From Muribaculaceae bacterium (GTDB lineage Bacteria > Bacteroidota > Bacteroidia > Bacteroidales > Muribaculaceae): a DNA stretch of 64,000 nt. The DNA lies in assembly GCA_023667285.1 (NCBI GenBank), contig JAMPAK010000001.1, forward strand, positions 574,383-638,382. Direction: 5' to 3'. Positions 1-64,000 of the stretch are shown here, one piece after another. Below the pieces are notes generated by a model, which did no database searches, was not told the DNA's origin, and was given only the letters and a program-made list of their open reading frames with translations. Both the position numbers and the translations under genes were made by a program. The first letter of the stretch is position 1. Each line of letters opens with the position of its first letter.

Positions 1-98
1 GCTCCGCGACCCAAAGTCAAACCGCACGGCAAGCGCACTTTGACATTTTGGAAAACCACCCCTCTTGAAAAAATACCATAATATTTTTTGTGGAAGTA
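1..98. other. Gene-less stretch upstream of the str promoter
   Basis: No gene can be supported here. One frame is open from the window edge to a TAA at 79-81, but the 26 codons resemble nothing I know. It could be the tail of an upstream gene or chance. Confidence 0.4.
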
Positions 99-130
99 TT
101 TGGCAGTTAGGGAAATAATTTGTAATTTTG
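99..130 (+). promoter_or_regulatory. str operon promoter
   Basis: TTTG at 99-102, a 20-nt spacer and TAATTTTG at 123-130 match the Bacteroidetes primary sigma consensus (TTTG, 19-21 nt, TAnnTTTG) exactly. The start site should lie near 134, giving rpsL an mRNA leader of about 165 nt. Confidence 0.85.
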
Positions 131-136
131 CAACGC

Positions 137-240
137 TTTAGGAAGATTCCGACGTCACGACAATGCTAACTCATTGAGAGTCAGCAGTGTCGGGGCGATA
201 AATGTGTGTAAGCGCATTCGCCTCGGGTCTTCCCTGGAGC
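137..240 (+). promoter_or_regulatory. Structured 5' leader of the rpsL operon
   Basis: The leader can fold as a three-way junction. GGAAGA at 141-146 pairs with TCTTCC at 228-233. A near-perfect 35-nt hairpin spans 158-192 (CGACA with TGTCG, then TGCT with AGCA, one A/C mismatch, then ACTC with GAGT). A third hairpin lies in 194-222, or alternatively 201-218. It is probably a ribosomal-protein-responsive leader. The folding is by eye only. Confidence 0.5.
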
Positions 241-299
241 ATCAGAAAACATAGAGCAAAAAGAATAATCACTATATAAGTCAAACAAAAGAAACTAAG

Positions 300-683
300 A
301 TGCCTACTATTCAGCAATTAGTAAGAAAAGGCCGTGTGGCTCTTGAGGACAAGAGCAAGTCACCCGCGCTTGATTCATGCCCCCAGCGTCGTGGCGTGTG
401 CGTGCGTGTCTACACAACAACCCCTAAAAAACCTAACTCCGCTATGCGTAAGGTGGCCCGTGTCCGCCTCACCAACGGCAAGGAGGTCAACAGCTACATC
501 CCCGGCGAGGGCCACAACCTCCAGGAACACTCAATCGTGCTCGTGCGTGGCGGCCGTGTCAAGGACCTCCCCGGTGTGCGTTACCACATCGTGCGCGGCA
601 CCCTCGATACTTCGGGCGTGAAAGACCGCACCCAGCGCCGATCAAAATATGGCGCTAAACGTCCCAAGGCTGCCAAGAAGTAA
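300..683 (+). CDS. rpsL: 30S ribosomal protein S12
   Basis: S12 sits at the decoding centre of the small subunit and helps monitor codon-anticodon pairing. The 127-residue product carries the family signature TTPKKPNSA near residue 41 and the [14 protein letters not shown] loop near 83-96. The two lysines where streptomycin-resistance changes normally fall (K44 and K88 here) are wild type, and the adjacent Asp89 is the usual methylthiolation site. The length is normal for the family. It is the first gene of the str operon, followed by rpsG and fusA, and is preceded by a long structured leader. Confidence 0.98.
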
Positions 684-889
684 TCAAGGCAAACCGCAGA
701 GACTTACACGACGCTCCTTTTCTGAAAACTAAGAAGCAATCATTTTAAAACCGAGTCGTAAAACCTCCCGTTTTTGATTTGATTGGAAGGCTAAATCAGG
801 TTGAGTAAACGGTCCGGTCCGGAGGGACTCCCGTTGAAGATGAAAGATGCAGCAACCAAGCAACCAAAAACAAAAATCTAAACAAACAA
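684..889 (+). promoter_or_regulatory. rpsL-rpsG intercistronic region, candidate S7 control site
   Basis: This 206-nt spacer holds no gene. It can form a hairpin from AACGG (808-812) with CCGTT (831-835), and a longer-range pairing of ACGAC (708-712) with GTCGT (755-759). In E. coli the equivalent spacer is where S7 binds to repress its own operon. Equivalence here is inferred from position only. Confidence 0.4.
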
Positions 890-1366
890 ATGCGTAAAGC
901 AAAGCCCAAAAAGCGGGTGATTCTCCCCGATCCCGTGTTCAACGACGTGAGAGTATCAAAGTTCGTCAACCACCTTATGTATGACGGCAAGAAGAACACC
1001 TCTTACACTATCTTCTACTCAGCTCTCGAAATCGTCAAGGCTAAACTTCCCAACGAAGAGGCTACACCCCTCGAAATCTGGAAGAAGGCTCTTGAGAACA
1101 TCACACCTCAGGTCGAGGTTAAGTCACGCCGCGTCGGTGGCGCAACCTTCCAGGTCCCCACTGAAATCCGCCCTGACCGCAAGGAATCTATCTCGATGAA
1201 AAACCTTATCCTCTATGCCCGCAAGCGCGGCGGCAAGACAATGGCCGAGAAGCTCTCCGCCGAGATCGTCGACGCTTTCAATGAGCAGGGCGGCGCTTAC
1301 AAGCGCAAGGAGGATATGCACAAGATGGCCGAGGCTAACCGCGCCTTCGCTCACTTCCGTTTCTAA
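890..1366 (+). CDS. rpsG: 30S ribosomal protein S7
   Basis: S7 is a primary 16S rRNA binding protein that nucleates the head of the 30S subunit and touches the E-site tRNA. The 158-residue product has the conserved N-terminal block [17 protein letters not shown], the beta-hairpin segment [13 protein letters not shown] near residues 78-90, and the [11 protein letters not shown] end. The ATG at 890 starts the conserved sequence directly, so the start is secure. It lies between rpsL and fusA in the usual str order, 69 nt before fusA, behind a 206-nt spacer. Confidence 0.98.
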
Positions 1367-1435
1367 TCCCCCCTCAGGAGAGAAGAGAACAAAAACTTTT
1401 TTTCACCGATACACATTTAGATTCGCTATAATAAA

Positions 1436-3559
<2,124 letters not shown>

Positions 3560-3584
3560 GAGACACTTTCATTCAACTAACAAT

Positions 3585-3890
3585 ATGGACCAGACAATCA
3601 GAATCAAACTCAAGTCCTACGACTACAACCTCGTTGACAAGTCGGCCGAGAAGATTGTGAAGACCGTCAAGGCTACCGGCGCCGTAATCTCGGGTCCCAT
3701 ACCCCTGCCTACCCACCGCCGCATCTTCACCGTCAACCGCTCAACCTTCGTCAACAAGAAGTCCCGCGAGCAGTTCCAGCTCTCGAGCTACAAGCGCCTG
3801 ATCGACATCCACAACTCGACAGGCAAGACCGTGGACGCTCTCATGAAGCTCGAACTCCCCTCAGGCGTTGAGGTAGAGATCAAGGTCTAA
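3585..3890 (+). CDS. rpsJ: 30S ribosomal protein S10
   Basis: S10 belongs to the 30S head and also forms the NusB-NusE pair in transcription antitermination. The 101-residue product has the family features [14 protein letters not shown] at the N-terminus and the [17 protein letters not shown] loop that inserts into 16S rRNA. It follows fusA by 25 nt and begins the S10 gene order; rplC follows after 72 nt. Confidence 0.98.
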
Positions 3891-3962
3891 TCCCCAATCG
3901 GATTTGAGTAAAAAGAAACTAAAAGCAACTCCATCAGTTCACATTTTCTAAATTAAAGAGAA

Positions 3963-4580
3963 ATGCCAGGATTAATAGGAAAAAAAATCGGAATGACATC
4001 CGTTTTCAGTGCCGACGGCAAGAACGTGCCGTGCACTGTTATCGAAGTAGGCCCCTGCGTAGTTACTCAAGTGAAAACGGCTGAGAAGGATGGCTATGAG
4101 GCAGTGCAGCTTGGCTTCCAGGACAAGAAGGACAAGCACACAACAGCACCTCTGGCCGGCCACTTCAAGAAAGCCGGAGTGACTCCCAAGCGCCACTTGG
4201 CCGAGTTCAAAGGATTTGAAGGAGAGATGAAGGCAGGTGAGACAGTCACCGTCGATCTCTTCAGCGAAGGCGACTTCGTCGACATCCAGGGTACATCTAA
4301 AGGTAAGGGCTTCCAGGGCGTCGTTAAGCGCCACGGATTCGGCGGCGTTGGCCAGTCAACCCACGGCCAGCACAACCGTCTGCGTGCCCCCGGTTCTGTG
4401 GGTGCCTGCTCCTATCCCGCCAAGGTGTTCAAGGGAATGCGCATGGCTGGCCAGATGGGCAACCAGAAAGTGACCGTCCAGAACCTCCAGGTGGTTCGTG
4501 TGATGCCCGAACACAATGTACTCATCATCAAGGGTTCCATCCCCGGAAGCAAAGGTTCAATCGTTTTAATTGAAAAGTAA
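3963..4580 (+). CDS. rplC: 50S ribosomal protein L3
   Basis: L3 is an early 23S rRNA binding protein whose loop reaches toward the peptidyl transferase centre. The 205-residue product opens with the typical [13 protein letters not shown] and carries the conserved loop [15 protein letters not shown] and [14 protein letters not shown] (the Gln is the usual methylation site of this family). Its TAA is immediately followed by the rplD ATG with no spacer, which suggests translational coupling. Confidence 0.98.
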
Positions 4581-5201
4581 ATGGAAGTCGCAATCTATAA
4601 TATCAAGGGCGAAGACACAGGCCGCAAGGCTCAACTCGCCGACGAGGTTTTCGCAGTAGATGCCAACGAGCACGCTGTATACCTCGACGTCAAGCAGTAT
4701 CTCGCCAACCAGCGCCAGGGCACACACAAGTCCAAGGAGCGCTCTGAGGTCTCCGGCTCCACCCGCAAGCTGCACAAGCAGAAAGGCGGCGGCGGCAGCC
4801 GTATAGGTGACATCAACTCGCCCGTCCTCGTAGGCGGCGGACGTGTCTTCGGACCCCGTCCCCGTGACTATAGGTTCAAGTTGAACAAGAAAGTGAAGCA
4901 GCTCGCCCGTCGCAGCGCCCTCACCTGGAAGCTCCAGGATTCCCAGATCATCGTCGTTGAGGATCTCAATCTCGACGCCCCCAAGACTAAAGATTTTGTA
5001 AATTTTGCTAAAAATCTTAAAGTCGAGGGCAAAAAGATTCTCTTCATTTTACCGTCTGAGAATAAAAACGTAACTTTGTCTGCCCGTAACGTCCCCGACA
5101 CCAAGACAATGGTTGCCAAGGACGTCAATACGTATGCCGTCATGAACTCGAACGCAATCATCCTCAGCGAGGGTGCGCTCGAGGTCATCAATAATCTTTA
5201 A
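4581..5201 (+). CDS. rplD: 50S ribosomal protein L4
   Basis: L4 binds domain I of 23S rRNA and lines the exit tunnel; in enterobacteria it also represses the S10 operon. The 206-residue product has the tunnel loop with [14 protein letters not shown] near residues 61-74, then [13 protein letters not shown]. The ATG touches the rplC stop codon. A more A/T-rich run at about 4985-5075 inside the gene gives slightly poorer codons but leaves the frame intact. Confidence 0.98.
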
Positions 5202-5228
5202 GCCAACCAGAGAAAACAAGACGCAAAC

Positions 5229-5519
5229 ATGGAAATCTCAATCAAACCCGTCGTGACCGAGAAGGCCTCCCGCCTCAGCGAGAAGGCCAATCGCTACACA
5301 TTCGCCGTTTCTCCCGAGGCTAACAAGTATCAGATCAAGAGTCTCGTTGAGAAACTCTATGACGTCAAGGTCACCAGCGTTAACACAATCAACATGCGTT
5401 CAAAAAACAAGTCACGCTGGACTAAGAGCGGCTTGCTCCGCGGCAAGACCGCCGCTTGGAAGAAAGCCATCGTCGACCTTGCCGAAGGACAGACCATTGA
5501 CTTCTATAGCAACATCTAA
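5229..5519 (+). CDS. rplW: 50S ribosomal protein L23
   Basis: L23 sits beside the exit tunnel and is a docking point for trigger factor and SRP. The 96-residue product begins EISIKPVVTEKASRL and ends in the basic segment typical of bacterial L23, with the VEKLYDVKVTSVNT core near residues 40-53. It lies between rplD and rplB with 27-nt and 6-nt spacers. Confidence 0.97.
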   Translation: MEISIKPVVTEKASRLSEKANRYTFAVSPEANKYQIKSLVEKLYDVKVTSVNTINMRSKNKSRWTKSGLLRGKTAAWKKAIVDLAEGQTIDFYSNI

Positions 5520-5525
5520 TAAGAA

Positions 5526-6353
5526 ATGGCAGTAAGAAAATTCAAGCCCACCACCCCGGGCCAGAGACACAAGGTAATCGGTGTATTTAAAGGTACCATC
5601 ACTGCTACAACACCGGAGAAATCTCTTACAGTCGGCAAAAAAGCATCCGGAGGCCGCAACGCCGAAGGACACCTCACCACCCGATACCTTGGTGGTGGCC
5701 ACAAGCGCAAATACCGCATCATTGACTTTAAGAGAAACAAGGACGGCATTCCCGCCGTTGTCAAGACAATCGAGTACGATCCCAACCGATCGGCTCGAAT
5801 CGCCCTCCTCTTCTATAAGGACGGCGCTAAGGCATATATCATTGCACCCAACGGACTCAAGGTAGGCGATGTCCTCATGTCAGGTCCCGAGGCCCAGCCC
5901 GAGGTGGGCAACTGCCTCCCGCTGGCCAACATTCCTGTCGGCACACTCGTCCACAACATTGAGCTGCGCCCCGGTCAGGGAGCCTTCATGGCCCGCTCAG
6001 CCGGAACTTTCGCTCAGCTCATCTCTCGTGAAGGCACCTATGCCATTGTCAAATTACCCTCCGGCGAAACACGCAAGATTCTCGCCGCATGCCGCGCCAC
6101 AGTCGGTGTGGTGGGCAACTCGGAGCACTCTCTCGAGCGTTCAGGCAAAGCCGGCCGCTCACGCTGGCTCGGCCGTCGTCCCCGCAACCGCGGCGTTGTC
6201 ATGAACCCTGTAGACCACCCCATGGGCGGTGGCGAGGGCCGCGCATCTGGCGGTCATCCCCGCTCACGCAAGGGTCTCTATGCTAAGGGCCTCAAGACAC
6301 GTGCACCTAAGAAGCAGTCGACGAAGTACATCATCGAGAGAAGGAAAAAGTAA
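5526..6353 (+). CDS. rplB: 50S ribosomal protein L2
   Basis: L2 is required for subunit joining and peptidyl transferase activity. The 275-residue product has the RNA-binding OB and SH3-like domains and the C-terminal signature [20 protein letters not shown], including the conserved histidine that faces the catalytic centre. The length is normal. It starts 6 nt after rplW and precedes rpsS by 27 nt. Confidence 0.98.
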
Positions 6354-6380
6354 TCTGACATTCAAAACAACGCATACCTC

Positions 6381-6650
6381 ATGAGTCGTTCATTGAAAAA
6401 AGGCCCGTTCATCAGCGTCAAGCTCGAAAAGAAGGTCGCAGCCATGGAGGAGTCAGGCAAAAAGTCAGTCATCAAGACCTGGAGCCGCGCCTCTATGATC
6501 GCACCCGAGTTCGTAGGCCACACATTCGCTGTCCACAACGGAAACAAGTTCATCCCCGTCTACGTGACCGAGAACATGGTGGGACACAAACTCGGCGAGT
6601 TTGCCCCCACACGCACATTCCGCGGCCACTCAGGCAACAGGAAGAAGTAA
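6381..6650 (+). CDS. rpsS: 30S ribosomal protein S19
   Basis: S19 binds the top of the 30S head with S13. The 89-residue product contains the family core [14 protein letters not shown] at the start and the [17 protein letters not shown] segment near residues 67-83. It sits in the canonical order between rplB and rplV. Confidence 0.98.
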
Positions 6651-6706
6651 AAATCGGGCCCTGATATAAATAATTCAAACGTCAAAAAAGCAAGAATTAA
6701 AATAAA

Positions 6707-7117
6707 ATGGGTGTAAGAAAAAGAAACTCAGCAGACCTTCGCAAGGCCGAACAGAAGAATGTCGCCTTCGCAAAACTGCTTAACATACCCACCTCGCCCC
6801 GCAAGATGCGCCTTGTGGTCGACATGATCCGCGGCGTCGAGGTCAACCGCGCCCTCGGCATCCTCAAGTTCTCTAACAAGGAGGCCGCAGCACGTGTTGA
6901 GAAACTTCTCCGCTCGGCCATCGCCAACTGGGAAGCAAAGAACGAGCGCAAGGCCGATGATGGCGAGCTCTATGTCTCGACCGTCATGGTGGGCTGCGCC
7001 CCCATGCTCAAGCGTCTCCGTCCGGCTCCCCAGGGCCGCGGATACCGCATCCGCAAGCGCGCCAACCATGTGACCCTCATCGTCGACACAATCGAAAACA
7101 AAAACGCCAAAGCTTAA
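6707..7117 (+). CDS. rplV: 50S ribosomal protein L22
   Basis: L22 binds all domains of 23S rRNA and forms the constriction of the exit tunnel. The 136-residue product has the [15 protein letters not shown] motif near residue 27 and the tunnel-hook region ending [15 protein letters not shown]. An intact hook predicts no ribosomal macrolide resistance from this gene. It is 3 nt from rpsC. Confidence 0.98.
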
Positions 7118-7120
7118 CAA

Positions 7121-7858
7121 ATGGGACAGAAAGTAAATCCAATCAGCAATCGCTTGGGAGTTATCCGTGGATGGGACTCTAACTGGTATGGCGGTAAGAA
7201 ATACGGCGATACTTTGCTTGAGGACTCCAGACTCCGCAAGTATCTTAATGTCCGTCTCGCCAAGTCAAGCGTTTCGCGCATCGTCATCGAGCGCACCATG
7301 AAGTTGATCACCATCACAATCTGCACCTCTCGCCCCGGTCTCATCATCGGCAAGGGTGGCCAGGATGTTGACAAACTCAAGGAGGAACTCAAGAAAATCA
7401 CCGATAAGGAAGTGCAGATCAACGTCTACGAGGTGAAGCGTCCCGAACTCGACGCTCAGATCGTAGCCGCCAACATCGCTCGTCAGATTGAGGGCAAGAT
7501 TGCCTATCGCCGTGCTGTCAAGATGGCTGTCGCAGCCACCATGCGTGCCGGCGCTGAGGGCATCAAGGTTCAGGTGGCCGGACGTCTCAACGGTGCCGAG
7601 ATGGCCCGCTCAGAGATGTTCAAGGAAGGCCGCACACCGCTCCACACACTCCGTGCAGACATCGACTACGCACTCGTCGAGGCTCACACCAAGGTTGGTG
7701 TGATTGGCGTTAAGGTTTGGATCTGCCGTGGTGAAGTTTATGGCAAGCGTGACCTTGCCCCCAACTATACAAATGCTCAGAAGGAGGCACGTGGCTCACA
7801 GGGCGCTTCAGGCGCACCCCGCCGCGGCGGTTTCCGCAAACCCAAAAACAACCGTTAA
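7121..7858 (+). CDS. rpsC: 30S ribosomal protein S3
   Basis: S3 forms part of the mRNA entry channel and helicase of the 30S subunit. The 245-residue product has a KH type 2 domain with the GKGG loop near residues 72-75 and the C-terminal S3 domain with [12 protein letters not shown]. It then carries a basic Gly/Arg-rich tail (last ~25 residues), common in Bacteroidetes S3. The start lies 3 nt after rplV. Confidence 0.98.
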
Positions 7859-7879
7859 ACCCACAACTGATTCAATCCC

Positions 7880-8311
7880 ATGTTACAACCTAAGAAAACC
7901 AAATTCCGCCGCTCTCAGAAAGGCCGCATGAAGGGTCTCGCTCAGCGTGGCAACCAGTTGGCCTTCGGTTCGTTCGGCATCAAGACACTGGAGTCTAAGT
8001 GGATCACCGGTCGCCAGATAGAAGCCGCCCGTGTCGCCGTGACACGCTATATGCAGCGTCAGGGTCAGATATGGATCCGCATATTCCCCGACAAGCCCAT
8101 CACCAAGAAGCCTGCCGAAGTCCGAATGGGTAAAGGTAAAGGTAACCCCGAAGGCTTCGTAGCGCCTGTTACCCCGGGCCGCATCATAATCGAGGTTGAG
8201 GGTGTACCCTTCGACGTAGCCAAGGAGGCACTGCGCCTGGCCGCCCAGAAGCTCCCTGTGACCACCAAGTTCGTCGTTCGCCGCGACTATGACCCAACTC
8301 AAAACGTGTAA
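7880..8311 (+). CDS. rplP: 50S ribosomal protein L16
   Basis: L16 organises the A-site side of the 50S subunit. The 143-residue product shows [20 protein letters not shown] and the conserved [15 protein letters not shown] block near residues 77-91. It follows rpsC by 21 nt and precedes rpmC by 6 nt. Confidence 0.98.
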
Positions 8312-8317
8312 CGAATC

Positions 8318-8515
8318 ATGAAGAAAGAAAGTTTCGCTGAAGTTACCACCAAGGATCTCCGCGACCGCCTCGAGCAGATGGAACTCGACTACATGCAGCT
8401 GAAGGCTCAGCACGCCGTGTCGCCCCTCGACAGCCCCGCTAAGATCACCCTCGCGCGCAAGAACATCGCGCGTGTAAAGACCGAGCTCCGCGCTCGTGAA
8501 CTCAACAACAAGTAA
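8318..8515 (+). CDS. rpmC: 50S ribosomal protein L29
   Basis: L29 is a small two-helix protein at the exit tunnel next to L23. The 65-residue product fits the family ([13 protein letters not shown]-like first helix, then [17 protein letters not shown] in the second). It lies between rplP and rpsQ, the universal neighbours. Confidence 0.97.
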
Positions 8516-8529
8516 ACCAATCCCCAGAC

Positions 8530-8787
8530 ATGGAAAAGAGAAACCTCAGAAAAGAACGTATCGGGGTTGTTTCGAGCAACAAGGGTGACAAGACCATCAC
8601 TGTAATGGTGAAGTGGAAAGAGAAGCACCCCATCTACGGCAAGTTCGTGAACAAAACCAAGAAGTACCATGCCCACGATGAGAAGAACGAGTGCTCAATC
8701 GGCGACACAGTGCGCCTGATGGAGACACGTCCCCTCTCGAAGACAAAGCGCTGGCGCCTGGTCGAAATCATTGAAAAAGTGAAGTAA
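8530..8787 (+). CDS. rpsQ: 30S ribosomal protein S17
   Basis: S17 is an OB-fold primary binder of 16S rRNA. The 85-residue product opens [20 protein letters not shown] and has the [23 protein letters not shown] signature toward the end (residues ~57-79). It sits 3 nt before rplN in canonical order. Confidence 0.98.
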
Positions 8788-8790
8788 ACT

Positions 8791-9159
8791 ATGATACAGA
8801 CTGAAAGCCGTTTAACCGTCGCTGACAACAGCGGTGCCAAGGAAGCACTCTGCATCCACGTGCTCGGTGGCACAGGACGCCGCTACGCCTCAGTAGGAGA
8901 CATCATCGTCGTGTCCGTAAAGAGCGTAATCCCCTCCTCTGACGTCAAGAAAGGAACCGTCTCAAAAGCTGTAGTGGTCCGCACCAAGAAAGAGATCCGC
9001 CGTCAGGACGGATCCTATATCCGCTTCGACGACAATGCCTGCGTTCTTCTCAACAACGCCGGTGAGCTCCGCGGAACACGTATCTTCGGCCCGGTGGCCC
9101 GCGAGCTCCGCGCTGCTAACCAGATGAAGATTGTTTCACTCGCACCCGAAGTCCTCTAA
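8791..9159 (+). CDS. rplN: 50S ribosomal protein L14
   Basis: L14 forms the intersubunit bridge near helix 44. The 122-residue product begins [18 protein letters not shown], the classic L14 opening, and ends [10 protein letters not shown]. The length is standard. It is followed by rplX after 39 nt. Confidence 0.98.
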
Positions 9160-9198
9160 CCCCACGGCGTAATCAACCCCGTCAAAAACAAAAAAGTA

Positions 9199-9516
9199 AT
9201 GGTAAAGTTACATATCAAGAAGGGCGACAACGTCTATGTTCTTGCCGGCGACGACCGCGGTAAGGAGGGTCGTGTGCTCAAAGTCCTCGCTGCCAAGCAG
9301 AAGGCAATCGTGGAGGGCATCAACATTGTCACCAAGGCCACCAAGCCTAATGCACAGCATCCGCAGGGCGGCCTTGTGAAGATGGAGGCCCCCATCGCTA
9401 TCTCCAATCTCGCGCTGATCGACCCGAAGAGCGGCAAGCCCACCCGTATCGCCATCCGCCGCGAGAATGGCAAAGTAATCCGTATTGCTAAAAAATCAGG
9501 AGAGGAGATTAAATAA
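9199..9516 (+). CDS. rplX: 50S ribosomal protein L24
   Basis: L24 is an assembly initiator of the 50S subunit. The 105-residue product has a KOW motif ([20 protein letters not shown], residues ~7-26). Its TAA overlaps the rplE ATG by one base (TAATG), a typical coupling arrangement. Confidence 0.98.
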
Positions 9517-10067
9517 TGAGCACCCAGACTGTCAAGAAAGACTATCAGGAACGCATCGTTCCGGCCCTCACCGAGAAGTTCAGCTACACCACACCCATGC
9601 AGGTGCCCAAGCTGAAGAAGATTGTGATCAATCAGGGTCTCGGCGCTGCAACCCAGGACAAGAAAATCATCGAGACTGCCATCAACGAGCTCACCGCCAT
9701 CACAGGCCAGAAGGCCGTGGCTACCCTCTCGCGCAAGGATATCTCAAACTTCAAGGTGCGCAAGAAGATGCCCATCGGTGTGATGGTGACTCTGCGCAGA
9801 GACAAGATGTATGAGTTCCTTGAGAGACTCGTGCGAGTGGCTCTCCCACGTATCCGTGACTTCAAGGGCATCGACTCTAAGTTTGACGGCCGCGGAAACT
9901 ACACTCTCGGCATCACCGAGCAGATTATCTTCCCTGAGATCAACATCGACTCCATCAGCAAGCTCATGGGTATGAACATCACCTTCGTGACTTCGGCCAA
10001 CACCGACGAAGAGGGTTATGCTCTGCTCAAGGAGTTCGGTCTTCCGTTCAAGAACGCTAAAAACTAA
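9516..10067 (+). CDS. rplE: 50S ribosomal protein L5
   Basis: L5 binds 5S rRNA and contacts S13 and the P-site tRNA. The 183-residue product has the [16 protein letters not shown] block near residues 28-43 and the [16 protein letters not shown] segment near 128-143. It starts inside the rplX stop codon and ends 9 nt before rpsN. Confidence 0.98.
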
Positions 10068-10076
10068 GCATCCACT

Positions 10077-10346
10077 ATGGCAAAAGAATCCATGAAGGCC
10101 CGCGAGGTAAAGCGCGCCAAACTGGTGGCTAAATACGCCAAGAAGAAGGCCGAGCTCAAGGCTGCCGGCGACTATGAGGGTCTGCAGGCTCTGCCCAAGA
10201 ATGCCTCAAGCGTGCGCCTCCACAACCGCTGCTCAATCACAGGCCGTCCCAAAGGCTATATGCGTCAGTTCGGCATCTCGCGTATCCAGTTCCGCGAGAT
10301 GGCTTCAGCAGGCCTGATCCCTGGCGTCAAGAAGGCATCCTGGTAA
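10077..10346 (+). CDS. rpsN: 30S ribosomal protein S14, zinc-free form
   Basis: S14 is a late-binding protein of the 30S head. The 89-residue product is the long form without zinc ligands: the region [20 protein letters not shown] keeps only one cysteine and there is no CxxC pair. This C-minus type is usual in Bacteroidetes and spares zinc. A 341-nt non-coding stretch with hairpins separates it from rpsH. Confidence 0.98.
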
Positions 10347-10687
10347 GCCACTAGGCACAGATGTCTCACCCGGCCGCGGGCCGGGACTAACGCTGACAAG
10401 AACCTTCAAGAGAGTCGACGGCCCGAGAGTCGTTACCTCAAAGCCACGTCTGAGTGTTCAATGGCGGTCGGAGATGACTGCCCCCGGCTACGGCCGGTCC
10501 TCAGGCCTCAGCGCGGCGGCCGCTCGACTTCAAGAAAGGTGTCGTCCTGACGACACTCCACACAATAACTGAGCGTGCCCGCACGTTAACAGTTAGATAC
10601 CCCCCTCCCTCCTCCCCGTCACTCGAAACACAGTGAGTATTAAATATTGTTGGGAACTGCCCCAATCAATTTAAACAACATCAACAA
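10347..10687 (+). promoter_or_regulatory. Hairpin-rich spacer between rpsN and rpsH
   Basis: No gene is present. The first part is markedly GC-rich. It holds a perfect 7-bp hairpin CCCGGCC-GCG-GGCCGGG (10369-10385), a 7-bp hairpin with a four-base CCTG loop (10539-10556), and other possible stems between. The last ~90 nt is A/T-rich with no convincing TAnnTTTG box. It may be a translational control or mRNA processing site inside the spc genes. No family could be identified. Confidence 0.45.
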
Positions 10688-11086
10688 ATGACAGATCCTA
10701 TTGCAGACTATCTGACAAGATTGAGGAACGCTATCAAGGCCAACCACCGCGTGGTCGAGATACCGGCCTCAAACTTGAAGAAGGAAATCACCAAGATTCT
10801 CTTCGAACAAGGCTACATCCTCAACTACAAATTTGAGGAAGGCGAGAATCCCGCCGGCACCATCAAGATCGCTCTCAAGTATGACCCCGTAGACAAGGTC
10901 AACGCCATCAAGGCTCTGGAGCGTGTGTCACGTCCCGGTCTCCGCCGCTACACAGGCTACAAAGATATGCCACGTGTGCTCAACGGCCTGGGCATCGCTA
11001 TTCTCTCCACATCGAAAGGTGTGATGACAAACAAAAAGGCCCGCGACCTCAAGGTAGGTGGCGAGGTTCTCTGCTACGTTTACTAA
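10688..11086 (+). CDS. rpsH: 30S ribosomal protein S8
   Basis: S8 binds the central domain of 16S rRNA and in E. coli represses the spc operon. The 132-residue product begins MTDPIADYLTRLRNAIKANH and ends with the STSKGVMTNKKARDLKVGGEVLCYVY signature (in two parts). It is the first gene after a 341-nt structured spacer, so it may head a separately controlled segment. Confidence 0.98.
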   Translation: MTDPIADYLTRLRNAIKANHRVVEIPASNLKKEITKILFEQGYILNYKFEEGENPAGTIKIALKYDPVDKVNAIKALERVSRPGLRRYTGYKDMPRVLNGLGIAILSTSKGVMTNKKARDLKVGGEVLCYVY

Positions 11087-11088
11087 TC

Positions 11089-11096
11089 AAAGGAGG
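11089..11096 (+). promoter_or_regulatory. Strong Shine-Dalgarno site of rplF
   Basis: AAAGGAGG lies nine bases upstream of the ATG at 11106. Most genes in this window have no such site, as is normal in Bacteroidetes. Its position decides the rplF start in favour of 11106 over an in-frame ATG at 11058 inside rpsH. Confidence 0.75.
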
Positions 11097-11105
11097 AAAC
11101 ACAAC

Positions 11106-11663
11106 ATGTCACGTATAGGTAAAGCCCCCATTGAAATCCCCGCCGGAGTCACTGTGACTGTCGGCGCTGACAACGTAGTCACAGTAAAAGGCCCCAAAGG
11201 CACCCTTTCCCAGAAAGTTAATCCTGATCTGACCGTCAGCGTAGCAGACGGCCATGTCACCCTCACCCGTCCTTCAGACGATCGTGAGCACCGCGCACAG
11301 CACGGTCTCTATCGCGCTCTTATCCACAACATGGTTGTGGGTGTCTCCACCGGTTATCGCAAGGAGATGGAGCTCGTAGGTGTGGGCTACCGCGCCTCAT
11401 CAAACGGCCAGGTTCTTGAGCTCTCTCTGGGTTATTCGCATGCCATCTATATAAAGCTCCCCCCGGAGGTTAAGGTTGAGGCAAAGACCGAGCGCAACAA
11501 GAACCCGCTCATCATCCTTGAGAGCGATGACAAGCAGCTCCTAGGACAGGTCTGCGCCAAAATCCGCTCACTCCGCAAGCCCGAACCCTACAAGGGAAAA
11601 GGTATCAAGTTTGTCGGCGAAATCATCCGCCGCAAGTCCGGCAAGTCGGCTAGTGCCAAATAA
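11106..11663 (+). CDS. rplF: 50S ribosomal protein L6
   Basis: L6 sits near the factor-binding site of the 50S subunit. From the ATG at 11106 the 185-residue product begins MSRIGKAPIEIPAGV, the normal family start; the longer frame from 11058 would overlap rpsH and add foreign residues. The C-terminal signature KPEPYKGKGIKFVGE is present near residues 160-174. It follows rpsH by 19 nt. Confidence 0.98.
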   Translation: MSRIGKAPIEIPAGVTVTVGADNVVTVKGPKGTLSQKVNPDLTVSVADGHVTLTRPSDDREHRAQHGLYRALIHNMVVGVSTGYRKEMELVGVGYRASSNGQVLELSLGYSHAIYIKLPPEVKVEAKTERNKNPLIILESDDKQLLGQVCAKIRSLRKPEPYKGKGIKFVGEIIRRKSGKSASAK

Positions 11664-11684
11664 TAAAATCACGTCAAGAAAACT

Positions 11685-12026
11685 ATGGTTTCTAAGATAC
11701 AGCGTCGTAATAAAATCAAAGCCCGCATCCGCGGCAAGATTTCCGGCACAGCAGCCCGTCCGCGCATGACCGTGTTCCGCTCGAACAAGCAGATCTACGT
11801 TCAGCTCATCGACGACCTCGCCGGCAAGACAATCTGCGCCACCTCATCCAAGGGGATTGAGGAAGGCACCAAGTGTGAAATCGCAGCCAAGGTAGGTGAG
11901 GCAATCGCACAGAAAGCCCTCGCCGCAGGCGTAACAGAAGTGGTCTTCGACCGCAACGGCTATCTTTTCCACGGCCGTGTTAAATCACTCGCGGACGCCG
12001 CTCGCAACGGTGGCCTCAAATTCTAA
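11685..12026 (+). CDS. rplR: 50S ribosomal protein L18
   Basis: L18 mediates attachment of 5S rRNA to the 50S subunit together with L5. The 113-residue product has [20 protein letters not shown] in the N-terminal half and ends [19 protein letters not shown]. It is 9 nt upstream of rpsE. Confidence 0.98.
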
Positions 12027-12035
12027 TCACCAGTT

Positions 12036-12554
12036 ATGGCAGTAAAGAACAACAAAGTTAAGTCCGCAAGCGACCTCGAGCTCAAAGACCGCCTCGTGGC
12101 CATCAACCGCGTCACCAAAGTCACCAAGGGTGGCCGCACCTTCACCTTCGCAGCCATCGTTGTCGTAGGCAACGAGAACGGCATCGTAGGTTGGGGTCTC
12201 GGCAAGGCAAATGAAGTTCAGGCAGCCATCGCCAAGGGCGTTGAGGCTGCTAAGAAGAATCTCATCAAGGTTCCCGTTCACAAAGGCACTATCCCCCACG
12301 AGCAGGCAGCCAAGTTTGGCGGCTCGCGTGTGATTCTGAAGCCTGCCTCACACGGTACAGGTGTGAAGGCCGGTGGTGCTATGCGCGCCGTGCTTGAGAG
12401 TGTAGGTGTCACTGACGTTCTCTGCAAGTCGAAGGGTTCATCAAACCCCCACAACCTTGTCAAGGCTACCATCGCCGCTCTGGGCGAGATGCGCTCGCCT
12501 GCACAGGTGGCTCAGAACCGCGGAGTGTCAGTCGACAAAGTGTTTAACGGCTAA
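12036..12554 (+). CDS. rpsE: 30S ribosomal protein S5
   Basis: S5 lies at the mRNA entry side of the 30S subunit and affects decoding fidelity. The 172-residue product has the double-stranded RNA-binding N-terminal domain with [19 protein letters not shown] and [10 protein letters not shown], followed by the [14 protein letters not shown] segment. The length is typical. Confidence 0.98.
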
Positions 12555-12569
12555 TTCCCCACATCCGAA

Positions 12570-12749
12570 ATGGCAAATATCAAAATCACTCAGATAAAGA
12601 GCCGCATCAATGCTCCCGCTGTGCAGAAGCGCACACTCGACGCACTCGGCCTTAAGAAAATGCATCACTCGGTTGTCAAGGAAGACAACCCCTCGATCCG
12701 TGGAATGGTCCAGGCCGTCCACCATCTCGTAGAAGTGACCAACGCCTGA
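12570..12749 (+). CDS. rpmD: 50S ribosomal protein L30
   Basis: This short gene encodes 59 residues beginning [20 protein letters not shown] and containing [20 protein letters not shown], the bacterial L30 signature. L30 is a small peripheral protein of the 50S subunit. The position between rpsE and rplO is canonical. The stop is the TGA at 12747-12749. Confidence 0.97.
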
Positions 12750-12780
12750 ATATAAACAATCCCTGTAACACAACCACACA

Positions 12781-13227
12781 ATGGATTTAAGCAATCTCAA
12801 ACCCGCAGCCGGCTCAGTCACATCGAAGACCCGTATAGGCCGCGGCCCCGGCTCCGGTAAGGGCGGGACATCCACCCGCGGTCACAAGGGAGCGAAATCA
12901 CGTTCCGGATATTCACGCAAGATCGGTTTTGAAGGTGGCCAGATGCCCCTCCAGCGCCGTCTTCCCAAGTTTGGCTTCAAGCCCCTCGACAAGACAATCT
13001 TCAAGCCCATCAACCTCTCAGACCTTGAGGCTCTGGCCACAGAGGCAGGTGTTGAGAAGATTACGATCGACACTATGATCGAGGCCGGTCTTGCCAACGG
13101 CAAGCAGCCCGTCAAGATTCTCGCCGGCGGCACACTAACCAAGAAAATCGAGGTTGAGGCCAACGCCTTCTCCGCAGCAGCCGAGGCCGCTATCACAGCC
13201 GCCGGGGGCTCTGCGACTAAAATCTAA
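12781..13227 (+). CDS. rplO: 50S ribosomal protein L15
   Basis: L15 is a late assembly protein of the 50S subunit. The 148-residue product has the glycine-rich N-terminal extension [20 protein letters not shown] (residues ~20-39) and the globular C-terminal half. It sits 18 nt before secY, as in most bacteria. Confidence 0.98.
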
Positions 13228-13245
13228 TCCCCCCTCTCCCACCCA

Positions 13246-14595
13246 ATGAGATTTATTCAAACTCTTCGCAACATTTGGACCATTGAGGAACTGAGAAAAC
13301 GTCTTCTCGTGACCCTCATGTTGGTGCTTGTCTATCGTTTGGGCTGTTATGTGGTCCTTCCGGGCATCTCGCCTGAGGATCTGGACGCCCTCTCGAAGTT
13401 CACCAATAAGAGTGGCCTCATGCAGTTGCTCGACATGTTCTCGGGCGGTGCGTTCTCTCAGGCTTCAATCTTCGCCCTCGGCATCATGCCCTACATCACT
13501 GCGTCCATCGTGATCCAGCTGCTCGGCATGGTACTTCCCTCTTTCCAGAAAATGCAGAGGGAGGGTGAGAGCGGACGTCAGAAGCTCAGCCAGTATACAC
13601 GCTATCTCACTGTGCTGATTCTTCTGCTCCAGGGTCCTGCTTATCTTGTAAATCTCCAGGTCCAGGTGAGCGCTGCCACGGGCAGTGCCCACATGGGCTT
13701 CTGGACCATAGCCTATCTGACGGTCATACTGGCAGCCGGCTCCATGTTCATCATGTGGCTCGGGGAGCGCATCACTGACCGCGGCATCGGCAACGGTATT
13801 TCCTTCATCATCCTTGTCGGAATTATCGCGCGTCTCCCGGGAGCCCTCTTCTATGAATTCACATCACGTCTCCCGGGGTCTTCCGGCTCACAGGGTGGTC
13901 TGATTATGTTTGTAGTCGAGATTATTCTCCTCTTTGCCGTGACAGTGGGTGCTGTGCTTCTCGTCCAGGGTACACGCAAGGTGCCCGTGCAGTATGCAAA
14001 GCGCATTGTGGGCAACCGTCAGTATGGCGGCGCACGCCAGTACATCCCCCTGAAGGTTAATGCTGCCGGTGTGATGCCTATCATCTTTGCCCAGGCTATC
14101 ATGTTCATCCCCATCACTCTTGCCGGCTTTGGCAGCTCAGAGGGGTCATCAGGCTTCTATGCCGCTTTCTCAGACATCAACGGATTCTGGTATAACCTTG
14201 TCTACTTCATCCTCATCGTAGCATTCACATATTTCTACACCGCTATCACCGTCCGTCCGACACAGATGGCTGAGGATATGAAGCGCAACAATGGATTTAT
14301 CCCCGGTGTGAAGCCTGGCAAGAAGACAGCCGACTATCTCGACTCAATCATGTCGCGCATCACCCTTCCAGGGTCTATCTTCCTCGGCATCGTAGCCATC
14401 CTCCCCGCGTTTGCTCGCTTCTTTGGCATCTCGCAGAACTTTGCACAGTTCTTCGGAGGCACATCGCTTCTCATTCTTGTGGGTGTTGTCCTTGACACAC
14501 TTCAGCAGATTGAGTCGCACCTGATGATGCACCACTACGATGGACTTATGAAGGAGGGCAAGATTAAAGGTCGCACAACCGGCTCAGCCTATTAA
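13246..14595 (+). CDS. secY: Protein translocase subunit SecY
   Basis: SecY is the channel subunit of the SecYEG translocon in the inner membrane. The 449-residue product has ten hydrophobic spans, the plug region after the first span, and the family motifs GIMPYITASIVIQLL near residue 80 and GERITDRGIGNGIS near residue 170. The cytoplasmic loop with TRKVPVQYAKR (ribosome and SecA contact) is intact. It is embedded in the ribosomal cluster, with map following 42 nt later. Confidence 0.98.
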   Translation: MRFIQTLRNIWTIEELRKRLLVTLMLVLVYRLGCYVVLPGISPEDLDALSKFTNKSGLMQLLDMFSGGAFSQASIFALGIMPYITASIVIQLLGMVLPSFQKMQREGESGRQKLSQYTRYLTVLILLLQGPAYLVNLQVQVSAATGSAHMGFWTIAYLTVILAAGSMFIMWLGERITDRGIGNGISFIILVGIIARLPGALFYEFTSRLPGSSGSQGGLIMFVVEIILLFAVTVGAVLLVQGTRKVPVQYAKRIVGNRQYGGARQYIPLKVNAAGVMPIIFAQAIMFIPITLAGFGSSEGSSGFYAAFSDINGFWYNLVYFILIVAFTYFYTAITVRPTQMAEDMKRNNGFIPGVKPGKKTADYLDSIMSRITLPGSIFLGIVAILPAFARFFGISQNFAQFFGGTSLLILVGVVLDTLQQIESHLMMHHYDGLMKEGKIKGRTTGSAY

Positions 14596-14637
14596 ACAGA
14601 ATTCTGAAAATCGGTTACAGCAGGAAAAGATTCTTCA

Positions 14638-15420
14638 ATGATCTATCTCAAGACTCCCGAAGAAATCGAGAAAATGCGACAGGCATGCACACTCGTGAGC
14701 CGCACACTTGGCGAGGTCGCCAAGTGGGTGGCTCCCGGTGTGACTACGCGACACCTCGACAATATTGCGCGCGAGTTCATGCGTGACAATGGCGGCCGTC
14801 CGGCCTGTCTGGGCTACGGCGGTTTCCCCGGGACACTCTGCATAGAGGTGAATGAGACCGTGGTCCACGGCTTTCCCTCAGGCAGGGAACTCCAGGATGG
14901 TGACATCGTAGGTGTCGACACGGTTGTCGAACTCGATGGATATTGTGGCGATATGTGCTACACTTTTCCCGTAGGGGAGATCAGCCCCGAGGTAATGGAA
15001 CTGTGTGTCACGACTAAGGCCGCTCTCTATAAGGGCATCGAGGCTGCACAGGAGGGGCGCCGCATCGGTGATATTGCCAATGCTGTGCAGACCTACTGTG
15101 AGAGGCGTGGCTACTCGGTGGTCCGCGAGATGTGTGGCCACGGCATAGGACGCAAGATGCATGAGGACCCTGAGGTGCCCAACTATGGACGCCGTGGCAT
15201 AGGCCCAGTGCTGAAAAAGGGGATGTGTATCTGTATCGAGCCTATGATCAACATGGGGAGCCGCAACATCGTCATCGAGAAGGATGGCTGGCAGACACGC
15301 ACCAAGGACCGCAAGCCATCGGCTCACTACGAGCACACCATCACGATTACCCCTGAGGGACCTGAGATTCTCACTACGTTTGAGTATGTGAAGGAGGCTC
15401 TGGGCGAGAGATATATTTGA
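14638..15420 (+). CDS. map: Methionine aminopeptidase, type I
   Basis: This enzyme removes the N-terminal methionine from nascent proteins when the second residue is small. The 260-residue product has all five metal ligands of the family: the aspartates in GVDTVVELDGYCGDM, the histidine in GHGIGRKMHEDP, and the glutamates in CICIEPMIN and YEHTITI. The length and lack of an N-terminal zinc extension fit type Ia. It lies between secY and infA, the usual Bacteroidetes order. Confidence 0.97.
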   Translation: MIYLKTPEEIEKMRQACTLVSRTLGEVAKWVAPGVTTRHLDNIAREFMRDNGGRPACLGYGGFPGTLCIEVNETVVHGFPSGRELQDGDIVGVDTVVELDGYCGDMCYTFPVGEISPEVMELCVTTKAALYKGIEAAQEGRRIGDIANAVQTYCERRGYSVVREMCGHGIGRKMHEDPEVPNYGRRGIGPVLKKGMCICIEPMINMGSRNIVIEKDGWQTRTKDRKPSAHYEHTITITPEGPEILTTFEYVKEALGERYI

Positions 15421-15466
15421 GAAACAGAAACGCTATAATTCCCGTTTATAACCTACAGAACTTCAT

Positions 15467-15685
15467 ATGGCAAAACAAGCAGCAATCGAACTCGACGGTA
15501 CTATAGTCGAGGCTCTGTCGAACGCCATGTTCCGTGTCGAGCTTGAGAACGGCCATGAGATCACGGCCCATATCTCAGGCAAGATGCGCATGCACTACAT
15601 CAAGATTCTTCCCGGCGATAAGGTGAAGGTCGAGATGTCGCCCTACGATCTCTCGAAGGGACGCATCTCGTTCCGCTACAAATAA
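15467..15685 (+). CDS. infA: Translation initiation factor IF-1
   Basis: IF-1 blocks the A site during 30S initiation. The 72-residue product is a single OB-fold domain with the diagnostic [21 protein letters not shown] stretch and ends [18 protein letters not shown]. The length matches the family exactly. It lies between map and rpmJ. Confidence 0.98.
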
Positions 15686-15748
15686 ACGGCCGGGGGGAAC
15701 ACTCCAATCAGGAACACAATATCACATTCAAACAATAAACCTCAGACA

Positions 15749-15865
15749 ATGAAAGTAAGAGCATCTGTCAAGAAGCGCACCCCGGACAGCAAGATTGTGC
15801 GCCGCAAAGGACGTCTGTACGTCATCAACAAGAAGAATCCTAAATACAAGCAGCGTCAGGGCTAA
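15749..15865 (+). CDS. rpmJ: 50S ribosomal protein L36, zinc-free form
   Basis: This 38-residue product begins [19 protein letters not shown] and ends [11 protein letters not shown]36 normally binds one zinc through three cysteines and a histidine. Here no cysteine remains, so it is the zinc-independent type. It lies between infA and rpsM as expected. Confidence 0.97.
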
Positions 15866-15998
15866 TACAGACCGCAGGAGTGCATGCGGGAGACGGAACA
15901 GAGAAGAGCGCACCGACTGATTAGTTAAATTATTAAAACGATTTCTAATTAGTGTTGCGTCTAAGCGTTTCGGCCCCCTTATTATGCGAAATTAGTAT

Positions 15999-16006
15999 TA
16001 ACTTTG
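15999..16006 (+). promoter_or_regulatory. Candidate internal promoter before rpsM
   Basis: TAACTTTG matches the -7 element TAnnTTTG perfectly and lies 24 nt upstream of the rpsM ATG. No TTTG box is found at the right distance upstream. It sits in the 165-nt spacer after rpmJ, so the alpha genes could be started separately. Confidence 0.5.
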
Positions 16007-16030
16007 CAAAAAATTTAGTCAACTAACTAT

Positions 16031-16411
16031 ATGGCAGTAAGAATCGTGGGAGTTGATCTCCCCCAGAACAAGAGAGGTGAAATCGCCTTGACCTATATCT
16101 TCGGTATAGGCCGAAGTGCAGCCAAGACCATCCTTGAGAAAGCCGGAGTCAATGTCGACATCAAGGTAAAGGACTGGACAGACGACCAGGCCGCCAAGGT
16201 GCGCGAGGTGATTGGCTCAGACTATAAGGTAGAGGGCGACCTCCGCAGTGAAATCCAACTCAACATCAAGCGACTCATGGATATCGGTTGCTATCGCGGC
16301 ATCCGTCACCGCAACGGACTTCCCGTGCGCGGCCAGAGCACAAAGAACAATGCCCGTACCCGCAAGGGCCGCAAGAAAACCGTTGCAAACAAGAAAAAAG
16401 CTACTAAATAA
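16031..16411 (+). CDS. rpsM: 30S ribosomal protein S13
   Basis: S13 forms the head-to-50S bridges and contacts P-site tRNA. The 126-residue product starts with the usual [20 protein letters not shown] and ends in the basic tail with [20 protein letters not shown]. It is 8 nt before rpsK. Confidence 0.98.
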
Positions 16412-16419
16412 GAGATAAT

Positions 16420-16809
16420 ATGGCAAAAAAGACTGTCGCCGCAAAGAAAAGAAACGTTAAAGTCGACGCTGCCGGTCAGCTGCACGTCCACTCCTCGTTC
16501 AACAATATCATTGTGTGCCTCGCCAACTCTGAAGGACAGGTTATCTCCTGGTCTTCGGCAGGCAAGATGGGATTCCGCGGCTCGAAGAAGAACACTCCTT
16601 ATGCAGCCCAGATGGCCGCACAGGACTGTGCCAAGGTTGCGTATGACCTTGGACTTCGCAAGGTGAAGGCATATGTAAAGGGACCCGGCAACGGCCGTGA
16701 GTCAGCCATCCGTACCATCCACGGAGCAGGCATCGAAGTCACAGAGATTATCGATGTGACCCCGCTGCCTCACAATGGCTGCCGTCCTCCGAAGCGTCGC
16801 CGCGTATAA
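16420..16809 (+). CDS. rpsK: 30S ribosomal protein S11
   Basis: S11 lies on the 30S platform next to the mRNA exit. The 129-residue product has the [15 protein letters not shown] opening, the [20 protein letters not shown] core and the invariant [12 protein letters not shown] end. It is followed by a 342-nt spacer before rpsD. Confidence 0.98.
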
Positions 16810-17151
16810 AAACATCACCCTCTCCTCCAGGGCTCCCGGAGGTCGGGGAGCATAAGACGGCCGTGTCAGCCACACAAACAACAAGGCTCTTCTTTCACAA
16901 TCCTTCAGGCCGCGCTCCGTTCCGATACCTCAGATGGGAATCCACCCGGTAAATTTCGAGATAAAACTTAATTTACACCCAACCACATTGCCAGCCACAC
17001 AGGCACCGCCCGCGCCGCCCGCGCGATGAAATGAAATTCAGGCCACAACCATCACACCTCTCTGTGGCCGCGGCTGTCACTCCGGAGCAGCACGGGCGTC
17101 AAAATGAAATAACAGTCTAAGGCAGGCAAACAACAAAACAACCAATCAAAA
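16810..17151 (+). promoter_or_regulatory. Structured spacer between rpsK and rpsD, candidate S4 leader
   Basis: This stretch has no gene. Two mutually exclusive hairpins start it: CCTCC/GGAGG (16824-16842) and GCTCCC/GGGAGC (16832-16851). A third, GGCCACA/TGTGGCC with a 15-nt loop, spans 17041-17069. S4 represses its own operon in several phyla, so a protein-binding leader is plausible. No promoter box is clear. Confidence 0.45.
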
Positions 17152-17757
17152 ATGGCAAGATATACAGGTCCCCGCACCAAAATCGCCCGTAAGTTCGGCG
17201 AACCCATCTTCGGTGAGGACAAAGTCCTTACAAAGAAGAACTATCCCCCGGGACAGCATGGCCTCAACAAGCGTCGCAAGACTTCAGAGTATGGCGTTCA
17301 GCTGCGTGAGAAGCAGAAGGCTAAATATACATATGGAGTGCTTGAGAAGCAGTTCCACAATCTTTTCGAGAAGGCATCACGCTCAAAGGGTATCACCGGT
17401 GAGATCCTTCTGCAGCTCCTTGAGAGCCGTTTGGACAATGTAGTTTACCGTCTGGGCATCGCTCCGACCCGTGCTGCAGCCCGTCAGTTGGTGCTCCATC
17501 GTCATGTGACAGTAAACGGGAAGGTTGTCAACATCGCATCTTACAGCGTAAAGCCCGGTGATGTCGTAGGCGTACGTGAGAAGTCGAAGTCGCTTGAGGT
17601 GATCGGCGATGCTCTCGCAGGCTTCAACCACAGCAAGTATCCTTGGATAGAGTGGGATGAGTCTGTCAAGGCAGGCAAGTTCCTTCATGTACCCGCACGC
17701 GAAGATATCCCCGAGAACATCAAGGAGCAGCTTATCGTCGAGTTGTATTCAAAATAA
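17152..17757 (+). CDS. rpsD: 30S ribosomal protein S4
   Basis: S4 is a primary 16S rRNA binder and a frequent translational repressor of the alpha operon. The 201-residue product has the S4 RNA-binding fold with [20 protein letters not shown] near residues 90-109. It lacks the N-terminal zinc-binding cysteines seen in some S4 proteins. It lies 18 nt upstream of rpoA behind a long structured spacer. Confidence 0.98.
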
Positions 17758-17775
17758 TCAATTAAACTAAGATCC

Positions 17776-18771
17776 ATGGCTATATTAGCATTCCAGAAAC
17801 CTGACAAAGTCCTGATGTTGGAAGCCGATAATCACTTCGGTAAATTTGAGTTCAAGCCATTGGAGCCCGGATATGGTATCACCATCGGCAATGCCCTTCG
17901 CCGCATCCTTCTCTCTTCCCTCGAAGGTTTTGCCATCTCCTCGATTAGAATCGAGGGGGTTAAACATGAGTTCGACACCATTCCCGGAGTGAAGGAGGAT
18001 GTCACAAACATCATCCTGAATCTCAAGAAGGTCAACCTCAAGCAGACAGTAGAGGAGACAGACTCAGAGAAAGCATCCATCACTGTGTCAGGGAAGGAAG
18101 AGTTCACAGCCGGTGACATTGGCAAAGTCCTCGCAGGGTTTGAGGTTCTCAATCCTGACCTTGTCATCTGTCATTTGGATCCTAGCGCAAGCTTCACAAT
18201 CGACCTCACAATCAATAAAGGCCGTGGCTGGATTCCGGCCGAGGAGAATGAAGATCCTAACGCACCGATCGACACCCTCGCCATTGACTCCATCTACACT
18301 CCCATCAAGAATGTGAAGTATACCGTGGAGAACTTCCGCGTTGATCAAAAGACCGACTACGACAAGCTCACACTCGAAATCACAACCGACGGTTCCATTC
18401 TCCCTAAAGATGCCCTCAAGGAGGCAGCGAAGATCCTCATTTATCACTTCATGCTCTTCTCAGACGAGAAGATAACACTCGAGACAGATGAGCAGAACCA
18501 GGAGGAGGAATTTGATGAAGAGGTGCTTCACATGAGACAACTCCTGAAGTCGAAACTTGTCGACATGGACCTCTCAGTGCGTGCCCTGAACTGCCTGAAG
18601 AGTGCAGAGGTGGAGACCCTCGGAGAGTTAGTCGTCTTCAATAAGACTGACCTTCTGAAGTTCCGTAACTTCGGCAAGAAGTCGCTCACTGAACTCGATG
18701 AACTCCTGGCCAACCTCAACCTCTCCTTCGGAATGGACATCTCCAAATATAAACTTGATAAAGAGAAATAA
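17776..18771 (+). CDS. rpoA: RNA polymerase subunit alpha
   Basis: The alpha subunit dimerises to start RNA polymerase assembly and contacts activators and promoter UP DNA. The 331-residue product has the N-terminal assembly domain with [20 protein letters not shown] near residues 33-52. An acidic linker (NQEEEFDEE) leads to the C-terminal domain with helix-hairpin-helix [16 protein letters not shown] near 292-307. The order rpsD-rpoA-rplQ is canonical. Confidence 0.98.
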
Positions 18772-18777
18772 TCAACG

Positions 18778-19275
18778 ATGAGACACAATAAATCATTCAA
18801 CCATCTCAGCCGCAAGAAGGCTCATCGCGACGCGCTGCTGGCCAACATGACTATCTCGCTGATCATGCACAAGCGCATCTTCACAACGCTGGCAAAGGCT
18901 AAAGCACTCCGCGTGTATGCCGAGCCCCTGATCAACCGTGCGAAGGTGGATTCAACCCCCAACCGCCGCCTCGTGTTCTCACACCTCCAGAACAAGGAGG
19001 CTGTCACTGAACTCTTCCGTGAGATAGCCCAGAAGATAGCAGAGCGCAATGGTGGCTACACACGCATTCTCAAGACAGGCAACCGTCTGGGCGACAACGC
19101 CAAGATGTGTTTCATTGAGCTTGTTGACTATAATGAGAACATGCTCAACGACAAGGGTGTGAAGAAGGGTGTTTCCAAGACACGCCGTTCACGCCGCTCC
19201 TCACGTCCGGCAGCTGAGACTCCCGCTGCTTCCGCTGCTGAGGCTCCCGCAACTGAGGAGGCCAAGGCTGAGTAA
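18778..19275 (+). CDS. rplQ: 50S ribosomal protein L17
   Basis: L17 sits near the exit tunnel. The 165-residue product begins [20 protein letters not shown], the family opening. It is longer than E. coli L17 because of a low-complexity Ala/Pro/Glu tail (residues ~135-165), as is common in Bacteroidetes. It is the last gene of the ribosomal cluster, and a strong terminator follows. Confidence 0.97.
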
Positions 19276-19324
19276 TCAATAAGGATACTTTTTCATAGTA
19301 AATATCCCAACTCCAATTCCCCCC

Positions 19325-19369
19325 GACCGCCGTCCATCCCCACACCCTCCCGGACGGCGGTCATTTTTT
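19325..19369 (+). terminator. Terminator of the ribosomal cluster
   Basis: GACCGCCGTCC (19325-19335) and GGACGGCGGTC (19352-19362) form a perfect 11-bp stem with a 16-nt loop, followed by a run of six T. It ends the alpha operon transcript. Confidence 0.9.
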
Positions 19370-19392
19370 GTATTTCTTTAATATGTCTCCTT

Positions 19393-19680
19393 ATGTCTGA
19401 ACCTATGACTCCACGAGAACGTCGCGGCCTGGTATCCCTGATGGGTGTATTAGCCGCAGGATTGATGCTTGTGGGCTTGCAAAGATGCGGGTCAGGGGGG
19501 GAGAGAAGGATAGAGAAAGAAGTTGATACTGTCTTGGTTGAGACAATCCCGACTGCTCCAGGCACTACGGTGACTGAACTCAAGGACTCTATGTCGAAAC
19601 GCCCCGGCGAGCCTAAGCGAAAGGTGAGGCGGCCGGTGTATCGCAGTCCGCTAGATGAACGGAATACAGGGCAAAAATAA
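19393..19680 (+). CDS. Small single-span membrane protein, unknown function
   Basis: I do not recognise a named family. The 95-residue product begins MSEPMTPRERRGLVSLMG and has one hydrophobic span at about residues 12-30. A polar tail rich in Lys, Arg, Asp and Pro follows, probably extracytoplasmic. Proteins of this plan (MTPRERRG, one span, short tail) occur in Bacteroidales, from memory. The stop codon lies inside the left arm of a terminator stem. An alternative start is the ATG at 19405. No partner is evident: it lies between the ribosomal cluster and a convergent transporter. Confidence 0.65.
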   Translation: MSEPMTPRERRGLVSLMGVLAAGLMLVGLQRCGSGGERRIEKEVDTVLVETIPTAPGTTVTELKDSMSKRPGEPKRKVRRPVYRSPLDERNTGQK

Positions 19681-19713
19681 TCCATGCAGCATGGGCGGCA
19701 TGGATTATTTTTG
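19672..19713. terminator. Bidirectional terminator
   Basis: A perfect 16-bp inverted repeat, CAAAAATAATCCATGC (19672-19687) with GCATGGATTATTTTTG (19698-19713), has a 10-nt loop and U-runs in both directions. It serves the small membrane protein gene and the convergent MFS gene. The left arm contains the TAA of the former. Confidence 0.9.
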
Positions 19714-19732
19714 TCATGTTGGGGTTCAGACG

Positions 19733-21250
19733 TCAGAGGTTTCTGGGGTCGTCTGTCTCATCAACGGGGATGTCGGTGTTGACGTTCTTGGAGCCGATTG
19801 CGCCATAGAAGAGGATATAGGCAAGCATCGCCACGATGAGCCAGTAGGAGGCCATGTAGCCTGCGGCTCCCGCAATCCAGTTTTGGATAAGGGGCATTAC
19901 GCCGCCACCTACTACCATCATCATGAAGATGCCGGATGCCTGGGCGGTGTATTTGCCAAGACCCTCGACGGCGAGGTTGAAGATGCCTCCCCACATGACA
20001 GATGTGCAGAGACCGCATAGGATGAGGAGGAGTGCGCTCACGGGAACCTTGGGAACGGAGGTGAGGTTTGTGACAACCTGGGCGGGCGAAATCTCAAACT
20101 CCTCCTGGATGTTTTCAGCCCAGGGTGCTATGGCCTCAGCTGATGGAGATTCAATGAAGTTGATGACGGTCTCCTCAGGCACGCCGGCGGTGCGAAGTAC
20201 CTCAACAGTGTTCTCTATGGGGTCGTAGACGACTGCGGGAACCTGGACGGCCTTCTCCCTGGGGATAAAGATGGCGAAGACTACGAGCAGGATGGCCACA
20301 GTGGAGACCGTGATAATCTGGGTCTTGGTGCTGACCGAGCCACTAATGAAACCGGAGAGCATACGTCCGACGAGCATTAGCAGCCAGTAGATGGCCACGA
20401 TGGCGCCTGCGATTGTTGATGCAGCGCCGATGACGCCGGCTCCTGTGGCACTCTGGTCAGCGAGATAGAAGTTGAGGGTGCCGGGAATGCCGATCTCAAT
20501 ACCTACATAGAAGAAGATGCCGATGACGCCAAGCACGGTGTGGCGGAAGTTCCAGGGTGAGTGTGCGTAGACAATCTTCTTGCCTGAGGTGTTCTGGTTG
20601 GGCTCAGGGATGGCCACAAATGATATGACCACGAAGGCCACGGCAAAGACGCCCATTGCCACCCAGAGGAGAGGAGCGACGTCGCTCATCTGGGTCTTGG
20701 TGGTGAGCTGGCCGATGAGGGCGCCTACGAAGAGGGGAGTGAGGGTGCCTGAGAGGGAGTTGAGAGCGCCGCCGCTCTGGAGGAGTTGGTTGCCGGTCTT
20801 GCCGCCGCCTCCGAGGAGGTTGAGCATCGGGCAAACGACAGTGTTGAGCATGCAGACACAGAAGCCGCAGATGAAGGCGCCCAGAAGGTAGATGAAGAAG
20901 TTGAGTGTTACAGGGCTACCGCTGATGGAGGTGACGACGGTCTCAGTCCCGGCCACGCTGGAGAGCCATTGGACGAAGAGGCCTACGAAGCCTACTGCCA
21001 TGGCCCAGAGGGCTGTCTTCTTGTAGCCAATCTTCACAAGCAGATTGCCCGCGGGGATTCCCATGAAGAGGTAGGCTAGGAAGTTCATCATGTTACCCAT
21101 CATGCCGAGCACAGAGTTGCCGGCAAACTTGTAGCCCCAGATAGTGCCGATGGGGGCAGCAAGATTGGTCACAAAGGAAATCATAGCGTAGATGCAGAAC
21201 ATCGCCACTATGGCTACGATGCGTCCATTGGATTTCTCTGAAGTTTTCAT
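19733..21250 (-). CDS. MFS sugar permease, FucP-like
   Basis: The 505-residue product is a 12-span major facilitator of the inner membrane. Its motif MLNLLGGGGKTGNQLLQSGGALNSLSGTL (split here: MLNLLGGGG, then NSLSGTLTP), near residues 144-172, resembles the FucP/GluP sugar-proton symporter family. A hydrophilic insert of about 70 residues at ~345-410 makes it longer than typical FucP (~430). The substrate is unknown; an oxidised or neutral hexose is a guess. It is divergent from transketolase, which could suggest a link to sugar metabolism. A TAnnTTTG box lies about 75 nt upstream. Confidence 0.8.
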   Translation of the reverse strand: MKTSEKSNGRIVAIVAMFCIYAMISFVTNLAAPIGTIWGYKFAGNSVLGMMGNMMNFLAYLFMGIPAGNLLVKIGYKKTALWAMAVGFVGLFVQWLSSVAGTETVVTSISGSPVTLNFFIYLLGAFICGFCVCMLNTVVCPMLNLLGGGGKTGNQLLQSGGALNSLSGTLTPLFVGALIGQLTTKTQMSDVAPLLWVAMGVFAVAFVVISFVAIPEPNQNTSGKKIVYAHSPWNFRHTVLGVIGIFFYVGIEIGIPGTLNFYLADQSATGAGVIGAASTIAGAIVAIYWLLMLVGRMLSGFISGSVSTKTQIITVSTVAILLVVFAIFIPREKAVQVPAVVYDPIENTVEVLRTAGVPEETVINFIESPSAEAIAPWAENIQEEFEISPAQVVTNLTSVPKVPVSALLLILCGLCTSVMWGGIFNLAVEGLGKYTAQASGIFMMMVVGGGVMPLIQNWIAGAAGYMASYWLIVAMLAYILFYGAIGSKNVNTDIPVDETDDPRNL

Positions 21251-21325
21251 TAGTCTTTAAAGTAAGAAGTTGTTGTATGTCTTTTTATTGATGATAGTTG
21301 AGGCTTGAGACAGAATTAGAATTCA

Positions 21326-21333
21326 CAAAGGTA
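21326..21333 (-). promoter_or_regulatory. Candidate promoter of the MFS gene
   Basis: TACCTTTG on the - strand is a perfect -7 element, 75 nt before the MFS start codon. The -33 position (AGTG) does not match. Confidence 0.5.
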
Positions 21334-21528
21334 ATGAAATTTTGTCCTGATGGCACTTAAGTATTGTTAAAAATACGGTTCCTTATTGTATTTTAATGGC
21401 AATGGAGATGTGTGGATGAGTCTCAGTGAAGGGGGGAGGTCTGGAGGGAAGGGTGGGTGTGAGGGGACGTGCGAGTAAGTTGAATATGGGATTTTTTATG
21501 GGAATGGTCTGTTATTTAGGAGTGGAAT

Positions 21529-21560
21529 ATGAGGATTTCAGGGAAAATTTTGTAAATTTG
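21529..21560 (+). promoter_or_regulatory. Candidate promoter of tkt
   Basis: TATG, 20 nt, TAAATTTG fits the consensus with one mismatch in the -33 box. A second -7-like box, TAATTTTG at 21594-21601, lacks a -33 box. Confidence 0.6.
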
Positions 21561-21639
21561 CCAACGGCTCGGATGACAGTCCAAGGCTTATTGTAATTTT
21601 GACAATAAATAATAGTTACAACTTATATATTCTAAACCG

Positions 21640-23673
21640 ATGAATCTAACATCAGTAAACCGTGCGGCAGACAATATCCGCGTGCTTGCCGCGGCTATGG
21701 TTGAGAAAGCCAAGTCAGGCCATCCCGGAGGAGCGATGGGTGGTGCCGACTTTGTCAATGTGCTCTATTCGCAGTTTCTCATAACCGACCCCGATGATGG
21801 ACGTTGGATAGCCCGCGACCGTTTCTTCCTTGATCCGGGCCACATGTCGCCTATGCTCTACAGTGTCCTGGCGCTCTTCGGCCATTATACAACAGATGAG
21901 CTCTCACAGTTCCGCCAGTGGGGCTCGCCCACACCGGGTCACCCTGAGTTGCACCCCGAGCGTGGCGTTGAGAACACCTCAGGTCCCCTTGGCCAGGGCC
22001 ACACCATGGCTGTGGGCTGTGCCATCGCAGAGCGTTTCCTGACAGCACGTTTCGGCAACTGGCTCTCACACAAGACATATGCTTTCATCTCTGACGGCGG
22101 TGTGCAGGAGGAGATATCACAGGGCGCGGGGCGCCTGGCCGGCCACCTTGGCCTGTCGAACCTCATCATGTTCTATGACTCAAACAAGGTGCAGCTCTCA
22201 ACAATGGTTGAGGCAGTGGATGCTGAGGATGTTGCTGCCAAGTATCGAGCATGGCACTGGAATGTGCTTGAGTGTAACGGCAATGATCCCCTTGAGATAG
22301 CCAAGGCCATCGAGGATGCTCAGAAGGAGACAGAGCGTCCCACAATCATCATAGGCCACACTGTGATGGGCAAGGGTGTCCGCAAGGCGGATGGATCGAA
22401 CTTTGAGGGCCAGTGCTCAACCCACGGACAGCCTCTCAGCGCTGCAGGAGCTGACTTCGCTGCCACAATGAAGAATCTCGGGGCTGATCCTGAGAATCCC
22501 TTCGTTATCTTTGAGGATGTCAAGGCTCTCTATGATGCCCGCCGTGAGGAACTCCGCAAGATTGTGAAGAGCCGCCGTGAGGAGCAGGCTGCATGGGAGG
22601 CTGCTAACCCCGCGCTTGCCAAGGAACTCCATGACTATCTCGATAACAAGCTTCCCGCCATCGACTGGCGCGCCATCCCCCACAAGGCCAATATCGCCTC
22701 ACGTCAGGCGTCGGCCGATGTGCTCAGTGTGCTTGCTGAGAAAGTGGGGAATATGATTGTCTCGTCAGCTGACCTTGCTAACTCAGACAAGACTGATGCC
22801 TTCCTCAAGAAGACCCATCCTTTCAAGAAGGGTGACTTCACAGGTGCATTCCTCCATGCCGGTGTCAGCGAGCTCACCATGGCAGCCGTTATGAACGGCA
22901 TAGCTCTCCACGGCGGTGTGATCTGTGCTTGCGGCACATTCTTTGTGTTCTCTGACTATATGAAGCCTGCAGTTCGCATGGCAGCCCTCATGGAACTTCC
23001 TGTGAAGTATATCTGGACACACGATGCATTCCGTGTAGGTGAGGATGGCCCCACTCATGAGCCTGTAGAGCAGGAGGCACAGCTACGACTGATGGAGGAA
23101 CTCCGCAACCTCTCAGGGAAGCCCTCGATGCTTGTGCTTCGTCCGGCAGACGCCGCAGAGACAAGTGTGGCATGGGAAATGGCTATGGAGAACTTCGAGA
23201 CCCCCTCGGCTCTCGTTCTCTCACGTCAGAACCTACCTGACCTTCCCGCATCGAGCGGCGACCGCTTCGCTGAGGCTGAGGCCGGAAGCCGTCGGGGCGC
23301 ATATGCCGTTGTCAAGGAGGAGAATCCGGATGTGATTCTTGTGGCCAATGGCTCAGAGGTATCGCTTCTGTGTGAGGTGGCTGAGGCTATCGCAGCTGAC
23401 GGCATCAAGACACGTGTGGTCTCTGCTCCCTCGATTGGCCTGTTCAACAATCAGCCCATCGAGTATCGCCAGTCTGTTATTACCCCCGGTGTGCCCACAT
23501 TCGGACTTACGGCCGGTCTGCCCTCGACCCTGCGCGGTCTTGTGGGCTCGGATGGTGCAATCTTCGGTCTGGACCACTTCGGCGCATCGGCTCCCTATAA
23601 GGTGCTCGACGAGAAGTTTGGGTTCACACTTCCGGCTGTCAAGGCGCAGGTTCTCGCCTATCTGAAAAAGTAA
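21640..23673 (+). CDS. tkt: Transketolase
   Basis: Transketolase moves two-carbon units between ketoses and aldoses in the pentose phosphate pathway, using thiamine diphosphate. The 677-residue product has the N-terminal motif KAKSGHPGGAMGGADF near residues 24-39 and the GHTMAVG/GPLGQG segment. The cofactor region with DGGVQEEIS is present, as is the HDAFRVGEDGPTHEPVEQ stretch of the pyrimidine domain. The length is typical. It appears monocistronic, with its own promoter and a strong terminator. Confidence 0.97.
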   Translation: MNLTSVNRAADNIRVLAAAMVEKAKSGHPGGAMGGADFVNVLYSQFLITDPDDGRWIARDRFFLDPGHMSPMLYSVLALFGHYTTDELSQFRQWGSPTPGHPELHPERGVENTSGPLGQGHTMAVGCAIAERFLTARFGNWLSHKTYAFISDGGVQEEISQGAGRLAGHLGLSNLIMFYDSNKVQLSTMVEAVDAEDVAAKYRAWHWNVLECNGNDPLEIAKAIEDAQKETERPTIIIGHTVMGKGVRKADGSNFEGQCSTHGQPLSAAGADFAATMKNLGADPENPFVIFEDVKALYDARREELRKIVKSRREEQAAWEAANPALAKELHDYLDNKLPAIDWRAIPHKANIASRQASADVLSVLAEKVGNMIVSSADLANSDKTDAFLKKTHPFKKGDFTGAFLHAGVSELTMAAVMNGIALHGGVICACGTFFVFSDYMKPAVRMAALMELPVKYIWTHDAFRVGEDGPTHEPVEQEAQLRLMEELRNLSGKPSMLVLRPADAAETSVAWEMAMENFETPSALVLSRQNLPDLPASSGDRFAEAEAGSRRGAYAVVKEENPDVILVANGSEVSLLCEVAEAIAADGIKTRVVSAPSIGLFNNQPIEYRQSVITPGVPTFGLTAGLPSTLRGLVGSDGAIFGLDHFGASAPYKVLDEKFGFTLPAVKAQVLAYLKK

Positions 23674-23700
23674 ATCGAAACTTACTTGGATAAAATTGCT

Positions 23701-23737
23701 CAATCCGGCCAATATTTTGGCCGGATTGTCTTTTTTT
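23701..23737 (+). terminator. Terminator of tkt
   Basis: CAATCCGGCCAA and TTGGCCGGATTG form a perfect 12-bp stem with a TATT loop, followed by TCTTTTTTT. Confidence 0.92.
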
Positions 23738-23789
23738 GTGACGCTGTATGGGAAAAAGTGCCAATGATGAAAGATTTTTTTGCTTAATT

Positions 23790-23821
23790 TTAGATTATTC
23801 CAAAAAAATGTTATACCTTTG
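23790..23821 (+). promoter_or_regulatory. Promoter of the OmpA-family gene
   Basis: TTAG at 23790-23793, a 20-nt spacer, then TACCTTTG at 23814-23821. The start would be near 23825, leaving an A/T-rich leader of about 120 nt with a small hairpin (CTTTTGCC with GGGCAAAG, one bulge, around 23837-23860). Confidence 0.65.
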
Positions 23822-23945
23822 ACACCGGATTATGTGTCTTTTGCCGGAAGGGCAAAGCAAATATCGTCTTTTCATACTTTGCAACCTGCGTAAAGACAGC
23901 AAATTCGACGCGAAATTTCAACTATTTTCCAATAATTAATTATTT

Positions 23946-25145
23946 ATGAAAAAAAGTATCCTTCTTGGCTTGGTAGCCGCTCTTTTCATGGGCCAAAGCG
24001 CAATGGCCCAGAGCGCCCAAGAAATCAGCTATGTAGAGGATCCCGCCCAGGGCTATCTCTTCAATAGCTTCTCGAACAACTGGTTCGTGTCAGCTGAAGG
24101 TGGTATCAACTACTACTTCGACCGTGACAACAGCGAGCGCAAGTTCATGGATCGTTTCTCACCCAATGCAGGAATTTGGGTAGGCAAATGGTTCTCACCC
24201 ATCGTAGGTCTCCGTGTCGGTGGCAACTTTACATCAGTGAAGGGTCTCGGCAAGGATGGTGGCGTAGGCTACTACGGCACATACAAGGATTGGGACAAGT
24301 ACAAACGCAACGAGTTTGGCATTCAGTTCAACGCAATGGTCAACCTCACCAACTGGTGGTGCGGCTATCGTCCCGGCCGTGTATATAACGCTATCGTGTA
24401 TGGTGGCGCAGGCTACAACTGGGTATACACACCCAAGTTCAAAGGCGAGAAGCGTGATGGCTGGGAGCACAACGACCTTGCCAACGACGCTATCTCTGTT
24501 CATGCAGGTCTTATCAACAACTTCAACCTCAACAAGAACGTAGCTCTCTATCTTGACCTCCGTCTCGTGGCTCTCACAGACGACTGGTGTGAGTGCATGC
24601 CTAACAAGACCTATCTCGACGGTCAGGCTTACATCGGCATCACCTATAACTTCAACAAGTCAACATGGTCAGCACCCATCGTTCCCGTTATCCCCGAAAT
24701 CCCCAACTGCGACGAGGTTGAGGCTCGCCTTCAGGCTGCCAACGGCCGCATCGCTGATCTTGAGGCACAGCTCCGAGACTGCCTGAACCGTCCCGTTCAG
24801 ACCATCGTTCAGAAGGAGGAGGGTCCTCTCTGCACTATCTACTACACCATCGGAAGCTCACGCATCTCACGTGTAGACAGCAAGGTGCTCGGCGCTGTAG
24901 CTGAGGTGATGAAGAGCAATCCCGACCAGAAGTACACAGTATGTGGCTGGGCCGATAACTACACCGGTACAGACGCTATCAACGACCGTCTGCGTCACGC
25001 TCGTGCCAACGGTGTTGAGAAGGTTCTTCTCCGCAATGGTGTCAATCCCTCACAGCTCGACGTTACAGTCAACAACGCCAACCTCAACGACATGGGCGAG
25101 AAGTTTGTTTCTCTCGACCGTGCCGTCACAATCAAGGCTAACTAA
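23946..25145 (+). CDS. OmpA-family outer membrane protein
   Basis: This 399-residue protein is a likely abundant porin-like anchor between the outer membrane and the cell wall. A signal peptide covers residues 1-22 (cleavage after AMAQ). A beta-barrel follows, rich in aromatic strands (~30-240). Next is a Pro-rich hinge with a short heptad-like helix carrying two cysteines (~245-285). The C-terminal OmpA domain (~290-399) holds NDRLRHARANGVEKVL, with Asp and Arg positioned to bind diaminopimelate. The codon bias is strong, as in highly expressed envelope proteins. It stands alone between its promoter and terminator. Confidence 0.93.
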   Translation: MKKSILLGLVAALFMGQSAMAQSAQEISYVEDPAQGYLFNSFSNNWFVSAEGGINYYFDRDNSERKFMDRFSPNAGIWVGKWFSPIVGLRVGGNFTSVKGLGKDGGVGYYGTYKDWDKYKRNEFGIQFNAMVNLTNWWCGYRPGRVYNAIVYGGAGYNWVYTPKFKGEKRDGWEHNDLANDAISVHAGLINNFNLNKNVALYLDLRLVALTDDWCECMPNKTYLDGQAYIGITYNFNKSTWSAPIVPVIPEIPNCDEVEARLQAANGRIADLEAQLRDCLNRPVQTIVQKEEGPLCTIYYTIGSSRISRVDSKVLGAVAEVMKSNPDQKYTVCGWADNYTGTDAINDRLRHARANGVEKVLLRNGVNPSQLDVTVNNANLNDMGEKFVSLDRAVTIKAN

Positions 25146-25170
25146 TAGTCTCGAGTCTGAAAGGACATAG

Positions 25171-25217
25171 GAACACTCGCCCCGGGCGCTTCTGATGGCA
25201 CCCGGGGCGTTCTTTAT
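25171..25217 (+). terminator. Terminator of the OmpA-family gene
   Basis: CGCCCCGGG (25178-25186) pairs with CCCGGGGCG (25201-25209), extended by GC pairs near the loop and followed by TTCTTTAT. Confidence 0.8.
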
Positions 25218-25234
25218 AGAGAGATAATAGAGAT

Positions 25235-25630
25235 ATGCTGAAGTTAGCGGTTGTCGTGTTTGTGGGGAGCGGTATAGGAGGAGTGTGCCGCTTCCTGCTG
25301 ACAGATTTAGTGAATAGACTGACTAAGGGCTGTGAGGGGACGGCGCTGCTGTCGTGCTTCCCATGGGGGACATTTATAGTCAATATGGCTGGCTGTTTTC
25401 TCATCGGCCTGATATATGGTCTCGTCGATAGAAATGTGATAATGTCGCAGGAGGCGAGACTGTTGCTGACAACGGGGTTCTGTGGTGGATTGACGACGTT
25501 CTCTACGTTCTCCCATGAGAACCTGTTGCTGTTCAACGACAGCAGTCATCTGACGCTCGTTGTCTATGCTGCTGTTTCCTTGATTCTGGGATTCTCTCTG
25601 GCTTATGTGGGACATGTTGTCGCCAGATGA
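25235..25630 (+). CDS. crcB: Fluoride channel
   Basis: Fluc/CrcB forms a dual-topology dimer that exports fluoride from the cytoplasm. The 131-residue product has four membrane spans. The motif GIGGVCRF lies near residues 13-20, NMAGCFLIG near 49-57 and GFCGGLTTFSTFSHE near 81-95, the last carrying the Phe-box and sodium site. The length is right. No fluoride riboswitch is evident upstream; the gene starts only 18 nt after the terminator of the preceding gene, so its promoter is unclear and read-through is possible. Confidence 0.93.
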   Translation: MLKLAVVVFVGSGIGGVCRFLLTDLVNRLTKGCEGTALLSCFPWGTFIVNMAGCFLIGLIYGLVDRNVIMSQEARLLLTTGFCGGLTTFSTFSHENLLLFNDSSHLTLVVYAAVSLILGFSLAYVGHVVAR

Positions 25631-25653
25631 CAGTGATGAGACCAGACAATAAA

Positions 25654-25695
25654 ACAGCCACCATCCTCGATGTGAGGACGGTGGCTGTAGTTTTT
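25654..25695. terminator. Bidirectional terminator
   Basis: ACAGCCACC (25654-25662) pairs with GGTGGCTGT (25680-25688), and an inner TCCTC pairs with GAGGA. A T-run follows on the + side and an A-run precedes it, so it can serve crcB and the convergent lipoprotein gene. Confidence 0.88.
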
Positions 25696-25713
25696 GTTTA
25701 GGGGTGTCGATGC

Positions 25714-26907
25714 TTAGTTGGGACGGCTAGCACCACCGGTGTGGTCTCTGTCGCCAGTTGTTGTGGTGATGTTCACATCGCCATACTGTATGCCCTCAAC
25801 CTTGCGGCCGGCGCATGCAGCGGCAACGTTGTTGATGGCCTGCTGGGCTGTCACCTGAAGGAATGTGCCGATGGGGAGAGTGATGTTGATGGGGAACTCG
25901 CCTGTTGTCTTGAAGGCGTTAGCGCCATACTCACGTGCGAGAGCCTCGATGAGGAGAGCCTTGAAGACAGTCTCACCCTTTGAGGTGATCTCCATACCTA
26001 CGCCATACTCATATGTGACGGTGCCGACTTGCATGGGGCGTCCGCTCTCGGTGTTGTCGAAGAGTGACTGGGGTGAGAGGGTGAGGTTCTCCCATTTTGC
26101 AGAGCTTGTGAAGTCTACGGGAGCGAAGAGGCCGTAAGATGTGAATTCGTCAGCAGGGATGATGACCTTGCCGTTCTCCTTGCGAGCCTGGATAACTACC
26201 CAAGAGTCGTTGACGAGTTTCTTGGCTGTTACCTGAGCTGCAGTCTCCTCGTCGACATTGAAGGTGAGGTCGATGGGGTTTACAATCTTAACCTCGGGGT
26301 CTGAGCAGGAGATCTCAGCACCAACAAGGAGAGTCTCCTTGACTGCACGGCTTATCTCGTCTGAGTAAGGGGTGTAGATGGGTGTGATGGTGATGACTGC
26401 CTCCTTGCTGAGGTCTTTGGAGTCGATATCAACGTCAACCTCGATCTCAGCGAGGTCGTTGCCCTCGAGAGCCTCGGTCTCGGTCTCGCCTTCGCCGCCC
26501 TGGTCAGTGACGGTGATGTTCTTAGATGCGTCGATGCTTGAGAGCATTACGTTCCAAACGATGTTCTGTCCCTTTCCGTTGTCAACGATGGTGATGTCCT
26601 TCTCCTTAGAAGTCTTGCCCTCGGCTGAGACTGTGAGGTGATATTTGCCGGGTTTCACGTCGGGGAAGATGAAGTAGCCGTTAGCGTCTGTGGTGACAGT
26701 GGCCTTAGCGTCTCCTGAGAGCTCGACTGTAGCGCCCTGGATTCCCTTGCCGTTGATTCCGGCTACAGAACCGCTGATGTTGTGGACAGCTGCGATAGAG
26801 GGGATTGTGGTGGCGTCCACCACATCGTGGTCACTGCAGGAGACAAATCCAAACGAGAGCATTGCTCCGAGGAGGATGCTAACTCCTGTCTTGAATAACA
26901 TTTGCAT
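25714..26907 (-). CDS. Lipoprotein with carboxypeptidase-regulatory-like domain
   Basis: The 397-residue product has a lipoprotein signal with the modified Cys at residue 24 (FVSC). The next residues, SDHD, resemble the acidic export signal that sends Bacteroidetes lipoproteins to the cell surface. Residues ~40-115 form a carboxypeptidase-regulatory-like beta-sandwich (GKGIQGATVELSG, then TDANGYFIFPDVKPGKYHL). The rest is Thr/Val-rich beta structure of no family known to me. It lies 45 nt after the YjbH-like gene on the same strand and is probably its operon partner. The start could also be the second Met, two codons later. Confidence 0.8.
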   Translation of the reverse strand: MQMLFKTGVSILLGAMLSFGFVSCSDHDVVDATTIPSIAAVHNISGSVAGINGKGIQGATVELSGDAKATVTTDANGYFIFPDVKPGKYHLTVSAEGKTSKEKDITIVDNGKGQNIVWNVMLSSIDASKNITVTDQGGEGETETEALEGNDLAEIEVDVDIDSKDLSKEAVITITPIYTPYSDEISRAVKETLLVGAEISCSDPEVKIVNPIDLTFNVDEETAAQVTAKKLVNDSWVVIQARKENGKVIIPADEFTSYGLFAPVDFTSSAKWENLTLSPQSLFDNTESGRPMQVGTVTYEYGVGMEITSKGETVFKALLIEALAREYGANAFKTTGEFPINITLPIGTFLQVTAQQAINNVAAACAGRKVEGIQYGDVNITTTTGDRDHTGGASRPN

Positions 26908-26952
26908 TTTAGTAAAATGAAATTAGTAAAATATTATGGTTGATTATTATAG

Positions 26953-27726
26953 TCAGAAAAGATTTCCTTGGAAACAGATGCCGCCTGAGAAATATTTGCC
27001 TTCTTGCATGACGGCTTGGAGCAGTACATGTTTAAATAACACATAATCGGCGCCAAAGTTGAAATCATCGCCGGAATATTCGGCAATAATCCTCAAATCT
27101 TTTACCCAACGTGGGTTCCATGTGACGCCGCCAACGATACCGTCCCATTTCTGGTTTTTCTCGCGTGAGTAGTGGCGGTATGCGACATTGACACTGAAGT
27201 CCTGTCCGTATGGGCGGAAGTGCTTGGTCAATGCTATATAATAATTGTAGAAATATCCGTTTACTTTCAGAGCCTCTGAGTAACTGCCTTTGCCGGGGGT
27301 TCTGACAAAGTCGTTGACACCCAGGGCCACCGCGGGCCAGTATTTGCCTTCGCGCAGGGGATTTACCTTCAGTGAGAAGTATCTGTCCTTGTTGTTGTAT
27401 TTGGGTTTGGTCTGGCTGTCGAGGTGTCCCTTGAGGGCTGTCTTCATCAGTGTGAAGGTGTAGGCAATCTCAATCCAGCTGAATGGGGTGACGGAGAGAT
27501 AGAAGTCTCCGGTGTTGTATTTCTGTCCCTTGTATGAGAAGTTCTCATCGGGGGTGAAATGTTTGTTCAAGAAATATCCTCCAATCCTGAAGTCCCCGCT
27601 CCGGTTCATGTCTGCCGACGGTGTGTGGATGAGGCCTGACATGCCGGTGTAGAACTGGGCCTGAAGGAGAGATGGACTCATCAGACAAACTATGGCTGTA
27701 AGGATGGCAATGAGATGTCTTTTCAT
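26953..27726 (-). CDS. YjbH-domain outer membrane protein
   Basis: This 257-residue protein has a signal peptide (residues 1-24, ending LLQAQ) followed by FYTGMSGLIHTPSADM. That opening is typical of the YjbH/GfcD family linked to exopolysaccharide export. The rest is beta-barrel-like. I chose the ATG at 27726 because a strong Shine-Dalgarno site precedes it, it gives a clean signal peptide, and it overlaps the upstream stop codon as ATGA; an in-frame ATG lies at 27786. Proteobacterial YjbH is about 700 residues, so this is a short form, and the upstream gene may supply a second barrel. Confidence 0.75.
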   Translation of the reverse strand: MKRHLIAILTAIVCLMSPSLLQAQFYTGMSGLIHTPSADMNRSGDFRIGGYFLNKHFTPDENFSYKGQKYNTGDFYLSVTPFSWIEIAYTFTLMKTALKGHLDSQTKPKYNNKDRYFSLKVNPLREGKYWPAVALGVNDFVRTPGKGSYSEALKVNGYFYNYYIALTKHFRPYGQDFSVNVAYRHYSREKNQKWDGIVGGVTWNPRWVKDLRIIAEYSGDDFNFGADYVLFKHVLLQAVMQEGKYFSGGICFQGNLF

Positions 27727-28619
27727 TTTGAGTCCTCCTTTCTTTCCTTGACGGTGAAATCCGGCTCCATTGTTGAGGGACCCCATGGGAGGAGGTCGTG
27801 GTCAAACCACCCCTCACGCTCGTTTTCCTCGGGCGAGGTTGCGAAGGTGACGGTGGAGTAGGGGGAGGCGTCTCCCGAATATGTGAGACGGAAGTTGCTT
27901 GCGGGACGGAAATTGACTCTGTGGCGTGTGCGCTTGTAGGGCGGGAGCATCACAATCACCTTGAAGCCCATGTCTTCTTTCCAGCGGCTGCTGTAGTTTG
28001 CATAGAGACCGATGCTAGTGTGCTTGAAATGACGCCAGGCCTCACCTACGATGCCGTAGTCTCCATAGAGGTAGCGTCCGCCTGTGAGGGTGAATTGGGT
28101 GGTCCACTGAGACAGCCAGAAGTCGGCTCCAAGCTGCCAAGTGAGTTTCTTCATTGTGCTGACGGTCCATTCGTCGACCATTGACAGGTGTCCGGTCACG
28201 CCAATCTCGCCTCTGAAGGCCAGCCATTTGTTGACGATGAACATGTTTTTCATGTCGAGTCCGTAGCGCTCAACACCGAAAGCGCCGCCAGAGAATTTCA
28301 TTTTCCATCGGCTTCCCACGGCATGCTGCCAGGTGAGAGAGGCGATGTGGAGCCTCACGTGGTCGTAGTAGTGTCCGTAACGGTGGTTGTAGACGGGTAC
28401 GTATATGTCTCCTGCGGCTGCCCAACGCTTGCCTATGTTCCATTTCACACCCGGGGTGAGGTTGACGAGCACATCAAAGACCCGGTTGTTGAACCATATG
28501 TCCTTATAGTTCAGGTCGACTCCCATGAATATGTCAACGGTTCCTCCCTCTTCCTGCGCTTTTGTCGCTATGGGAGAGAGCGTTGCAATGAGCAATAGTG
28601 TGACGAGCAGCCTTTTCAT
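27723..28619 (-). CDS. Secreted beta-barrel protein upstream of YjbH-like gene
   Basis: I do not recognise a named family. The 298-residue product has a signal peptide (MKRLLVTLLL start, cleavage after TKAQ). The mature part is rich in Trp, Tyr and Arg and alternates as outer-membrane beta strands do. It ends in an acidic-basic polar tail. Its TGA overlaps the next ATG (ATGA), so it is coupled to the YjbH-domain gene and probably works with it, perhaps as the other half of a split YjbH. In-frame ATGs at 28625 and 28640 are possible starts but weaken the signal peptide. Confidence 0.72.
   Translation of the reverse strand: MKRLLVTLLLIATLSPIATKAQEEGGTVDIFMGVDLNYKDIWFNNRVFDVLVNLTPGVKWNIGKRWAAAGDIYVPVYNHRYGHYYDHVRLHIASLTWQHAVGSRWKMKFSGGAFGVERYGLDMKNMFIVNKWLAFRGEIGVTGHLSMVDEWTVSTMKKLTWQLGADFWLSQWTTQFTLTGGRYLYGDYGIVGEAWRHFKHTSIGLYANYSSRWKEDMGFKVIVMLPPYKRTRHRVNFRPASNFRLTYSGDASPYSTVTFATSPEENEREGWFDHDLLPWGPSTMEPDFTVKERKEDSK
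27734..27741 (-). promoter_or_regulatory. Strong Shine-Dalgarno site
   Basis: AAAGGAGG lies 7 nt upstream of the ATG at 27726, inside the end of the preceding gene. Such sites are rare in this window. It fixes the start and suggests coupled translation. Confidence 0.75.
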
Positions 28620-28670
28620 CAGCATGGGTTGAATAAACAAGCGTGTGTTGTTTTTTTAAGAATATGGGTG

Positions 28671-28701
28671 CAAAGTTAAGAAATTTAAACTTATTGGCAA
28701 A
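28671..28701 (-). promoter_or_regulatory. Promoter of the YjbH-like operon
   Basis: On the - strand, TTTG (28701-28698), a 19-nt spacer and TAACTTTG (28678-28671) match the consensus exactly. The start would be near 28667. Confidence 0.8.
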
Positions 28702-28779
28702 ACCAAAATGCTTAATATTCGGAATTTATGGCCGAGAAAACATAAAAACAGATATAAAACAGAAAAGTTATAAGAGGTC

Positions 28780-29439
28780 TTACAATCGTCCTTGCTCGAC
28801 GAGTGTGGCTACGCGCTCGATGATGGCATCTTTGCGGTTGGACTCCGGCTCGTAGGATGTCTTGAGGTTGACACCGAAGAATCGGCCGAAAGTCTGCCAG
28901 AAACCGGCGCGGAATGAGCCAAGAAAGGCCTTGAGGATGTTGTAGGAACTCTGGTTTGTCTCGCGGTTGATGAGTTTGACCAGCATCTGGGCCTGGCTTT
29001 TGGTGAACTTCTTCAGGATAGGTTTGTATTGCTCGAAGACGGCGCCCTCCATCTTCTTGAGATGGTCTTCGCGTTCCTTCTGTGTGGGGAAGGTCTCGAT
29101 ATACTCATAGGTCTCTATGAGAGTCTCGCATATGAGTTTGGCGTATGGGAGTGTCTTGCGGACGTCGCGGACGGTTTTCCAATAGAACTCCTCCTCCTTC
29201 TTGTTCTTGAATTTTGCCGGGGGGAAGACTGTTATTTCAGCCAGATATAGCATCAGTTCCTCCTCGCCCTCGTCGTTGATGATGAAGTTGTAGCCGCGCA
29301 GGGGCTTGATACGACCTCCGCCGGCCTCTATCTCCTCTTCGGAGGGGATTGCAGCAGATGGGTCTTGTGCCACCCCTGAGAGGGGGATGCACAAGAGAAC
29401 CATTAGTGGCAATATGTAGTTGAGGAGTTTATCTATCAT
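28780..29439 (-). CDS. DUF4294 family protein
   Basis: The 219-residue product has a signal peptide (MIDKLLNYILPLMVLLCIPL, cleavage near GVAQ). Its mature part carries FPPAKFKNKKEEEFYWKTVR, LIETYEYIETFPTQKERE and INRETNQSSYNILKAFLGSF. I associate these with DUF4294, a conserved Bacteroidetes family of unknown role. The start at 29439 is chosen because the longer frame from 29607 overlaps nadB and lacks a signal peptide. It is 17 nt downstream of nadB and probably co-transcribed. Confidence 0.85.
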   Translation of the reverse strand: MIDKLLNYILPLMVLLCIPLSGVAQDPSAAIPSEEEIEAGGGRIKPLRGYNFIINDEGEEELMLYLAEITVFPPAKFKNKKEEEFYWKTVRDVRKTLPYAKLICETLIETYEYIETFPTQKEREDHLKKMEGAVFEQYKPILKKFTKSQAQMLVKLINRETNQSSYNILKAFLGSFRAGFWQTFGRFFGVNLKTSYEPESNRKDAIIERVATLVEQGRL

Positions 29440-29456
29440 ATGGTTATAACACCCGG

Positions 29457-31040
29457 TCAGGCTTCGGGGTTGTGAGGCACGGGAGGATAATCGACCGTGT
29501 AGTGGAGGCCGCGGCTCTCCTTGCGTTCCTTGGCTTGGCGCATGATGAGATATCCCACGTTGATGATGTTGCGGAGCTCGCATATCTCGCGCGACGCCTT
29601 GGAGCATTTGAATAGTTTCTCGGTCTCCTCATAGAGTATGTCCAGGCGGTTCCAGGCGCGGTCCAGGCGCAGGTCTGAGCGCACGATGCCGACGTAGGTT
29701 CCCATGATTTGGCCGACCTCCTTGATGCTTTGAGTGATCAGCACCATCTCCTCGGGGTGGCGTGTGCCTGAGTCGTCCCACTCGGGGATGTCAGTGCGCA
29801 GGTCGTAGTGCTTGACGGCCTCCATGGCGTGTTTGGCAGCAGCGTCGGCATAGACCACGGCCTCGATGAGGGAGTTTGAGGCAAGGCGGTTGCCTCCGTG
29901 GAGTCCGGTGCATGAGCACTCACCTACGGCATAGAGCCGTTTGATGCTCGACTCGGCATTGCCGTCGACCTTGATGCCTCCACAGAGATAGTGAGCGGCG
30001 GGGGCCACGGGGATATAGTCCTTGGTGATGTCTATGCCCAGAGAGAGGCACTTGGCATATATGTTGGGGAAATGACGCTTTGTCTCTTCGGGATCCTTGT
30101 GTGTGACGTCGAGATAGACATGCTCGTCGCCATAGAGTTTCATTTCTGAGTCGATGGCGCGGGCCACGATGTCGCGCGGAGCCAGGGAGAGGCGCGGGTC
30201 GTATTTATGCATGAACTCCTCGCCGCGTTTGTTTCGGAGAACGGCTCCGTAGCCTCTCATGGCCTCGGTGATGAGGAATGATGGGCGGTCGCCGGGATGG
30301 TATAGGGCTGTGGGGTGGAACTGGATGAACTCCATGTCCTTGACGGTGCCTTTGGCACGGTAGACCATGGCGATTCCGTCGCCGGTGGCTACTAGGGGGT
30401 TTGTGGTGGTCTGATAGACTGCGCCGCAGCCGCCGGTTGCCATGAGGGTAATGCGCGAGAGGAATGTGTCGACCTCGCCAGTCTCGGTGTCTAGGACATA
30501 TGCTCCATAGCATGTGATGTCAGGAGTGCGGCGGGTGACAATCTTCCCCAGATGGTGCTGAGTGATGATCTCGATGGCAAAGTGATGCTCGTAGACATCG
30601 ATGTTCTTATTTGCGCGCACGGCCTTGATGAGGGAGTCCTGAATCTCAAAGCCGGTGTTGTCAGCGTGGTGGAGTATGCGGAACTCAGAGTGTCCGCCCT
30701 CGCGGTGGAGGTCGAAGGTGCCGTCTTCTTTTTTGTCGAAGTCCACGCCCCAGGAGACGAGCTCGTTGATCTGCGCAGGGGCATTTCGCACCACTTTCTC
30801 GACGGCCTCAGGGTCAGAGAGCCAGTCGCCGGCCACCATTGTGTCGTGGATGTGTTTGTCGAAGTTGTCCACCTCGAGGTTAGTGACGGAGGCGACACCT
30901 CCCTGGGCTAGGGCGGTGTTTGCTTCATCGAGAGTAGTTTTGCAGACAAGCGCCACTGTTCCGTGGCCAGCCACCTTAAGGGCAAAGCTCATGCCGGCTA
31001 TGCCCGACCCGATGACGAGGTAATCGTATTTCCTGATCAT
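29457..31040 (-). CDS. nadB: L-aspartate oxidase
   Basis: NadB oxidises L-aspartate to iminoaspartate, the first step of NAD synthesis; under anaerobic conditions fumarate is the likely acceptor. The 527-residue product has the FAD-binding GSGIAGMSFAL at residues 11-21, the substrate motif MEFIQFHPTALY, the active-site stretch GGIKVD and the FAD-binding C-terminal GECSCTGLHGGNRLASNSL. The length is typical. nadA and nadC are not adjacent. A -7 box lies 30 nt upstream. Confidence 0.95.
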   Translation of the reverse strand: MIRKYDYLVIGSGIAGMSFALKVAGHGTVALVCKTTLDEANTALAQGGVASVTNLEVDNFDKHIHDTMVAGDWLSDPEAVEKVVRNAPAQINELVSWGVDFDKKEDGTFDLHREGGHSEFRILHHADNTGFEIQDSLIKAVRANKNIDVYEHHFAIEIITQHHLGKIVTRRTPDITCYGAYVLDTETGEVDTFLSRITLMATGGCGAVYQTTTNPLVATGDGIAMVYRAKGTVKDMEFIQFHPTALYHPGDRPSFLITEAMRGYGAVLRNKRGEEFMHKYDPRLSLAPRDIVARAIDSEMKLYGDEHVYLDVTHKDPEETKRHFPNIYAKCLSLGIDITKDYIPVAPAAHYLCGGIKVDGNAESSIKRLYAVGECSCTGLHGGNRLASNSLIEAVVYADAAAKHAMEAVKHYDLRTDIPEWDDSGTRHPEEMVLITQSIKEVGQIMGTYVGIVRSDLRLDRAWNRLDILYEETEKLFKCSKASREICELRNIINVGYLIMRQAKERKESRGLHYTVDYPPVPHNPEA

Positions 31041-31069
31041 GGTTCAGACGAAAGTGTATATTTCGGCTG

Positions 31070-31077
31070 CAAAAATA
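31070..31077 (-). promoter_or_regulatory. Candidate promoter of nadB
   Basis: TATTTTTG on the - strand is a perfect -7 element. The start would be near 31066, 26 nt before the nadB ATG. No -33 box is visible. Confidence 0.5.
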
Positions 31078-31078
31078 G

Positions 31079-31228
31079 TCAATTTTTGGGAGATTTTGCC
31101 ATTTTCTCAAGTAATTCGGGCGTGAGGATGGTGCGCTTTTCGGAAAAACGCATTTTGTTGAGGTCGAGGGAAGAGAGAGTGACGGCTCCCTCGATGGCGG
31201 GTGGTGTGATTTTCTCAGGCTTCTTCAT
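31079..31228 (-). CDS. Small ORF of 49 codons after the VKOR gene
   Basis: An ATG at 31228, inside the last codons of the VKOR-type gene and in another frame, opens 49 codons ending in TGA at 31081-31079. The product begins MKKPEKITPPAIEGAVTLSS and continues LDLNKMRFSEKRTILTPELL, then a short basic end. It is charged, soluble and Pro-poor after residue 12, with the same C-ending codon choice as real genes here. The overlap suggests coupling to the VKOR gene. I know no family; it is not a leader peptide of the double-glycine type. It may be a small partner of the redox proteins or, less likely, chance. Confidence 0.6.
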   Translation of the reverse strand: MKKPEKITPPAIEGAVTLSSLDLNKMRFSEKRTILTPELLEKMAKSPKN

Positions 31229-32237
31229 CGTCGGTGTGGATTGAGTCAGACTTGTCGATAAGGGGCATCACGGCGTTTATACCGAGCATTACCATGACGT
31301 AAGTGAGTCCAAGCACAAAGAACTCTATGGGGATGGGGAAGATATCCTTGAGCCATCCTCCGCCCAGATAGCAGAAGAAAAGGAGCCAGAGGGTGGCCTG
31401 GACGCATACGCATAGAGTGCACCATTTGTGGGCGCGGAAACGCTGGTACCAGATGCTCCAGAAGGTGAATGGGAGGCAGATGAGGTTGCAGAGAGCCAGG
31501 CAGTGCGTCCACTCGGGGAACATCAGCAGGCAAAGCAGCGAGACGGAAAAGTAGGAGAATCCGACCTCGCTCCAGCCGAACAGGCCAAAGAATTTTGACG
31601 CCTTGAGCTCGAGGATGTTGTCGCAGCCACCTGCCTGCAGCACACCGCAGACAGCATCGGCGGCGCCGCTGTGGATGTGGACTGACTTCCTGACAAGCTG
31701 CCATGTGAGCCAGAGGCCACCGATGTCGAGAAGCATGATGAGTGTCATGGACCATGAGCGCCACAGGCCTCCGGTGATATATAGGTAGGCCAGGAGGATG
31801 AGGGCAGAGAAGAGGAGCACCCATTTCTTGGCTCTGTTGAAGAAGTCGATGCGCGCGTGCAGCCCGTGGTGAGGTTCGGCAGAATGCTCAGTAGGAAAGG
31901 CCAGGAAGACCGTCCCATCCCAGACGGAGAGAAATTCCTCGCGGGGGATGTTCTCGCTCTCGCCCCGGGTGACATAGGTGATATGGCTGTCATCGACGTC
32001 AGTGACAATGACAAAGCCGCCCTTTGTAGAGGCCACAAAGGGGGCTTTGAGTTTGTCGATTTTCTGTTTGTCGGGCAGGCGCAGCCCTTCGCTCTCGACG
32101 CCATAAAGGGACAGGAGTTTTTTCAGGCCGAAGAGGGTCTGAAAAGGCATTGAGTTGAACTTATGGTCAGTGTAGCCCGGTGTGAACGGGACTCCAAGCA
32201 GTTCAAGCCAATGGGAGAGGATGGTGTCGCCGCGCAT
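31215..32237 (-). CDS. VKOR-family membrane protein with degenerate C39-like domain
   Basis: Bacterial VKOR proteins pass electrons from thioredoxin-fold partners to quinones, making disulfides. The 340-residue product starts with a C39-peptidase-like domain (~1-118) that has lost the catalytic Cys and His (KGGFVIV in place of a His motif). Membrane spans follow, with the VKOR loop cysteine pair (AVCGVLQAGGC, seven residues between them) and the CxxC WCTLC near residue 273. Many Bacteroidetes homologues carry a C-terminal thioredoxin domain. Here the protein stops after the last span, and a thioredoxin gene lies 14 nt upstream. Confidence 0.87.
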   Translation of the reverse strand: MRGDTILSHWLELLGVPFTPGYTDHKFNSMPFQTLFGLKKLLSLYGVESEGLRLPDKQKIDKLKAPFVASTKGGFVIVTDVDDSHITYVTRGESENIPREEFLSVWDGTVFLAFPTEHSAEPHHGLHARIDFFNRAKKWVLLFSALILLAYLYITGGLWRSWSMTLIMLLDIGGLWLTWQLVRKSVHIHSGAADAVCGVLQAGGCDNILELKASKFFGLFGWSEVGFSYFSVSLLCLLMFPEWTHCLALCNLICLPFTFWSIWYQRFRAHKWCTLCVCVQATLWLLFFCYLGGGWLKDIFPIPIEFFVLGLTYVMVMLGINAVMPLIDKSDSIHTDDEEA

Positions 32238-32251
32238 AGCTGTCAGGGATT

Positions 32252-32545
32252 TCAGAGATATGCCTCGACTTTGCTGAGAAGCACCTCGCCGTCAATCTCG
32301 CCTGAGTGACGCCACTTCTCCTGGCCATTCCTGTAGACAATGAATGTGGGGATTGACTCAGCGCCGGCCTCGTTTGCGGCTTCCTGGTTCTTGTCAATGT
32401 CGAGCTGCACCACTTCGGCACGTCCGTCCAGGAGCTCGCGCACCTGCGCTACGATAGGCATCATTCTTTGGCAGTGAGGACACCATGTGGCATAGAATTC
32501 TACTAAGAGAGTTCCAGGTTGGGAGATAAGTTCAGAGTATGTCAT
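32252..32545 (-). CDS. Thioredoxin-fold protein with CPHC active site
   Basis: The 97-residue product is one thioredoxin domain with active site WCPHC (residues ~21-25) and the cis-proline SIPTF near 65-69. CPHC is the DsbA active site and is more oxidising than the CGPC of thioredoxin. No signal peptide is present, so the protein as called is cytoplasmic. It lies directly upstream of the VKOR-type gene and may be its dissociated partner. An 8-bp inverted repeat covers the start region. Confidence 0.88.
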   Translation of the reverse strand: MTYSELISQPGTLLVEFYATWCPHCQRMMPIVAQVRELLDGRAEVVQLDIDKNQEAANEAGAESIPTFIVYRNGQEKWRHSGEIDGEVLLSKVEAYL

Positions 32546-32571
32546 AGTGAGAAGATTTTTGTGTTCTCACT
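32546..32571. repeat. Inverted repeat upstream of the CPHC thioredoxin gene
   Basis: AGTGAGAA and TTCTCACT form a perfect 8-bp inverted repeat with a 10-nt spacer, directly abutting the start codon at 32545. It could be an operator or an mRNA hairpin. Confidence 0.5.
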
Positions 32572-32611
32572 TATAACAAAACTTCTGTTGTCAGGGTTTA
32601 ATCCGCGGGTT

Positions 32612-33391
32612 TCATTTGTGGAGGTATGCACTGACAGCCCCGACAAGGATGGCGCCACCGGCGATGTTGCCGAGCGTGGAGGGAATGAAATTGGAAGTGA
32701 TTGACTGCCAGATGCCCACATCGGCACCCTCCATCATGCCAAGAGGGATAAAGAACATATTGGCGATGCAGTGCTCATAGCCCAAGGCTACAAATGCCAT
32801 GACTGGAATCCAGCATCCCAGAGCCTTGGCGGTGAACGACTTGCCGCTCAGAGCGAGCCATACTGCCAGACAGACACACCAGTTGGCTCCGATAGCCTTG
32901 AGAAAGACAGTCCACCAGCTCATGGAGACCTTGGCCTGGGCGATTCGGATGATTGCGCTGTGCCATGGGTCGGTGGCAGTGAGTCCGCATAGGAATACGA
33001 GGAAATATGTGAAAGCCAGTGCGCCCAGAAGATTGCCAATGTAGACAAGTGTCCAGTTCCTGACCATTGTGAGAGGACCATGATGTCCACGGGCCATGGA
33101 GGTGACAAGGACTGCATTGTTGCCGGTGAAGAGCTCGGCGCCGAGACTCACCACGAGGATGAGGCCTATGGGGAAGGCGGCTCCGCTGAGTAGCCGCTGG
33201 AGAGACGGATTGGAATCGGTTATTCCGGGAAACCCGAAACCGAGGATAACAGATAGGATGCCTCCGAGTGAGATGAACGCTCCGGCCATGGCTGCGGAGA
33301 CGAGCAGGCGCGGAGTGTCTGTGAGGGTCAAAGTGGCCTTGGCGGACCCTGAACGAGCGGCGGCGTCTGTTATTTCACGGGGCGACAACAT
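32612..33391 (-). CDS. Formate/nitrite transporter family channel
   Basis: FNT proteins are pentameric inner-membrane channels for formate, nitrite or related small anions. The 259-residue product has six spans, with GAELFTGNN near residue 86 and the second-half motif ANWCVCLAVWLA near 167, both typical of FocA/NirC. The ATG at 33391 starts MLSPREITDAAA, the normal N-terminal helix, and overlaps the exonuclease gene by 17 nt. The anion cannot be decided from sequence; no formate lyase or nitrite reductase is adjacent. Confidence 0.88.
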   Translation of the reverse strand: MLSPREITDAAARSGSAKATLTLTDTPRLLVSAAMAGAFISLGGILSVILGFGFPGITDSNPSLQRLLSGAAFPIGLILVVSLGAELFTGNNAVLVTSMARGHHGPLTMVRNWTLVYIGNLLGALAFTYFLVFLCGLTATDPWHSAIIRIAQAKVSMSWWTVFLKAIGANWCVCLAVWLALSGKSFTAKALGCWIPVMAFVALGYEHCIANMFFIPLGMMEGADVGIWQSITSNFIPSTLGNIAGGAILVGAVSAYLHK

Positions 33392-34004
33392 AGGGGGAGT
33401 CCTTGGGGATAAACTCGCCTGACACGAGGCGACGGTATATGCGCTGGCATGCCCATGCGTCAATCGAGGCATAGACCATCTGAGATGGTGTGAGCGATGG
33501 AGCCTCCCAGTTTGTGAGGCGCTGGCTCTTTGAGATGCGTCCGCCGAAGATTATGGCATATATCTTCTGCAGGCTTGCATCGGTGATGGAGTAGCGCTTC
33601 ACCATCTCCTGCAGTTCCACAAAGTTGGCGGGTGTGAAGGGTGAGATTCTGTGCAGGACATGAAAATCATCTTTGAGAGAGAGACCCACCTTCAGCACAT
33701 CCTCACACTCCATGAACTCCTTGAGTTCAGGAGTGAAACCTAATTTGTTGAGTCGGAAGAGGAATGAGCGGTCCTCAGTGGCGACCTGGATGAGTGACAC
33801 TTTGTTTGTTACACCCTTACGGAAGTTTGGCTTTGTCTCGGTGTCAAACCCGACAATCTGCTGCTCACGGAGGAAGCGGAGAGCCGGGGCCACATCCTCA
33901 GGCTTCTCCACGAGGGTGATGGCACCGTCAAACTTGACGGTGGGAAGGGTGGCCACCTGCTCCTTGGTGATTGATATCTGGATATTTTCCGTTTGCATAG
34001 TCAT
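33375..34004 (-). CDS. 3'-5' exonuclease, RNase D-like (DEDDy)
   Basis: The 209-residue product is a single DEDDy nuclease domain. Exo I is GFDTETKP (the D and E bind metal), Exo II is KVGLSLKDDFHVL, and Exo III is YASIDAWACQRIY with the Tyr and Asp. There is no HRDC domain, so it is a minimal form common in Bacteroidetes. RNA or DNA could be the substrate. It has its own promoter and its 3' end overlaps the FNT gene. The third codon is an alternative start. Confidence 0.9.
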   Translation of the reverse strand: MTMQTENIQISITKEQVATLPTVKFDGAITLVEKPEDVAPALRFLREQQIVGFDTETKPNFRKGVTNKVSLIQVATEDRSFLFRLNKLGFTPELKEFMECEDVLKVGLSLKDDFHVLHRISPFTPANFVELQEMVKRYSITDASLQKIYAIIFGGRISKSQRLTNWEAPSLTPSQMVYASIDAWACQRIYRRLVSGEFIPKDSPYVVAP

Positions 34005-34012
34005 TCAGCATG

Positions 34013-34044
34013 CAAAGGTAGGGATTTTCCGTGAGATTGCCATA
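34013..34044 (-). promoter_or_regulatory. Promoter of the exonuclease gene
   Basis: On the - strand TATG (34044-34041), 20 nt and TACCTTTG (34020-34013). The start would be near 34009, giving a 5' end of only about 5 nt. Confidence 0.6.
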
Positions 34045-34051
34045 ACAGATT

Positions 34052-34714
34052 TCAATCTGATGGGGAACCGGATGTTTCGGGGAGCGAGGGTATTTTCTCG
34101 AGGATGGTGTCAGGGAAGTTTCGGCTTAGGTATCGGGCGATGAATCCGAATGTGTCCTCGGCTATGATGGTGTCACGGTCGAAAAAGGTGTTGTAGACCA
34201 CTTTCTCAAGAGTGATTCCACGGGTCTTGGTGGCTTCGAGCGAGAGGATTGTGTGGTTGATGGAGCCGAGGCGACCGTTGGTGACAAGGATGAGTGGCAG
34301 GTGTCGTGAGGAGATATAGTCGATGGTGAGGAAGGTATCAGTGATAGGCACCATTAGTCCTCCGGCTCCCTCAATCAGCACACGGTCGTAGCGGCTGAGG
34401 AGCCTCTCGGTGGCGCGGTCGATTGTGCCGAGGTCTATCTTGCGCCCATCTATTCGGGCAGCGAGCTGGGCGGAAGCCGGATATGTGAAGATTACGGGGG
34501 CTGTGGTATGGTCAAGGTCCTCGGGGAGCGGGCCGGTGCCCATGATGGTACGATGGAGTGTGATGTCCTCAGACCATGTGTCGTTCCCTGTCTGTATGAA
34601 TTTCTGAGTGATGACGCTGAGACCTTCGGCTGCCATGTCTCTGGCTATGATGCCTGTGGCATACGATTTGCCGGCGTCGGTGTCAATCCCTGAGATGAAA
34701 TATGCCTTGCTCAT
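34052..34714 (-). CDS. bioD: Dethiobiotin synthetase
   Basis: BioD closes the ureido ring of dethiobiotin with CO2 and ATP, the penultimate step of biotin synthesis. The 220-residue product has the P-loop-like GIDTDAGKSYATG near residues 9-21 and the LIEGAGGLMVPI stretch near 112-123. Its ATG overlaps the stop of the upstream bioG-bioC gene (ATGA). It is the last gene of the biotin operon. bioB is not in the window. Confidence 0.95.
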   Translation of the reverse strand: MSKAYFISGIDTDAGKSYATGIIARDMAAEGLSVITQKFIQTGNDTWSEDITLHRTIMGTGPLPEDLDHTTAPVIFTYPASAQLAARIDGRKIDLGTIDRATERLLSRYDRVLIEGAGGLMVPITDTFLTIDYISSRHLPLILVTNGRLGSINHTILSLEATKTRGITLEKVVYNTFFDRDTIIAEDTFGFIARYLSRNFPDTILEKIPSLPETSGSPSD

Positions 34715-36090
34715 TGGAGGGGTTTACGGAGGATGATGAATATGGGTTGATATGTGAGAGGTGCTGAGCCGTCGGGACGCAGGGGATAGGTGCGTGTCAG
34801 TCTGAGGGCACGTCTGTGTGCCTGCTGGGAGCCATCAAGAGCATTGACTCCTGTCTCCCTGATGTGGCGAAGAACGTCGATGGGCGAGCTGAAGTTGACG
34901 GTGTGCGTGACTTCGAGAAAGCACAGTATCTCAGTCCCGGCGGGGAGCATGCGGAAGAGGGTCTCAGCCGATGGGAAGCGGGATTCGCCTCCGGTGACCT
35001 CGCGCATTGTCGAGGGACCGTATGTAGACAGAGCCATTACGCCTCCCGGCTTGAGTGTCCTGGCGGCCTCGCTGAGAAACCGTGGTAAAGAATTGAACCA
35101 CTGGACGGTGGATGAGGAGAAAATGAGAGAGAGAGACCCGTCAGGGACTTGGCGAATGGCTGTCTCTGCGTCTGTCTCAATGGCTTTGAATGGACATGAT
35201 GGGTCGAGTGACAGGATGGCGGGGGTGAGATGGAGGTCCCAGACGGTGAGTGATCGGGGCTGATGGCTTAGCAGGCGGTGTGTGGCCCGGCCAGTGCCAG
35301 GCCCTATTTCGAGGACATCTCCCGTCATGGCCTCGGGTGGTGTGAGTGACAGGAGCCGGTCGGATATCTCATGTTGGATGACGGCATTGTCATCGTATGT
35401 GCCGTCGGCTCGCGAAAACCGCTTTCTGACAAGGGGCTTGTCAGTCAGTAGCCCGTGGAGCAGGGTGGGGAAGTCTGGCAGGTGGGGGCCGGGAATCACC
35501 ACGGTCTGCAGGGCATCTTCCTCCCATGCATTGATCTGGGCAGGGGTAGGGATGATGAGGTCAGAGTCTGCCACGATGGCCTTGTCCCACCGTGTGAGAG
35601 CATGTGGGCGCTGGCCGATGGCTGAGAGTTCGGCTTTGAGCCGGTCGACAGGGCGTCCCGGATTGAGCCGGCCTGCTATTTCGGCGTAGCTGGCAGCGCC
35701 GCCACACATACGCATCATGAATTTTTGAAGCGTTCTGTCGTTAAGGCCATCAAGGGTGGCGCTGAATATCTCAGGGGGAATTCCGCGGGCAGGGTCGACG
35801 GGGTGGTTGGTGCCGTTGACTGCTATGCAGGCCGTGATGGGGAGCTGTGAGTGAGATTGCATGAACAAGGCGGCCGAGTGGACACCGTAACTCCAGCCCA
35901 CTATGGCAATCTCCCTATAGCGCTCTATTTCTTGGAGCCATGTGGCATCGAGAGTTGTGTAGTCGTAGACCACGGCTATATCATAGCCCGAGATGCCGAT
36001 TCCCTTGAAAAGGGCCGGACCAGTGGCCCATCCGGTGAAGATTAGGGCCAGGCGCTCGTTGCCGCTGCGGTCTATAAACTCAATAAGCAT
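34711..36090 (-). CDS. bioC: Fused pimeloyl-ACP methyl esterase (BioG) and malonyl-ACP methyltransferase (BioC)
   Basis: This 459-residue protein joins the two enzymes that open and close the BioC-BioH type pimelate pathway. Residues ~1-215 are a BioG (DUF452) alpha/beta hydrolase with nucleophile Ser67 in GWSYG, an acidic residue near 175-177 and His203 in GPHLP. Residues ~225-459 are a SAM methyltransferase with EIGPGTGR at 261-268. BioC methylates malonyl-ACP so fatty acid synthesis can extend it; BioG removes the methyl ester from pimeloyl-ACP. It overlaps bioF by 19 nt and bioD by 4 nt. BioG-BioC fusions are known in Bacteroides. Confidence 0.93.
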   Translation of the reverse strand: MLIEFIDRSGNERLALIFTGWATGPALFKGIGISGYDIAVVYDYTTLDATWLQEIERYREIAIVGWSYGVHSAALFMQSHSQLPITACIAVNGTNHPVDPARGIPPEIFSATLDGLNDRTLQKFMMRMCGGAASYAEIAGRLNPGRPVDRLKAELSAIGQRPHALTRWDKAIVADSDLIIPTPAQINAWEEDALQTVVIPGPHLPDFPTLLHGLLTDKPLVRKRFSRADGTYDDNAVIQHEISDRLLSLTPPEAMTGDVLEIGPGTGRATHRLLSHQPRSLTVWDLHLTPAILSLDPSCPFKAIETDAETAIRQVPDGSLSLIFSSSTVQWFNSLPRFLSEAARTLKPGGVMALSTYGPSTMREVTGGESRFPSAETLFRMLPAGTEILCFLEVTHTVNFSSPIDVLRHIRETGVNALDGSQQAHRRALRLTRTYPLRPDGSAPLTYQPIFIILRKPLQ

Positions 36091-37190
36091 TGTGCGAAAC
36101 GGTCTATGTCATCAGAAGTCAATGCTGCCGAGAGGCTTATGCGCAGGCGGTCTGTCCCCGGGGGGACGGTGGGAGTACGGATGGGAAGGACTTTGAATCC
36201 TTCGGCCAGAAGCCTTTGTGAGAGAGTCGTGGCTTTAACGGGGTCGCCTGTCATGAAGGGGATTATGTGGCTCCCTTCCGGGAGATTCAGATGGTCTGCA
36301 AGCCTTCGGCCCAGCGAGGAAAGATGTTGACGTTCAGAGTCCATCGCCAGGATTTTCTCCACAATGAACTGCGACCAGGCAGCCTGTATGGGCGGGATGG
36401 CTGTAGAGAATATGAATGGACGGACTCGGTTTATGGCGAAGTCGTGGAGAGGCTTGGAGGTGATGGCGAATGCACCCATCGAAGCGGCGGCCTTGCCGAA
36501 GGTTCCGATGATGATGTCGAACTCATCGGCTAGTCCAGTCTGCATGCAGAGGCCCAATCCGAGTGGACCCATCACGCCGAAGGCATGGGCCTCGTCGACG
36601 TAAAGTATCACTTTGGGGTGTCGGTGCTTTATGTCGAGAAGAGACAGGAGGGGTGCACTGTCGCCATCCATTGAGTATATGCTCTCAACGGCCACAAGGA
36701 TGCGGTCATATTCCTTCTCGTGTGTGGCGATGATGCGCTCAAGATGCTCCATGTCGTTGTGGCGGAAACGGCTGAAGGGGGCGCGGCTCAGTGTGATGCC
36801 GTCGATGATGCTTGCATGCACAAGTCGGTCAGCTGCTATAAATGTGGAGCCTACGGAGGAGAGGGCAGATACAAGGCCGGTGTTGGCATGCCAGCCGCTG
36901 TTGAAAATCAGGGCTTCCCTCCCAAACAGACGGCTGAGAAGGGCCTCGAGGGAGGCATACTCACGCTGGTGTCCTCCCAGAAGCCTGGCTGCCCCGGAGC
37001 CAAGAGGGATGGCTGCTCCTCCTGACTCCATGAACTCAGCCTGCAACTGATGATTTGAGCCAAGGCCGAGATAGTCATTGGATGAGAGGTCAACGAGGCC
37101 CGCAGCGGTCTCCATGGAGGGGATCTGTCTCAGATTCCCGGAGACCTGCAGGTCTTGAAGGGTTGATTCATAAGGACTCATCTGACGCAC
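36072..37190 (-). CDS. bioF: 8-amino-7-oxononanoate synthase
   Basis: BioF condenses pimeloyl-ACP (or CoA) with alanine, using PLP. The 372-residue product has [12 protein letters not shown] near the start, the PLP-stacking region with [13 protein letters not shown], and the Schiff-base Lys in [13 protein letters not shown]. It overlaps bioA by 13 nt at its start and bioGC by 19 nt at its end, so four biotin genes form a tightly overlapping unit. Confidence 0.95.
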
Positions 37191-38476
37191 TCTATGGTTT
37201 GACGGACAAGAAGGCGGAGGTCATCGTCTGAGATGATGTATGGGGGCATGACGTAGACGTTTTTGCCGAACGGACGCACCCAGATGCCACGCTCGACACA
37301 TTGCTTTTGAAATTCATCGACTTTGACAGGCTCTTTCATCTCCATCACTCCGATAGAACCAAGCACTCTCACCTCTGCCACATTGCTGAGGGTGGCAGCT
37401 GCTGCAAACTCATCCTTGAGGATTGACTCAATGTGGGCGATGCGCGAGGCCATGTCACGGCTCTGCAGAAGTTTGAGCGACTCGATGGCTATGGCGCAGG
37501 CCAGGGGGTTGGCCATGAAGGTGGGTCCATGCATCATCACGCCGGCCTCGCCGCGTGAGATTGTGTCTGCCACTTCCTTGGTGGTGAGGACGGCGCTCAT
37601 GGTCAGGTAGCCTGCGGTGAGGCCTTTGCCAATGCACATAATGTCAGGGGCGACGCCGGCATGCTGGCAAGCAAACATGCGTCCGGTGCGCCAGAATCCG
37701 GTGGCTATCTCATCGAATATCAGATATATGCCTAGTTCATCGCAGAGCCTCCGAGCGCGGCGCAGATACTCAGGGTGATAGAATTTCATTCCACCGGCTC
37801 CCTGCACTATAGGCTCGAGGATGAGGGCTGCGAGTTCATTGGAATGCTCGCGCATCATATTCTCAAGTGGGGCGAAGTCCGCGTCATCCCATTCCTCCCA
37901 GGGCTTGATAGAGGGCGAGGGGGCGAAGTATCTCACGGGAAGGGCCGGTCCGAAGGCCCCGTGCATGCCTGTGACGGGGTCGCAGACGCTCATGGCATTC
38001 CATGTGTCGCCGTGATAGCCCGAACGGATGGTGATGAAGTTGGTCTTGCCATGGTCGCCGGAGCGACTGACAGAAGCCTGGACAGCCATCTTCATAGCCA
38101 CCTCTACCGCCACAGAGCCAGAGTCGGCATAGAAGATGTTGTTCATCTCCTGAGGTGCCACCTCGAGAAGCATCTTCCCAAGGGTTATGGCCGGTTCGTG
38201 GGTGAGTCCTCCGAACATCACATGGCTCATTTTGTCGAGCTGGCGCTTGGCGGCTGAGTTGATGGATGGATTGTTGTAGCCGTGGATGACACACCACCAC
38301 GAGGACATGCCGTCGATGAGCTCACGCCCGTCGGCCAGTCGCAGGCGCACACCCGAGGCCGACTCTACCATATAGGTGGGCAGAGGGTTGATGGTGGAGG
38401 TATAGGGGTGCCACAGATGAAGGCGGTCAAAACCGTCGTGAAGCACACTTGATTGGTCTACTGATAAACTTTCCAT
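37178..38476 (-). CDS. bioA: Adenosylmethionine-8-amino-7-oxononanoate aminotransferase
   Basis: BioA transfers an amino group from SAM to 8-amino-7-oxononanoate with PLP. The 432-residue product has LWHPYTS near residue 22 and [20 protein letters not shown] (residues ~69-88), the BioA signature. Also present are [14 protein letters not shown] in the PLP pocket and the catalytic Lys in [11 protein letters not shown]. It is the first gene of the biotin operon, with a -7 box only 10 nt upstream. Confidence 0.95.
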
Positions 38477-38486
38477 TTCAAGAGTG

Positions 38487-38494
38487 CAAAGGTA
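38487..38494 (-). promoter_or_regulatory. Candidate promoter of the biotin operon
   Basis: TACCTTTG on the - strand is a perfect -7 element. Transcription would start near 38483, about 7 nt before the bioA ATG. The -33 region (AAAT) is poor. I see no clear BirA operator. Confidence 0.55.
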
Positions 38495-38539
38495 CTAAAA
38501 ATTACAAAAACTTTATTTTGAGTGGGTGCGTTTCTATTG

Positions 38540-38551
38540 TGAGAACTCTCA
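38540..38551. repeat. Short inverted repeat between bioA and the MFS gene
   Basis: TGAGA-AC-TCTCA is a perfect 5-bp inverted repeat with a 2-nt spacer, in the 104-nt divergent region. It may be an operator, but such a short repeat can be chance. Confidence 0.3.
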
Positions 38552-38580
38552 TGTTTCATTTTACCTAAGATAATTCTGTC

Positions 38581-39780
38581 ATGCAGTCTCCCGCCACACG
38601 CAACGGTGTCACCGTCAACTATACTTTTCTGATAGCATATCTCGTGGGTCTGAGCGCCTTCGGTTCGTTTGTCAACGATATGTATCTGCCGTCGCTCCCC
38701 GAGATGACCAAGTGGTTTCATTGCTCTGTCCCCACTGTGCAGTTGGGTCTGACGATGGGTATGGCCGGCCTGGGAATCGGTCAGATGATTCTAGGACCTG
38801 TGAGTGACAGATGTGGACGCAAACCGGTGTTGGTATGGGCTACGCTTCTCTTCATAGTTGCGGCGGTGTTGAGCATCTTCTCGCCTACTATAGGTTTCTT
38901 CCTGGGGTGCAGGTTCTTTCAGGGGCTTGGGGCATCGGCGGGATATTTTCTGGCGCGTAGCATCCCGGCTGACCTTTATGCCGGAAGGGCTTTGGCAAAG
39001 ACAATGGCAATAGTCGGGGCCATCAATGGTATTGCTCCCGCGAGCGCCCCGGTGGTGGGTGGACTCCTGTCGCAACACTGGGGATGGCGCAGCGTTTTCG
39101 TGGGTCTGACGGTAATTGCTGCGGTTCTGCTGGCGTTCTCGCCGAGGCTTAAGGAGTCGCTGCCCCCACAGAATCGCACTAAAGGGAGCGTATGGAATGC
39201 CTTCAGGGCTTATGGCGGACTTGTTGTCAACCGTCCGTTCATGGTGCATGTTCTTTTGAAGGGGACGGCACTTGGCATACTATTTGCCTATATCTCTTCG
39301 GCTCCGTTCATCATGCAGACTCATTTCGGATTTCGCGAGGATGTCTTCGGCCTAATCATGGGTGGAAATGCGTTGTTTGTTGCGGCAGGCTCGATGGTGG
39401 CGTTGAAATTCAAACTTCTGAAAAACGCAGCATTCTATGGGGGAATGTCGCTTTTAGCCGCCGTGGCGCTCGAATCTATGGCTCTTCTCTGTTTTGACTC
39501 TTTTCTGCTCTATGAACTGCTGCTTCTGCCCATGTTGTTCTGTCTGGGAATGATATTCACTGCAGGCAATACGCTTGCAATGAATGAGGGTCGTGACCAT
39601 GCCGGGGATGCCTCGGCTGTCCTTGGACTCGGCGGATATGTGTTTGGAGCGGTAGTGTCTCCGCTTGTGGGGCTTGGGGATATAATGCACTCAACGGCCT
39701 ATGTGTTTATCACGCTGGCGGTTCTGACCGGGGTGTTTGCGATGATGTCACGTCTGCTCCCGGCCGATCTCAACAAATAG
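38581..39780 (+). CDS. MFS exporter, Bcr/CflA family
   Basis: The 399-residue product has 12 predicted spans and the MFS motif A GPVSDRCGRKPVL near residues 75-87. The first span ends in FVNDMYLPSLPEM, typical of Bcr/CflA drug exporters. Motif C is present as GAINGIAPASAPVVGGLL near residues 145-162. The substrate is unknown. It is divergent from bioA across 104 nt, so a shared operator is possible, although a role in biotin transport is not supported by its family. Confidence 0.88.
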   Translation: MQSPATRNGVTVNYTFLIAYLVGLSAFGSFVNDMYLPSLPEMTKWFHCSVPTVQLGLTMGMAGLGIGQMILGPVSDRCGRKPVLVWATLLFIVAAVLSIFSPTIGFFLGCRFFQGLGASAGYFLARSIPADLYAGRALAKTMAIVGAINGIAPASAPVVGGLLSQHWGWRSVFVGLTVIAAVLLAFSPRLKESLPPQNRTKGSVWNAFRAYGGLVVNRPFMVHVLLKGTALGILFAYISSAPFIMQTHFGFREDVFGLIMGGNALFVAAGSMVALKFKLLKNAAFYGGMSLLAAVALESMALLCFDSFLLYELLLLPMLFCLGMIFTAGNTLAMNEGRDHAGDASAVLGLGGYVFGAVVSPLVGLGDIMHSTAYVFITLAVLTGVFAMMSRLLPADLNK

Positions 39781-39812
39781 AGACACATCGGCCATAGTGA
39801 CCGATGTGCCTC
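39780..39812. terminator. Bidirectional terminator between the MFS and rnfC genes
   Basis: CACATCGG (39784-39791) pairs with CCGATGTG (39801-39808), extended by GAG with CTC after one mismatch. T-rich DNA follows on the - strand; the + side is weaker. Confidence 0.65.
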
Positions 39813-39841
39813 TGGTAATTCGTATTCAGGGAGTGTCTGTT

Positions 39842-41182
39842 TTATGACTTGGCGGCTGCGGCGCGGGCGCGCATGGCTGCCATAACCTTAGCCTTGCCTA
39901 TGCGGATGTAGTCGACCAACGGGCGGGATGCGGGGCAGATGAAACTGCATGATCCGCACTCGATACAGTTGACGATCTTCTCCTGCTCTGCGTCTTCCCA
40001 CTCCTTGAGGCGTGAGAGTGTAGAGATGAGGAACGGCTCGAGCCCCATCGGGCAGACGTCGACACACTTGCCGCAGCGGATGCAGTTCTCAGCCGGGCGG
40101 CGGTGAGCATATCGCGGATCGAGCAGGATGCCTGATGTGCCCTTGATCATGGGGGTCTGGAGGGTCGATGCAGTGCGTCCCATCATGGGGCCACCGAGAA
40201 TGATCTTCTCATACTCAGCCTCGGGGACTATGGTCGCAAGGATTGTCCCGAGGGGAACACGCAGGTTGCGGCCCTCGTTGCCGTCGTGGATGGTGAGGAC
40301 TCTGTCAAGGATGGGTTCGTTGTGATAGACGGCGCGGTAAACAGCATAGGCTGTGGCGACATTCTGCACAATCGCACCTGTGGCGATGGGGAGACCGCCT
40401 GAGGGAACCTCCTTGCCTATGACGGCTTCGATGAGCTGCTTCTCACCTCCCTGCGGATATTTAACCTGCATGACCATCACTTCAAGTCCGGCCACATTTG
40501 CGGCAGCCTCGGTCATTGCTGCTATGGCCTCTGGTTTGTTGTTCTCGATGGCGATGACTCCGCGGCTGACTCCGGCGGCTTTCATTAGCAGGCTCACGCC
40601 CTTGACGATGCGGGGTGCTTCCTCGCGCATCAGCTGGTCGTCACATGATAGGCACGGCTCGCACTCGGCGGCGTTGATGATGACAACCTCGGCCTTGGAG
40701 CCGGGAGGGGGCGAGAGTTTCACATGGGTGGGGAATGTTGCGCCTCCGAGACCCACAATGCCTGCGTCCTTGATGAGGCCTATAATCTGCTTCCCGTCGA
40801 GGGCTGCAACCTCTGCCTCAGAACGTTTGGGCGCTTTGTCGGCCATGGCTGCGGCATCGGCCTCGCGGTCGGCCTCATCACTTTTGATGTAGATGGCCTC
40901 TACGGGCATGCCCTGAGGTGTGCGGGCAATGTCGACCTTGACAACTGTGCCTGAGATGGGGGTGTGGACAGGTGCGGAGACAAAACCTCCGGCTTCGGCC
41001 ACACACTGGCCGCGTGTCACCTTGTCGCCCTTCTTCACGACAGGCTTTGCCGGGGCTCCGATGTGTTGGGCCACGGGGAGAACCACCTCAGCGGGAAGGG
41101 GGAGATTCTCGATGGCCTTTCCTGCTGCTATCTTATTCTCGGCGGGATGAACGCCGCCAATTTTGAATGTATGGAGTTTCAT
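39842..41182 (-). CDS. rnfC: Rnf complex subunit C
   Basis: RnfC is the NADH-side subunit of the ferredoxin:NAD oxidoreductase. From the ATG at 41182 the 446-residue product begins MKLHTFKIGGVHP. It has a barrel-sandwich region, the FMN/NADH Rossmann stretch GLGGATFPTHVKL, an SLBB-like part, and two 4Fe-4S motifs CIRCGKCVDVCP and CIECGSCSFICP. A longer frame to 41380 runs antisense-like through rnfB and is rejected. It follows rnfB by 19 nt. Where rnfD, rnfG, rnfE and rnfA would follow, there is a terminator and a convergent MFS gene. Confidence 0.93.
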   Translation of the reverse strand: MKLHTFKIGGVHPAENKIAAGKAIENLPLPAEVVLPVAQHIGAPAKPVVKKGDKVTRGQCVAEAGGFVSAPVHTPISGTVVKVDIARTPQGMPVEAIYIKSDEADREADAAAMADKAPKRSEAEVAALDGKQIIGLIKDAGIVGLGGATFPTHVKLSPPPGSKAEVVIINAAECEPCLSCDDQLMREEAPRIVKGVSLLMKAAGVSRGVIAIENNKPEAIAAMTEAAANVAGLEVMVMQVKYPQGGEKQLIEAVIGKEVPSGGLPIATGAIVQNVATAYAVYRAVYHNEPILDRVLTIHDGNEGRNLRVPLGTILATIVPEAEYEKIILGGPMMGRTASTLQTPMIKGTSGILLDPRYAHRRPAENCIRCGKCVDVCPMGLEPFLISTLSRLKEWEDAEQEKIVNCIECGSCSFICPASRPLVDYIRIGKAKVMAAMRARAAAAKS

Positions 41183-41201
41183 GATTTTAAAATGGAGGGG
41201 T

Positions 41202-42050
41202 TCAGGCGCCAGCCTCAGCCGGTTCGGCCTTGCGGACGGGGAAGTTGACGGCGTGGATGGCGTGAGTGGGACAAACTGGCTCACACTTGCGGCAGAGTTT
41301 GCACTTCTCAAAGTCGATGTATGAGAGGTTGTTTGCAATGGTGATGGCCTCGTGTGTGCAGACTTTCTGACATTTTGCACAGCCGATACATGCCACCTTG
41401 CATTCCTTCATGGCCAGTGCGCCCTTCTCCTTGTTGGAGCAGGCCACATATACTCTCATGCCCCGCGGACCTTTGTAGCGGAGCTCGATGATGGAGCGTG
41501 GACAGGCCTTGGTGCAGGCGCCACAGCCCACACACATATCCTCGATAACTTCGGGCAGACCTGTCTCAAGATTCATCTTCATGGCACCGTAGGGGCATGC
41601 CTCCACGCAGTCTCCACAGCCGAGACAGCCATTGGGACAGGGGCTCTCGCCGGAGCCGAGAGTGGCAAGGACTGCACATGAGGGTGCGCCCTCAAAGCGG
41701 GCGAGTGCGGGGCGGAGGTCGCATGTGCCGTTACATTTGATTACTGCGATCTTAGGCTTGGTCTCGGAGGCTGCAAGGCCAACGATCTCGCCGATTTTCT
41801 TCATTACGGCAGCGCCTGAGGAGGGGCATGACAGCCCGTCGAGAGTGTCGGCGTTGACACATGCGACGGCAAAGTCGCGGCAACCGCTGCGTCCGCAGCC
41901 GCCACAGTTGGCGCCCGGGAGCAGAGCCTCTACCTGATCGATGCGCGGGTCCTCATGGACATAGAAACGCTGGGCCACAACGTAGAGCACGGCGGCGCCG
42001 ACGATACCTATGATTCCAAGGACGATGATTGATGTTAAGATTACGCTCAT
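41202..42050 (-). CDS. rnfB: Rnf complex subunit B
   Basis: RnfB accepts electrons from ferredoxin. The 282-residue product has one N-terminal membrane span (residues ~5-27) and the 4Fe-4S motif CGGCGRSGC near 49-57. Four further ferredoxin-type motifs follow (CLGCGDCVEACP, CVGCGACTKACP, CIGCAKCQKVC, CKLCRKCEPVCP). It lies between rseC and rnfC. Confidence 0.94.
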   Translation of the reverse strand: MSVILTSIIVLGIIGIVGAAVLYVVAQRFYVHEDPRIDQVEALLPGANCGGCGRSGCRDFAVACVNADTLDGLSCPSSGAAVMKKIGEIVGLAASETKPKIAVIKCNGTCDLRPALARFEGAPSCAVLATLGSGESPCPNGCLGCGDCVEACPYGAMKMNLETGLPEVIEDMCVGCGACTKACPRSIIELRYKGPRGMRVYVACSNKEKGALAMKECKVACIGCAKCQKVCTHEAITIANNLSYIDFEKCKLCRKCEPVCPTHAIHAVNFPVRKAEPAEAGA

Positions 42051-42119
42051 GGTATGTGATGAAATAAGACTTGTTTTATTCTGTGATAATGTAGTTACTG
42101 TGAAAGATAAGAGGTGTCG

Positions 42120-42551
42120 TCAGCCAATCACCCTTACTGTCCATGACAGTTTTGAGGCCAAGCGGCGCCTGAAGAGCCATAGGAAAAGATCGTAGAGGGC
42201 GAGCGCTCCGAAGGCCCAGGCTATGGACCAAGCGCCCATGCCTGGCTTGCAGATGTTCAACCCCATCAGGACACCCACAAAGATGACCGTGGGGAGGATG
42301 AGTGCCCACAATGTAGCCTTGACTGTCGAGGCCGGGGCGGCTGTGACCTCGACGCGCTGTCCGGGTCGGTATGCGCCGGTGTCAGGAAGGTCTATGACAA
42401 CCGTCTCGTGGCTGTCGCCCTCGCCACCTTTGTTGCAGATGGCCACGACAGCACACCCGTCACACCGACATTCATCGTCGGTGGTAATGGTGAGCGAATG
42501 GGGATCAACGCTCCGGATGACCCCTCTGTGGCTGACATTTTCTTTCTTCAT
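42120..42551 (-). CDS. rseC: RseC/SoxR-reducing-type protein
   Basis: The 143-residue product from the ATG at 42551 has an N-terminal domain with the cysteine cluster CRCDGCAVVAIC (residues ~24-35) and two C-terminal membrane spans (~80-125). This is the RseC layout, a family usually encoded just upstream of rnfB in Bacteroidetes. Its role may be in maturation or reduction of iron-sulfur or redox targets. The upstream extension to 42758 overlaps trxA and a terminator and is rejected. A promoter lies right before it. Confidence 0.88.
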   Translation of the reverse strand: MKKENVSHRGVIRSVDPHSLTITTDDECRCDGCAVVAICNKGGEGDSHETVVIDLPDTGAYRPGQRVEVTAAPASTVKATLWALILPTVIFVGVLMGLNICKPGMGAWSIAWAFGALALYDLFLWLFRRRLASKLSWTVRVIG

Positions 42552-42566
42552 GGCTATAATCGGCCA

Positions 42567-42598
42567 CAAAGTTAATGATTTTTCAAAAAATCCGCAAC
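42567..42598 (-). promoter_or_regulatory. Promoter of the rseC-rnfB-rnfC operon
   Basis: On the - strand GTTG (42598-42595), 20 nt and TAACTTTG (42574-42567). The start would be near 42563, 12 nt before the rseC ATG. Confidence 0.65.
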
Positions 42599-42611
42599 AA
42601 TAAAATAAAAA

Positions 42612-42638
42612 ACGGACGCCTTGAGGGGGCGTCCGTCT
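42612..42638 (-). terminator. Terminator of trxA
   Basis: ACGGACGCC (42612-42620) and GGCGTCCGT (42628-42636) form a perfect 9-bp stem with a 7-nt loop. On the - strand it is followed by TTTTTATTTTA. Confidence 0.88.
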
Positions 42639-42682
42639 TATGATTCTGTCGTTTTTGCGGTATGCTGGCTCTGTGGACTCTG

Positions 42683-42991
42683 TCATTTGCCCGGCTCCAT
42701 CTGGATGCGGATCTTGTCTTCGAGCACTTCGAGCTGCTGCAGTCCTGATGCTCTCCACTGAGGCATGCCGTCCTTGAAGATGATGATTGTGGGGACGCTG
42801 CGGATTTGATATTCAGCCGAGAGGTCGGGGTTTCGGTCAACATCGATCTTGATGATGTTGGCGTCGTCGCCTACCTTATTCTTAAGTTGCTCGAGGATGG
42901 GGCCTTGCATCTTGCACGGGCCACACCATGTGGCGAAGAAGTCGACAAGTGTGGGCTTGCTGCCGCCTATTATCTCTTTAAATTCGCTCAT
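42683..42991 (-). CDS. trxA: Thioredoxin
   Basis: The 102-residue product is a cytoplasmic thioredoxin with the classic active site WCGPC (residues ~24-28) and cis-Pro in SVPTIIIF (~66-73). The ATG at 42991 gives the normal length; an in-frame ATG at 43036 would add 15 residues. An inverted repeat covers the upstream region 42998-43036. It lies upstream of the rnf genes on the same strand but is separated by a terminator. Confidence 0.92.
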   Translation of the reverse strand: MSEFKEIIGGSKPTLVDFFATWCGPCKMQGPILEQLKNKVGDDANIIKIDVDRNPDLSAEYQIRSVPTIIIFKDGMPQWRASGLQQLEVLEDKIRIQMEPGK

Positions 42992-42997
42992 AGTTAT

Positions 42998-43036
42998 ATG
43001 TGTTAGGGGATTTATGTTTTCCCATATATAACACAT
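42998..43036. repeat. Inverted repeat upstream of trxA
   Basis: ATGTGTTA (42998-43005) and TAACACAT (43029-43036) are perfect 8-bp inverted arms. An inner GGGGA-TCCC pairing can extend the stem. It begins 7 nt before the trxA ATG and could be an operator or a leader hairpin. Confidence 0.5.
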
Positions 43037-43069
43037 GGGAGCGGTTCAAAGTTTAGGCCTGAGCGGATG

Positions 43070-43624
43070 TCAGAGGAGTATTCCGGCTGCTACCTCGCGT
43101 GAGTGGCGCGGGCGCAGTGCCTCGACAAGGGCAAGGCCGAAGGGGATGGCAGACGAGGGGCCGTTGGCGGTGATGATGTTGTCGTCGCGCACCACCCGCT
43201 CATCACTGACATATGTGGCGCCTCCGGCACGGAGGTCGTCGTCAAATCCGGGATAGCATGTGGCATTCTTGCCTTTCAGCACACCGATGTGTGAAAGGAG
43301 GACAGCCGGGGCTGCACAGATGGCGGCAACGAGGGCACCGCGGGCAGCCTGGGCCTTGAAAAGGGCGCACAATTTGTCGGAATCGGCGAGATTCTTTGCT
43401 CCGGGCATGCCACCGGGAGCCACAAGAAGGTCGGCGTCACTCATATCTTCATCGCCCAGAAGGAGGTCGGCCTCCACGGTGATGCCGTGTGCGCCGGTGA
43501 CATGGCGCGATTCGCCTACGGCAACAGTCATGACATCGATTCCTGCACGACGCATGAGGTCGACGGGGGCTATTGCTTCGATTTCCTCGAAACCGGGAGC
43601 AAGAAATACGTAAGTTGTAGACAT
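43070..43624 (-). CDS. DJ-1/PfpI family protein
   Basis: The 184-residue product is of the YajL/DJ-1 type. The acidic residue in GFEEIEA (residues ~11-17) and the nucleophilic Cys in AAICAAPAVL (~97-106) form the usual active site. Family members act as glyoxalases, deglycases or oxidative-stress proteins, and the exact activity cannot be read from sequence. It is transcribed divergently from apbE with overlapping promoters. Confidence 0.9.
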   Translation of the reverse strand: MSTTYVFLAPGFEEIEAIAPVDLMRRAGIDVMTVAVGESRHVTGAHGITVEADLLLGDEDMSDADLLVAPGGMPGAKNLADSDKLCALFKAQAARGALVAAICAAPAVLLSHIGVLKGKNATCYPGFDDDLRAGGATYVSDERVVRDDNIITANGPSSAIPFGLALVEALRPRHSREVAAGILL

Positions 43625-43668
43625 TGATGATATAGTTGAATGGTTAGAGTTGAGAGGGTTGATTTCTG

Positions 43669-43705
43669 CAAAATTAGGGTTTTCGAGTGGTTTTTGCTAA
43701 TTTTG
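43669..43705. promoter_or_regulatory. Symmetrical overlapping promoters of the DJ-1 gene and apbE
   Basis: CAAAATTAG (43669-43677) and CTAATTTTG (43697-43705) are perfect inverted arms. On each strand one arm gives the -7 box TAATTTTG and the other gives the -33 box TTAG, with exactly 20 nt between. The two promoters therefore occupy the same DNA face to face. The apbE start would be near 43709, one base before its ATG. Confidence 0.7.
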
Positions 43706-43709
43706 CAGC

Positions 43710-44702
43710 ATGAAATCTCGATTGTTTTCACTTTATTTCACTGTCGTGGCGCTGACACTGGCATTGACAGGATGCAGGGGGCCAATGATGTATCGCTCAG
43801 CCGAGGGGGCGGTGTGGAACACGATGTTCCATATCACATATCTCTCAGACCGTGATATGCGCGACTCGATCATCACTGTGATGAAGCGCGTTGAGACCTC
43901 GCTCTCCCCCTTTGACAGCGGTTCGCTGATATCGCGAATCAACAGCGGGGAGGGGATGGAGACGGACTCTCTGATAGTGCGTATCCTGGCTGAGTCGCAT
44001 CGAATACATAGGCTCAGCGGGGGCGCTTTCGACCCTACGGTGGCACCGCTTGTCAACCTATGGGGGTTCGGCTATAGGCCCGGCGACCCAGAGCCTTCGC
44101 AGATGGACATTGACTCGCTGTTGGAGTTTGTGGGGATAGACTCCTGTTTCATAATCGACCGCGGCCTGATGGCGAAGAAACGCCCGTCCACAGAGTTTAA
44201 TTTCTCAGCAATCACCAAGGGCTATGGGTGTGACCTTGTTGGTGAGATGCTGGAGCGCAACGGAATCAAAGATTATATGGTGGAGATAGGGGGTGAGATA
44301 GCCATGAGTGGGAGGAATCCCCGCGGAGAGAAATGGCACATCATGGTTGATGCACCCGTTGAGGGCGATTCAGTGCCGGTGCATGAGCGGCTTGCTGTGG
44401 TGGAACTGACTGACTGTGGGGTGGCCACGTCTGGCAACTACCGCAACTATCGTGAGACGGCGGCCGGGAAGGTGTGGCATACGATTTCTCCTCAGACAGG
44501 ACGCCCGGCGCTGACGGATCTCCTCTCAGCCACAGTGATTGCACCTACTTGCATGACGGCCGACGCGCTTGCCACTTCATGTATGGCAATGTCGGGAGAC
44601 TCAGCCCTGAGAATGATAGAGAATATTCCCGGGTGTGAGGCTCTGCTGGTGACCTCGGAGGGTGTCATGACCACAAGGGGGTTCCCCGTTCTTGACCGGT
44701 GA
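43710..44702 (+). CDS. apbE: FAD:protein FMN transferase
   Basis: ApbE attaches FMN to a Thr of extracytoplasmic redox proteins such as RnfG, RnfD and Nqr subunits. The 330-residue product has a lipoprotein signal (LTLALTGC). The FAD pocket and catalytic segments include FSAITKGYGCDLV, VEIGGEIAMSG and the metal site region TCMTADALATSCMAM. It is convergent with ribF with no space between stop codons, and 2.5 kb from rnfB-rnfC. The mRNA may be leaderless. Confidence 0.93.
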   Translation: MKSRLFSLYFTVVALTLALTGCRGPMMYRSAEGAVWNTMFHITYLSDRDMRDSIITVMKRVETSLSPFDSGSLISRINSGEGMETDSLIVRILAESHRIHRLSGGAFDPTVAPLVNLWGFGYRPGDPEPSQMDIDSLLEFVGIDSCFIIDRGLMAKKRPSTEFNFSAITKGYGCDLVGEMLERNGIKDYMVEIGGEIAMSGRNPRGEKWHIMVDAPVEGDSVPVHERLAVVELTDCGVATSGNYRNYRETAAGKVWHTISPQTGRPALTDLLSATVIAPTCMTADALATSCMAMSGDSALRMIENIPGCEALLVTSEGVMTTRGFPVLDR

Positions 44703-45629
44703 TTATCCCAGGATTTTGCGGACGGACTTGGCGTCGGCCGCAAGTTGTGCGCGGAGTTTCTCAGGTGTTGGGAAGCGACGCTCGGGACGCATGTATTCGA
44801 TGAACTCTACGGTGATGTCCTCATCATAGAGATATCCATTGTAATCAAGGATGTGAGCCTCGATGGTGAGCTCGGACTGGGCCTCATCGTCGCTGAGAGT
44901 GGGGCGGTAGCCTATGTTGACCATGGCGTTTCGGCGCTCACCGTCGGGGGTGATGACGATGGCTGCATATGCTCCGGGTTTGGGTATCAAGGCTGAGGGC
45001 TCGAGCGGCCTGACATTTGCCGTGGCAAATCCGAGTGTGCGCCCGAGGTGGTTTCCGTTGACAACACGCCCTCTCAACCTATAGGGGCGCCCTAGAATCT
45101 CTGCTGCCTCGCGGGGCTTTCCCTCCATGAGCAGATGGCGGATGTTTGAAGAACTGACATGCCCTGACTTGCCGCGATATTCAGGCGCGGGGATGACTTC
45201 GATTCCCACCTTGCCGCCAATCTGACGGTAGCGCTCAAGTCCGTCGGGCCCATCGTGGCCAAACTTGTTGTTGAAGCCGAGGACAAGGGCATCGATGGCA
45301 AAGTTATTGTGGAGGAGACGGAGGAACTCCTCGGCCTGCAAACGGCGCAGTTTGTCGTTGAAACTCAGGAGTATTACATCGCTCGCACCGGCCTCACCGA
45401 GCATGTCGACACGGTCCTCTAGGGTGGAGAGGAGCGGGGGGGCCTCAAGGGGCCTGACCAGAGAGAGGGGATGGCGCGAGAAGGTGACGGCTGCACTGCG
45501 CAGCCCCCTGGCGCGAGCCTCTACGTTGAGGTAGTCAATGAGAAATCGGTGTCCGGGATGGACTCCGTCATACATGCCGACGGCGGCGATGCGCCTCGCG
45601 CTGCTGTCAGATTTGGTGATCAGTTTCAT
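44703..45629 (-). CDS. ribF: Bifunctional riboflavin kinase/FAD synthetase
   Basis: RibF makes FMN from riboflavin and then FAD. The 308-residue product has the N-terminal nucleotidyltransferase motif VGMYDGVHPGH near residues 17-27. The C-terminal flavokinase domain has GRVVNGNHLGRTLGFATANV near 189-208 and ends in the family's AQLAADAKSVRKIL-like helix. Its ATG overlaps the stop of the upstream HAD gene (ATGA). It ends against the apbE stop codon. Confidence 0.94.
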   Translation of the reverse strand: MKLITKSDSSARRIAAVGMYDGVHPGHRFLIDYLNVEARARGLRSAAVTFSRHPLSLVRPLEAPPLLSTLEDRVDMLGEAGASDVILLSFNDKLRRLQAEEFLRLLHNNFAIDALVLGFNNKFGHDGPDGLERYRQIGGKVGIEVIPAPEYRGKSGHVSSSNIRHLLMEGKPREAAEILGRPYRLRGRVVNGNHLGRTLGFATANVRPLEPSALIPKPGAYAAIVITPDGERRNAMVNIGYRPTLSDDEAQSELTIEAHILDYNGYLYDEDITVEFIEYMRPERRFPTPEKLRAQLAADAKSVRKILG

Positions 45630-46249
45630 TTATTGCAGAATTTTGCGAGGATGTCCATGAATTCGGTTCCCGGGGGTACTGTCTCGGCATTGAATCCCAA
45701 TGCTCTGGCGGCATCGACATTCGCCTGAGAGTCGTCGAAAAATAGAGTCTCCTCGGGCTTTATGCCGCAATGGCGGCATGTGTAGTCGAATATCTCAGGC
45801 TCAGGTTTGTAGCATTTTGCTTTATAACTGCAGACTGCGCCGTCGAAATAGTCGTCCATCTCAAGCCCCTCCTTGCGGAACTCGTTGGCTATGAAGCCTT
45901 CCATCATTATAGGATTGGTGTTTGAGAGGAGGAATATCTTGTAGCCATCCTTGCGAAGCTGCCTGAGGTCCTGCAGGCGTCTCACGGGGATTCCAAGAAG
46001 AAATTTATTGAAGGCTTCATCAATTTCGGTGTCAGTGACCGGACGTGAGAACAGCGGACGGATGCGACGTCTGAACTCGCCGGCGTCAATGTCGCCGCGT
46101 TCCAGCGCCAGGAAGTCGCCTTTCTGACCGTAGACGCCAAGGAATTCATCGGCGTCAGCCATACCTGCCTGGTGGAAAGCCTCGACACAGCGGTTGCGGT
46201 CGAGGTCCATTATCACGCCTCCGAGATCGAAGAGAAGATTCTGTATCAT
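45626..46249 (-). CDS. HAD-superfamily phosphatase
   Basis: The 207-residue product has motif I FDLGGVIMDLD (residues ~7-17), motif II LLSNTNP, the Lys of motif III in YKPEPEIF, and motif IV FFDDSQANVDAA. A helical cap between motifs I and II makes it a class IA HAD enzyme. The substrate could be a small phosphate ester. Coupling to ribF (ATGA overlap) invites the idea of a flavin or pyrimidine phosphate, but nothing in the sequence proves it. Confidence 0.88.
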   Translation of the reverse strand: MIQNLLFDLGGVIMDLDRNRCVEAFHQAGMADADEFLGVYGQKGDFLALERGDIDAGEFRRRIRPLFSRPVTDTEIDEAFNKFLLGIPVRRLQDLRQLRKDGYKIFLLSNTNPIMMEGFIANEFRKEGLEMDDYFDGAVCSYKAKCYKPEPEIFDYTCRHCGIKPEETLFFDDSQANVDAARALGFNAETVPPGTEFMDILAKFCNK

Positions 46250-46302
46250 TCTATTAAAAGGTAAAATTCAGTGAAAAGTTTATCCAGTTAATATCCGGAT
46301 TG

Positions 46303-46310
46303 CAAATTTA
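46303..46310 (-). promoter_or_regulatory. Candidate promoter of the HAD-ribF operon
   Basis: TAAATTTG on the - strand is a perfect -7 box about 54 nt before the HAD gene. The -33 region does not match. Confidence 0.45.
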
Positions 46311-46383
46311 CGATAAATAATCCGTTTAACTGATTGCGACGGTGTTCTGAAATGTTAAAAAGTCTGTAATTTTGGGCTGAGAA

Positions 46384-46415
46384 TTAGGTTGAGATTAATA
46401 TTTTTTATATTTTTG
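46384..46415 (+). promoter_or_regulatory. Promoter of the endonuclease/phosphatase-family gene
   Basis: TTAG (46384-46387), 20 nt, TATTTTTG (46408-46415). The start would be near 46419, leaving a leader of about 94 nt. A second -7-like box, TAATTTTG at 46367-46374, lacks a -33 box. Confidence 0.6.
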
Positions 46416-46512
46416 ACCTCTGACTTGTGACTTTCGGGTGCCTCATGTCCCGATGGTCGCTTTAATCGTTTGTCATTCAATAGTTAATCCTTACCTTAAA
46501 AGAATTCAGTTC

Positions 46513-47565
46513 ATGAAACGGATCATCCTTCCGCTCATTGTGGTAATGCTCACGGCCATGGAGCTGTGTGCACAAGGAAATGCATCAGACAAGAAACAAT
46601 TTATGGTCTTCGGTGTGGCCTTCTACAACCTTGAGAACCTCTTTGACACGATCAACAACAATGGGTCGTATGACCTCGAGTTCTCACCTGCAGGCTCGCG
46701 CCAGTGGAACGGGGAGAAATACTGGAGCAAGATTAACAATCTGGCCCGTGCTATCTCCAACATGACTTCGAAGACAACCCCCATGGGCCCGGCCATAATC
46801 GGTGTGAGTGAGATTGAGAACAAGTCAGTGCTCGATGATCTGGTGAGGGCTGAGGCCATCAAGAAATGGCGCCTCCAGGTGGTTCATCATGACTCTCCCG
46901 ACCGTCGTGGCGTGGACGTCAGCCTCCTCTACAATCCCCGCCTCTTCAAGGTGATTGACGTGACAAACCATACTCTGAAAATAGAGGGCTATGAGTCGTT
47001 CAGGACCCGTGACCAGATGTGTGTCACCGGAGTTCTTGGTGGTGACACGCTGAGTGTAATCGTCAACCACTGGCCTTCACGTCTGGGAGGACAGGAGCAG
47101 TCGAGCTATCTGCGCGAGGCTGCGGCAGACCTCTCCAAGCACATTGCAGACTCCCTCTGGGCCATTCGCCCCAACCAGGGTGTCATCGTGATGGGCGACC
47201 TCAATGACGACCCGATGGACAAATCGTGTGCCGTCAATCTCGGAGCAAACAAGGATGAGAACAAGGTGTCAGCCCACGGCTTCTTCAACCCCTGGTGGAA
47301 GATGCTCGACAAGGGTATAGGCACACTGGCCTACAAGAGTTCATGGAATCTCTTTGACCAGATAATCGTATCAGGCACGTTGCTTGAGAAAAACAATCCC
47401 GGCCGTCTGCATTACTGGAAATGTCGTGTGAACAACTTCGACTTCCTCATAGACCGTGAGGGTCAGCGCCAGGGCTATCCCAAGCGCACATTTGCCTCGG
47501 GCCAGTGGCTCAACGGTTATTCAGACCACTTCCCCACTGAGGTCTTCTTGATTAAGGAAAAGTGA
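46513..47565 (+). CDS. Secreted endonuclease/exonuclease/phosphatase-family protein
   Basis: The 350-residue product has a signal peptide (MKRIILPLIVVM start, cleavage near ELCAQ). The EEP fold follows: FYNLENLFDTINN near residues 37-49, the catalytic Glu region IIGVSEIENKSVLDDL, the NHWPSRLGGQEQS segment, VIVMGDLNDDPMD with the catalytic Asp/Asn, and the NGYSDHFPTEVFL end with the general-base His. Members cleave DNA, RNA, sugar phosphates or lipids; the relatives I know nearest this one are annotated as nucleases. The ATG at 46513 is preferred over 46438 because it creates the signal peptide. It heads the surface-protein locus. Confidence 0.88.
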   Translation: MKRIILPLIVVMLTAMELCAQGNASDKKQFMVFGVAFYNLENLFDTINNNGSYDLEFSPAGSRQWNGEKYWSKINNLARAISNMTSKTTPMGPAIIGVSEIENKSVLDDLVRAEAIKKWRLQVVHHDSPDRRGVDVSLLYNPRLFKVIDVTNHTLKIEGYESFRTRDQMCVTGVLGGDTLSVIVNHWPSRLGGQEQSSYLREAAADLSKHIADSLWAIRPNQGVIVMGDLNDDPMDKSCAVNLGANKDENKVSAHGFFNPWWKMLDKGIGTLAYKSSWNLFDQIIVSGTLLEKNNPGRLHYWKCRVNNFDFLIDREGQRQGYPKRTFASGQWLNGYSDHFPTEVFLIKEK

Positions 47566-47625
47566 GGATGTGTCCACACAGTGGTTGTCCCTGTTGAATC
47601 ACATTCAATAAAATGGAAATTTTAA

Positions 47626-48261
47626 ATGGCTGATAAAAAACCATTTGTAATCACCGTGGGCCGTCAATTTGGTTCGGGGGGGCGTGAACTCGGCAAAGCC
47701 CTGGCCAAAGAACTCGGCATAGATTACTATGACAAGGAACTCCTCATTGAGGCTGCAAAGAAAGCCGGGGTGAACCCGGAGTTTTTTGAGAAGAATGATG
47801 AGCGTTTTCCCTCGTTTCTCCACGGACTCTTCTCGTTCTCGATGGGTGTCACCCCTATGTGCTACTACACAGGGGGATCCTCCATCACTGACGATGGACT
47901 CTATAAGGCAGTGAGCGACTTCATCACACAGACGGCGGCAGAGAAATCGTTTGTGGTCGTGGGGCGTACAGCCGACTATATATTGCGCGACCATCCGCGT
48001 GTAGTCAACCTCTTTGTCCATGCTCCGATGGAGGAGTGTGTGAGACGCATAACAGAGCGGCAGGACGCCATTACACCTGAAAAGGCAGAGGCTCTTGCAC
48101 GGAAGACAAACAAATGGCGCGCGGACTACTACAACTTCTTCACCGATAAGGAGTGGGGGCACGCCGACTCTTATCATCTCACCGTCGACTCCTCAATCCT
48201 GCCCATCAAGGACTGTGTGGAACTGGTGAAGAACTACCTTAAACTAAGGGAAATAATCTGA
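47626..48261 (+). CDS. Cytidylate-kinase-like protein
   Basis: The 211-residue product has a P-loop variant ITVGRQFGSGGRELGKALAK (residues ~9-28) and the family's FVVVGRTADYILRDHP near 107-122. It is the short cytidylate-kinase-like type that lacks the long NMP-binding domain of true Cmk. It probably phosphorylates a nucleotide or small molecule, and the substrate is unknown. It lies between the EEP gene and the TonB receptor, 60 nt and 27 nt away. It has no signal peptide, so it is cytoplasmic. Confidence 0.88.
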   Translation: MADKKPFVITVGRQFGSGGRELGKALAKELGIDYYDKELLIEAAKKAGVNPEFFEKNDERFPSFLHGLFSFSMGVTPMCYYTGGSSITDDGLYKAVSDFITQTAAEKSFVVVGRTADYILRDHPRVVNLFVHAPMEECVRRITERQDAITPEKAEALARKTNKWRADYYNFFTDKEWGHADSYHLTVDSSILPIKDCVELVKNYLKLREII

Positions 48262-48288
48262 AAACACAAACAAATCAAACTTATATTT

Positions 48289-51054
48289 ATGAGAATCAAA
48301 CTGTTTCTGCTACTGCTGCTGACGGCTGCACTGCCGTCGCTTGCTCAAAAGACGGGCGTAGCCGGTACTGTTGTCGACTCAAACACGGGGGCACCCGTCG
48401 ACGGCGCCACCGTCATGCTCGACAATCAGGCTCTCACCGTCACCACAGGCCCGACGGGGACATTCGACTTCCCCGATGCGAAGCCCGGTGCTGAGGATCT
48501 CATAGTCCTCGCTTATGGCTATAATGACTACAGCCAGGCCATCATTATTCCGGCCGGCAAGAGCCTGAACCTCGGATTTGTGAAAATCCAAAGTTCCAAC
48601 GTGTTCGACACCTTCTTTGAGGAGCAAAACGACCTTCTTTTCGACCAGGCTGTGCTGGAGGATGAGGAAGGCAATATGCAGACCATCGCCGCACTCACCG
48701 GAGCCAGCGATGATATCTACTACAATTCTGCTTCTTATGATTTCCAGCCGTTCCGTTTCCGTGTGCGCGGCTATGACTCAAAATACACTGAGACATATAT
48801 CAACGGCATCTCGTTCAACGACCTTGCCCGCGGCCGCTTCAACTACTCGACTCTCGGCGGCATGAACCGTGCCTTCCGCGACCGCACCACGGCGCTCGGA
48901 CTCGGTGCCGCAGACTTCGGGTTCGGCAACATCGGCGGTGCATCGGACATCAACACACTCGCCTCACACTACGCGCCCGGCTTCAACGGGTCTGCAGCCT
49001 ATACAAACTCCAACTATATGCTGCGCGCCATGGCTCAGTATTCCTCCGGCCTCAACCAGAACGGATGGGCATTTTCCGTGAGCGGCATCGTGCGCTATGC
49101 CAATGAAGGCGTGGTCGAGGGCACATTCTATAATTCAGCAGGTCTCTTCGCCTCGCTCCAGAAGGTGTTCAACGACAAGCACTCGCTCAACCTCACAGTG
49201 TGGGGCGCTCCCACGCAGCGTGCCTCAAATCCCTCAACATACCTTGAGGCATATGAACTCGCTGACAATAACCTCTATAACCCCAACTGGGGCTATCAGG
49301 ACGGTAAGAAGCGTTCATCGCGTATCATCGAGACGTTTGATCCCACCGCCGTGCTCAACTGGGTGTGGAGACCCCGCGAGGGAACTACCCTCAACACCGG
49401 TGCTGCATTCCGTTCAGTCCACTATTCGACATCCTCACTCTCATGGTTTGATGGCCCGGATCCCCGCCCCGACTATTACCGCTATCTCCCTTCATTCTAT
49501 TATGAGGATGGCGAGCCCACTGAGACCTCAGACTACTATGCTCACCTCTGGCGCACAGACGAGAGTTTCCGTCAGCTCGACTGGGACTCATTCTACCAGG
49601 CCAACTACCTGAATAACCAATATGGCCGCGGCGGTGACCTCAGCAAGAAGGGCGCAGCAAGCTATATCCTTGAGGACCGTCACAGCAATCAGGCTGACTG
49701 GGTGTTCAACTCAGTGCTCAACCACCGTCTCAATGAGAATATGACACTCCAGGCCGGTGTCAGCGTCAACTACACCAGCGCCCACTACTACAAGACCATC
49801 CGCGACCTTCTGGGTGGTGAGTACTGGATTGACATCGACAAGTTTACAGAGCGCGACTTCCCCTCTGACCCTGACATGCTTCAGAACGACCTCCGCAACC
49901 CCAACCGCAAGGTGGGCGAGGGAGACATCTTCGACTACAACTACTATATCAACGCTGTCCAGGCCACAGCATGGATCCAGAATCAGATAGCACTTCCCCG
50001 CTGGGATATCAACTATGGCCTCAAACTCGGCTATACACAGTTCTACCGCGACGGCAAGATGCAGTCAGGCCGCGACCCGGAGAACTCTTATGGCAAGGGC
50101 ACTGTCCATCGCTTCGACACCGGTATGCTGAAAGCAGGTGCCACCTATAAGATTGATGGCCGCAATTACATACAGGCCCATGCCTCATATGGCACACAGG
50201 CTCCTCTCTTCGAGTATGCCTACATCTCGCCGCGCTACAAGGAGCGTGCCATCGACGGTCTTGAGAACGAGCGCATCCTCTCAGGCGACATCTCTTACAT
50301 CTGGAACTATCGCCGCTTCCGCGGTGCCATCACCGGTTTTTGGACAAATATGTATGACCAGACAGAGCGCACATCGTTCTATGACGACCAGTATTCAACC
50401 TATATGAACTATGTGCTCAAGAAGGTGAACACCACCTATAAGGGCATCGAGCTCGGCATGGCCTACAAGGTGACACCCTCTGTCACAGTGAGCGCCGCAG
50501 CCACTTATGCGAAGTATCAGTATAAGAACCGTCCCATCGGCACACGCTCATATGAGAATAACTTCCGCGCTGACACCACTCAGGTTGTGTATCTCAAGAA
50601 CTTCTATCTGGGAGGGACACCTCAAACCGCTGTCAACCTCGGCATCGATTGGGCAGCCCCCGGCTCATGGTTCTTCAACGTCAACGGTTCATGGATGGGC
50701 AACGCCTATGTTAACCTCTCGCCCGTGCGCCATGAGGCCCTCCCCGACCTCTGGGAGAAATATCCCTCTCAGGAGGAACTCGAGGCCAAGATGGATGAGC
50801 TCGCAAGCCAGGATAAACTCAAGGATGCCTTTGTGCTCAATGCCTCTATCGGCAAGGTTGTCTACATCAACCGCAAGGTGTCGATGAACTTCAACCTCAA
50901 TGTGGACAATATCCTCAATAACCGCAAAATCCAGACCTACGGCTATCAGCAGGGACGCTTCGACTACACCAACTACGACTCGCAGAAATATCCCAACAAG
51001 TATTCCTACGCACAGGGAATCAAGGTTTACTTCAATGTCGGTATCCGTTTCTAA
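48289..51054 (+). CDS. TonB-dependent outer membrane receptor
   Basis: The 921-residue product has a signal peptide (ends PSLAQ) and a carboxypeptidase-regulatory-like domain (~22-105, SNTGAPVDGATVML). A plug domain (~120-240) with FRFRVRGYDSKYTETYINGI comes next, and then a large barrel ending in NVGIRF with a terminal aromatic residue. It lacks the usual SusC plug signature and has no SusD neighbour, so it is an ordinary receptor. The two following DUF5689 lipoproteins may be its surface ligand-binding partners. The cargo is unknown. Confidence 0.9.
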   Translation: MRIKLFLLLLLTAALPSLAQKTGVAGTVVDSNTGAPVDGATVMLDNQALTVTTGPTGTFDFPDAKPGAEDLIVLAYGYNDYSQAIIIPAGKSLNLGFVKIQSSNVFDTFFEEQNDLLFDQAVLEDEEGNMQTIAALTGASDDIYYNSASYDFQPFRFRVRGYDSKYTETYINGISFNDLARGRFNYSTLGGMNRAFRDRTTALGLGAADFGFGNIGGASDINTLASHYAPGFNGSAAYTNSNYMLRAMAQYSSGLNQNGWAFSVSGIVRYANEGVVEGTFYNSAGLFASLQKVFNDKHSLNLTVWGAPTQRASNPSTYLEAYELADNNLYNPNWGYQDGKKRSSRIIETFDPTAVLNWVWRPREGTTLNTGAAFRSVHYSTSSLSWFDGPDPRPDYYRYLPSFYYEDGEPTETSDYYAHLWRTDESFRQLDWDSFYQANYLNNQYGRGGDLSKKGAASYILEDRHSNQADWVFNSVLNHRLNENMTLQAGVSVNYTSAHYYKTIRDLLGGEYWIDIDKFTERDFPSDPDMLQNDLRNPNRKVGEGDIFDYNYYINAVQATAWIQNQIALPRWDINYGLKLGYTQFYRDGKMQSGRDPENSYGKGTVHRFDTGMLKAGATYKIDGRNYIQAHASYGTQAPLFEYAYISPRYKERAIDGLENERILSGDISYIWNYRRFRGAITGFWTNMYDQTERTSFYDDQYSTYMNYVLKKVNTTYKGIELGMAYKVTPSVTVSAAATYAKYQYKNRPIGTRSYENNFRADTTQVVYLKNFYLGGTPQTAVNLGIDWAAPGSWFFNVNGSWMGNAYVNLSPVRHEALPDLWEKYPSQEELEAKMDELASQDKLKDAFVLNASIGKVVYINRKVSMNFNLNVDNILNNRKIQTYGYQQGRFDYTNYDSQKYPNKYSYAQGIKVYFNVGIRF

Positions 51055-51081
51055 TCACTCCATACTCACGAATATCAGAAT

Positions 51082-52926
51082 ATGAAACCATATAAGACCA
51101 TAATTGCCGCTGCCCTCGCTGCCGCCGTCTCAGGCGCTATGGTGAGCTGCGACGATGACTTCGACCGTCCGCCGGTGATCACGCCGGTGGCTACATATGA
51201 GGTCAACACACCTATCGCTGAATTCAAGGAGATGTTCTGGAACTACACCCAGAGCAATTCCTACACCACCATCCCCGTGAATGCTGAGGGTGACTCCATC
51301 ATAGTGGGCGGACGCATCACAACCTCCGACCTAGAGGGAAATGTCTATCAGACGCTCGTGGTTCAGGATGAGACAGGTGCCCTCTACTTCGGTGTCAATA
51401 TGTATGACATCAACGAGAAATATCAGTATGGCCAGGAGGTAAGAATAAATGTCACCGGCATGATTGTGGGTGGCTACAACGGACTTCTTCAGGTAGGCGG
51501 CATCTACAACGGCTCTCTGGGACGTATGGAGGAGGCTACCTTCACCACCCACGCCCAGGTTAACGGACTCCCCGACAAAGCCAAGGCTCAGGCTCTGATT
51601 GCTGACGCCACTATGGCCGAACTCAAGACTGCCAACTCGACTGCTGCAGGCGTGCAGGAGTGGCAGAGCCGTTTTGTCCGCTTCTCAGGCGTGCACTTCA
51701 ACGGAGGCGGTACACTGAAGTGGACAGACAATCCAGGCAATACAGGCTACTCTAATCGCACTCTCATTGATGCCGAGGGTAATGAGCTTACCTTCCGCAC
51801 CAGCAACAAGAGCACGTTTGCCGGCGAGACCCTTCCGGCCGGAACCGGAAATGTCGTGGCTATGCTCAGTTACTATAGCGGAAACTGGCAGCTCGTCATG
51901 ATGGATCCCGCCACTGACTGCACCGACTTTGATGGCACACCCTCTCAGCCCGACGGACCCTCAGGCGATGATATCTATGCAGCGTCGTTCAAGGATGGTA
52001 TGGAGAATTATGTGATTGAGAATGTCAAGGCTCCCGCTGAGGTGCCAGATATCTGGAAGCATGACTCAAAGTATGGCTATGTCATTGCAACCGCTTATGC
52101 CAACAACTCCAACTATGAGTCTGAGTCATGGCTCATCTCTCCCGTCATCGACCTCGGAGGCCAGGACAAGGCTTATCTTTCATATGAGCAGGCTCTGAAC
52201 TACTTCTCGTCAGTCACCGTAGCCCAGACCCAGGCTCAGGCCGCTATCCGCGAGGAGGGCTCGACGACATGGACAATGCTCACACCCTCTGCTTGGCCCA
52301 CAACAATGAACTGGGACTTCTCGTCTGTCGGCGACATTGACATATCTGCCTTCGCCGGTAAGAAGGTGCAGTTAGGTTTCCGTTACTCATCGACCGCCTC
52401 CAAGGCAGGAACATGGGAACTGAAGAATGTGGTGATCCGACCCACAGGCAATCCCTCGCCCGTCAATCCCGACACACCTGACACTCCCACAGTCGGCGCT
52501 AAGTTCAGCAAGGTGACTTCCATCACCTCGGGCAAGCAGTATGTCATTGTGACTGACGGCAAGATGGCCACACCTCTGTCCACCAACTATGGTTATCTCC
52601 AGGTGGTCGATGTGGCAGTGTCAGGCGATATTGTCGAGGCAGATGAGAAGAATGCCTTCACAATCGAGACAGCTGACGGTGGTTATACAATAAAGGATGC
52701 CTCAGGCAAATATTACTATATGACCGGCTCCTTCAACTCGTTCAATACAGATGCGTCAGCAGTGGCCGGAAGTGTCTTCACAATCACTACCGGAGCAGAC
52801 GGAACCATGACGATAACCAATGTCGCCATGGGGAAGACCCTGCAGTATGACTCCAAGTATTCATCATACGGTGCATACGCTGACATCACCCATCCCCTGC
52901 CTGTTCTTTACGAAAAGGTAAATTGA
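51082..52926 (+). CDS. Surface lipoprotein, DUF5689 and adhesin-like domains
   Basis: The 614-residue product has a lipoprotein signal with the Cys at 23, followed by DDDFD, an acidic tract like the Bacteroidetes surface export signal. Residues ~35-265 are DUF5689. This has an OB-fold look (IIVGGRITTSDLEGNVYQTL, VVQDETGALYFGV) as in nucleic-acid-binding modules of secreted nucleases. Residues ~300-455 are a choice-of-anchor-J/cleaved-adhesin domain (ESWLISPVIDLGG). A beta domain of unknown type closes it (~475-614). It follows the TonB receptor by 27 nt. Confidence 0.82.
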   Translation: MKPYKTIIAAALAAAVSGAMVSCDDDFDRPPVITPVATYEVNTPIAEFKEMFWNYTQSNSYTTIPVNAEGDSIIVGGRITTSDLEGNVYQTLVVQDETGALYFGVNMYDINEKYQYGQEVRINVTGMIVGGYNGLLQVGGIYNGSLGRMEEATFTTHAQVNGLPDKAKAQALIADATMAELKTANSTAAGVQEWQSRFVRFSGVHFNGGGTLKWTDNPGNTGYSNRTLIDAEGNELTFRTSNKSTFAGETLPAGTGNVVAMLSYYSGNWQLVMMDPATDCTDFDGTPSQPDGPSGDDIYAASFKDGMENYVIENVKAPAEVPDIWKHDSKYGYVIATAYANNSNYESESWLISPVIDLGGQDKAYLSYEQALNYFSSVTVAQTQAQAAIREEGSTTWTMLTPSAWPTTMNWDFSSVGDIDISAFAGKKVQLGFRYSSTASKAGTWELKNVVIRPTGNPSPVNPDTPDTPTVGAKFSKVTSITSGKQYVIVTDGKMATPLSTNYGYLQVVDVAVSGDIVEADEKNAFTIETADGGYTIKDASGKYYYMTGSFNSFNTDASAVAGSVFTITTGADGTMTITNVAMGKTLQYDSKYSSYGAYADITHPLPVLYEKVN

Positions 52927-52958
52927 ATTAACATCAATCAGAATTTTCGATTCAAATT

Positions 52959-55727
52959 ATGAGAAATCTCAAGACATATCTGGGACTGCTCTTCGCAGGG
53001 GCTCTGGCACTCACATCTTGCCAGAACGACTTCGATGACCCCTCAATGACTGTCCCTACGTCATCGTGGCTCGCCAATGAGAGCGCTTATGACGTCATGA
53101 CAATCTCCCAGCTCAAGACAGCCTACTGGGAGGATGCCGAGAACTACTACAAGACCATCGGCGAGGGCGCAGACGGCAAGCACATCCTTGTGAAGGGCCG
53201 TGTCATCTCGTCTGACGCCTCAGGCAATATCTACAAAAGCCTTGTCATCCAGGATGCCACAGGCGCGCTGGCCATGTCGATCAACCAGAACTCGATGTGT
53301 GTCAAGTATCGCCGCGGCCAGGAACTTGTGCTCGATGTCACTGGCATGACCATTGGCAAGTATGCATCGCTCCAGCAGCTCGGCTCGCCGGAAGACGACC
53401 CTACCTATGGCGCGCAGACCACATTCATGCCCTATGCCATATTTGAGGAGCACTCGCAGCTCAATGGGCTTCCTGACCTTGCTGCCCTCGACACCATCAC
53501 AGTGCGCTCCAAGAGTGACCTGCCCACGACTCCCGAGGGGCTGCGCCAATGGCAGTCGCAGCTCGTGCGCTTCAATGATGTGGCATTTGAGAATGCCGGT
53601 GTAAATACGTTCGCTCTCTCGAAGGAGACCGTCAATGAGACACTCAACCTCTCAGACGGCAATACTATAGTTGTCCGCACTTCAGGCTACTCCAACTTCT
53701 GGAGCGACCCTCTCCCCACCGGACGCGGTGATATCGTGGGTATCCTCAGTTATCACACAAATGGTGGCTGGCAGATTCTTCTCATCGACCGCGAGGGCTG
53801 CATGAACTTCGGCAATCCCACTCAGAATCCCGGTGGTGAGGATAATCCCTACACCGTTGACGATGCAATCGCTATCGAGGCCGGCGGCGGTGTGGCTACC
53901 CAGGTTTGGACACGCGGCTACATTGTGGGTGCTGTGGCTCCCGGTGTGCAGACCGTGTCAGGCAACTCAGACATCCAGTTCACTGACAAACCTGACCTTG
54001 ACAACACTCTTGTCATCGCATCTTCCAAGGATTGCAAGGACTACACACAATGTCTGGTAGTGGCTCTTCCCCAGGGTTCAAAGCTGCGCCAGTATGGCAA
54101 CCTCGTTGACAATCCCACAAACTATGGCAAGACCATCGACCTTAAGGGTAACCTCGCCGAGGTGATGGGCACATATGGCATCACAGGCAACAGCGGCACT
54201 ACAGCCGAGTTCAAGATTGAAGGTGTTGAAGTTCCCGCCGATCCCGGCACTGAGGCAGGCGACGGCACTGAAGAGAAGCCATATCTCTGCTCTCAGATTA
54301 TTGCTATGAACCCGACCTCGACTGATGCTTCGCCTGATGGTGGCGCGGGAATCTGGATGACCGGCTATATCGTAGGCTCAATGCCCACAGGTGGTTCATC
54401 AACTACGCTGTCAGGTACAAAATTCAGTATAGCTGATGCTGCTGAGACAAATATTGTTGTCGGCCCGACACCTGACTGCACTGACGTGACACTCTGTGTT
54501 GGAATCCAGCTCCCGGGTGAGAGCTCAGCTCCCGGCATTCGCTCATCGCTCAACCTCAAAGCCAATCCCGGTAATCTGGGTAAGGCTGTAAGCCTCTATG
54601 GCGATGTTATGAAGTATTGTGGCGGCCCCGGCCTCAAGAATACCTCTAAGTACAAACTTGACGGTGGAAGCACTCCTGACACTCCTGACACGCCTGGAGA
54701 AGTTGTGACATCTATAGATGAGGACTTCAATGGTCTCTCATCACTTCCCACCGGGTGGTCTCAAAAACAGATTGAAGGGACTAAAACATGGTATATAACA
54801 TCTTTTAATAATATATACTATGCCTCAATGACCGGATATAAGGGAACTGCACCCTTCGATTCCTGGCTCATTTCTCCTGCTGTCAATATGGATGGCGTAA
54901 ATGAAAAAGTGCTGTCATTTGACAATCAGGTAAATGGATATGGGTCAACAACCTCAGTGTTTGAGACATATGTCATGACAACTGGAGATCCCTCGACTGC
55001 CACATTGACTAAGTTGAATCCGACTTTATCTGTGGCTCCAGCATCGGGCTATTCTGAATGGACCAATTCCGGAAATTTAGATCTCAGTTCATTCTCAGGT
55101 ATTGTCTATATAGGTTTCAGATATAAAGCAACGACAGATGCCAACTACGCTACATGGTGTGTGACAAATGTCAAACTCGGTAAAAAGTCAGGTGGAGAGA
55201 CTCCTGATGAACCCGTCACACCTCCCTCTCCGTCCGGTGACACATCCGCTGATTTCAGTACTTTCGGTTCGACCAATACTACTTATGGCACCTATACTAG
55301 TACAACCGGTTGGGTTGCTGCATGGGCACAGATACTCTCAGGCAGTACGACACCTGACAATAAGAATACTTTCGCTGTATTTGGAACTGACAAGGATTTT
55401 GCCGTCTGTCTTAACGGAAATACAGCTAAAATCGGGACTCTTACCTCTCCGACTCTAGGTGGGGGGCTTGGCACATTGACATTTGATTATTGTCAGCCTT
55501 ATACAGATACAAAGTGTAAACTTACCATTAATATCAAGCAGAACGGCAATGTTGTCGCCTCAGATGTGCTTGAAAATAATGGCATGACCAAACTCACCAA
55601 ATATGTTTATTCTCATAACTTTGGTGTGAGCGGAGACTTTGTGATTGAGATTGTCAATGATTGTCCCTCGGCTGCAACCAGTAACAAGGATCGTGTAGCC
55701 TTATGGAATATGGGTTGGACTCATTGA
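52959..55727 (+). CDS. Large multi-domain surface lipoprotein, DUF5689 type
   Basis: The 922-residue product has its lipid Cys at 21, followed by QNDFDD, again acidic. Domains in order are DUF5689 (~30-285), two OB-like DUF6359-type repeats (~295-430 and ~440-580, each with a G-Y-I-V-G core and a cysteine pair), a choice-of-anchor-J domain (~585-750, FDSWLISPAVNMDG) and a beta domain ending at the C-terminus (~765-922). From about 54710 the DNA is visibly richer in A and T than the first part. For example, 54781-54840 has 16 G/C of 60, and 54121-54180 has 32 of 60. The last two domains may have been gained separately. Confidence 0.82.
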   Translation: MRNLKTYLGLLFAGALALTSCQNDFDDPSMTVPTSSWLANESAYDVMTISQLKTAYWEDAENYYKTIGEGADGKHILVKGRVISSDASGNIYKSLVIQDATGALAMSINQNSMCVKYRRGQELVLDVTGMTIGKYASLQQLGSPEDDPTYGAQTTFMPYAIFEEHSQLNGLPDLAALDTITVRSKSDLPTTPEGLRQWQSQLVRFNDVAFENAGVNTFALSKETVNETLNLSDGNTIVVRTSGYSNFWSDPLPTGRGDIVGILSYHTNGGWQILLIDREGCMNFGNPTQNPGGEDNPYTVDDAIAIEAGGGVATQVWTRGYIVGAVAPGVQTVSGNSDIQFTDKPDLDNTLVIASSKDCKDYTQCLVVALPQGSKLRQYGNLVDNPTNYGKTIDLKGNLAEVMGTYGITGNSGTTAEFKIEGVEVPADPGTEAGDGTEEKPYLCSQIIAMNPTSTDASPDGGAGIWMTGYIVGSMPTGGSSTTLSGTKFSIADAAETNIVVGPTPDCTDVTLCVGIQLPGESSAPGIRSSLNLKANPGNLGKAVSLYGDVMKYCGGPGLKNTSKYKLDGGSTPDTPDTPGEVVTSIDEDFNGLSSLPTGWSQKQIEGTKTWYITSFNNIYYASMTGYKGTAPFDSWLISPAVNMDGVNEKVLSFDNQVNGYGSTTSVFETYVMTTGDPSTATLTKLNPTLSVAPASGYSEWTNSGNLDLSSFSGIVYIGFRYKATTDANYATWCVTNVKLGKKSGGETPDEPVTPPSPSGDTSADFSTFGSTNTTYGTYTSTTGWVAAWAQILSGSTTPDNKNTFAVFGTDKDFAVCLNGNTAKIGTLTSPTLGGGLGTLTFDYCQPYTDTKCKLTINIKQNGNVVASDVLENNGMTKLTKYVYSHNFGVSGDFVIEIVNDCPSAATSNKDRVALWNMGWTH

Positions 55728-55734
55728 TAGAAAG

Positions 55735-56937
55735 ATGGAAGAGAAATTGGAAATATCAGAGGTCTATAAGGCCGCGCAGGTGCTTCGCGATGTGGCTCGC
55801 CATCCGCGTTTGATTGGCCCCACACGCCTGAACCCTGATGCTGAGGTGTATCTCAAGCCTGAGAACTTGCAGCACACTGGTGCGTTCAAACTGCGCGGTG
55901 CTTACTATAAGATCTCACAACTCACGCCTGAGGAACGCTCCAAGGGGGTGATTGCCTGCTCGGCGGGCAATCATGCCCAGGGGGTGGCCCTTGCGGCGAC
56001 GGCAAACGGCATCAAGTCGTTGATATGCCTCCCTGCCGGTGCACCTATCTCAAAGATTGAGGCCACCAAGCGTCTCGGTGCAGAGGTGTGTCTTGTGCCG
56101 GGGGTATATGACGATGCCTATCAGAAGGCCGTTGAACTACAGAAGGAGCATGGCTATACCTTTATCCATCCGTTCGATGACCCGAAGGTAATAGCCGGTC
56201 AGGGCACCATCGGTCTCGAGATTCTCGAAGAGATGCCCGATGTCGAGGCTGTGATTGTCCCTGTCGGAGGTGGTGGCCTTATCGCCGGCATAGCCTTTGC
56301 CCTCAAGCAGCTCAAGCCCGATGTGAAGGTCTATGGCGTCCAGGCCGAGGGGGCTCCTTCTATGGAGCGCTCAGTGGCGGCGGGCAAGAAGGTGCGTCTC
56401 CCTCAGGTATCCACCATCGCGGACGGTATTGCCGTGAAGGAGCCGGGTGAGAATACGTTTGAGTTCTGCAGCCGTTATGTCGACGAGATTGTCACTGTAA
56501 CAGAGGATGAGATTGCGGCTGCGATTCTCGCCCTCATTGAGCAGCAGAAACTCGTGGCTGAAGGTGCGGGTGCCGTGAGTGTGGCGGCAGCTATGTTCAA
56601 CAAGGTTCCCATCAAGGGGAAGAAGACAGTGTGTGTGGTCTCAGGCGGCAATATCGATGTCACCAGCCTCAACCGTGTCATCACCCGTGGGCTTGTGAAG
56701 AGCGGGCGTAACTGCACCATCAAACTTGATGTAGGGGATAAGCCGGGCATGCTGTCGGGTATCTGCAATATCCTTGCTGAGAATGGTGCCAACATTATCT
56801 CCGTGACCCATGAGCGCAACTCGGATCTCACGTCGATCAACGGCTGTATTCTGAGCATAGAGGTCGAGACACGCAATCTTGACCATATCTCCCAACTCAA
56901 GCAAGCCTTGAACGATTCAGGACATCACGTTGTTTAA
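55735..56937 (+). CDS. ilvA: Threonine ammonia-lyase (biosynthetic-type, with ACT domain)
   Basis: This PLP enzyme deaminates threonine to 2-oxobutanoate, the entry to isoleucine. The 400-residue product has the PLP Lys in [12 protein letters not shown] (residues ~47-58) and the [12 protein letters not shown] loop. The glycine-rich [11 protein letters not shown] binds the phosphate. A single C-terminal ACT domain (~325-400) starts at [20 protein letters not shown]. The single ACT resembles the shorter TdcB/IlvA form. It begins 7 nt after the surface lipoprotein gene and is followed by a good terminator. Confidence 0.94.
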
Positions 56938-56957
56938 ATTCAAGACAAGTCTAATTA

Positions 56958-56994
56958 AGGCCCGTCGGACGAGTCTGGCGGGCCTGATTTTTTT
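56958..56994 (+). terminator. Terminator of ilvA
   Basis: AGGCCCG (56958-56964) pairs with CGGGCCT (56979-56985), followed by GATTTTTTT. Confidence 0.85.
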
Positions 56995-56998
56995 ACAT

Positions 56999-57511
56999 AT
57001 GAAGAAACTGCCTTTATTTATTCTCCTTGGCGTTTTGGCTCTCGTGGGGTGTAAGACCAGTGAGGCCAACTATAAGGCTGCCTATGAGGCTGCTGTGGGT
57101 CAACAGCGCGAAGCAGCGGCTCTCGACTCTACCATTTACGGACAGGTGCGCACACAGGCACGTATGTCTGTGCTGAAGGTGGGCAATGACTCGCTGCCTC
57201 TGAAGACTGAGCAAATTGGCTATACGGAGAACGGGGGTGCATCGCGCGCCACCCTGCACCGCTATAATGTCGTTGTGGGTCAATTCAAGCAGGTGTTCAA
57301 CGCCCGGCAGATGCGCGAGCGCCTAATGGCCGGAGGCTATCCGGATGCTGTGATAGTCCACACACGCGAGCCTCTATATTATGTCATCACAGCCTCAGTC
57401 TCCACTCCTGAGGAGGCACTGAGGGAGTATGAGCGAGTGAAGTCTGACCGCTCCATGGTGCTCAAGTCACCGTTGCCGTTTATCCTCCGTCCCGCCCATC
57501 TGGCGAGATAG
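56999..57511 (+). CDS. SPOR-domain lipoprotein
   Basis: The 170-residue product from the ATG at 56999 has a lipoprotein signal (FILLGVLALVGC, Cys at about 18). The C-terminal part (~95-155) has the SPOR pattern: NVVVGQFKQVFNARQMRERL, then GGYPDAVIVHTREPLYYVI. SPOR domains bind denuded peptidoglycan glycan strands. The longer frame from 56930 overlaps ilvA and its terminator and is rejected. The gene sits alone before a terminator shared with the convergent operon. Confidence 0.83.
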   Translation: MKKLPLFILLGVLALVGCKTSEANYKAAYEAAVGQQREAAALDSTIYGQVRTQARMSVLKVGNDSLPLKTEQIGYTENGGASRATLHRYNVVVGQFKQVFNARQMRERLMAGGYPDAVIVHTREPLYYVITASVSTPEEALREYERVKSDRSMVLKSPLPFILRPAHLAR

Positions 57512-57533
57512 AGTGATGAGGAGTCATAAACAG

Positions 57534-57566
57534 CACGGGCTGCAAGAGATTTTCTTGCAGCCCGTG
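57534..57566. terminator. Bidirectional terminator
   Basis: CACGGGCTGCAAGA (57534-57547) and TCTTGCAGCCCGTG (57553-57566) form a perfect 14-bp stem with a 5-nt loop between two convergent genes. T-runs are weak on both sides. Confidence 0.72.
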
Positions 57567-57588
57567 TCGTATAAAGGTGAATGTCGTT

Positions 57589-58863
57589 TTACTTCACTCG
57601 GAAGATTGACATCTTGTTTTCCTTGAGGTTGATGAGGGCATAGAATCCTGCACGTGAGACAGGGAATGTGCGCGAGAGGATGCCGTTCTTGTTGACATTC
57701 TGTGATGTCACTGAGATTGTCTGGTAGATCAGATTATCAGTGTTGACTTTGACCTCAAAGTTGAGAGGCTGAACGGGTACAAGAATCAGCTGTCCTATGG
57801 TAAGGTTGTCAGAGCCTTCAAGGACAATTGTGCCGTTCTCGGGGGTTATCGTGGGAATGTTCAGGTTGGCAACGTTCAGTTTGAGGACATTCTTGCTGCG
57901 CTTGGCGCCGACAAATGAGATGATTCCATGGTTAAGATAGACTGAGTCTTTCTCATACTCAAACTCCATGCGGGGGGCATAGGATTTGTTGCGGTCCTTG
58001 CGAATCTCGCGAATCTCCTTGAGATTGCGGATGTTTGTCGTGTTGTTGTGGTCAATGTACTTGAACGTGCCTTTGGCGTAATCCTGCTCGATGATGACCA
58101 CATCATGAATCACCTCGTTTTTGTCGAGATAGATGGTCTCGATGAGGGGTGCCTGATAGAAGATGGGTTCATCAGTATCGACAGCCACACGGCGCTGAAC
58201 AGCGATGTCTGAGGGGAGGATGCTGTAGATGCGGCCGTTGCAGTCTATGCGGGTAAGTTTGCCGGGCTCGGAGCTGATGATCTGTCCAAGGTATGGCATG
58301 CCGCTATTCTTGGTGATAATCTCATCATTGATGCCGTTGACCTGCTTGGGGTTGCGAAGGTCGCGTGTGATGACGCTGATCTCGCTCATATTTGCCTGAA
58401 CCTCGTGGGGATAAGTGTCGCGATATTTCACAACCGATCCCTCCTCGAGAATCTCGACGTTGCGGATCACCTCTTGTCTCGGAACAGCAGTCTTTACTAT
58501 CTTGAAGGTAGCGCTGGTGCTGTGATTGGTCGAGTCAACCTCTACTACATCTGCAACAGAAGTGTTGACAGAGTCTACCACGGTGTAGTAGATATCTGAG
58601 AGTTGCTTGGCAGGCTCTGAAGAGGCCTTGGGGAAAATCGTTTTTCTGGGGGTCTGGCTATGATGCTCGATGCGGTCAATTACGTCAGAAGGGAGGTATG
58701 CCACAGTTGTATCGGCGAGGATGCTTATCTCGCCGTTGGCCTTCTGCATGCACATGTAGCCCTCATACTTATTGCCGTTGCTCATGGTGATGGTCTCAAT
58801 CACCTCAGCCGCCATGGCGGTTGAGGCAATGAGAGCGGCGAGCGCCAATAGTGTCTTTTTCAT
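57589..58863 (-). CDS. Secreted protein of unknown function
   Basis: I recognise no family. The 424-residue product has a clear signal peptide (MKKTLLALAALIASTAMA). The start of the mature part, TITMSNGNKYEGYMCMQKAN, resembles small beta-barrel repeats. Similar short units recur (GNKYEGYM, LPSDVIDRIEHH; GRIYSILPSDIAV; ETIYLDKNEVIHDVV), so it may be an internal repeat protein. No cysteine or lipid anchor is evident. It is the last gene of a five-gene operon with the WG-repeat protein (11-nt gap), and it probably serves the same envelope system. Confidence 0.75.
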   Translation of the reverse strand: MKKTLLALAALIASTAMAAEVIETITMSNGNKYEGYMCMQKANGEISILADTTVAYLPSDVIDRIEHHSQTPRKTIFPKASSEPAKQLSDIYYTVVDSVNTSVADVVEVDSTNHSTSATFKIVKTAVPRQEVIRNVEILEEGSVVKYRDTYPHEVQANMSEISVITRDLRNPKQVNGINDEIITKNSGMPYLGQIISSEPGKLTRIDCNGRIYSILPSDIAVQRRVAVDTDEPIFYQAPLIETIYLDKNEVIHDVVIIEQDYAKGTFKYIDHNNTTNIRNLKEIREIRKDRNKSYAPRMEFEYEKDSVYLNHGIISFVGAKRSKNVLKLNVANLNIPTITPENGTIVLEGSDNLTIGQLILVPVQPLNFEVKVNTDNLIYQTISVTSQNVNKNGILSRTFPVSRAGFYALINLKENKMSIFRVK

Positions 58864-58874
58864 CGTGTGTATGT

Positions 58875-60422
58875 TTAGAGATTAAAGAAAGGCTCAAGGG
58901 TGATTTTCCTGCTTTCTGACTCATCTCCAACAGTCACAGTGACACTGCGGGTCTCAGACTTAGTCACCTTTGAGAAGTAAAGGTTGACAGTGGCCTTGCC
59001 ACCGGCTTTGATTGTGACACGTTTTGGCGAAACAGAGGCTCCAGTGGCGGAGACTGCGCCTGTGAATGTCTTTGAGCCGCGATTGCTGATGGTGACACCG
59101 ATGGCGGCTGCATCCTTGGCGTTTGCCTTGGCGCGGGTGGTTGAGAACGAAATCTCGATGTCGCTGCTGCCACTCTGTTCAACCTGCTTCACCTCGGGCT
59201 TCATGGTCGAGTTCCAAACTTCGATGCCGTCAACGCTCACGCGGATCATGCGGTCACCCTTGGGGAGCATGATGGGGAGTGAGTGACGCCCGGTCTCGTT
59301 TGCCGCGCCCTGGACGGTTGCGGCAAGTTTGTTGGCGCTGTCATATGCATCGGCGGTGACGTTCATGTTGGCGAGGCCACGGGGGACTGTGACGTCGATG
59401 ATGGCGCTCTCCACGCTGTTGTCAGTCGGAGTGGCGGTGCCACGCTTCACGTTGACCTCAACATTTCCGCTGATGAGGTCAAGCACACCCACTGCTCTGT
59501 TTTTGGCAGCGATGGCATGGCCGTCTGTGAAGTTGTTTGCAGCAGTGAACTGAGCCGGAATCATGACGCGGTCTCCCACTTTGTAGCCATAGAGTTGTCC
59601 CTCCTGATAAGTGGTCATGGCATTGAGGGGTGTTGTCGATGTGGCGGCTGTGGTTTCATCCGGCTTGACAAGACAGTATCTTTCATCAAAAGTGAGGGCT
59701 GCAAGGGGTTCCATTCTCAGCATAGTGCCCATAGGGTTGATGATGAAGCACTGGCGGTCCTTGTTCATCACAAGGGCCTCACCGTCCTTAAATGTTGTGC
59801 CGAGATAGATGTCGCCAATCTCGCGTGGGAGTTTGAGTTCTTTGCCAAACTGGTTGATATAGTATATCTTATCGTTTCCAACTAGACCATCTGCGCCAAC
59901 TGCACTCACGGCTTTTGAGAGGATGCCACCCTTAGGCTTGGAGACAGCAGCAAGACCGTTTGAGAAAGGATGGGGGTTAGAGAACTTGAAGGGGACAATC
60001 TCTCGGCCGTTGCGGTCGACATATCCGACCTTTCCACTTCTGTTAGCCACGGGGAGAAGTCCCTCAGAGAAGAGTGGGAACTGGTCTGTGTAGAGCTCAT
60101 CGCTCACGTTTGAGACCACTCCGTCCTCCGAGAGGATGCCGACGAGGCGCATTTTGCCCTCGGGGGTGCCGTTGAGAATCAGTGCGAGGCCCTCGGAGAA
60201 GGGGGTGATGGAGTCGTAGGCGATGGCCACAACTGTGCGGCCATCAGGGGCAACGACACCCGACTTCATTGTCTGTTTGACCTTGTAGAGATTGTTTGCC
60301 CCCATGGGCATCACTGCTCTATACTGGGGCTTTATGAGCCATCTGGCGGTCTCCGCATTGGCTGAAGGGGCGATTGCCCCCACAGTCAATAAGGCAGCCA
60401 TTATGATAGATGATATTTTCAT
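58875..60422 (-). CDS. Secreted WG-repeat protein
   Basis: The 515-residue product has a signal peptide (cleaved near ANAE). Several WG-type beta repeats fill residues ~30-330, with patterns such as GVVAPDGRTVVAIAYDSITP, then FSEGLALI, and GKVGYVDRNGREIVPFKF, then FSNGLAAV. The C-terminal third has an Ig-like/beta-sandwich composition (FSTTRAKANAKDAAAIGVTI, GSKTFTGAVSA). WG repeats usually mediate protein contacts. It follows the protease gene by 17 nt in the FHA/PP2C operon. Confidence 0.82.
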   Translation of the reverse strand: MKISSIIMAALLTVGAIAPSANAETARWLIKPQYRAVMPMGANNLYKVKQTMKSGVVAPDGRTVVAIAYDSITPFSEGLALILNGTPEGKMRLVGILSEDGVVSNVSDELYTDQFPLFSEGLLPVANRSGKVGYVDRNGREIVPFKFSNPHPFSNGLAAVSKPKGGILSKAVSAVGADGLVGNDKIYYINQFGKELKLPREIGDIYLGTTFKDGEALVMNKDRQCFIINPMGTMLRMEPLAALTFDERYCLVKPDETTAATSTTPLNAMTTYQEGQLYGYKVGDRVMIPAQFTAANNFTDGHAIAAKNRAVGVLDLISGNVEVNVKRGTATPTDNSVESAIIDVTVPRGLANMNVTADAYDSANKLAATVQGAANETGRHSLPIMLPKGDRMIRVSVDGIEVWNSTMKPEVKQVEQSGSSDIEISFSTTRAKANAKDAAAIGVTISNRGSKTFTGAVSATGASVSPKRVTIKAGGKATVNLYFSKVTKSETRSVTVTVGDESESRKITLEPFFNL

Positions 60423-60439
60423 ATAGGCGTAGTTAGTTT

Positions 60440-62068
60440 TTACTTAGTTTCATTTTCATACATCTCCTTGAGATACTTGGCGTGTATGGCTCGGCCATAT
60501 GTTGACCCACCGAGGAGATGTCCGTATGCTATACCCATGAGTCGTCCGGTCTTTGTGCAGAATATGGGTGATCCGCTAGCACCGGGGACAATCTCACCCT
60601 GAATGTCAAAGTAGTATTTGCTAGGCATTGAGCTGCACATGGTCTCGCGCACCTGGGGACGTAGTTTCTGGATCTTCGGGTCAAGTGACCATGCTAGGCC
60701 ATTAGGATAGCCAATCCAAGTGAGGCGTTCCTTCTGCGTCTCAATTTTTTCCATTGAGAAGGTGGAGGGGTCAAATACCCATGGAATGCTCTCAGGTGTG
60801 TGGGGGTCGTTGAGCTGTATGAGGGCGATGTCAATTTCCTTGTCCTTTGAGTAGTCGAGCATTGTGCAGCGGGAGAATTCATCGAGACTTGCATAGTTGC
60901 GGTTGGGGTATGCGATGCCGAAATAGTCAAGTTCACCTACAATCTTGAACTTCGCGTTGCGGAGTTGACGGATGAGCGAATTGGCATACTGGCCACCTTT
61001 ACCTTCCTTGATGGCCTGTGTACGCACCATGGGCCAGAATACGCTGGAACTCATGTTGTAGGCAGCCTCAACCTCGGCTGAGGTGAGTTCCATGGGCAAA
61101 TGATCGTGCATTAGTTGCTCGGCCTCGTTGTGCCATTCTTTCTGTTTTTCTTCAGGCTCATACTCCCAAGGTACAGCCACATGACGGTTTGTGCCCATGC
61201 GACCATCACGGTCAAGGAAGAATGCTGTGCCGGTGTAGGCTTCCTGCTTCACTTTCAGGCGTCCGGGTGCGAAGCCGGTTTGCGCTGTCCAAATGTCATC
61301 GTGTATGGGGCTATTTTCGAGCTCGAGATAAACAGTGTAGACTCCATATACCATCACAACTGCTTTCTGTGCCTCTGTCAAGTTGTAGCCTTTGACAATA
61401 TTGCCGCAGGAGCAGTCCTGAAATAACGAGAAGCCGGAAGAGTTGCCACCGTTACCGTTAATCAGTGCTTTTACGCCGAATATGATTCCGACACAAGCGG
61501 CAGCGGCTACAAGACCGATGAGAGCCTTCTTGACCCAACCGTAGGGGTTGGGGATGTATTGCTTGAGCTGTTCGGTGACATCCTCATCTGCCACGACAAC
61601 GTTGTCGCCATGTTTGAGTGTGACGCGCTTGCCCTTGGGTATTTTCTGACCGTTGACCTCAGTGCCGTTCTTTGAATTGTTGTCGAGAAGAGTGCAGTTG
61701 CCTTTCTTGTCGACGAAGAGAGTGGCATGGTAGCGGCTGGCAAACTGGCTGCTGACATTGACGTCGCAGCGGTGGCTTGTGCCTATATTGATGATTGACT
61801 TGTATTTTGAGGGGTTCTCAAGCACCGGGACCTGGTGCCACTGCAACTGGACATCCCCAAATTTGATGAGGTCACCGCGATGAACGGGTGTCTCTACATT
61901 GGGAGTGAGTTTCTGACCGCCGACAAAAGTGCCGTTGGTGCTGTTTTTGTCCTCGATGAAGATGTCGCCGTTGTCAAGGAGAGTGAGTTCGGCGTGTACT
62001 CCGCTGACATACGGGCTATTGAGCACGATGCTGCAACTCGGATCCGAGCCTATCTTAAGGAGTTTCAT
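60440..62068 (-). CDS. Double-FHA transmembrane trypsin-like protease
   Basis: The 542-residue product has two FHA domains (~1-80 and ~88-165), each with phospho-threonine pocket residues (S22, H25, N45; then S111, H114, N134). One membrane span (~182-203) and a trypsin-like domain (~225-542) follow. Visible catalytic residues are H296 in GTNRHVAVP, D413 in EIDIALIQL and S498 in GASGSPIF. This topology puts FHA domains in the cytoplasm and the protease in the periplasm. The domain order is unusual and suggests phospho-signal control of proteolysis. It lies in an operon with a PP2C phosphatase. Confidence 0.85.
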   Translation of the reverse strand: MKLLKIGSDPSCSIVLNSPYVSGVHAELTLLDNGDIFIEDKNSTNGTFVGGQKLTPNVETPVHRGDLIKFGDVQLQWHQVPVLENPSKYKSIINIGTSHRCDVNVSSQFASRYHATLFVDKKGNCTLLDNNSKNGTEVNGQKIPKGKRVTLKHGDNVVVADEDVTEQLKQYIPNPYGWVKKALIGLVAAAACVGIIFGVKALINGNGGNSSGFSLFQDCSCGNIVKGYNLTEAQKAVVMVYGVYTVYLELENSPIHDDIWTAQTGFAPGRLKVKQEAYTGTAFFLDRDGRMGTNRHVAVPWEYEPEEKQKEWHNEAEQLMHDHLPMELTSAEVEAAYNMSSSVFWPMVRTQAIKEGKGGQYANSLIRQLRNAKFKIVGELDYFGIAYPNRNYASLDEFSRCTMLDYSKDKEIDIALIQLNDPHTPESIPWVFDPSTFSMEKIETQKERLTWIGYPNGLAWSLDPKIQKLRPQVRETMCSSMPSKYYFDIQGEIVPGASGSPIFCTKTGRLMGIAYGHLLGGSTYGRAIHAKYLKEMYENETK

Positions 62069-62125
62069 GAATTAAGGGATATTGATTTGGTTTTGTTTTG
62101 ATTTAGATATTGTGGGGCCGGAGCA

Positions 62126-62749
62126 TCACATGTGCCACTGTTGAGACTGCTCCTCAGTCTTCTTAGGCTCGTCCTTTTTTTGCTCAGACTCTTGTTTCTT
62201 CTTCTTCTCGTCCTGCTCTTTCTTCTTGCGTCTTTCTTCCTGTCTCTTCTTTTCGCGCTCTTTTTCCTCAGCGGTCTGGAAGAATTTAACATTCTTATCA
62301 GCGTCCTTGACAGTGTCTTTCTTCTCCTTTTCCTTCTCCTTTGTGTTTTCCTCCGGTTTGGGAGCGGGTGTGGAGTCATACTGCTCGATAAGGGTATCAT
62401 TGTCATTGCCTCCCCAGTCAATCTTGTTGACAAGCGAGATGATGACACATGCGGCAATGATGACCAGCAGGCCAATCCCACAGAGGCGATAGGGACGCAT
62501 GAGGTCAGGCACCTGGTCCCAGTCGAGCTGAGCCACCTGAGCGAACGACACCACGTCTTTGCGTGTGACAGGGTAGGGCTTATTGGAAGCAAGACGTATG
62601 CCGTTGACATATGTTCCGTTCTTGCTGAGGTCGCGTATCTCCATCTTGCCGAAAGGCATCAGTTTGATGGTGGCATGGCGGCGGCTGACAAGGTCGTTGT
62701 CGATGATGATGTTTGACTCTACACCGCGTCCGATTGAGATGATTTTCAT
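62126..62749 (-). CDS. FHA-domain membrane protein with charged tail
   Basis: The 207-residue product has an FHA domain (~1-80; S22-R-R-H25 and N44-G-T) and a membrane span (~88-108). A tail of ~95 residues made almost only of Lys, Glu, Asp, Gln and Arg follows (~115-207), probably a coiled coil or a disordered stalk outside the membrane. It lies 3 nt after the PP2C gene and 57 nt before the double-FHA protease gene. It may be an adaptor that reads the same phospho-threonine marks. Confidence 0.84.
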   Translation of the reverse strand: MKIISIGRGVESNIIIDNDLVSRRHATIKLMPFGKMEIRDLSKNGTYVNGIRLASNKPYPVTRKDVVSFAQVAQLDWDQVPDLMRPYRLCGIGLLVIIAACVIISLVNKIDWGGNDNDTLIEQYDSTPAPKPEENTKEKEKEKKDTVKDADKNVKFFQTAEEKEREKKRQEERRKKKEQDEKKKKQESEQKKDEPKKTEEQSQQWHM

Positions 62750-62752
62750 GGT

Positions 62753-64000
62753 TTATTTCTTGGTTGTGGGATTACTCTTTATCTGATTGTTGAGCGACTC
62801 AAGAGCCTTGATGATAGCCTTGATATGTCCTTCACGGTTTTTGTTTGCGACATCCTTGGTTATAGAGTTTGTGATCCATTTCTTATTGACACATTCAATA
62901 AACTTCTCATTTTGGATGTTCATCTCCTTTACTTTCTTTGTGAGAGCGTCCATCTTCTTGGAGGCGGCGCTGACGGCATCATCAAGTTTCTTGCCTCTTT
63001 GTTTGATTTTGCCAATGTTGTTGACGTCTGCAATGAGGACGTTGATGTCGCTGATGACCTGGAGCGATTCCTTGTCCTTGTTCATGTCCTGGGTAAGTGC
63101 GGGCTTCTCCTCAGATTTCTTCTTGTTGTCCTCGCTCTTCTGGGGCTGAGTGTTGGACTCGATGTATTTCATGTATTCGTCGAGGCGTGAGGCATAGAAT
63201 TCGTCCTGTTCGGCCATCTGGCGGCGATACTTTTCGAGTTCCTCGTCGTTGCGTTTCTGAGCCTCGTCGAGCAGACGCTCAAGTTCGGCGCGTGTCACTA
63301 CTGAGTCGTTGGGATTTGTGGAGGCCAGTTCCTTGCGTGTGGGGTTTGAGTGCTTGTAGGCCCGATATTGGATGAAGTTTGCCAGCAGGCTGATGCAGCA
63401 GAGCGCGGCGAGAGCATAGAGCGTATATTTGATCTTTGTGCTCATTTTCTGTTTTAGTTTTGAGTTAAGTGTGGTCTGCAGCATAGCCACAGTGAGATTG
63501 TCGTGATTTCCGCCATGGGCATTGCCGAGCTCGTCGACCTTGATGGCGAGGCTCTCGACGGCTCCGGCGAGCGACTTGGTGCCTCCCGCTATCTGGAGCA
63601 GTTCCTTCTCGGGGAAGGCTCCCCAGATTCCGTCGGTGCAGAGCATGAAGCGGTCTCCTTTCTCGTAGGGGAGCTCGGCCACATCAGGCACCACATCGCC
63701 CATGGGGCCTAGAGCGCGTGTGATGATGTTGCTCTCGCCTGAGAGCCGGGCCTTCTCCTCAGTGAGGGCTCCGGCCTTGACAAGCTCGAAGACCTTGGAG
63801 TGGTCAAATGTGCGGAACACCTTTGTTGTGCCGCGCAGTTGATAGACTCTGGAGTCTCCGACGTGGGCCACGATGGCCGACTGCTCGTTGATGAGGAGCG
63901 CGGTCACTGTGGTGCCCATTCCGCGCAGTTTTGGCTCGGCGGCCTGGGCTGCAAGGAGAGCCTCGGCGGCGGCCTTGACTGCACGTGTGATGACGTCGCG
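62753..64000 (-). CDS. PP2C-type protein phosphatase with membrane span and coiled coil (5'-partial)
   Basis: The frame is open to the window edge, so the N-terminus is missing. The 415 visible residues begin within the catalytic PP2C domain (GMGTTVTAL, AHVGDSRVYQL, FMLCTDGIWGAF, HDNLTVAML), which binds two metals and removes phosphate from Ser/Thr. A membrane span follows the phosphatase (~170 residues before the coiled coil). Then comes a long charged helical region (RAELERLLDEAQKRNDEELE) facing the other side. It is the first gene of the operon visible here; a Ser/Thr kinase would be expected upstream. Confidence 0.87.
   Translation of the reverse strand, partial: RDVITRAVKAAAEALLAAQAAEPKLRGMGTTVTALLINEQSAIVAHVGDSRVYQLRGTTKVFRTFDHSKVFELVKAGALTEEKARLSGESNIITRALGPMGDVVPDVAELPYEKGDRFMLCTDGIWGAFPEKELLQIAGGTKSLAGAVESLAIKVDELGNAHGGNHDNLTVAMLQTTLNSKLKQKMSTKIKYTLYALAALCCISLLANFIQYRAYKHSNPTRKELASTNPNDSVVTRAELERLLDEAQKRNDEELEKYRRQMAEQDEFYASRLDEYMKYIESNTQPQKSEDNKKKSEEKPALTQDMNKDKESLQVISDINVLIADVNNIGKIKQRGKKLDDAVSAASKKMDALTKKVKEMNIQNEKFIECVNKKWITNSITKDVANKNREGHIKAIIKALESLNNQIKSNPTTKK

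What the first reader, a model, noticed from the sequence alone, without database searches (positions are those of the whole stretch)
57589..64000. FHA/PP2C/protease operon: a candidate phospho-controlled envelope system
Seen: five genes 3-57 nt apart encode a membrane PP2C phosphatase with a coiled-coil tail, an FHA membrane protein with a charged stalk, a double-FHA membrane protease with an intact His-Asp-Ser triad, a WG-repeat secreted protein and another secreted protein. Established: FHA domains read phospho-threonine, and PP2C enzymes erase it. Inferred: cytoplasmic phosphorylation could gate a periplasmic protease and its secreted partners. I know of no described system with this gene set. 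A kinase is expected beyond 64000.
Basis: partly seen in the sequence, partly recalled or inferred. Interest (0 to 1): 0.75.

Follow-up and report, generated by a model that had tools for sequence, protein, structure and literature searches.

The report
Phospho-switch operon with membrane protease
This bacterium carries an eight-gene set, found in the same order in related bacteria, that appears to use protein phosphorylation inside the cell to control a protease and partner proteins in the cell envelope, and in a few relatives the same kind of set sits among the genes of an injection machine of the type used against rival bacteria.

Summary
The operon runs past 64000 as eight same-strand genes: FHA protein, membrane kinase, soluble kinase, PP2C-TM-coil, FHA-TM-stalk, FHA-FHA-TM-trypsin, WG protein, and a secreted protein of three diverged repeats. 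Linkage is real: 29 of 29 full-length double-FHA proteases whose neighbourhoods I read have a kinase and a PP2C within 5 kb on the same strand and another FHA gene within 3 kb. Phocaeicola massiliensis has the same eight genes in the same order. New here: in three genomes the module adjoins Bacteroidota-type T6SS genes; a sister group adds a TssR-like protein and an ABC/FtsX pair; four relatives have perfect inverted repeats beside a recombinase-like gene upstream, suggesting promoter inversion. The window genome shows no TssC, so its copy stands alone. Best reading: a trans-envelope Ser/Thr phospho-switch with a membrane protease as output, shared by several envelope machines. Kinase activity, phosphopeptide binding and protease gating are inferred; nothing was tested biochemically.

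The parts
62753..64000 (-). PP2C-type phosphatase, TM near residue 267, coiled-coil-like tail; 490 aa whole (start lies outside, at window-equivalent 64225). Upstream in the same operon, outside the window: soluble kinase (64239-65123), membrane kinase (65152-66861), cytosolic FHA protein (66967-67692), promoter-like TAACTTTG (67747-67754)
   Evidence: five PP2C motif patterns present
62126..62749 (-). FHA-TM protein with Lys/Glu-rich stalk, 207 aa
   Evidence: residues IGR...SRRH...KNGTYVNG
60440..62068 (-). FHA-FHA-TM-trypsin-like protease, 542 aa; His296, Asp413, Ser498
58875..60422 (-). secreted-looking WG-repeat protein with an Ig/CARDB-like C-terminal region (matches below cut-off), 515 aa
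57589..58863 (-). secreted-looking protein of 424 aa, no Pfam family; three diverged ~45-residue repeats
57534..57566 (-). terminator-like hairpin after the last gene (14 pairs)
   Evidence: L002 1917-1949

Best explanation
The operon encodes a trans-envelope Ser/Thr phospho-switch. The soluble kinase (catalytic motifs present) and the membrane kinase (catalytic-loop Lys replaced by Asp in every intact copy) phosphorylate threonines on the operon's own membrane proteins; the membrane PP2C removes the phosphate. FHA domains on the stalk protein, on the cytosolic protein and, in two copies, on the protease read those marks and gather the membrane proteins into a complex. Assembly positions or activates the periplasmic trypsin-like domain, which acts on envelope partners, first of all the WG protein and the repeat protein of the operon. 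The core is a portable control unit: in relatives the same unit adjoins a T6SS, or holds a TssR-like/ABC-FtsX set, and in some its promoter looks invertible. Shown: gene set, order, catalytic motifs, conserved linkage, T6SS adjacency in relatives. Inferred: topology, kinase activity, phospho-binding, gating, substrates.
For: Eight contiguous same-strand genes. 29 of 29 full-length protease loci have kinase and PP2C within 5 kb on the same strand and another FHA gene within 3 kb; these rows were picked for a full-length protease. Same eight genes in the same order in P. massiliensis and in loci L027 and L028. Protease His and Ser motifs in 29 of 29 and Asp motif in 28 of 29 by pattern. Window PP2C has all five motif patterns; window soluble kinase has VAIK, HLDIKPSN and DLG. 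T6SS genes adjoin in G373, G098 and, contig-cut, G388; these three proteases form one clade, support 100/100. Kinase/PP2C/FHA control of T6SS is established in Proteobacteria (PMC5995506, passages read).
Against: No activity was shown. In the window copy both protease FHA domains lack the usual Arg next to the FHA Gly, and the membrane kinase has HRDIDPSN or HRDIDPTN in 14 of 14 intact copies, so it may be weak or a pseudokinase. Topology rests on hydropathy; flanking charges are weakly informative. Of 20 genomes with a full-length protease in the family and order draws, only 3 have a TssC match, and the window's genome is not among them. Genome-level association with T6SS is weak: p 0.019 in the order draw, 0.35 in the family draw. 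No structure model could be made.
Confidence: 0.6

Rival explanations
1. It is in essence a T6SS control and anchoring module (a TPP-like pathway for Bacteroidota T6SS); the window copy is a remnant, or serves a machine not recognised here.
For: Direct adjacency to a ClpB/ClpV-type ATPase, TssC and two TssD genes in G373 and G098, and to the ATPase gene and the first 79 residues of TssC in G388, cut by a contig end. TssR-like protein in the sister type-B operons. Functional precedent in Proteobacteria.
Against: No TssC match in the window genome or in 15 of the other 16 genomes matched; TssR_VWA in 0 of 10 non-type-B genomes tested. The window operon has all eight genes open and its catalytic motifs kept, which is not what a decayed remnant would show. 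The T6SS-linked clade is not the window's clade.
Confidence: 0.2
2. An envelope-stress or surface-quality system: the membrane kinase and PP2C read the periplasm through their outer parts, and the protease and the repeat and WG proteins maintain or remodel the surface (HtrA/MarP-like role).
For: Trypsin-like domain and a weak MarP match (19.5 bits, cut-off 250). Outer-membrane barrel and S41-peptidase genes join the operon in some relatives (L033 by model; L146 by similarity).
Against: Patchy presence: 17 of 119 genomes of the family, and 2 of the 8 genus genomes listed in that draw, have a match, unlike a housekeeping stress system. Invertible-promoter signs in relatives suit a surface or antagonism trait better.
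Confidence: 0.25
3. An anti-phage or conflict system with kinase triggering and a protease effector.
For: Patchy distribution. PADLOC defence-kinase models match both kinases and RT-protease models match the protease weakly. Kinase/PP2C and trypsin-like parts occur in conflict systems (PMC7159879, passages read).
Against: The kinase matches look generic to Hanks kinases (one search lists 35 and 34 models). The protease side of the TM and two secreted-looking proteins point outward. Pfam shows no nuclease or other cytosolic effector in the operon. No phage record matched at E 1e-8.
Confidence: 0.08

Closest known systems
Threonine phosphorylation pathway (PpkA-PppA-Fha) of proteobacterial T6SS
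   Same: Hanks kinase, PP2C phosphatase and FHA protein in one gene cluster; in G373, G098 and G388 also beside T6SS genes.
   Different: Two kinases, a double-FHA transmembrane protease, a FHA-TM stalk and WG and repeat proteins; no TssC found in the window genome; protease far below the TagH model cut-off (50.2 bits against 120.25).
Bacteroidota T6SS membrane complex TssNQOPR (PMC10781749)
   Same: Type-B relatives carry a TssR-like vWA protein; T6SS-linked relatives have a PF17541 TssC and PF17642 TssD.
   Different: The window genome has no TssR_VWA match and only a TssN match below the cut-off with a stop inside; no TssN or TssR_VWA match in G373, G098 or G388. The paper's text has no hit for kinase, FHA or phospho (passages read).
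MarP / HtrA-type envelope serine proteases
   Same: Membrane-anchored trypsin-like protease, probably with the catalytic part outside.
   Different: Two FHA domains before a single TM; MarP score 19.5 against a cut-off of 250. HtrA features are recalled, not tested.
vWA/kinase/PP2C/trypsin conflict systems (PMC7159879)
   Same: Kinase and PP2C neighbours, and trypsin-like peptidases, appear in those systems.
   Different: In the passages read they are built on GTPase, MoxR or STAND components, none of which is in this operon; no double-FHA protease is described in the 12 of 14 passages shown.

Membership tests
T6SS threonine phosphorylation pathway (TPP) | Hanks kinase, PP2C and FHA protein in one cluster | tested here: met
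T6SS threonine phosphorylation pathway (TPP) | encoded with a T6SS (window genome) | tested here: not met
   no TssC match at E 1e-10 or 1e-20; no TssR_VWA match; assembly 93.8% complete
T6SS threonine phosphorylation pathway (TPP) | encoded with a T6SS (relatives G373, G098, G388) | tested here: met
   G388 cut by a contig end
T6SS threonine phosphorylation pathway (TPP) | kinase phosphorylates an FHA or T6SS membrane protein | not testable with these tools
   needs phosphoproteomics
MarP family serine protease | NF033740 score over the curated cut-off of 250 bits | tested here: not met
   19.5 bits
FhaB/FipA | NF049868 score over the cut-off of 125 bits | tested here: not met
   77.8 bits for the protease, 33.1 for the stalk protein, 25.1 for the cytosolic FHA protein
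Stp1/IreP PP2C | NF033484 score over the cut-off of 230 bits | tested here: not met
   186.8 bits; Pfam PP2C_2 cut-off is met
Trypsin-like peptidase (Pfam Trypsin_2) | Pfam gathering score and His-Asp-Ser triad | tested here: met
   37.7 against 27.6 bits; triad invariant in 15 rows
pThr-binding FHA domain | Gly-Arg ... Ser-x-x-His ... Asn-Gly residues (recalled) | tested here: inconclusive
   kept in the stalk and cytosolic FHA proteins (the latter with Thr-x-x-His); both protease FHA domains of the window copy lack the Arg; binding not testable
Bacteroidota T6SS membrane complex TssNQOPR | TssN and TssR genes | tested here: not met
   no TssN match over the cut-off in 8 of 8 genomes, but no positive control; TssR_VWA only in 2 type-B genomes of 12
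Recombinase-inverted promoter locus | inverted repeats enclosing a promoter beside a recombinase (window copy) | tested here: not met
   no perfect arm of 10 nt or more with spacer 80-450 in L002 12076-12355

The most novel reading that the evidence does not exclude
In the G373/G098/G388 clade the kinase-FHA-PP2C-protease module with its WG and repeat proteins takes the place of the TssNQOPR membrane complex of a Bacteroidota T6SS. It would be a phosphorylation-gated, protease-bearing envelope base for contractile injection, switched on and off by promoter inversion in some genomes. The window operon would be the stand-alone form of that base, serving another envelope machine or acting by itself.
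Probability: 0.25. Interest if true: 0.88.

Novelty: new variant of a known kind. Interest (0 to 1): 0.72.

Why it matters
Ser/Thr phospho-signalling in Bacteroidota is little explored, and how their T6SSs are controlled is open (both from my own knowledge). This module gives a short, complete and conserved gene set (writers, eraser, readers, protease output) in a named species, P. massiliensis, and beside T6SS genes in others, so phospho-control of envelope machines in Bacteroidales becomes directly testable by gene removal. It also suggests a new way to couple cytoplasmic phosphorylation to periplasmic proteolysis: FHA domains and protease on one transmembrane chain.

Tried and rejected
LRR gene upstream as part of the system: rejected. 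A 17-pair hairpin lies between, the LRR gene is kept in 21 of 27 genus genomes, and in the 7 further genus loci that I fetched no operon gene lies in the stretch read beside it (in G465 only 2.5 kb of contig follows it).

T6SS as the function of the window copy: not supported; no TssC and no TssR_VWA match in the genome. A TssR-like protein query in the own genome was empty too, a weak negative.

Defence system: considered and rated low.

Plasmid or phage carriage: 1 of 72,556 plasmid records and 0 of 50,697 phage records match at E 1e-8. The one record (OY726067.1) holds frames that I read as aconitase-, isocitrate dehydrogenase- and citrate synthase-like from their first residues (recalled, not tested), so it may be chromosomal DNA labelled plasmid; I do not use it as proof of mobility.

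Rows dropped from the 29-locus count: G107 (protease part only), G128, G435, G268 and G678 (read, no full FHA-FHA-protease); L052 and L057 (read; FHA and kinases, no protease); G245, G287, G384, G437, G625, G532 and G512 (partial matches, not fetched). Of 80 loci I read 6; the listed match ranges of the other 74 end by query residue 202, that is within the FHA part. The kinase counts are best-hit labels and can include a FHA fragment; each locus has at least one. The strand test there covers kinases and PP2C only. P. massiliensis L230 is not in the 29. Presence counts are lower bounds: one search scored at most 4 and at most 3 candidates per genome.

Structure prediction and fold search: not possible (tool off), so folds of the repeat protein, the kinase outer part and the PP2C tail are unknown.

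Full report
Observation. Pfam supports each named domain: PP2C, FHA, two FHA plus Trypsin_2, and WG repeats; the last gene has no family. The PP2C, FHA-stalk and double-FHA proteins have one hydrophobic stretch each, and the last two proteins have signal-like N termini. The window is G000:C11:574383-638382, and the contig continues, so I read on.

The rest of the operon. Beyond 64000 on the same strand lie the start of the PP2C gene (490 aa whole), a soluble kinase of 294 aa, a kinase of 569 aa with one TM, and an FHA protein of 241 aa. A TAACTTTG box (Bacteroidetes -7 consensus TAnnTTTG, recalled) lies 55 nt before the first gene. A 17-pair hairpin lies further up and a 14-pair hairpin follows the last gene; the first was scored as a terminator on the + strand only, and the number of terminator-like sites in the region is no more than in shuffles. 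Upstream of the first hairpin is an LRR gene; it is kept in 21 of 27 genus genomes, and in the 7 further genus loci that I fetched no operon gene lies beside it, so I exclude it.

More than chance. The genome of 2.19 Mb has 4 kinase-domain matches, 2 of them here, and 5 FHA-domain matches, 4 of them here. A search with the protease found matches in 17 of 119 genomes of the family, own included. I fetched neighbourhoods for all 17, then read 6 of the 80 loci of a search in named genomes, 7 of 11 further matches in an order-wide draw of 344 genomes, and 6 of 9 further matches in a phylum-wide draw of 395. In 29 of 29 loci with a full-length FHA-FHA-protease, a kinase and a PP2C lie within 5 kb on the same strand and another FHA gene lies within 3 kb. 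Dropped rows are told under Tried and rejected. A record of Phocaeicola massiliensis has the same eight genes in the same order.

Four forms. Type A (window, L027-L029, L033, L035, L036, L043, L146-L149): two kinases, PP2C, stalk, protease, WG and, in all but L029 by sequence match, the repeat protein; L146 is cut by its contig start and the membrane kinase of L029 is split. Some add an outer-membrane barrel, a lipoprotein-like gene and an S41 peptidase (barrel and S41 by model in L033; others by similarity). Type B (L030, L031, L032, L034 with their upstream stretches L158, L175, L156, L157): FHA gene and membrane kinase, then an insert, then soluble kinase, PP2C, stalk, protease and repeat protein. 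The insert holds a protein of 1010-2131 aa (T9SS tail over the cut-off in the one tested), a zinc-ribbon-like TM protein, a TssR-like vWA protein, an ABC ATPase and an FtsX permease. TssR, ABC and FtsX models match in L034 and TssR_VWA in G038 and G041; the other copies I recognised by size and first residues only. Type C (L037-L041, L044-L046): protease first, then FHA, PP2C, kinase and a giant kinase of about 1200 aa, the last cut by a contig end in L041. Type D: the core in five genomes of another class of the phylum, with one or more kinases each. In the tree the window's group (with L027-L029) is sister to type B, support 99/98, and members of the window's family fall in three separate places, which fits transfer or old duplication.

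T6SS adjacency. In G373 the type-A module runs into a ClpB/ClpV-type ATPase, a 148-aa gene in the place of TssB (no Pfam match; named by position), TssC (PF17541 E 1.9e-130) and two TssD, and further on an M23 peptidase, a gene just under the Tsi6 cut-off, a TssK-like gene (54.4 bits, cut-off 100), a weak TssF-like gene (E 0.0017-0.0036, under cut-off), a PG-binding protein, a kinase-FHA protein and a second membrane kinase with a WG gene. G098 has close copies of the ATPase, TssB-place gene, TssC and TssD and a VgrG-like gene (111 bits, cut-off 186). G388 shows the ATPase and the first 79 residues of TssC before its contig ends. The three proteases form one clade, 100/100. TssC of G098 and G373, from different families, are 94% identical, which suggests recent transfer. 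No TssN match over the cut-off was found in the 8 genomes tested, but none serves as a positive control, and G056 and G012, which have TssC without this module, lack it too. TssR_VWA was absent from G373, G098 and G388 while it rang in two type-B genomes. TssO, TssP and TssQ were not searched for. Genome-level association is modest: 2 of 16 TssC genomes and 3 of 328 others in the order draw have the full protease (p 0.019); 1 of 3 and 15 of 116 in the family draw (p 0.35). Fourteen of the 16 TssC genomes of the order draw thus lack the module, and the window genome has no TssC match.

Phase variation in relatives. Four type-A loci (L033, L035, L036, L148) have a recombinase-like gene upstream. 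Three match tyrosine recombinase models, all below the curated cut-offs (best E 1.7e-11, 2.6e-12, 1.7e-17); the short L148 frame gave no match and is called so from its resemblance to the others. These four have perfect inverted repeats of 15 to 23 nt, not reached in 300 first-order shuffles each (in L148 the shuffles reach 14 against 15); 8 other type-A loci tested have none of 10 nt or more. In L036 and L148 a TAnnTTTG box inside the repeats points at the operon; in L035 the box points away; in L033 no box lies inside. L036 also carries an UpxY antiterminator (130.4 bits, cut-off 100). The window locus shows no such repeats.

Mechanism. The window's soluble kinase keeps VAIK, HLDIKPSN and a DLG motif; the membrane kinase has HRDIDPSN or HRDIDPTN, Lys to Asp, in 14 of 14 intact copies, so I expect the soluble kinase to be the main writer and the membrane kinase a sensor or weak kinase; this is inference. 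FHA residues are kept in the stalk and cytosolic proteins, but the Arg is missing in both protease FHA domains of the window copy. The protease triad is invariant in 15 rows. The repeat protein consists of three related units (profile-profile probabilities 95, 88 and 96%). The simplest account is that phosphorylation assembles the FHA membrane proteins and so controls the outer protease and its secreted partners.

Known or not. The proteobacterial T6SS phospho-pathway is the closest working analogue (PMC5995506, passages read). In two papers on Bacteroidota T6SS, word searches of the text found no kinase or FHA (PMC10781749; PMC4714493, no passages shown). Searches for this gene set gave 0 papers or papers on other subjects or conflict systems (one probed); the five papers listed for invertible promoters with T6SS in Bacteroidales and the 20 of 37 listed were judged from their listings only. 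The library is open-access only, so absence from print is provisional. I rate it a new variant of a known kind: the kinase/PP2C/FHA logic is known; the double-FHA transmembrane protease output, the conserved eight-gene set and the adjacency to Bacteroidota T6SS genes are, as far as these searches show, undescribed.

Noticed in passing
L148 1-16046 with L165 4664-19901 (G373); L036 4918 to L173 3777 (G098): A Bacteroidota-type T6SS locus of about 30-35 kb that carries the module, a second membrane kinase with a WG gene, kinase-FHA and zinc-ribbon-FHA-like proteins (G373), and no TssN or TssR_VWA match in the genome.
   Followed up: partly
L035 4484-4672; L036 3940-4135; L033 15963-16153; L148 16567-16776: Inverted-repeat segments next to recombinase-like genes upstream of the operon; promoter box toward the operon in two, away in one, none inside in one.
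   Followed up: partly
L029 13586-15157 (G057): The membrane kinase of this relative is split into two frames; described only.
   Followed up: no
G000:C11:1202384-1202557: The genome's only FHA match outside the operon (226 aa, two hydrophobic stretches), similar to the last FHA gene of a type-B operon (30%, E 1.4e-24).
   Followed up: partly
G000:C11:251076-251546 and G000:C18:12504-12902: Two other kinase-domain matches in the genome; no neighbour within the stretches read matches the operon proteins.
   Followed up: partly
L156 10791-15515: Type-B operons hold a protein of 1010-2131 aa; the one tested has a T9SS sorting tail.
   Followed up: no
L227 1-19374: In one genome of the other class (f136) the core sits in a run of many kinase genes on one strand.
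   Followed up: no
OY726067.1 (L230): Record labelled plasmid carries the eight-gene operon together with frames that look like central-metabolism genes; the label may be wrong.
   Followed up: partly
L166, L167, L168 (G056, G012): Another T6SS type in the family, with ClpV-, TssB- and TssC-like genes, where the stretches read hold no match to the kinase or FHA proteins of this operon.
   Followed up: no
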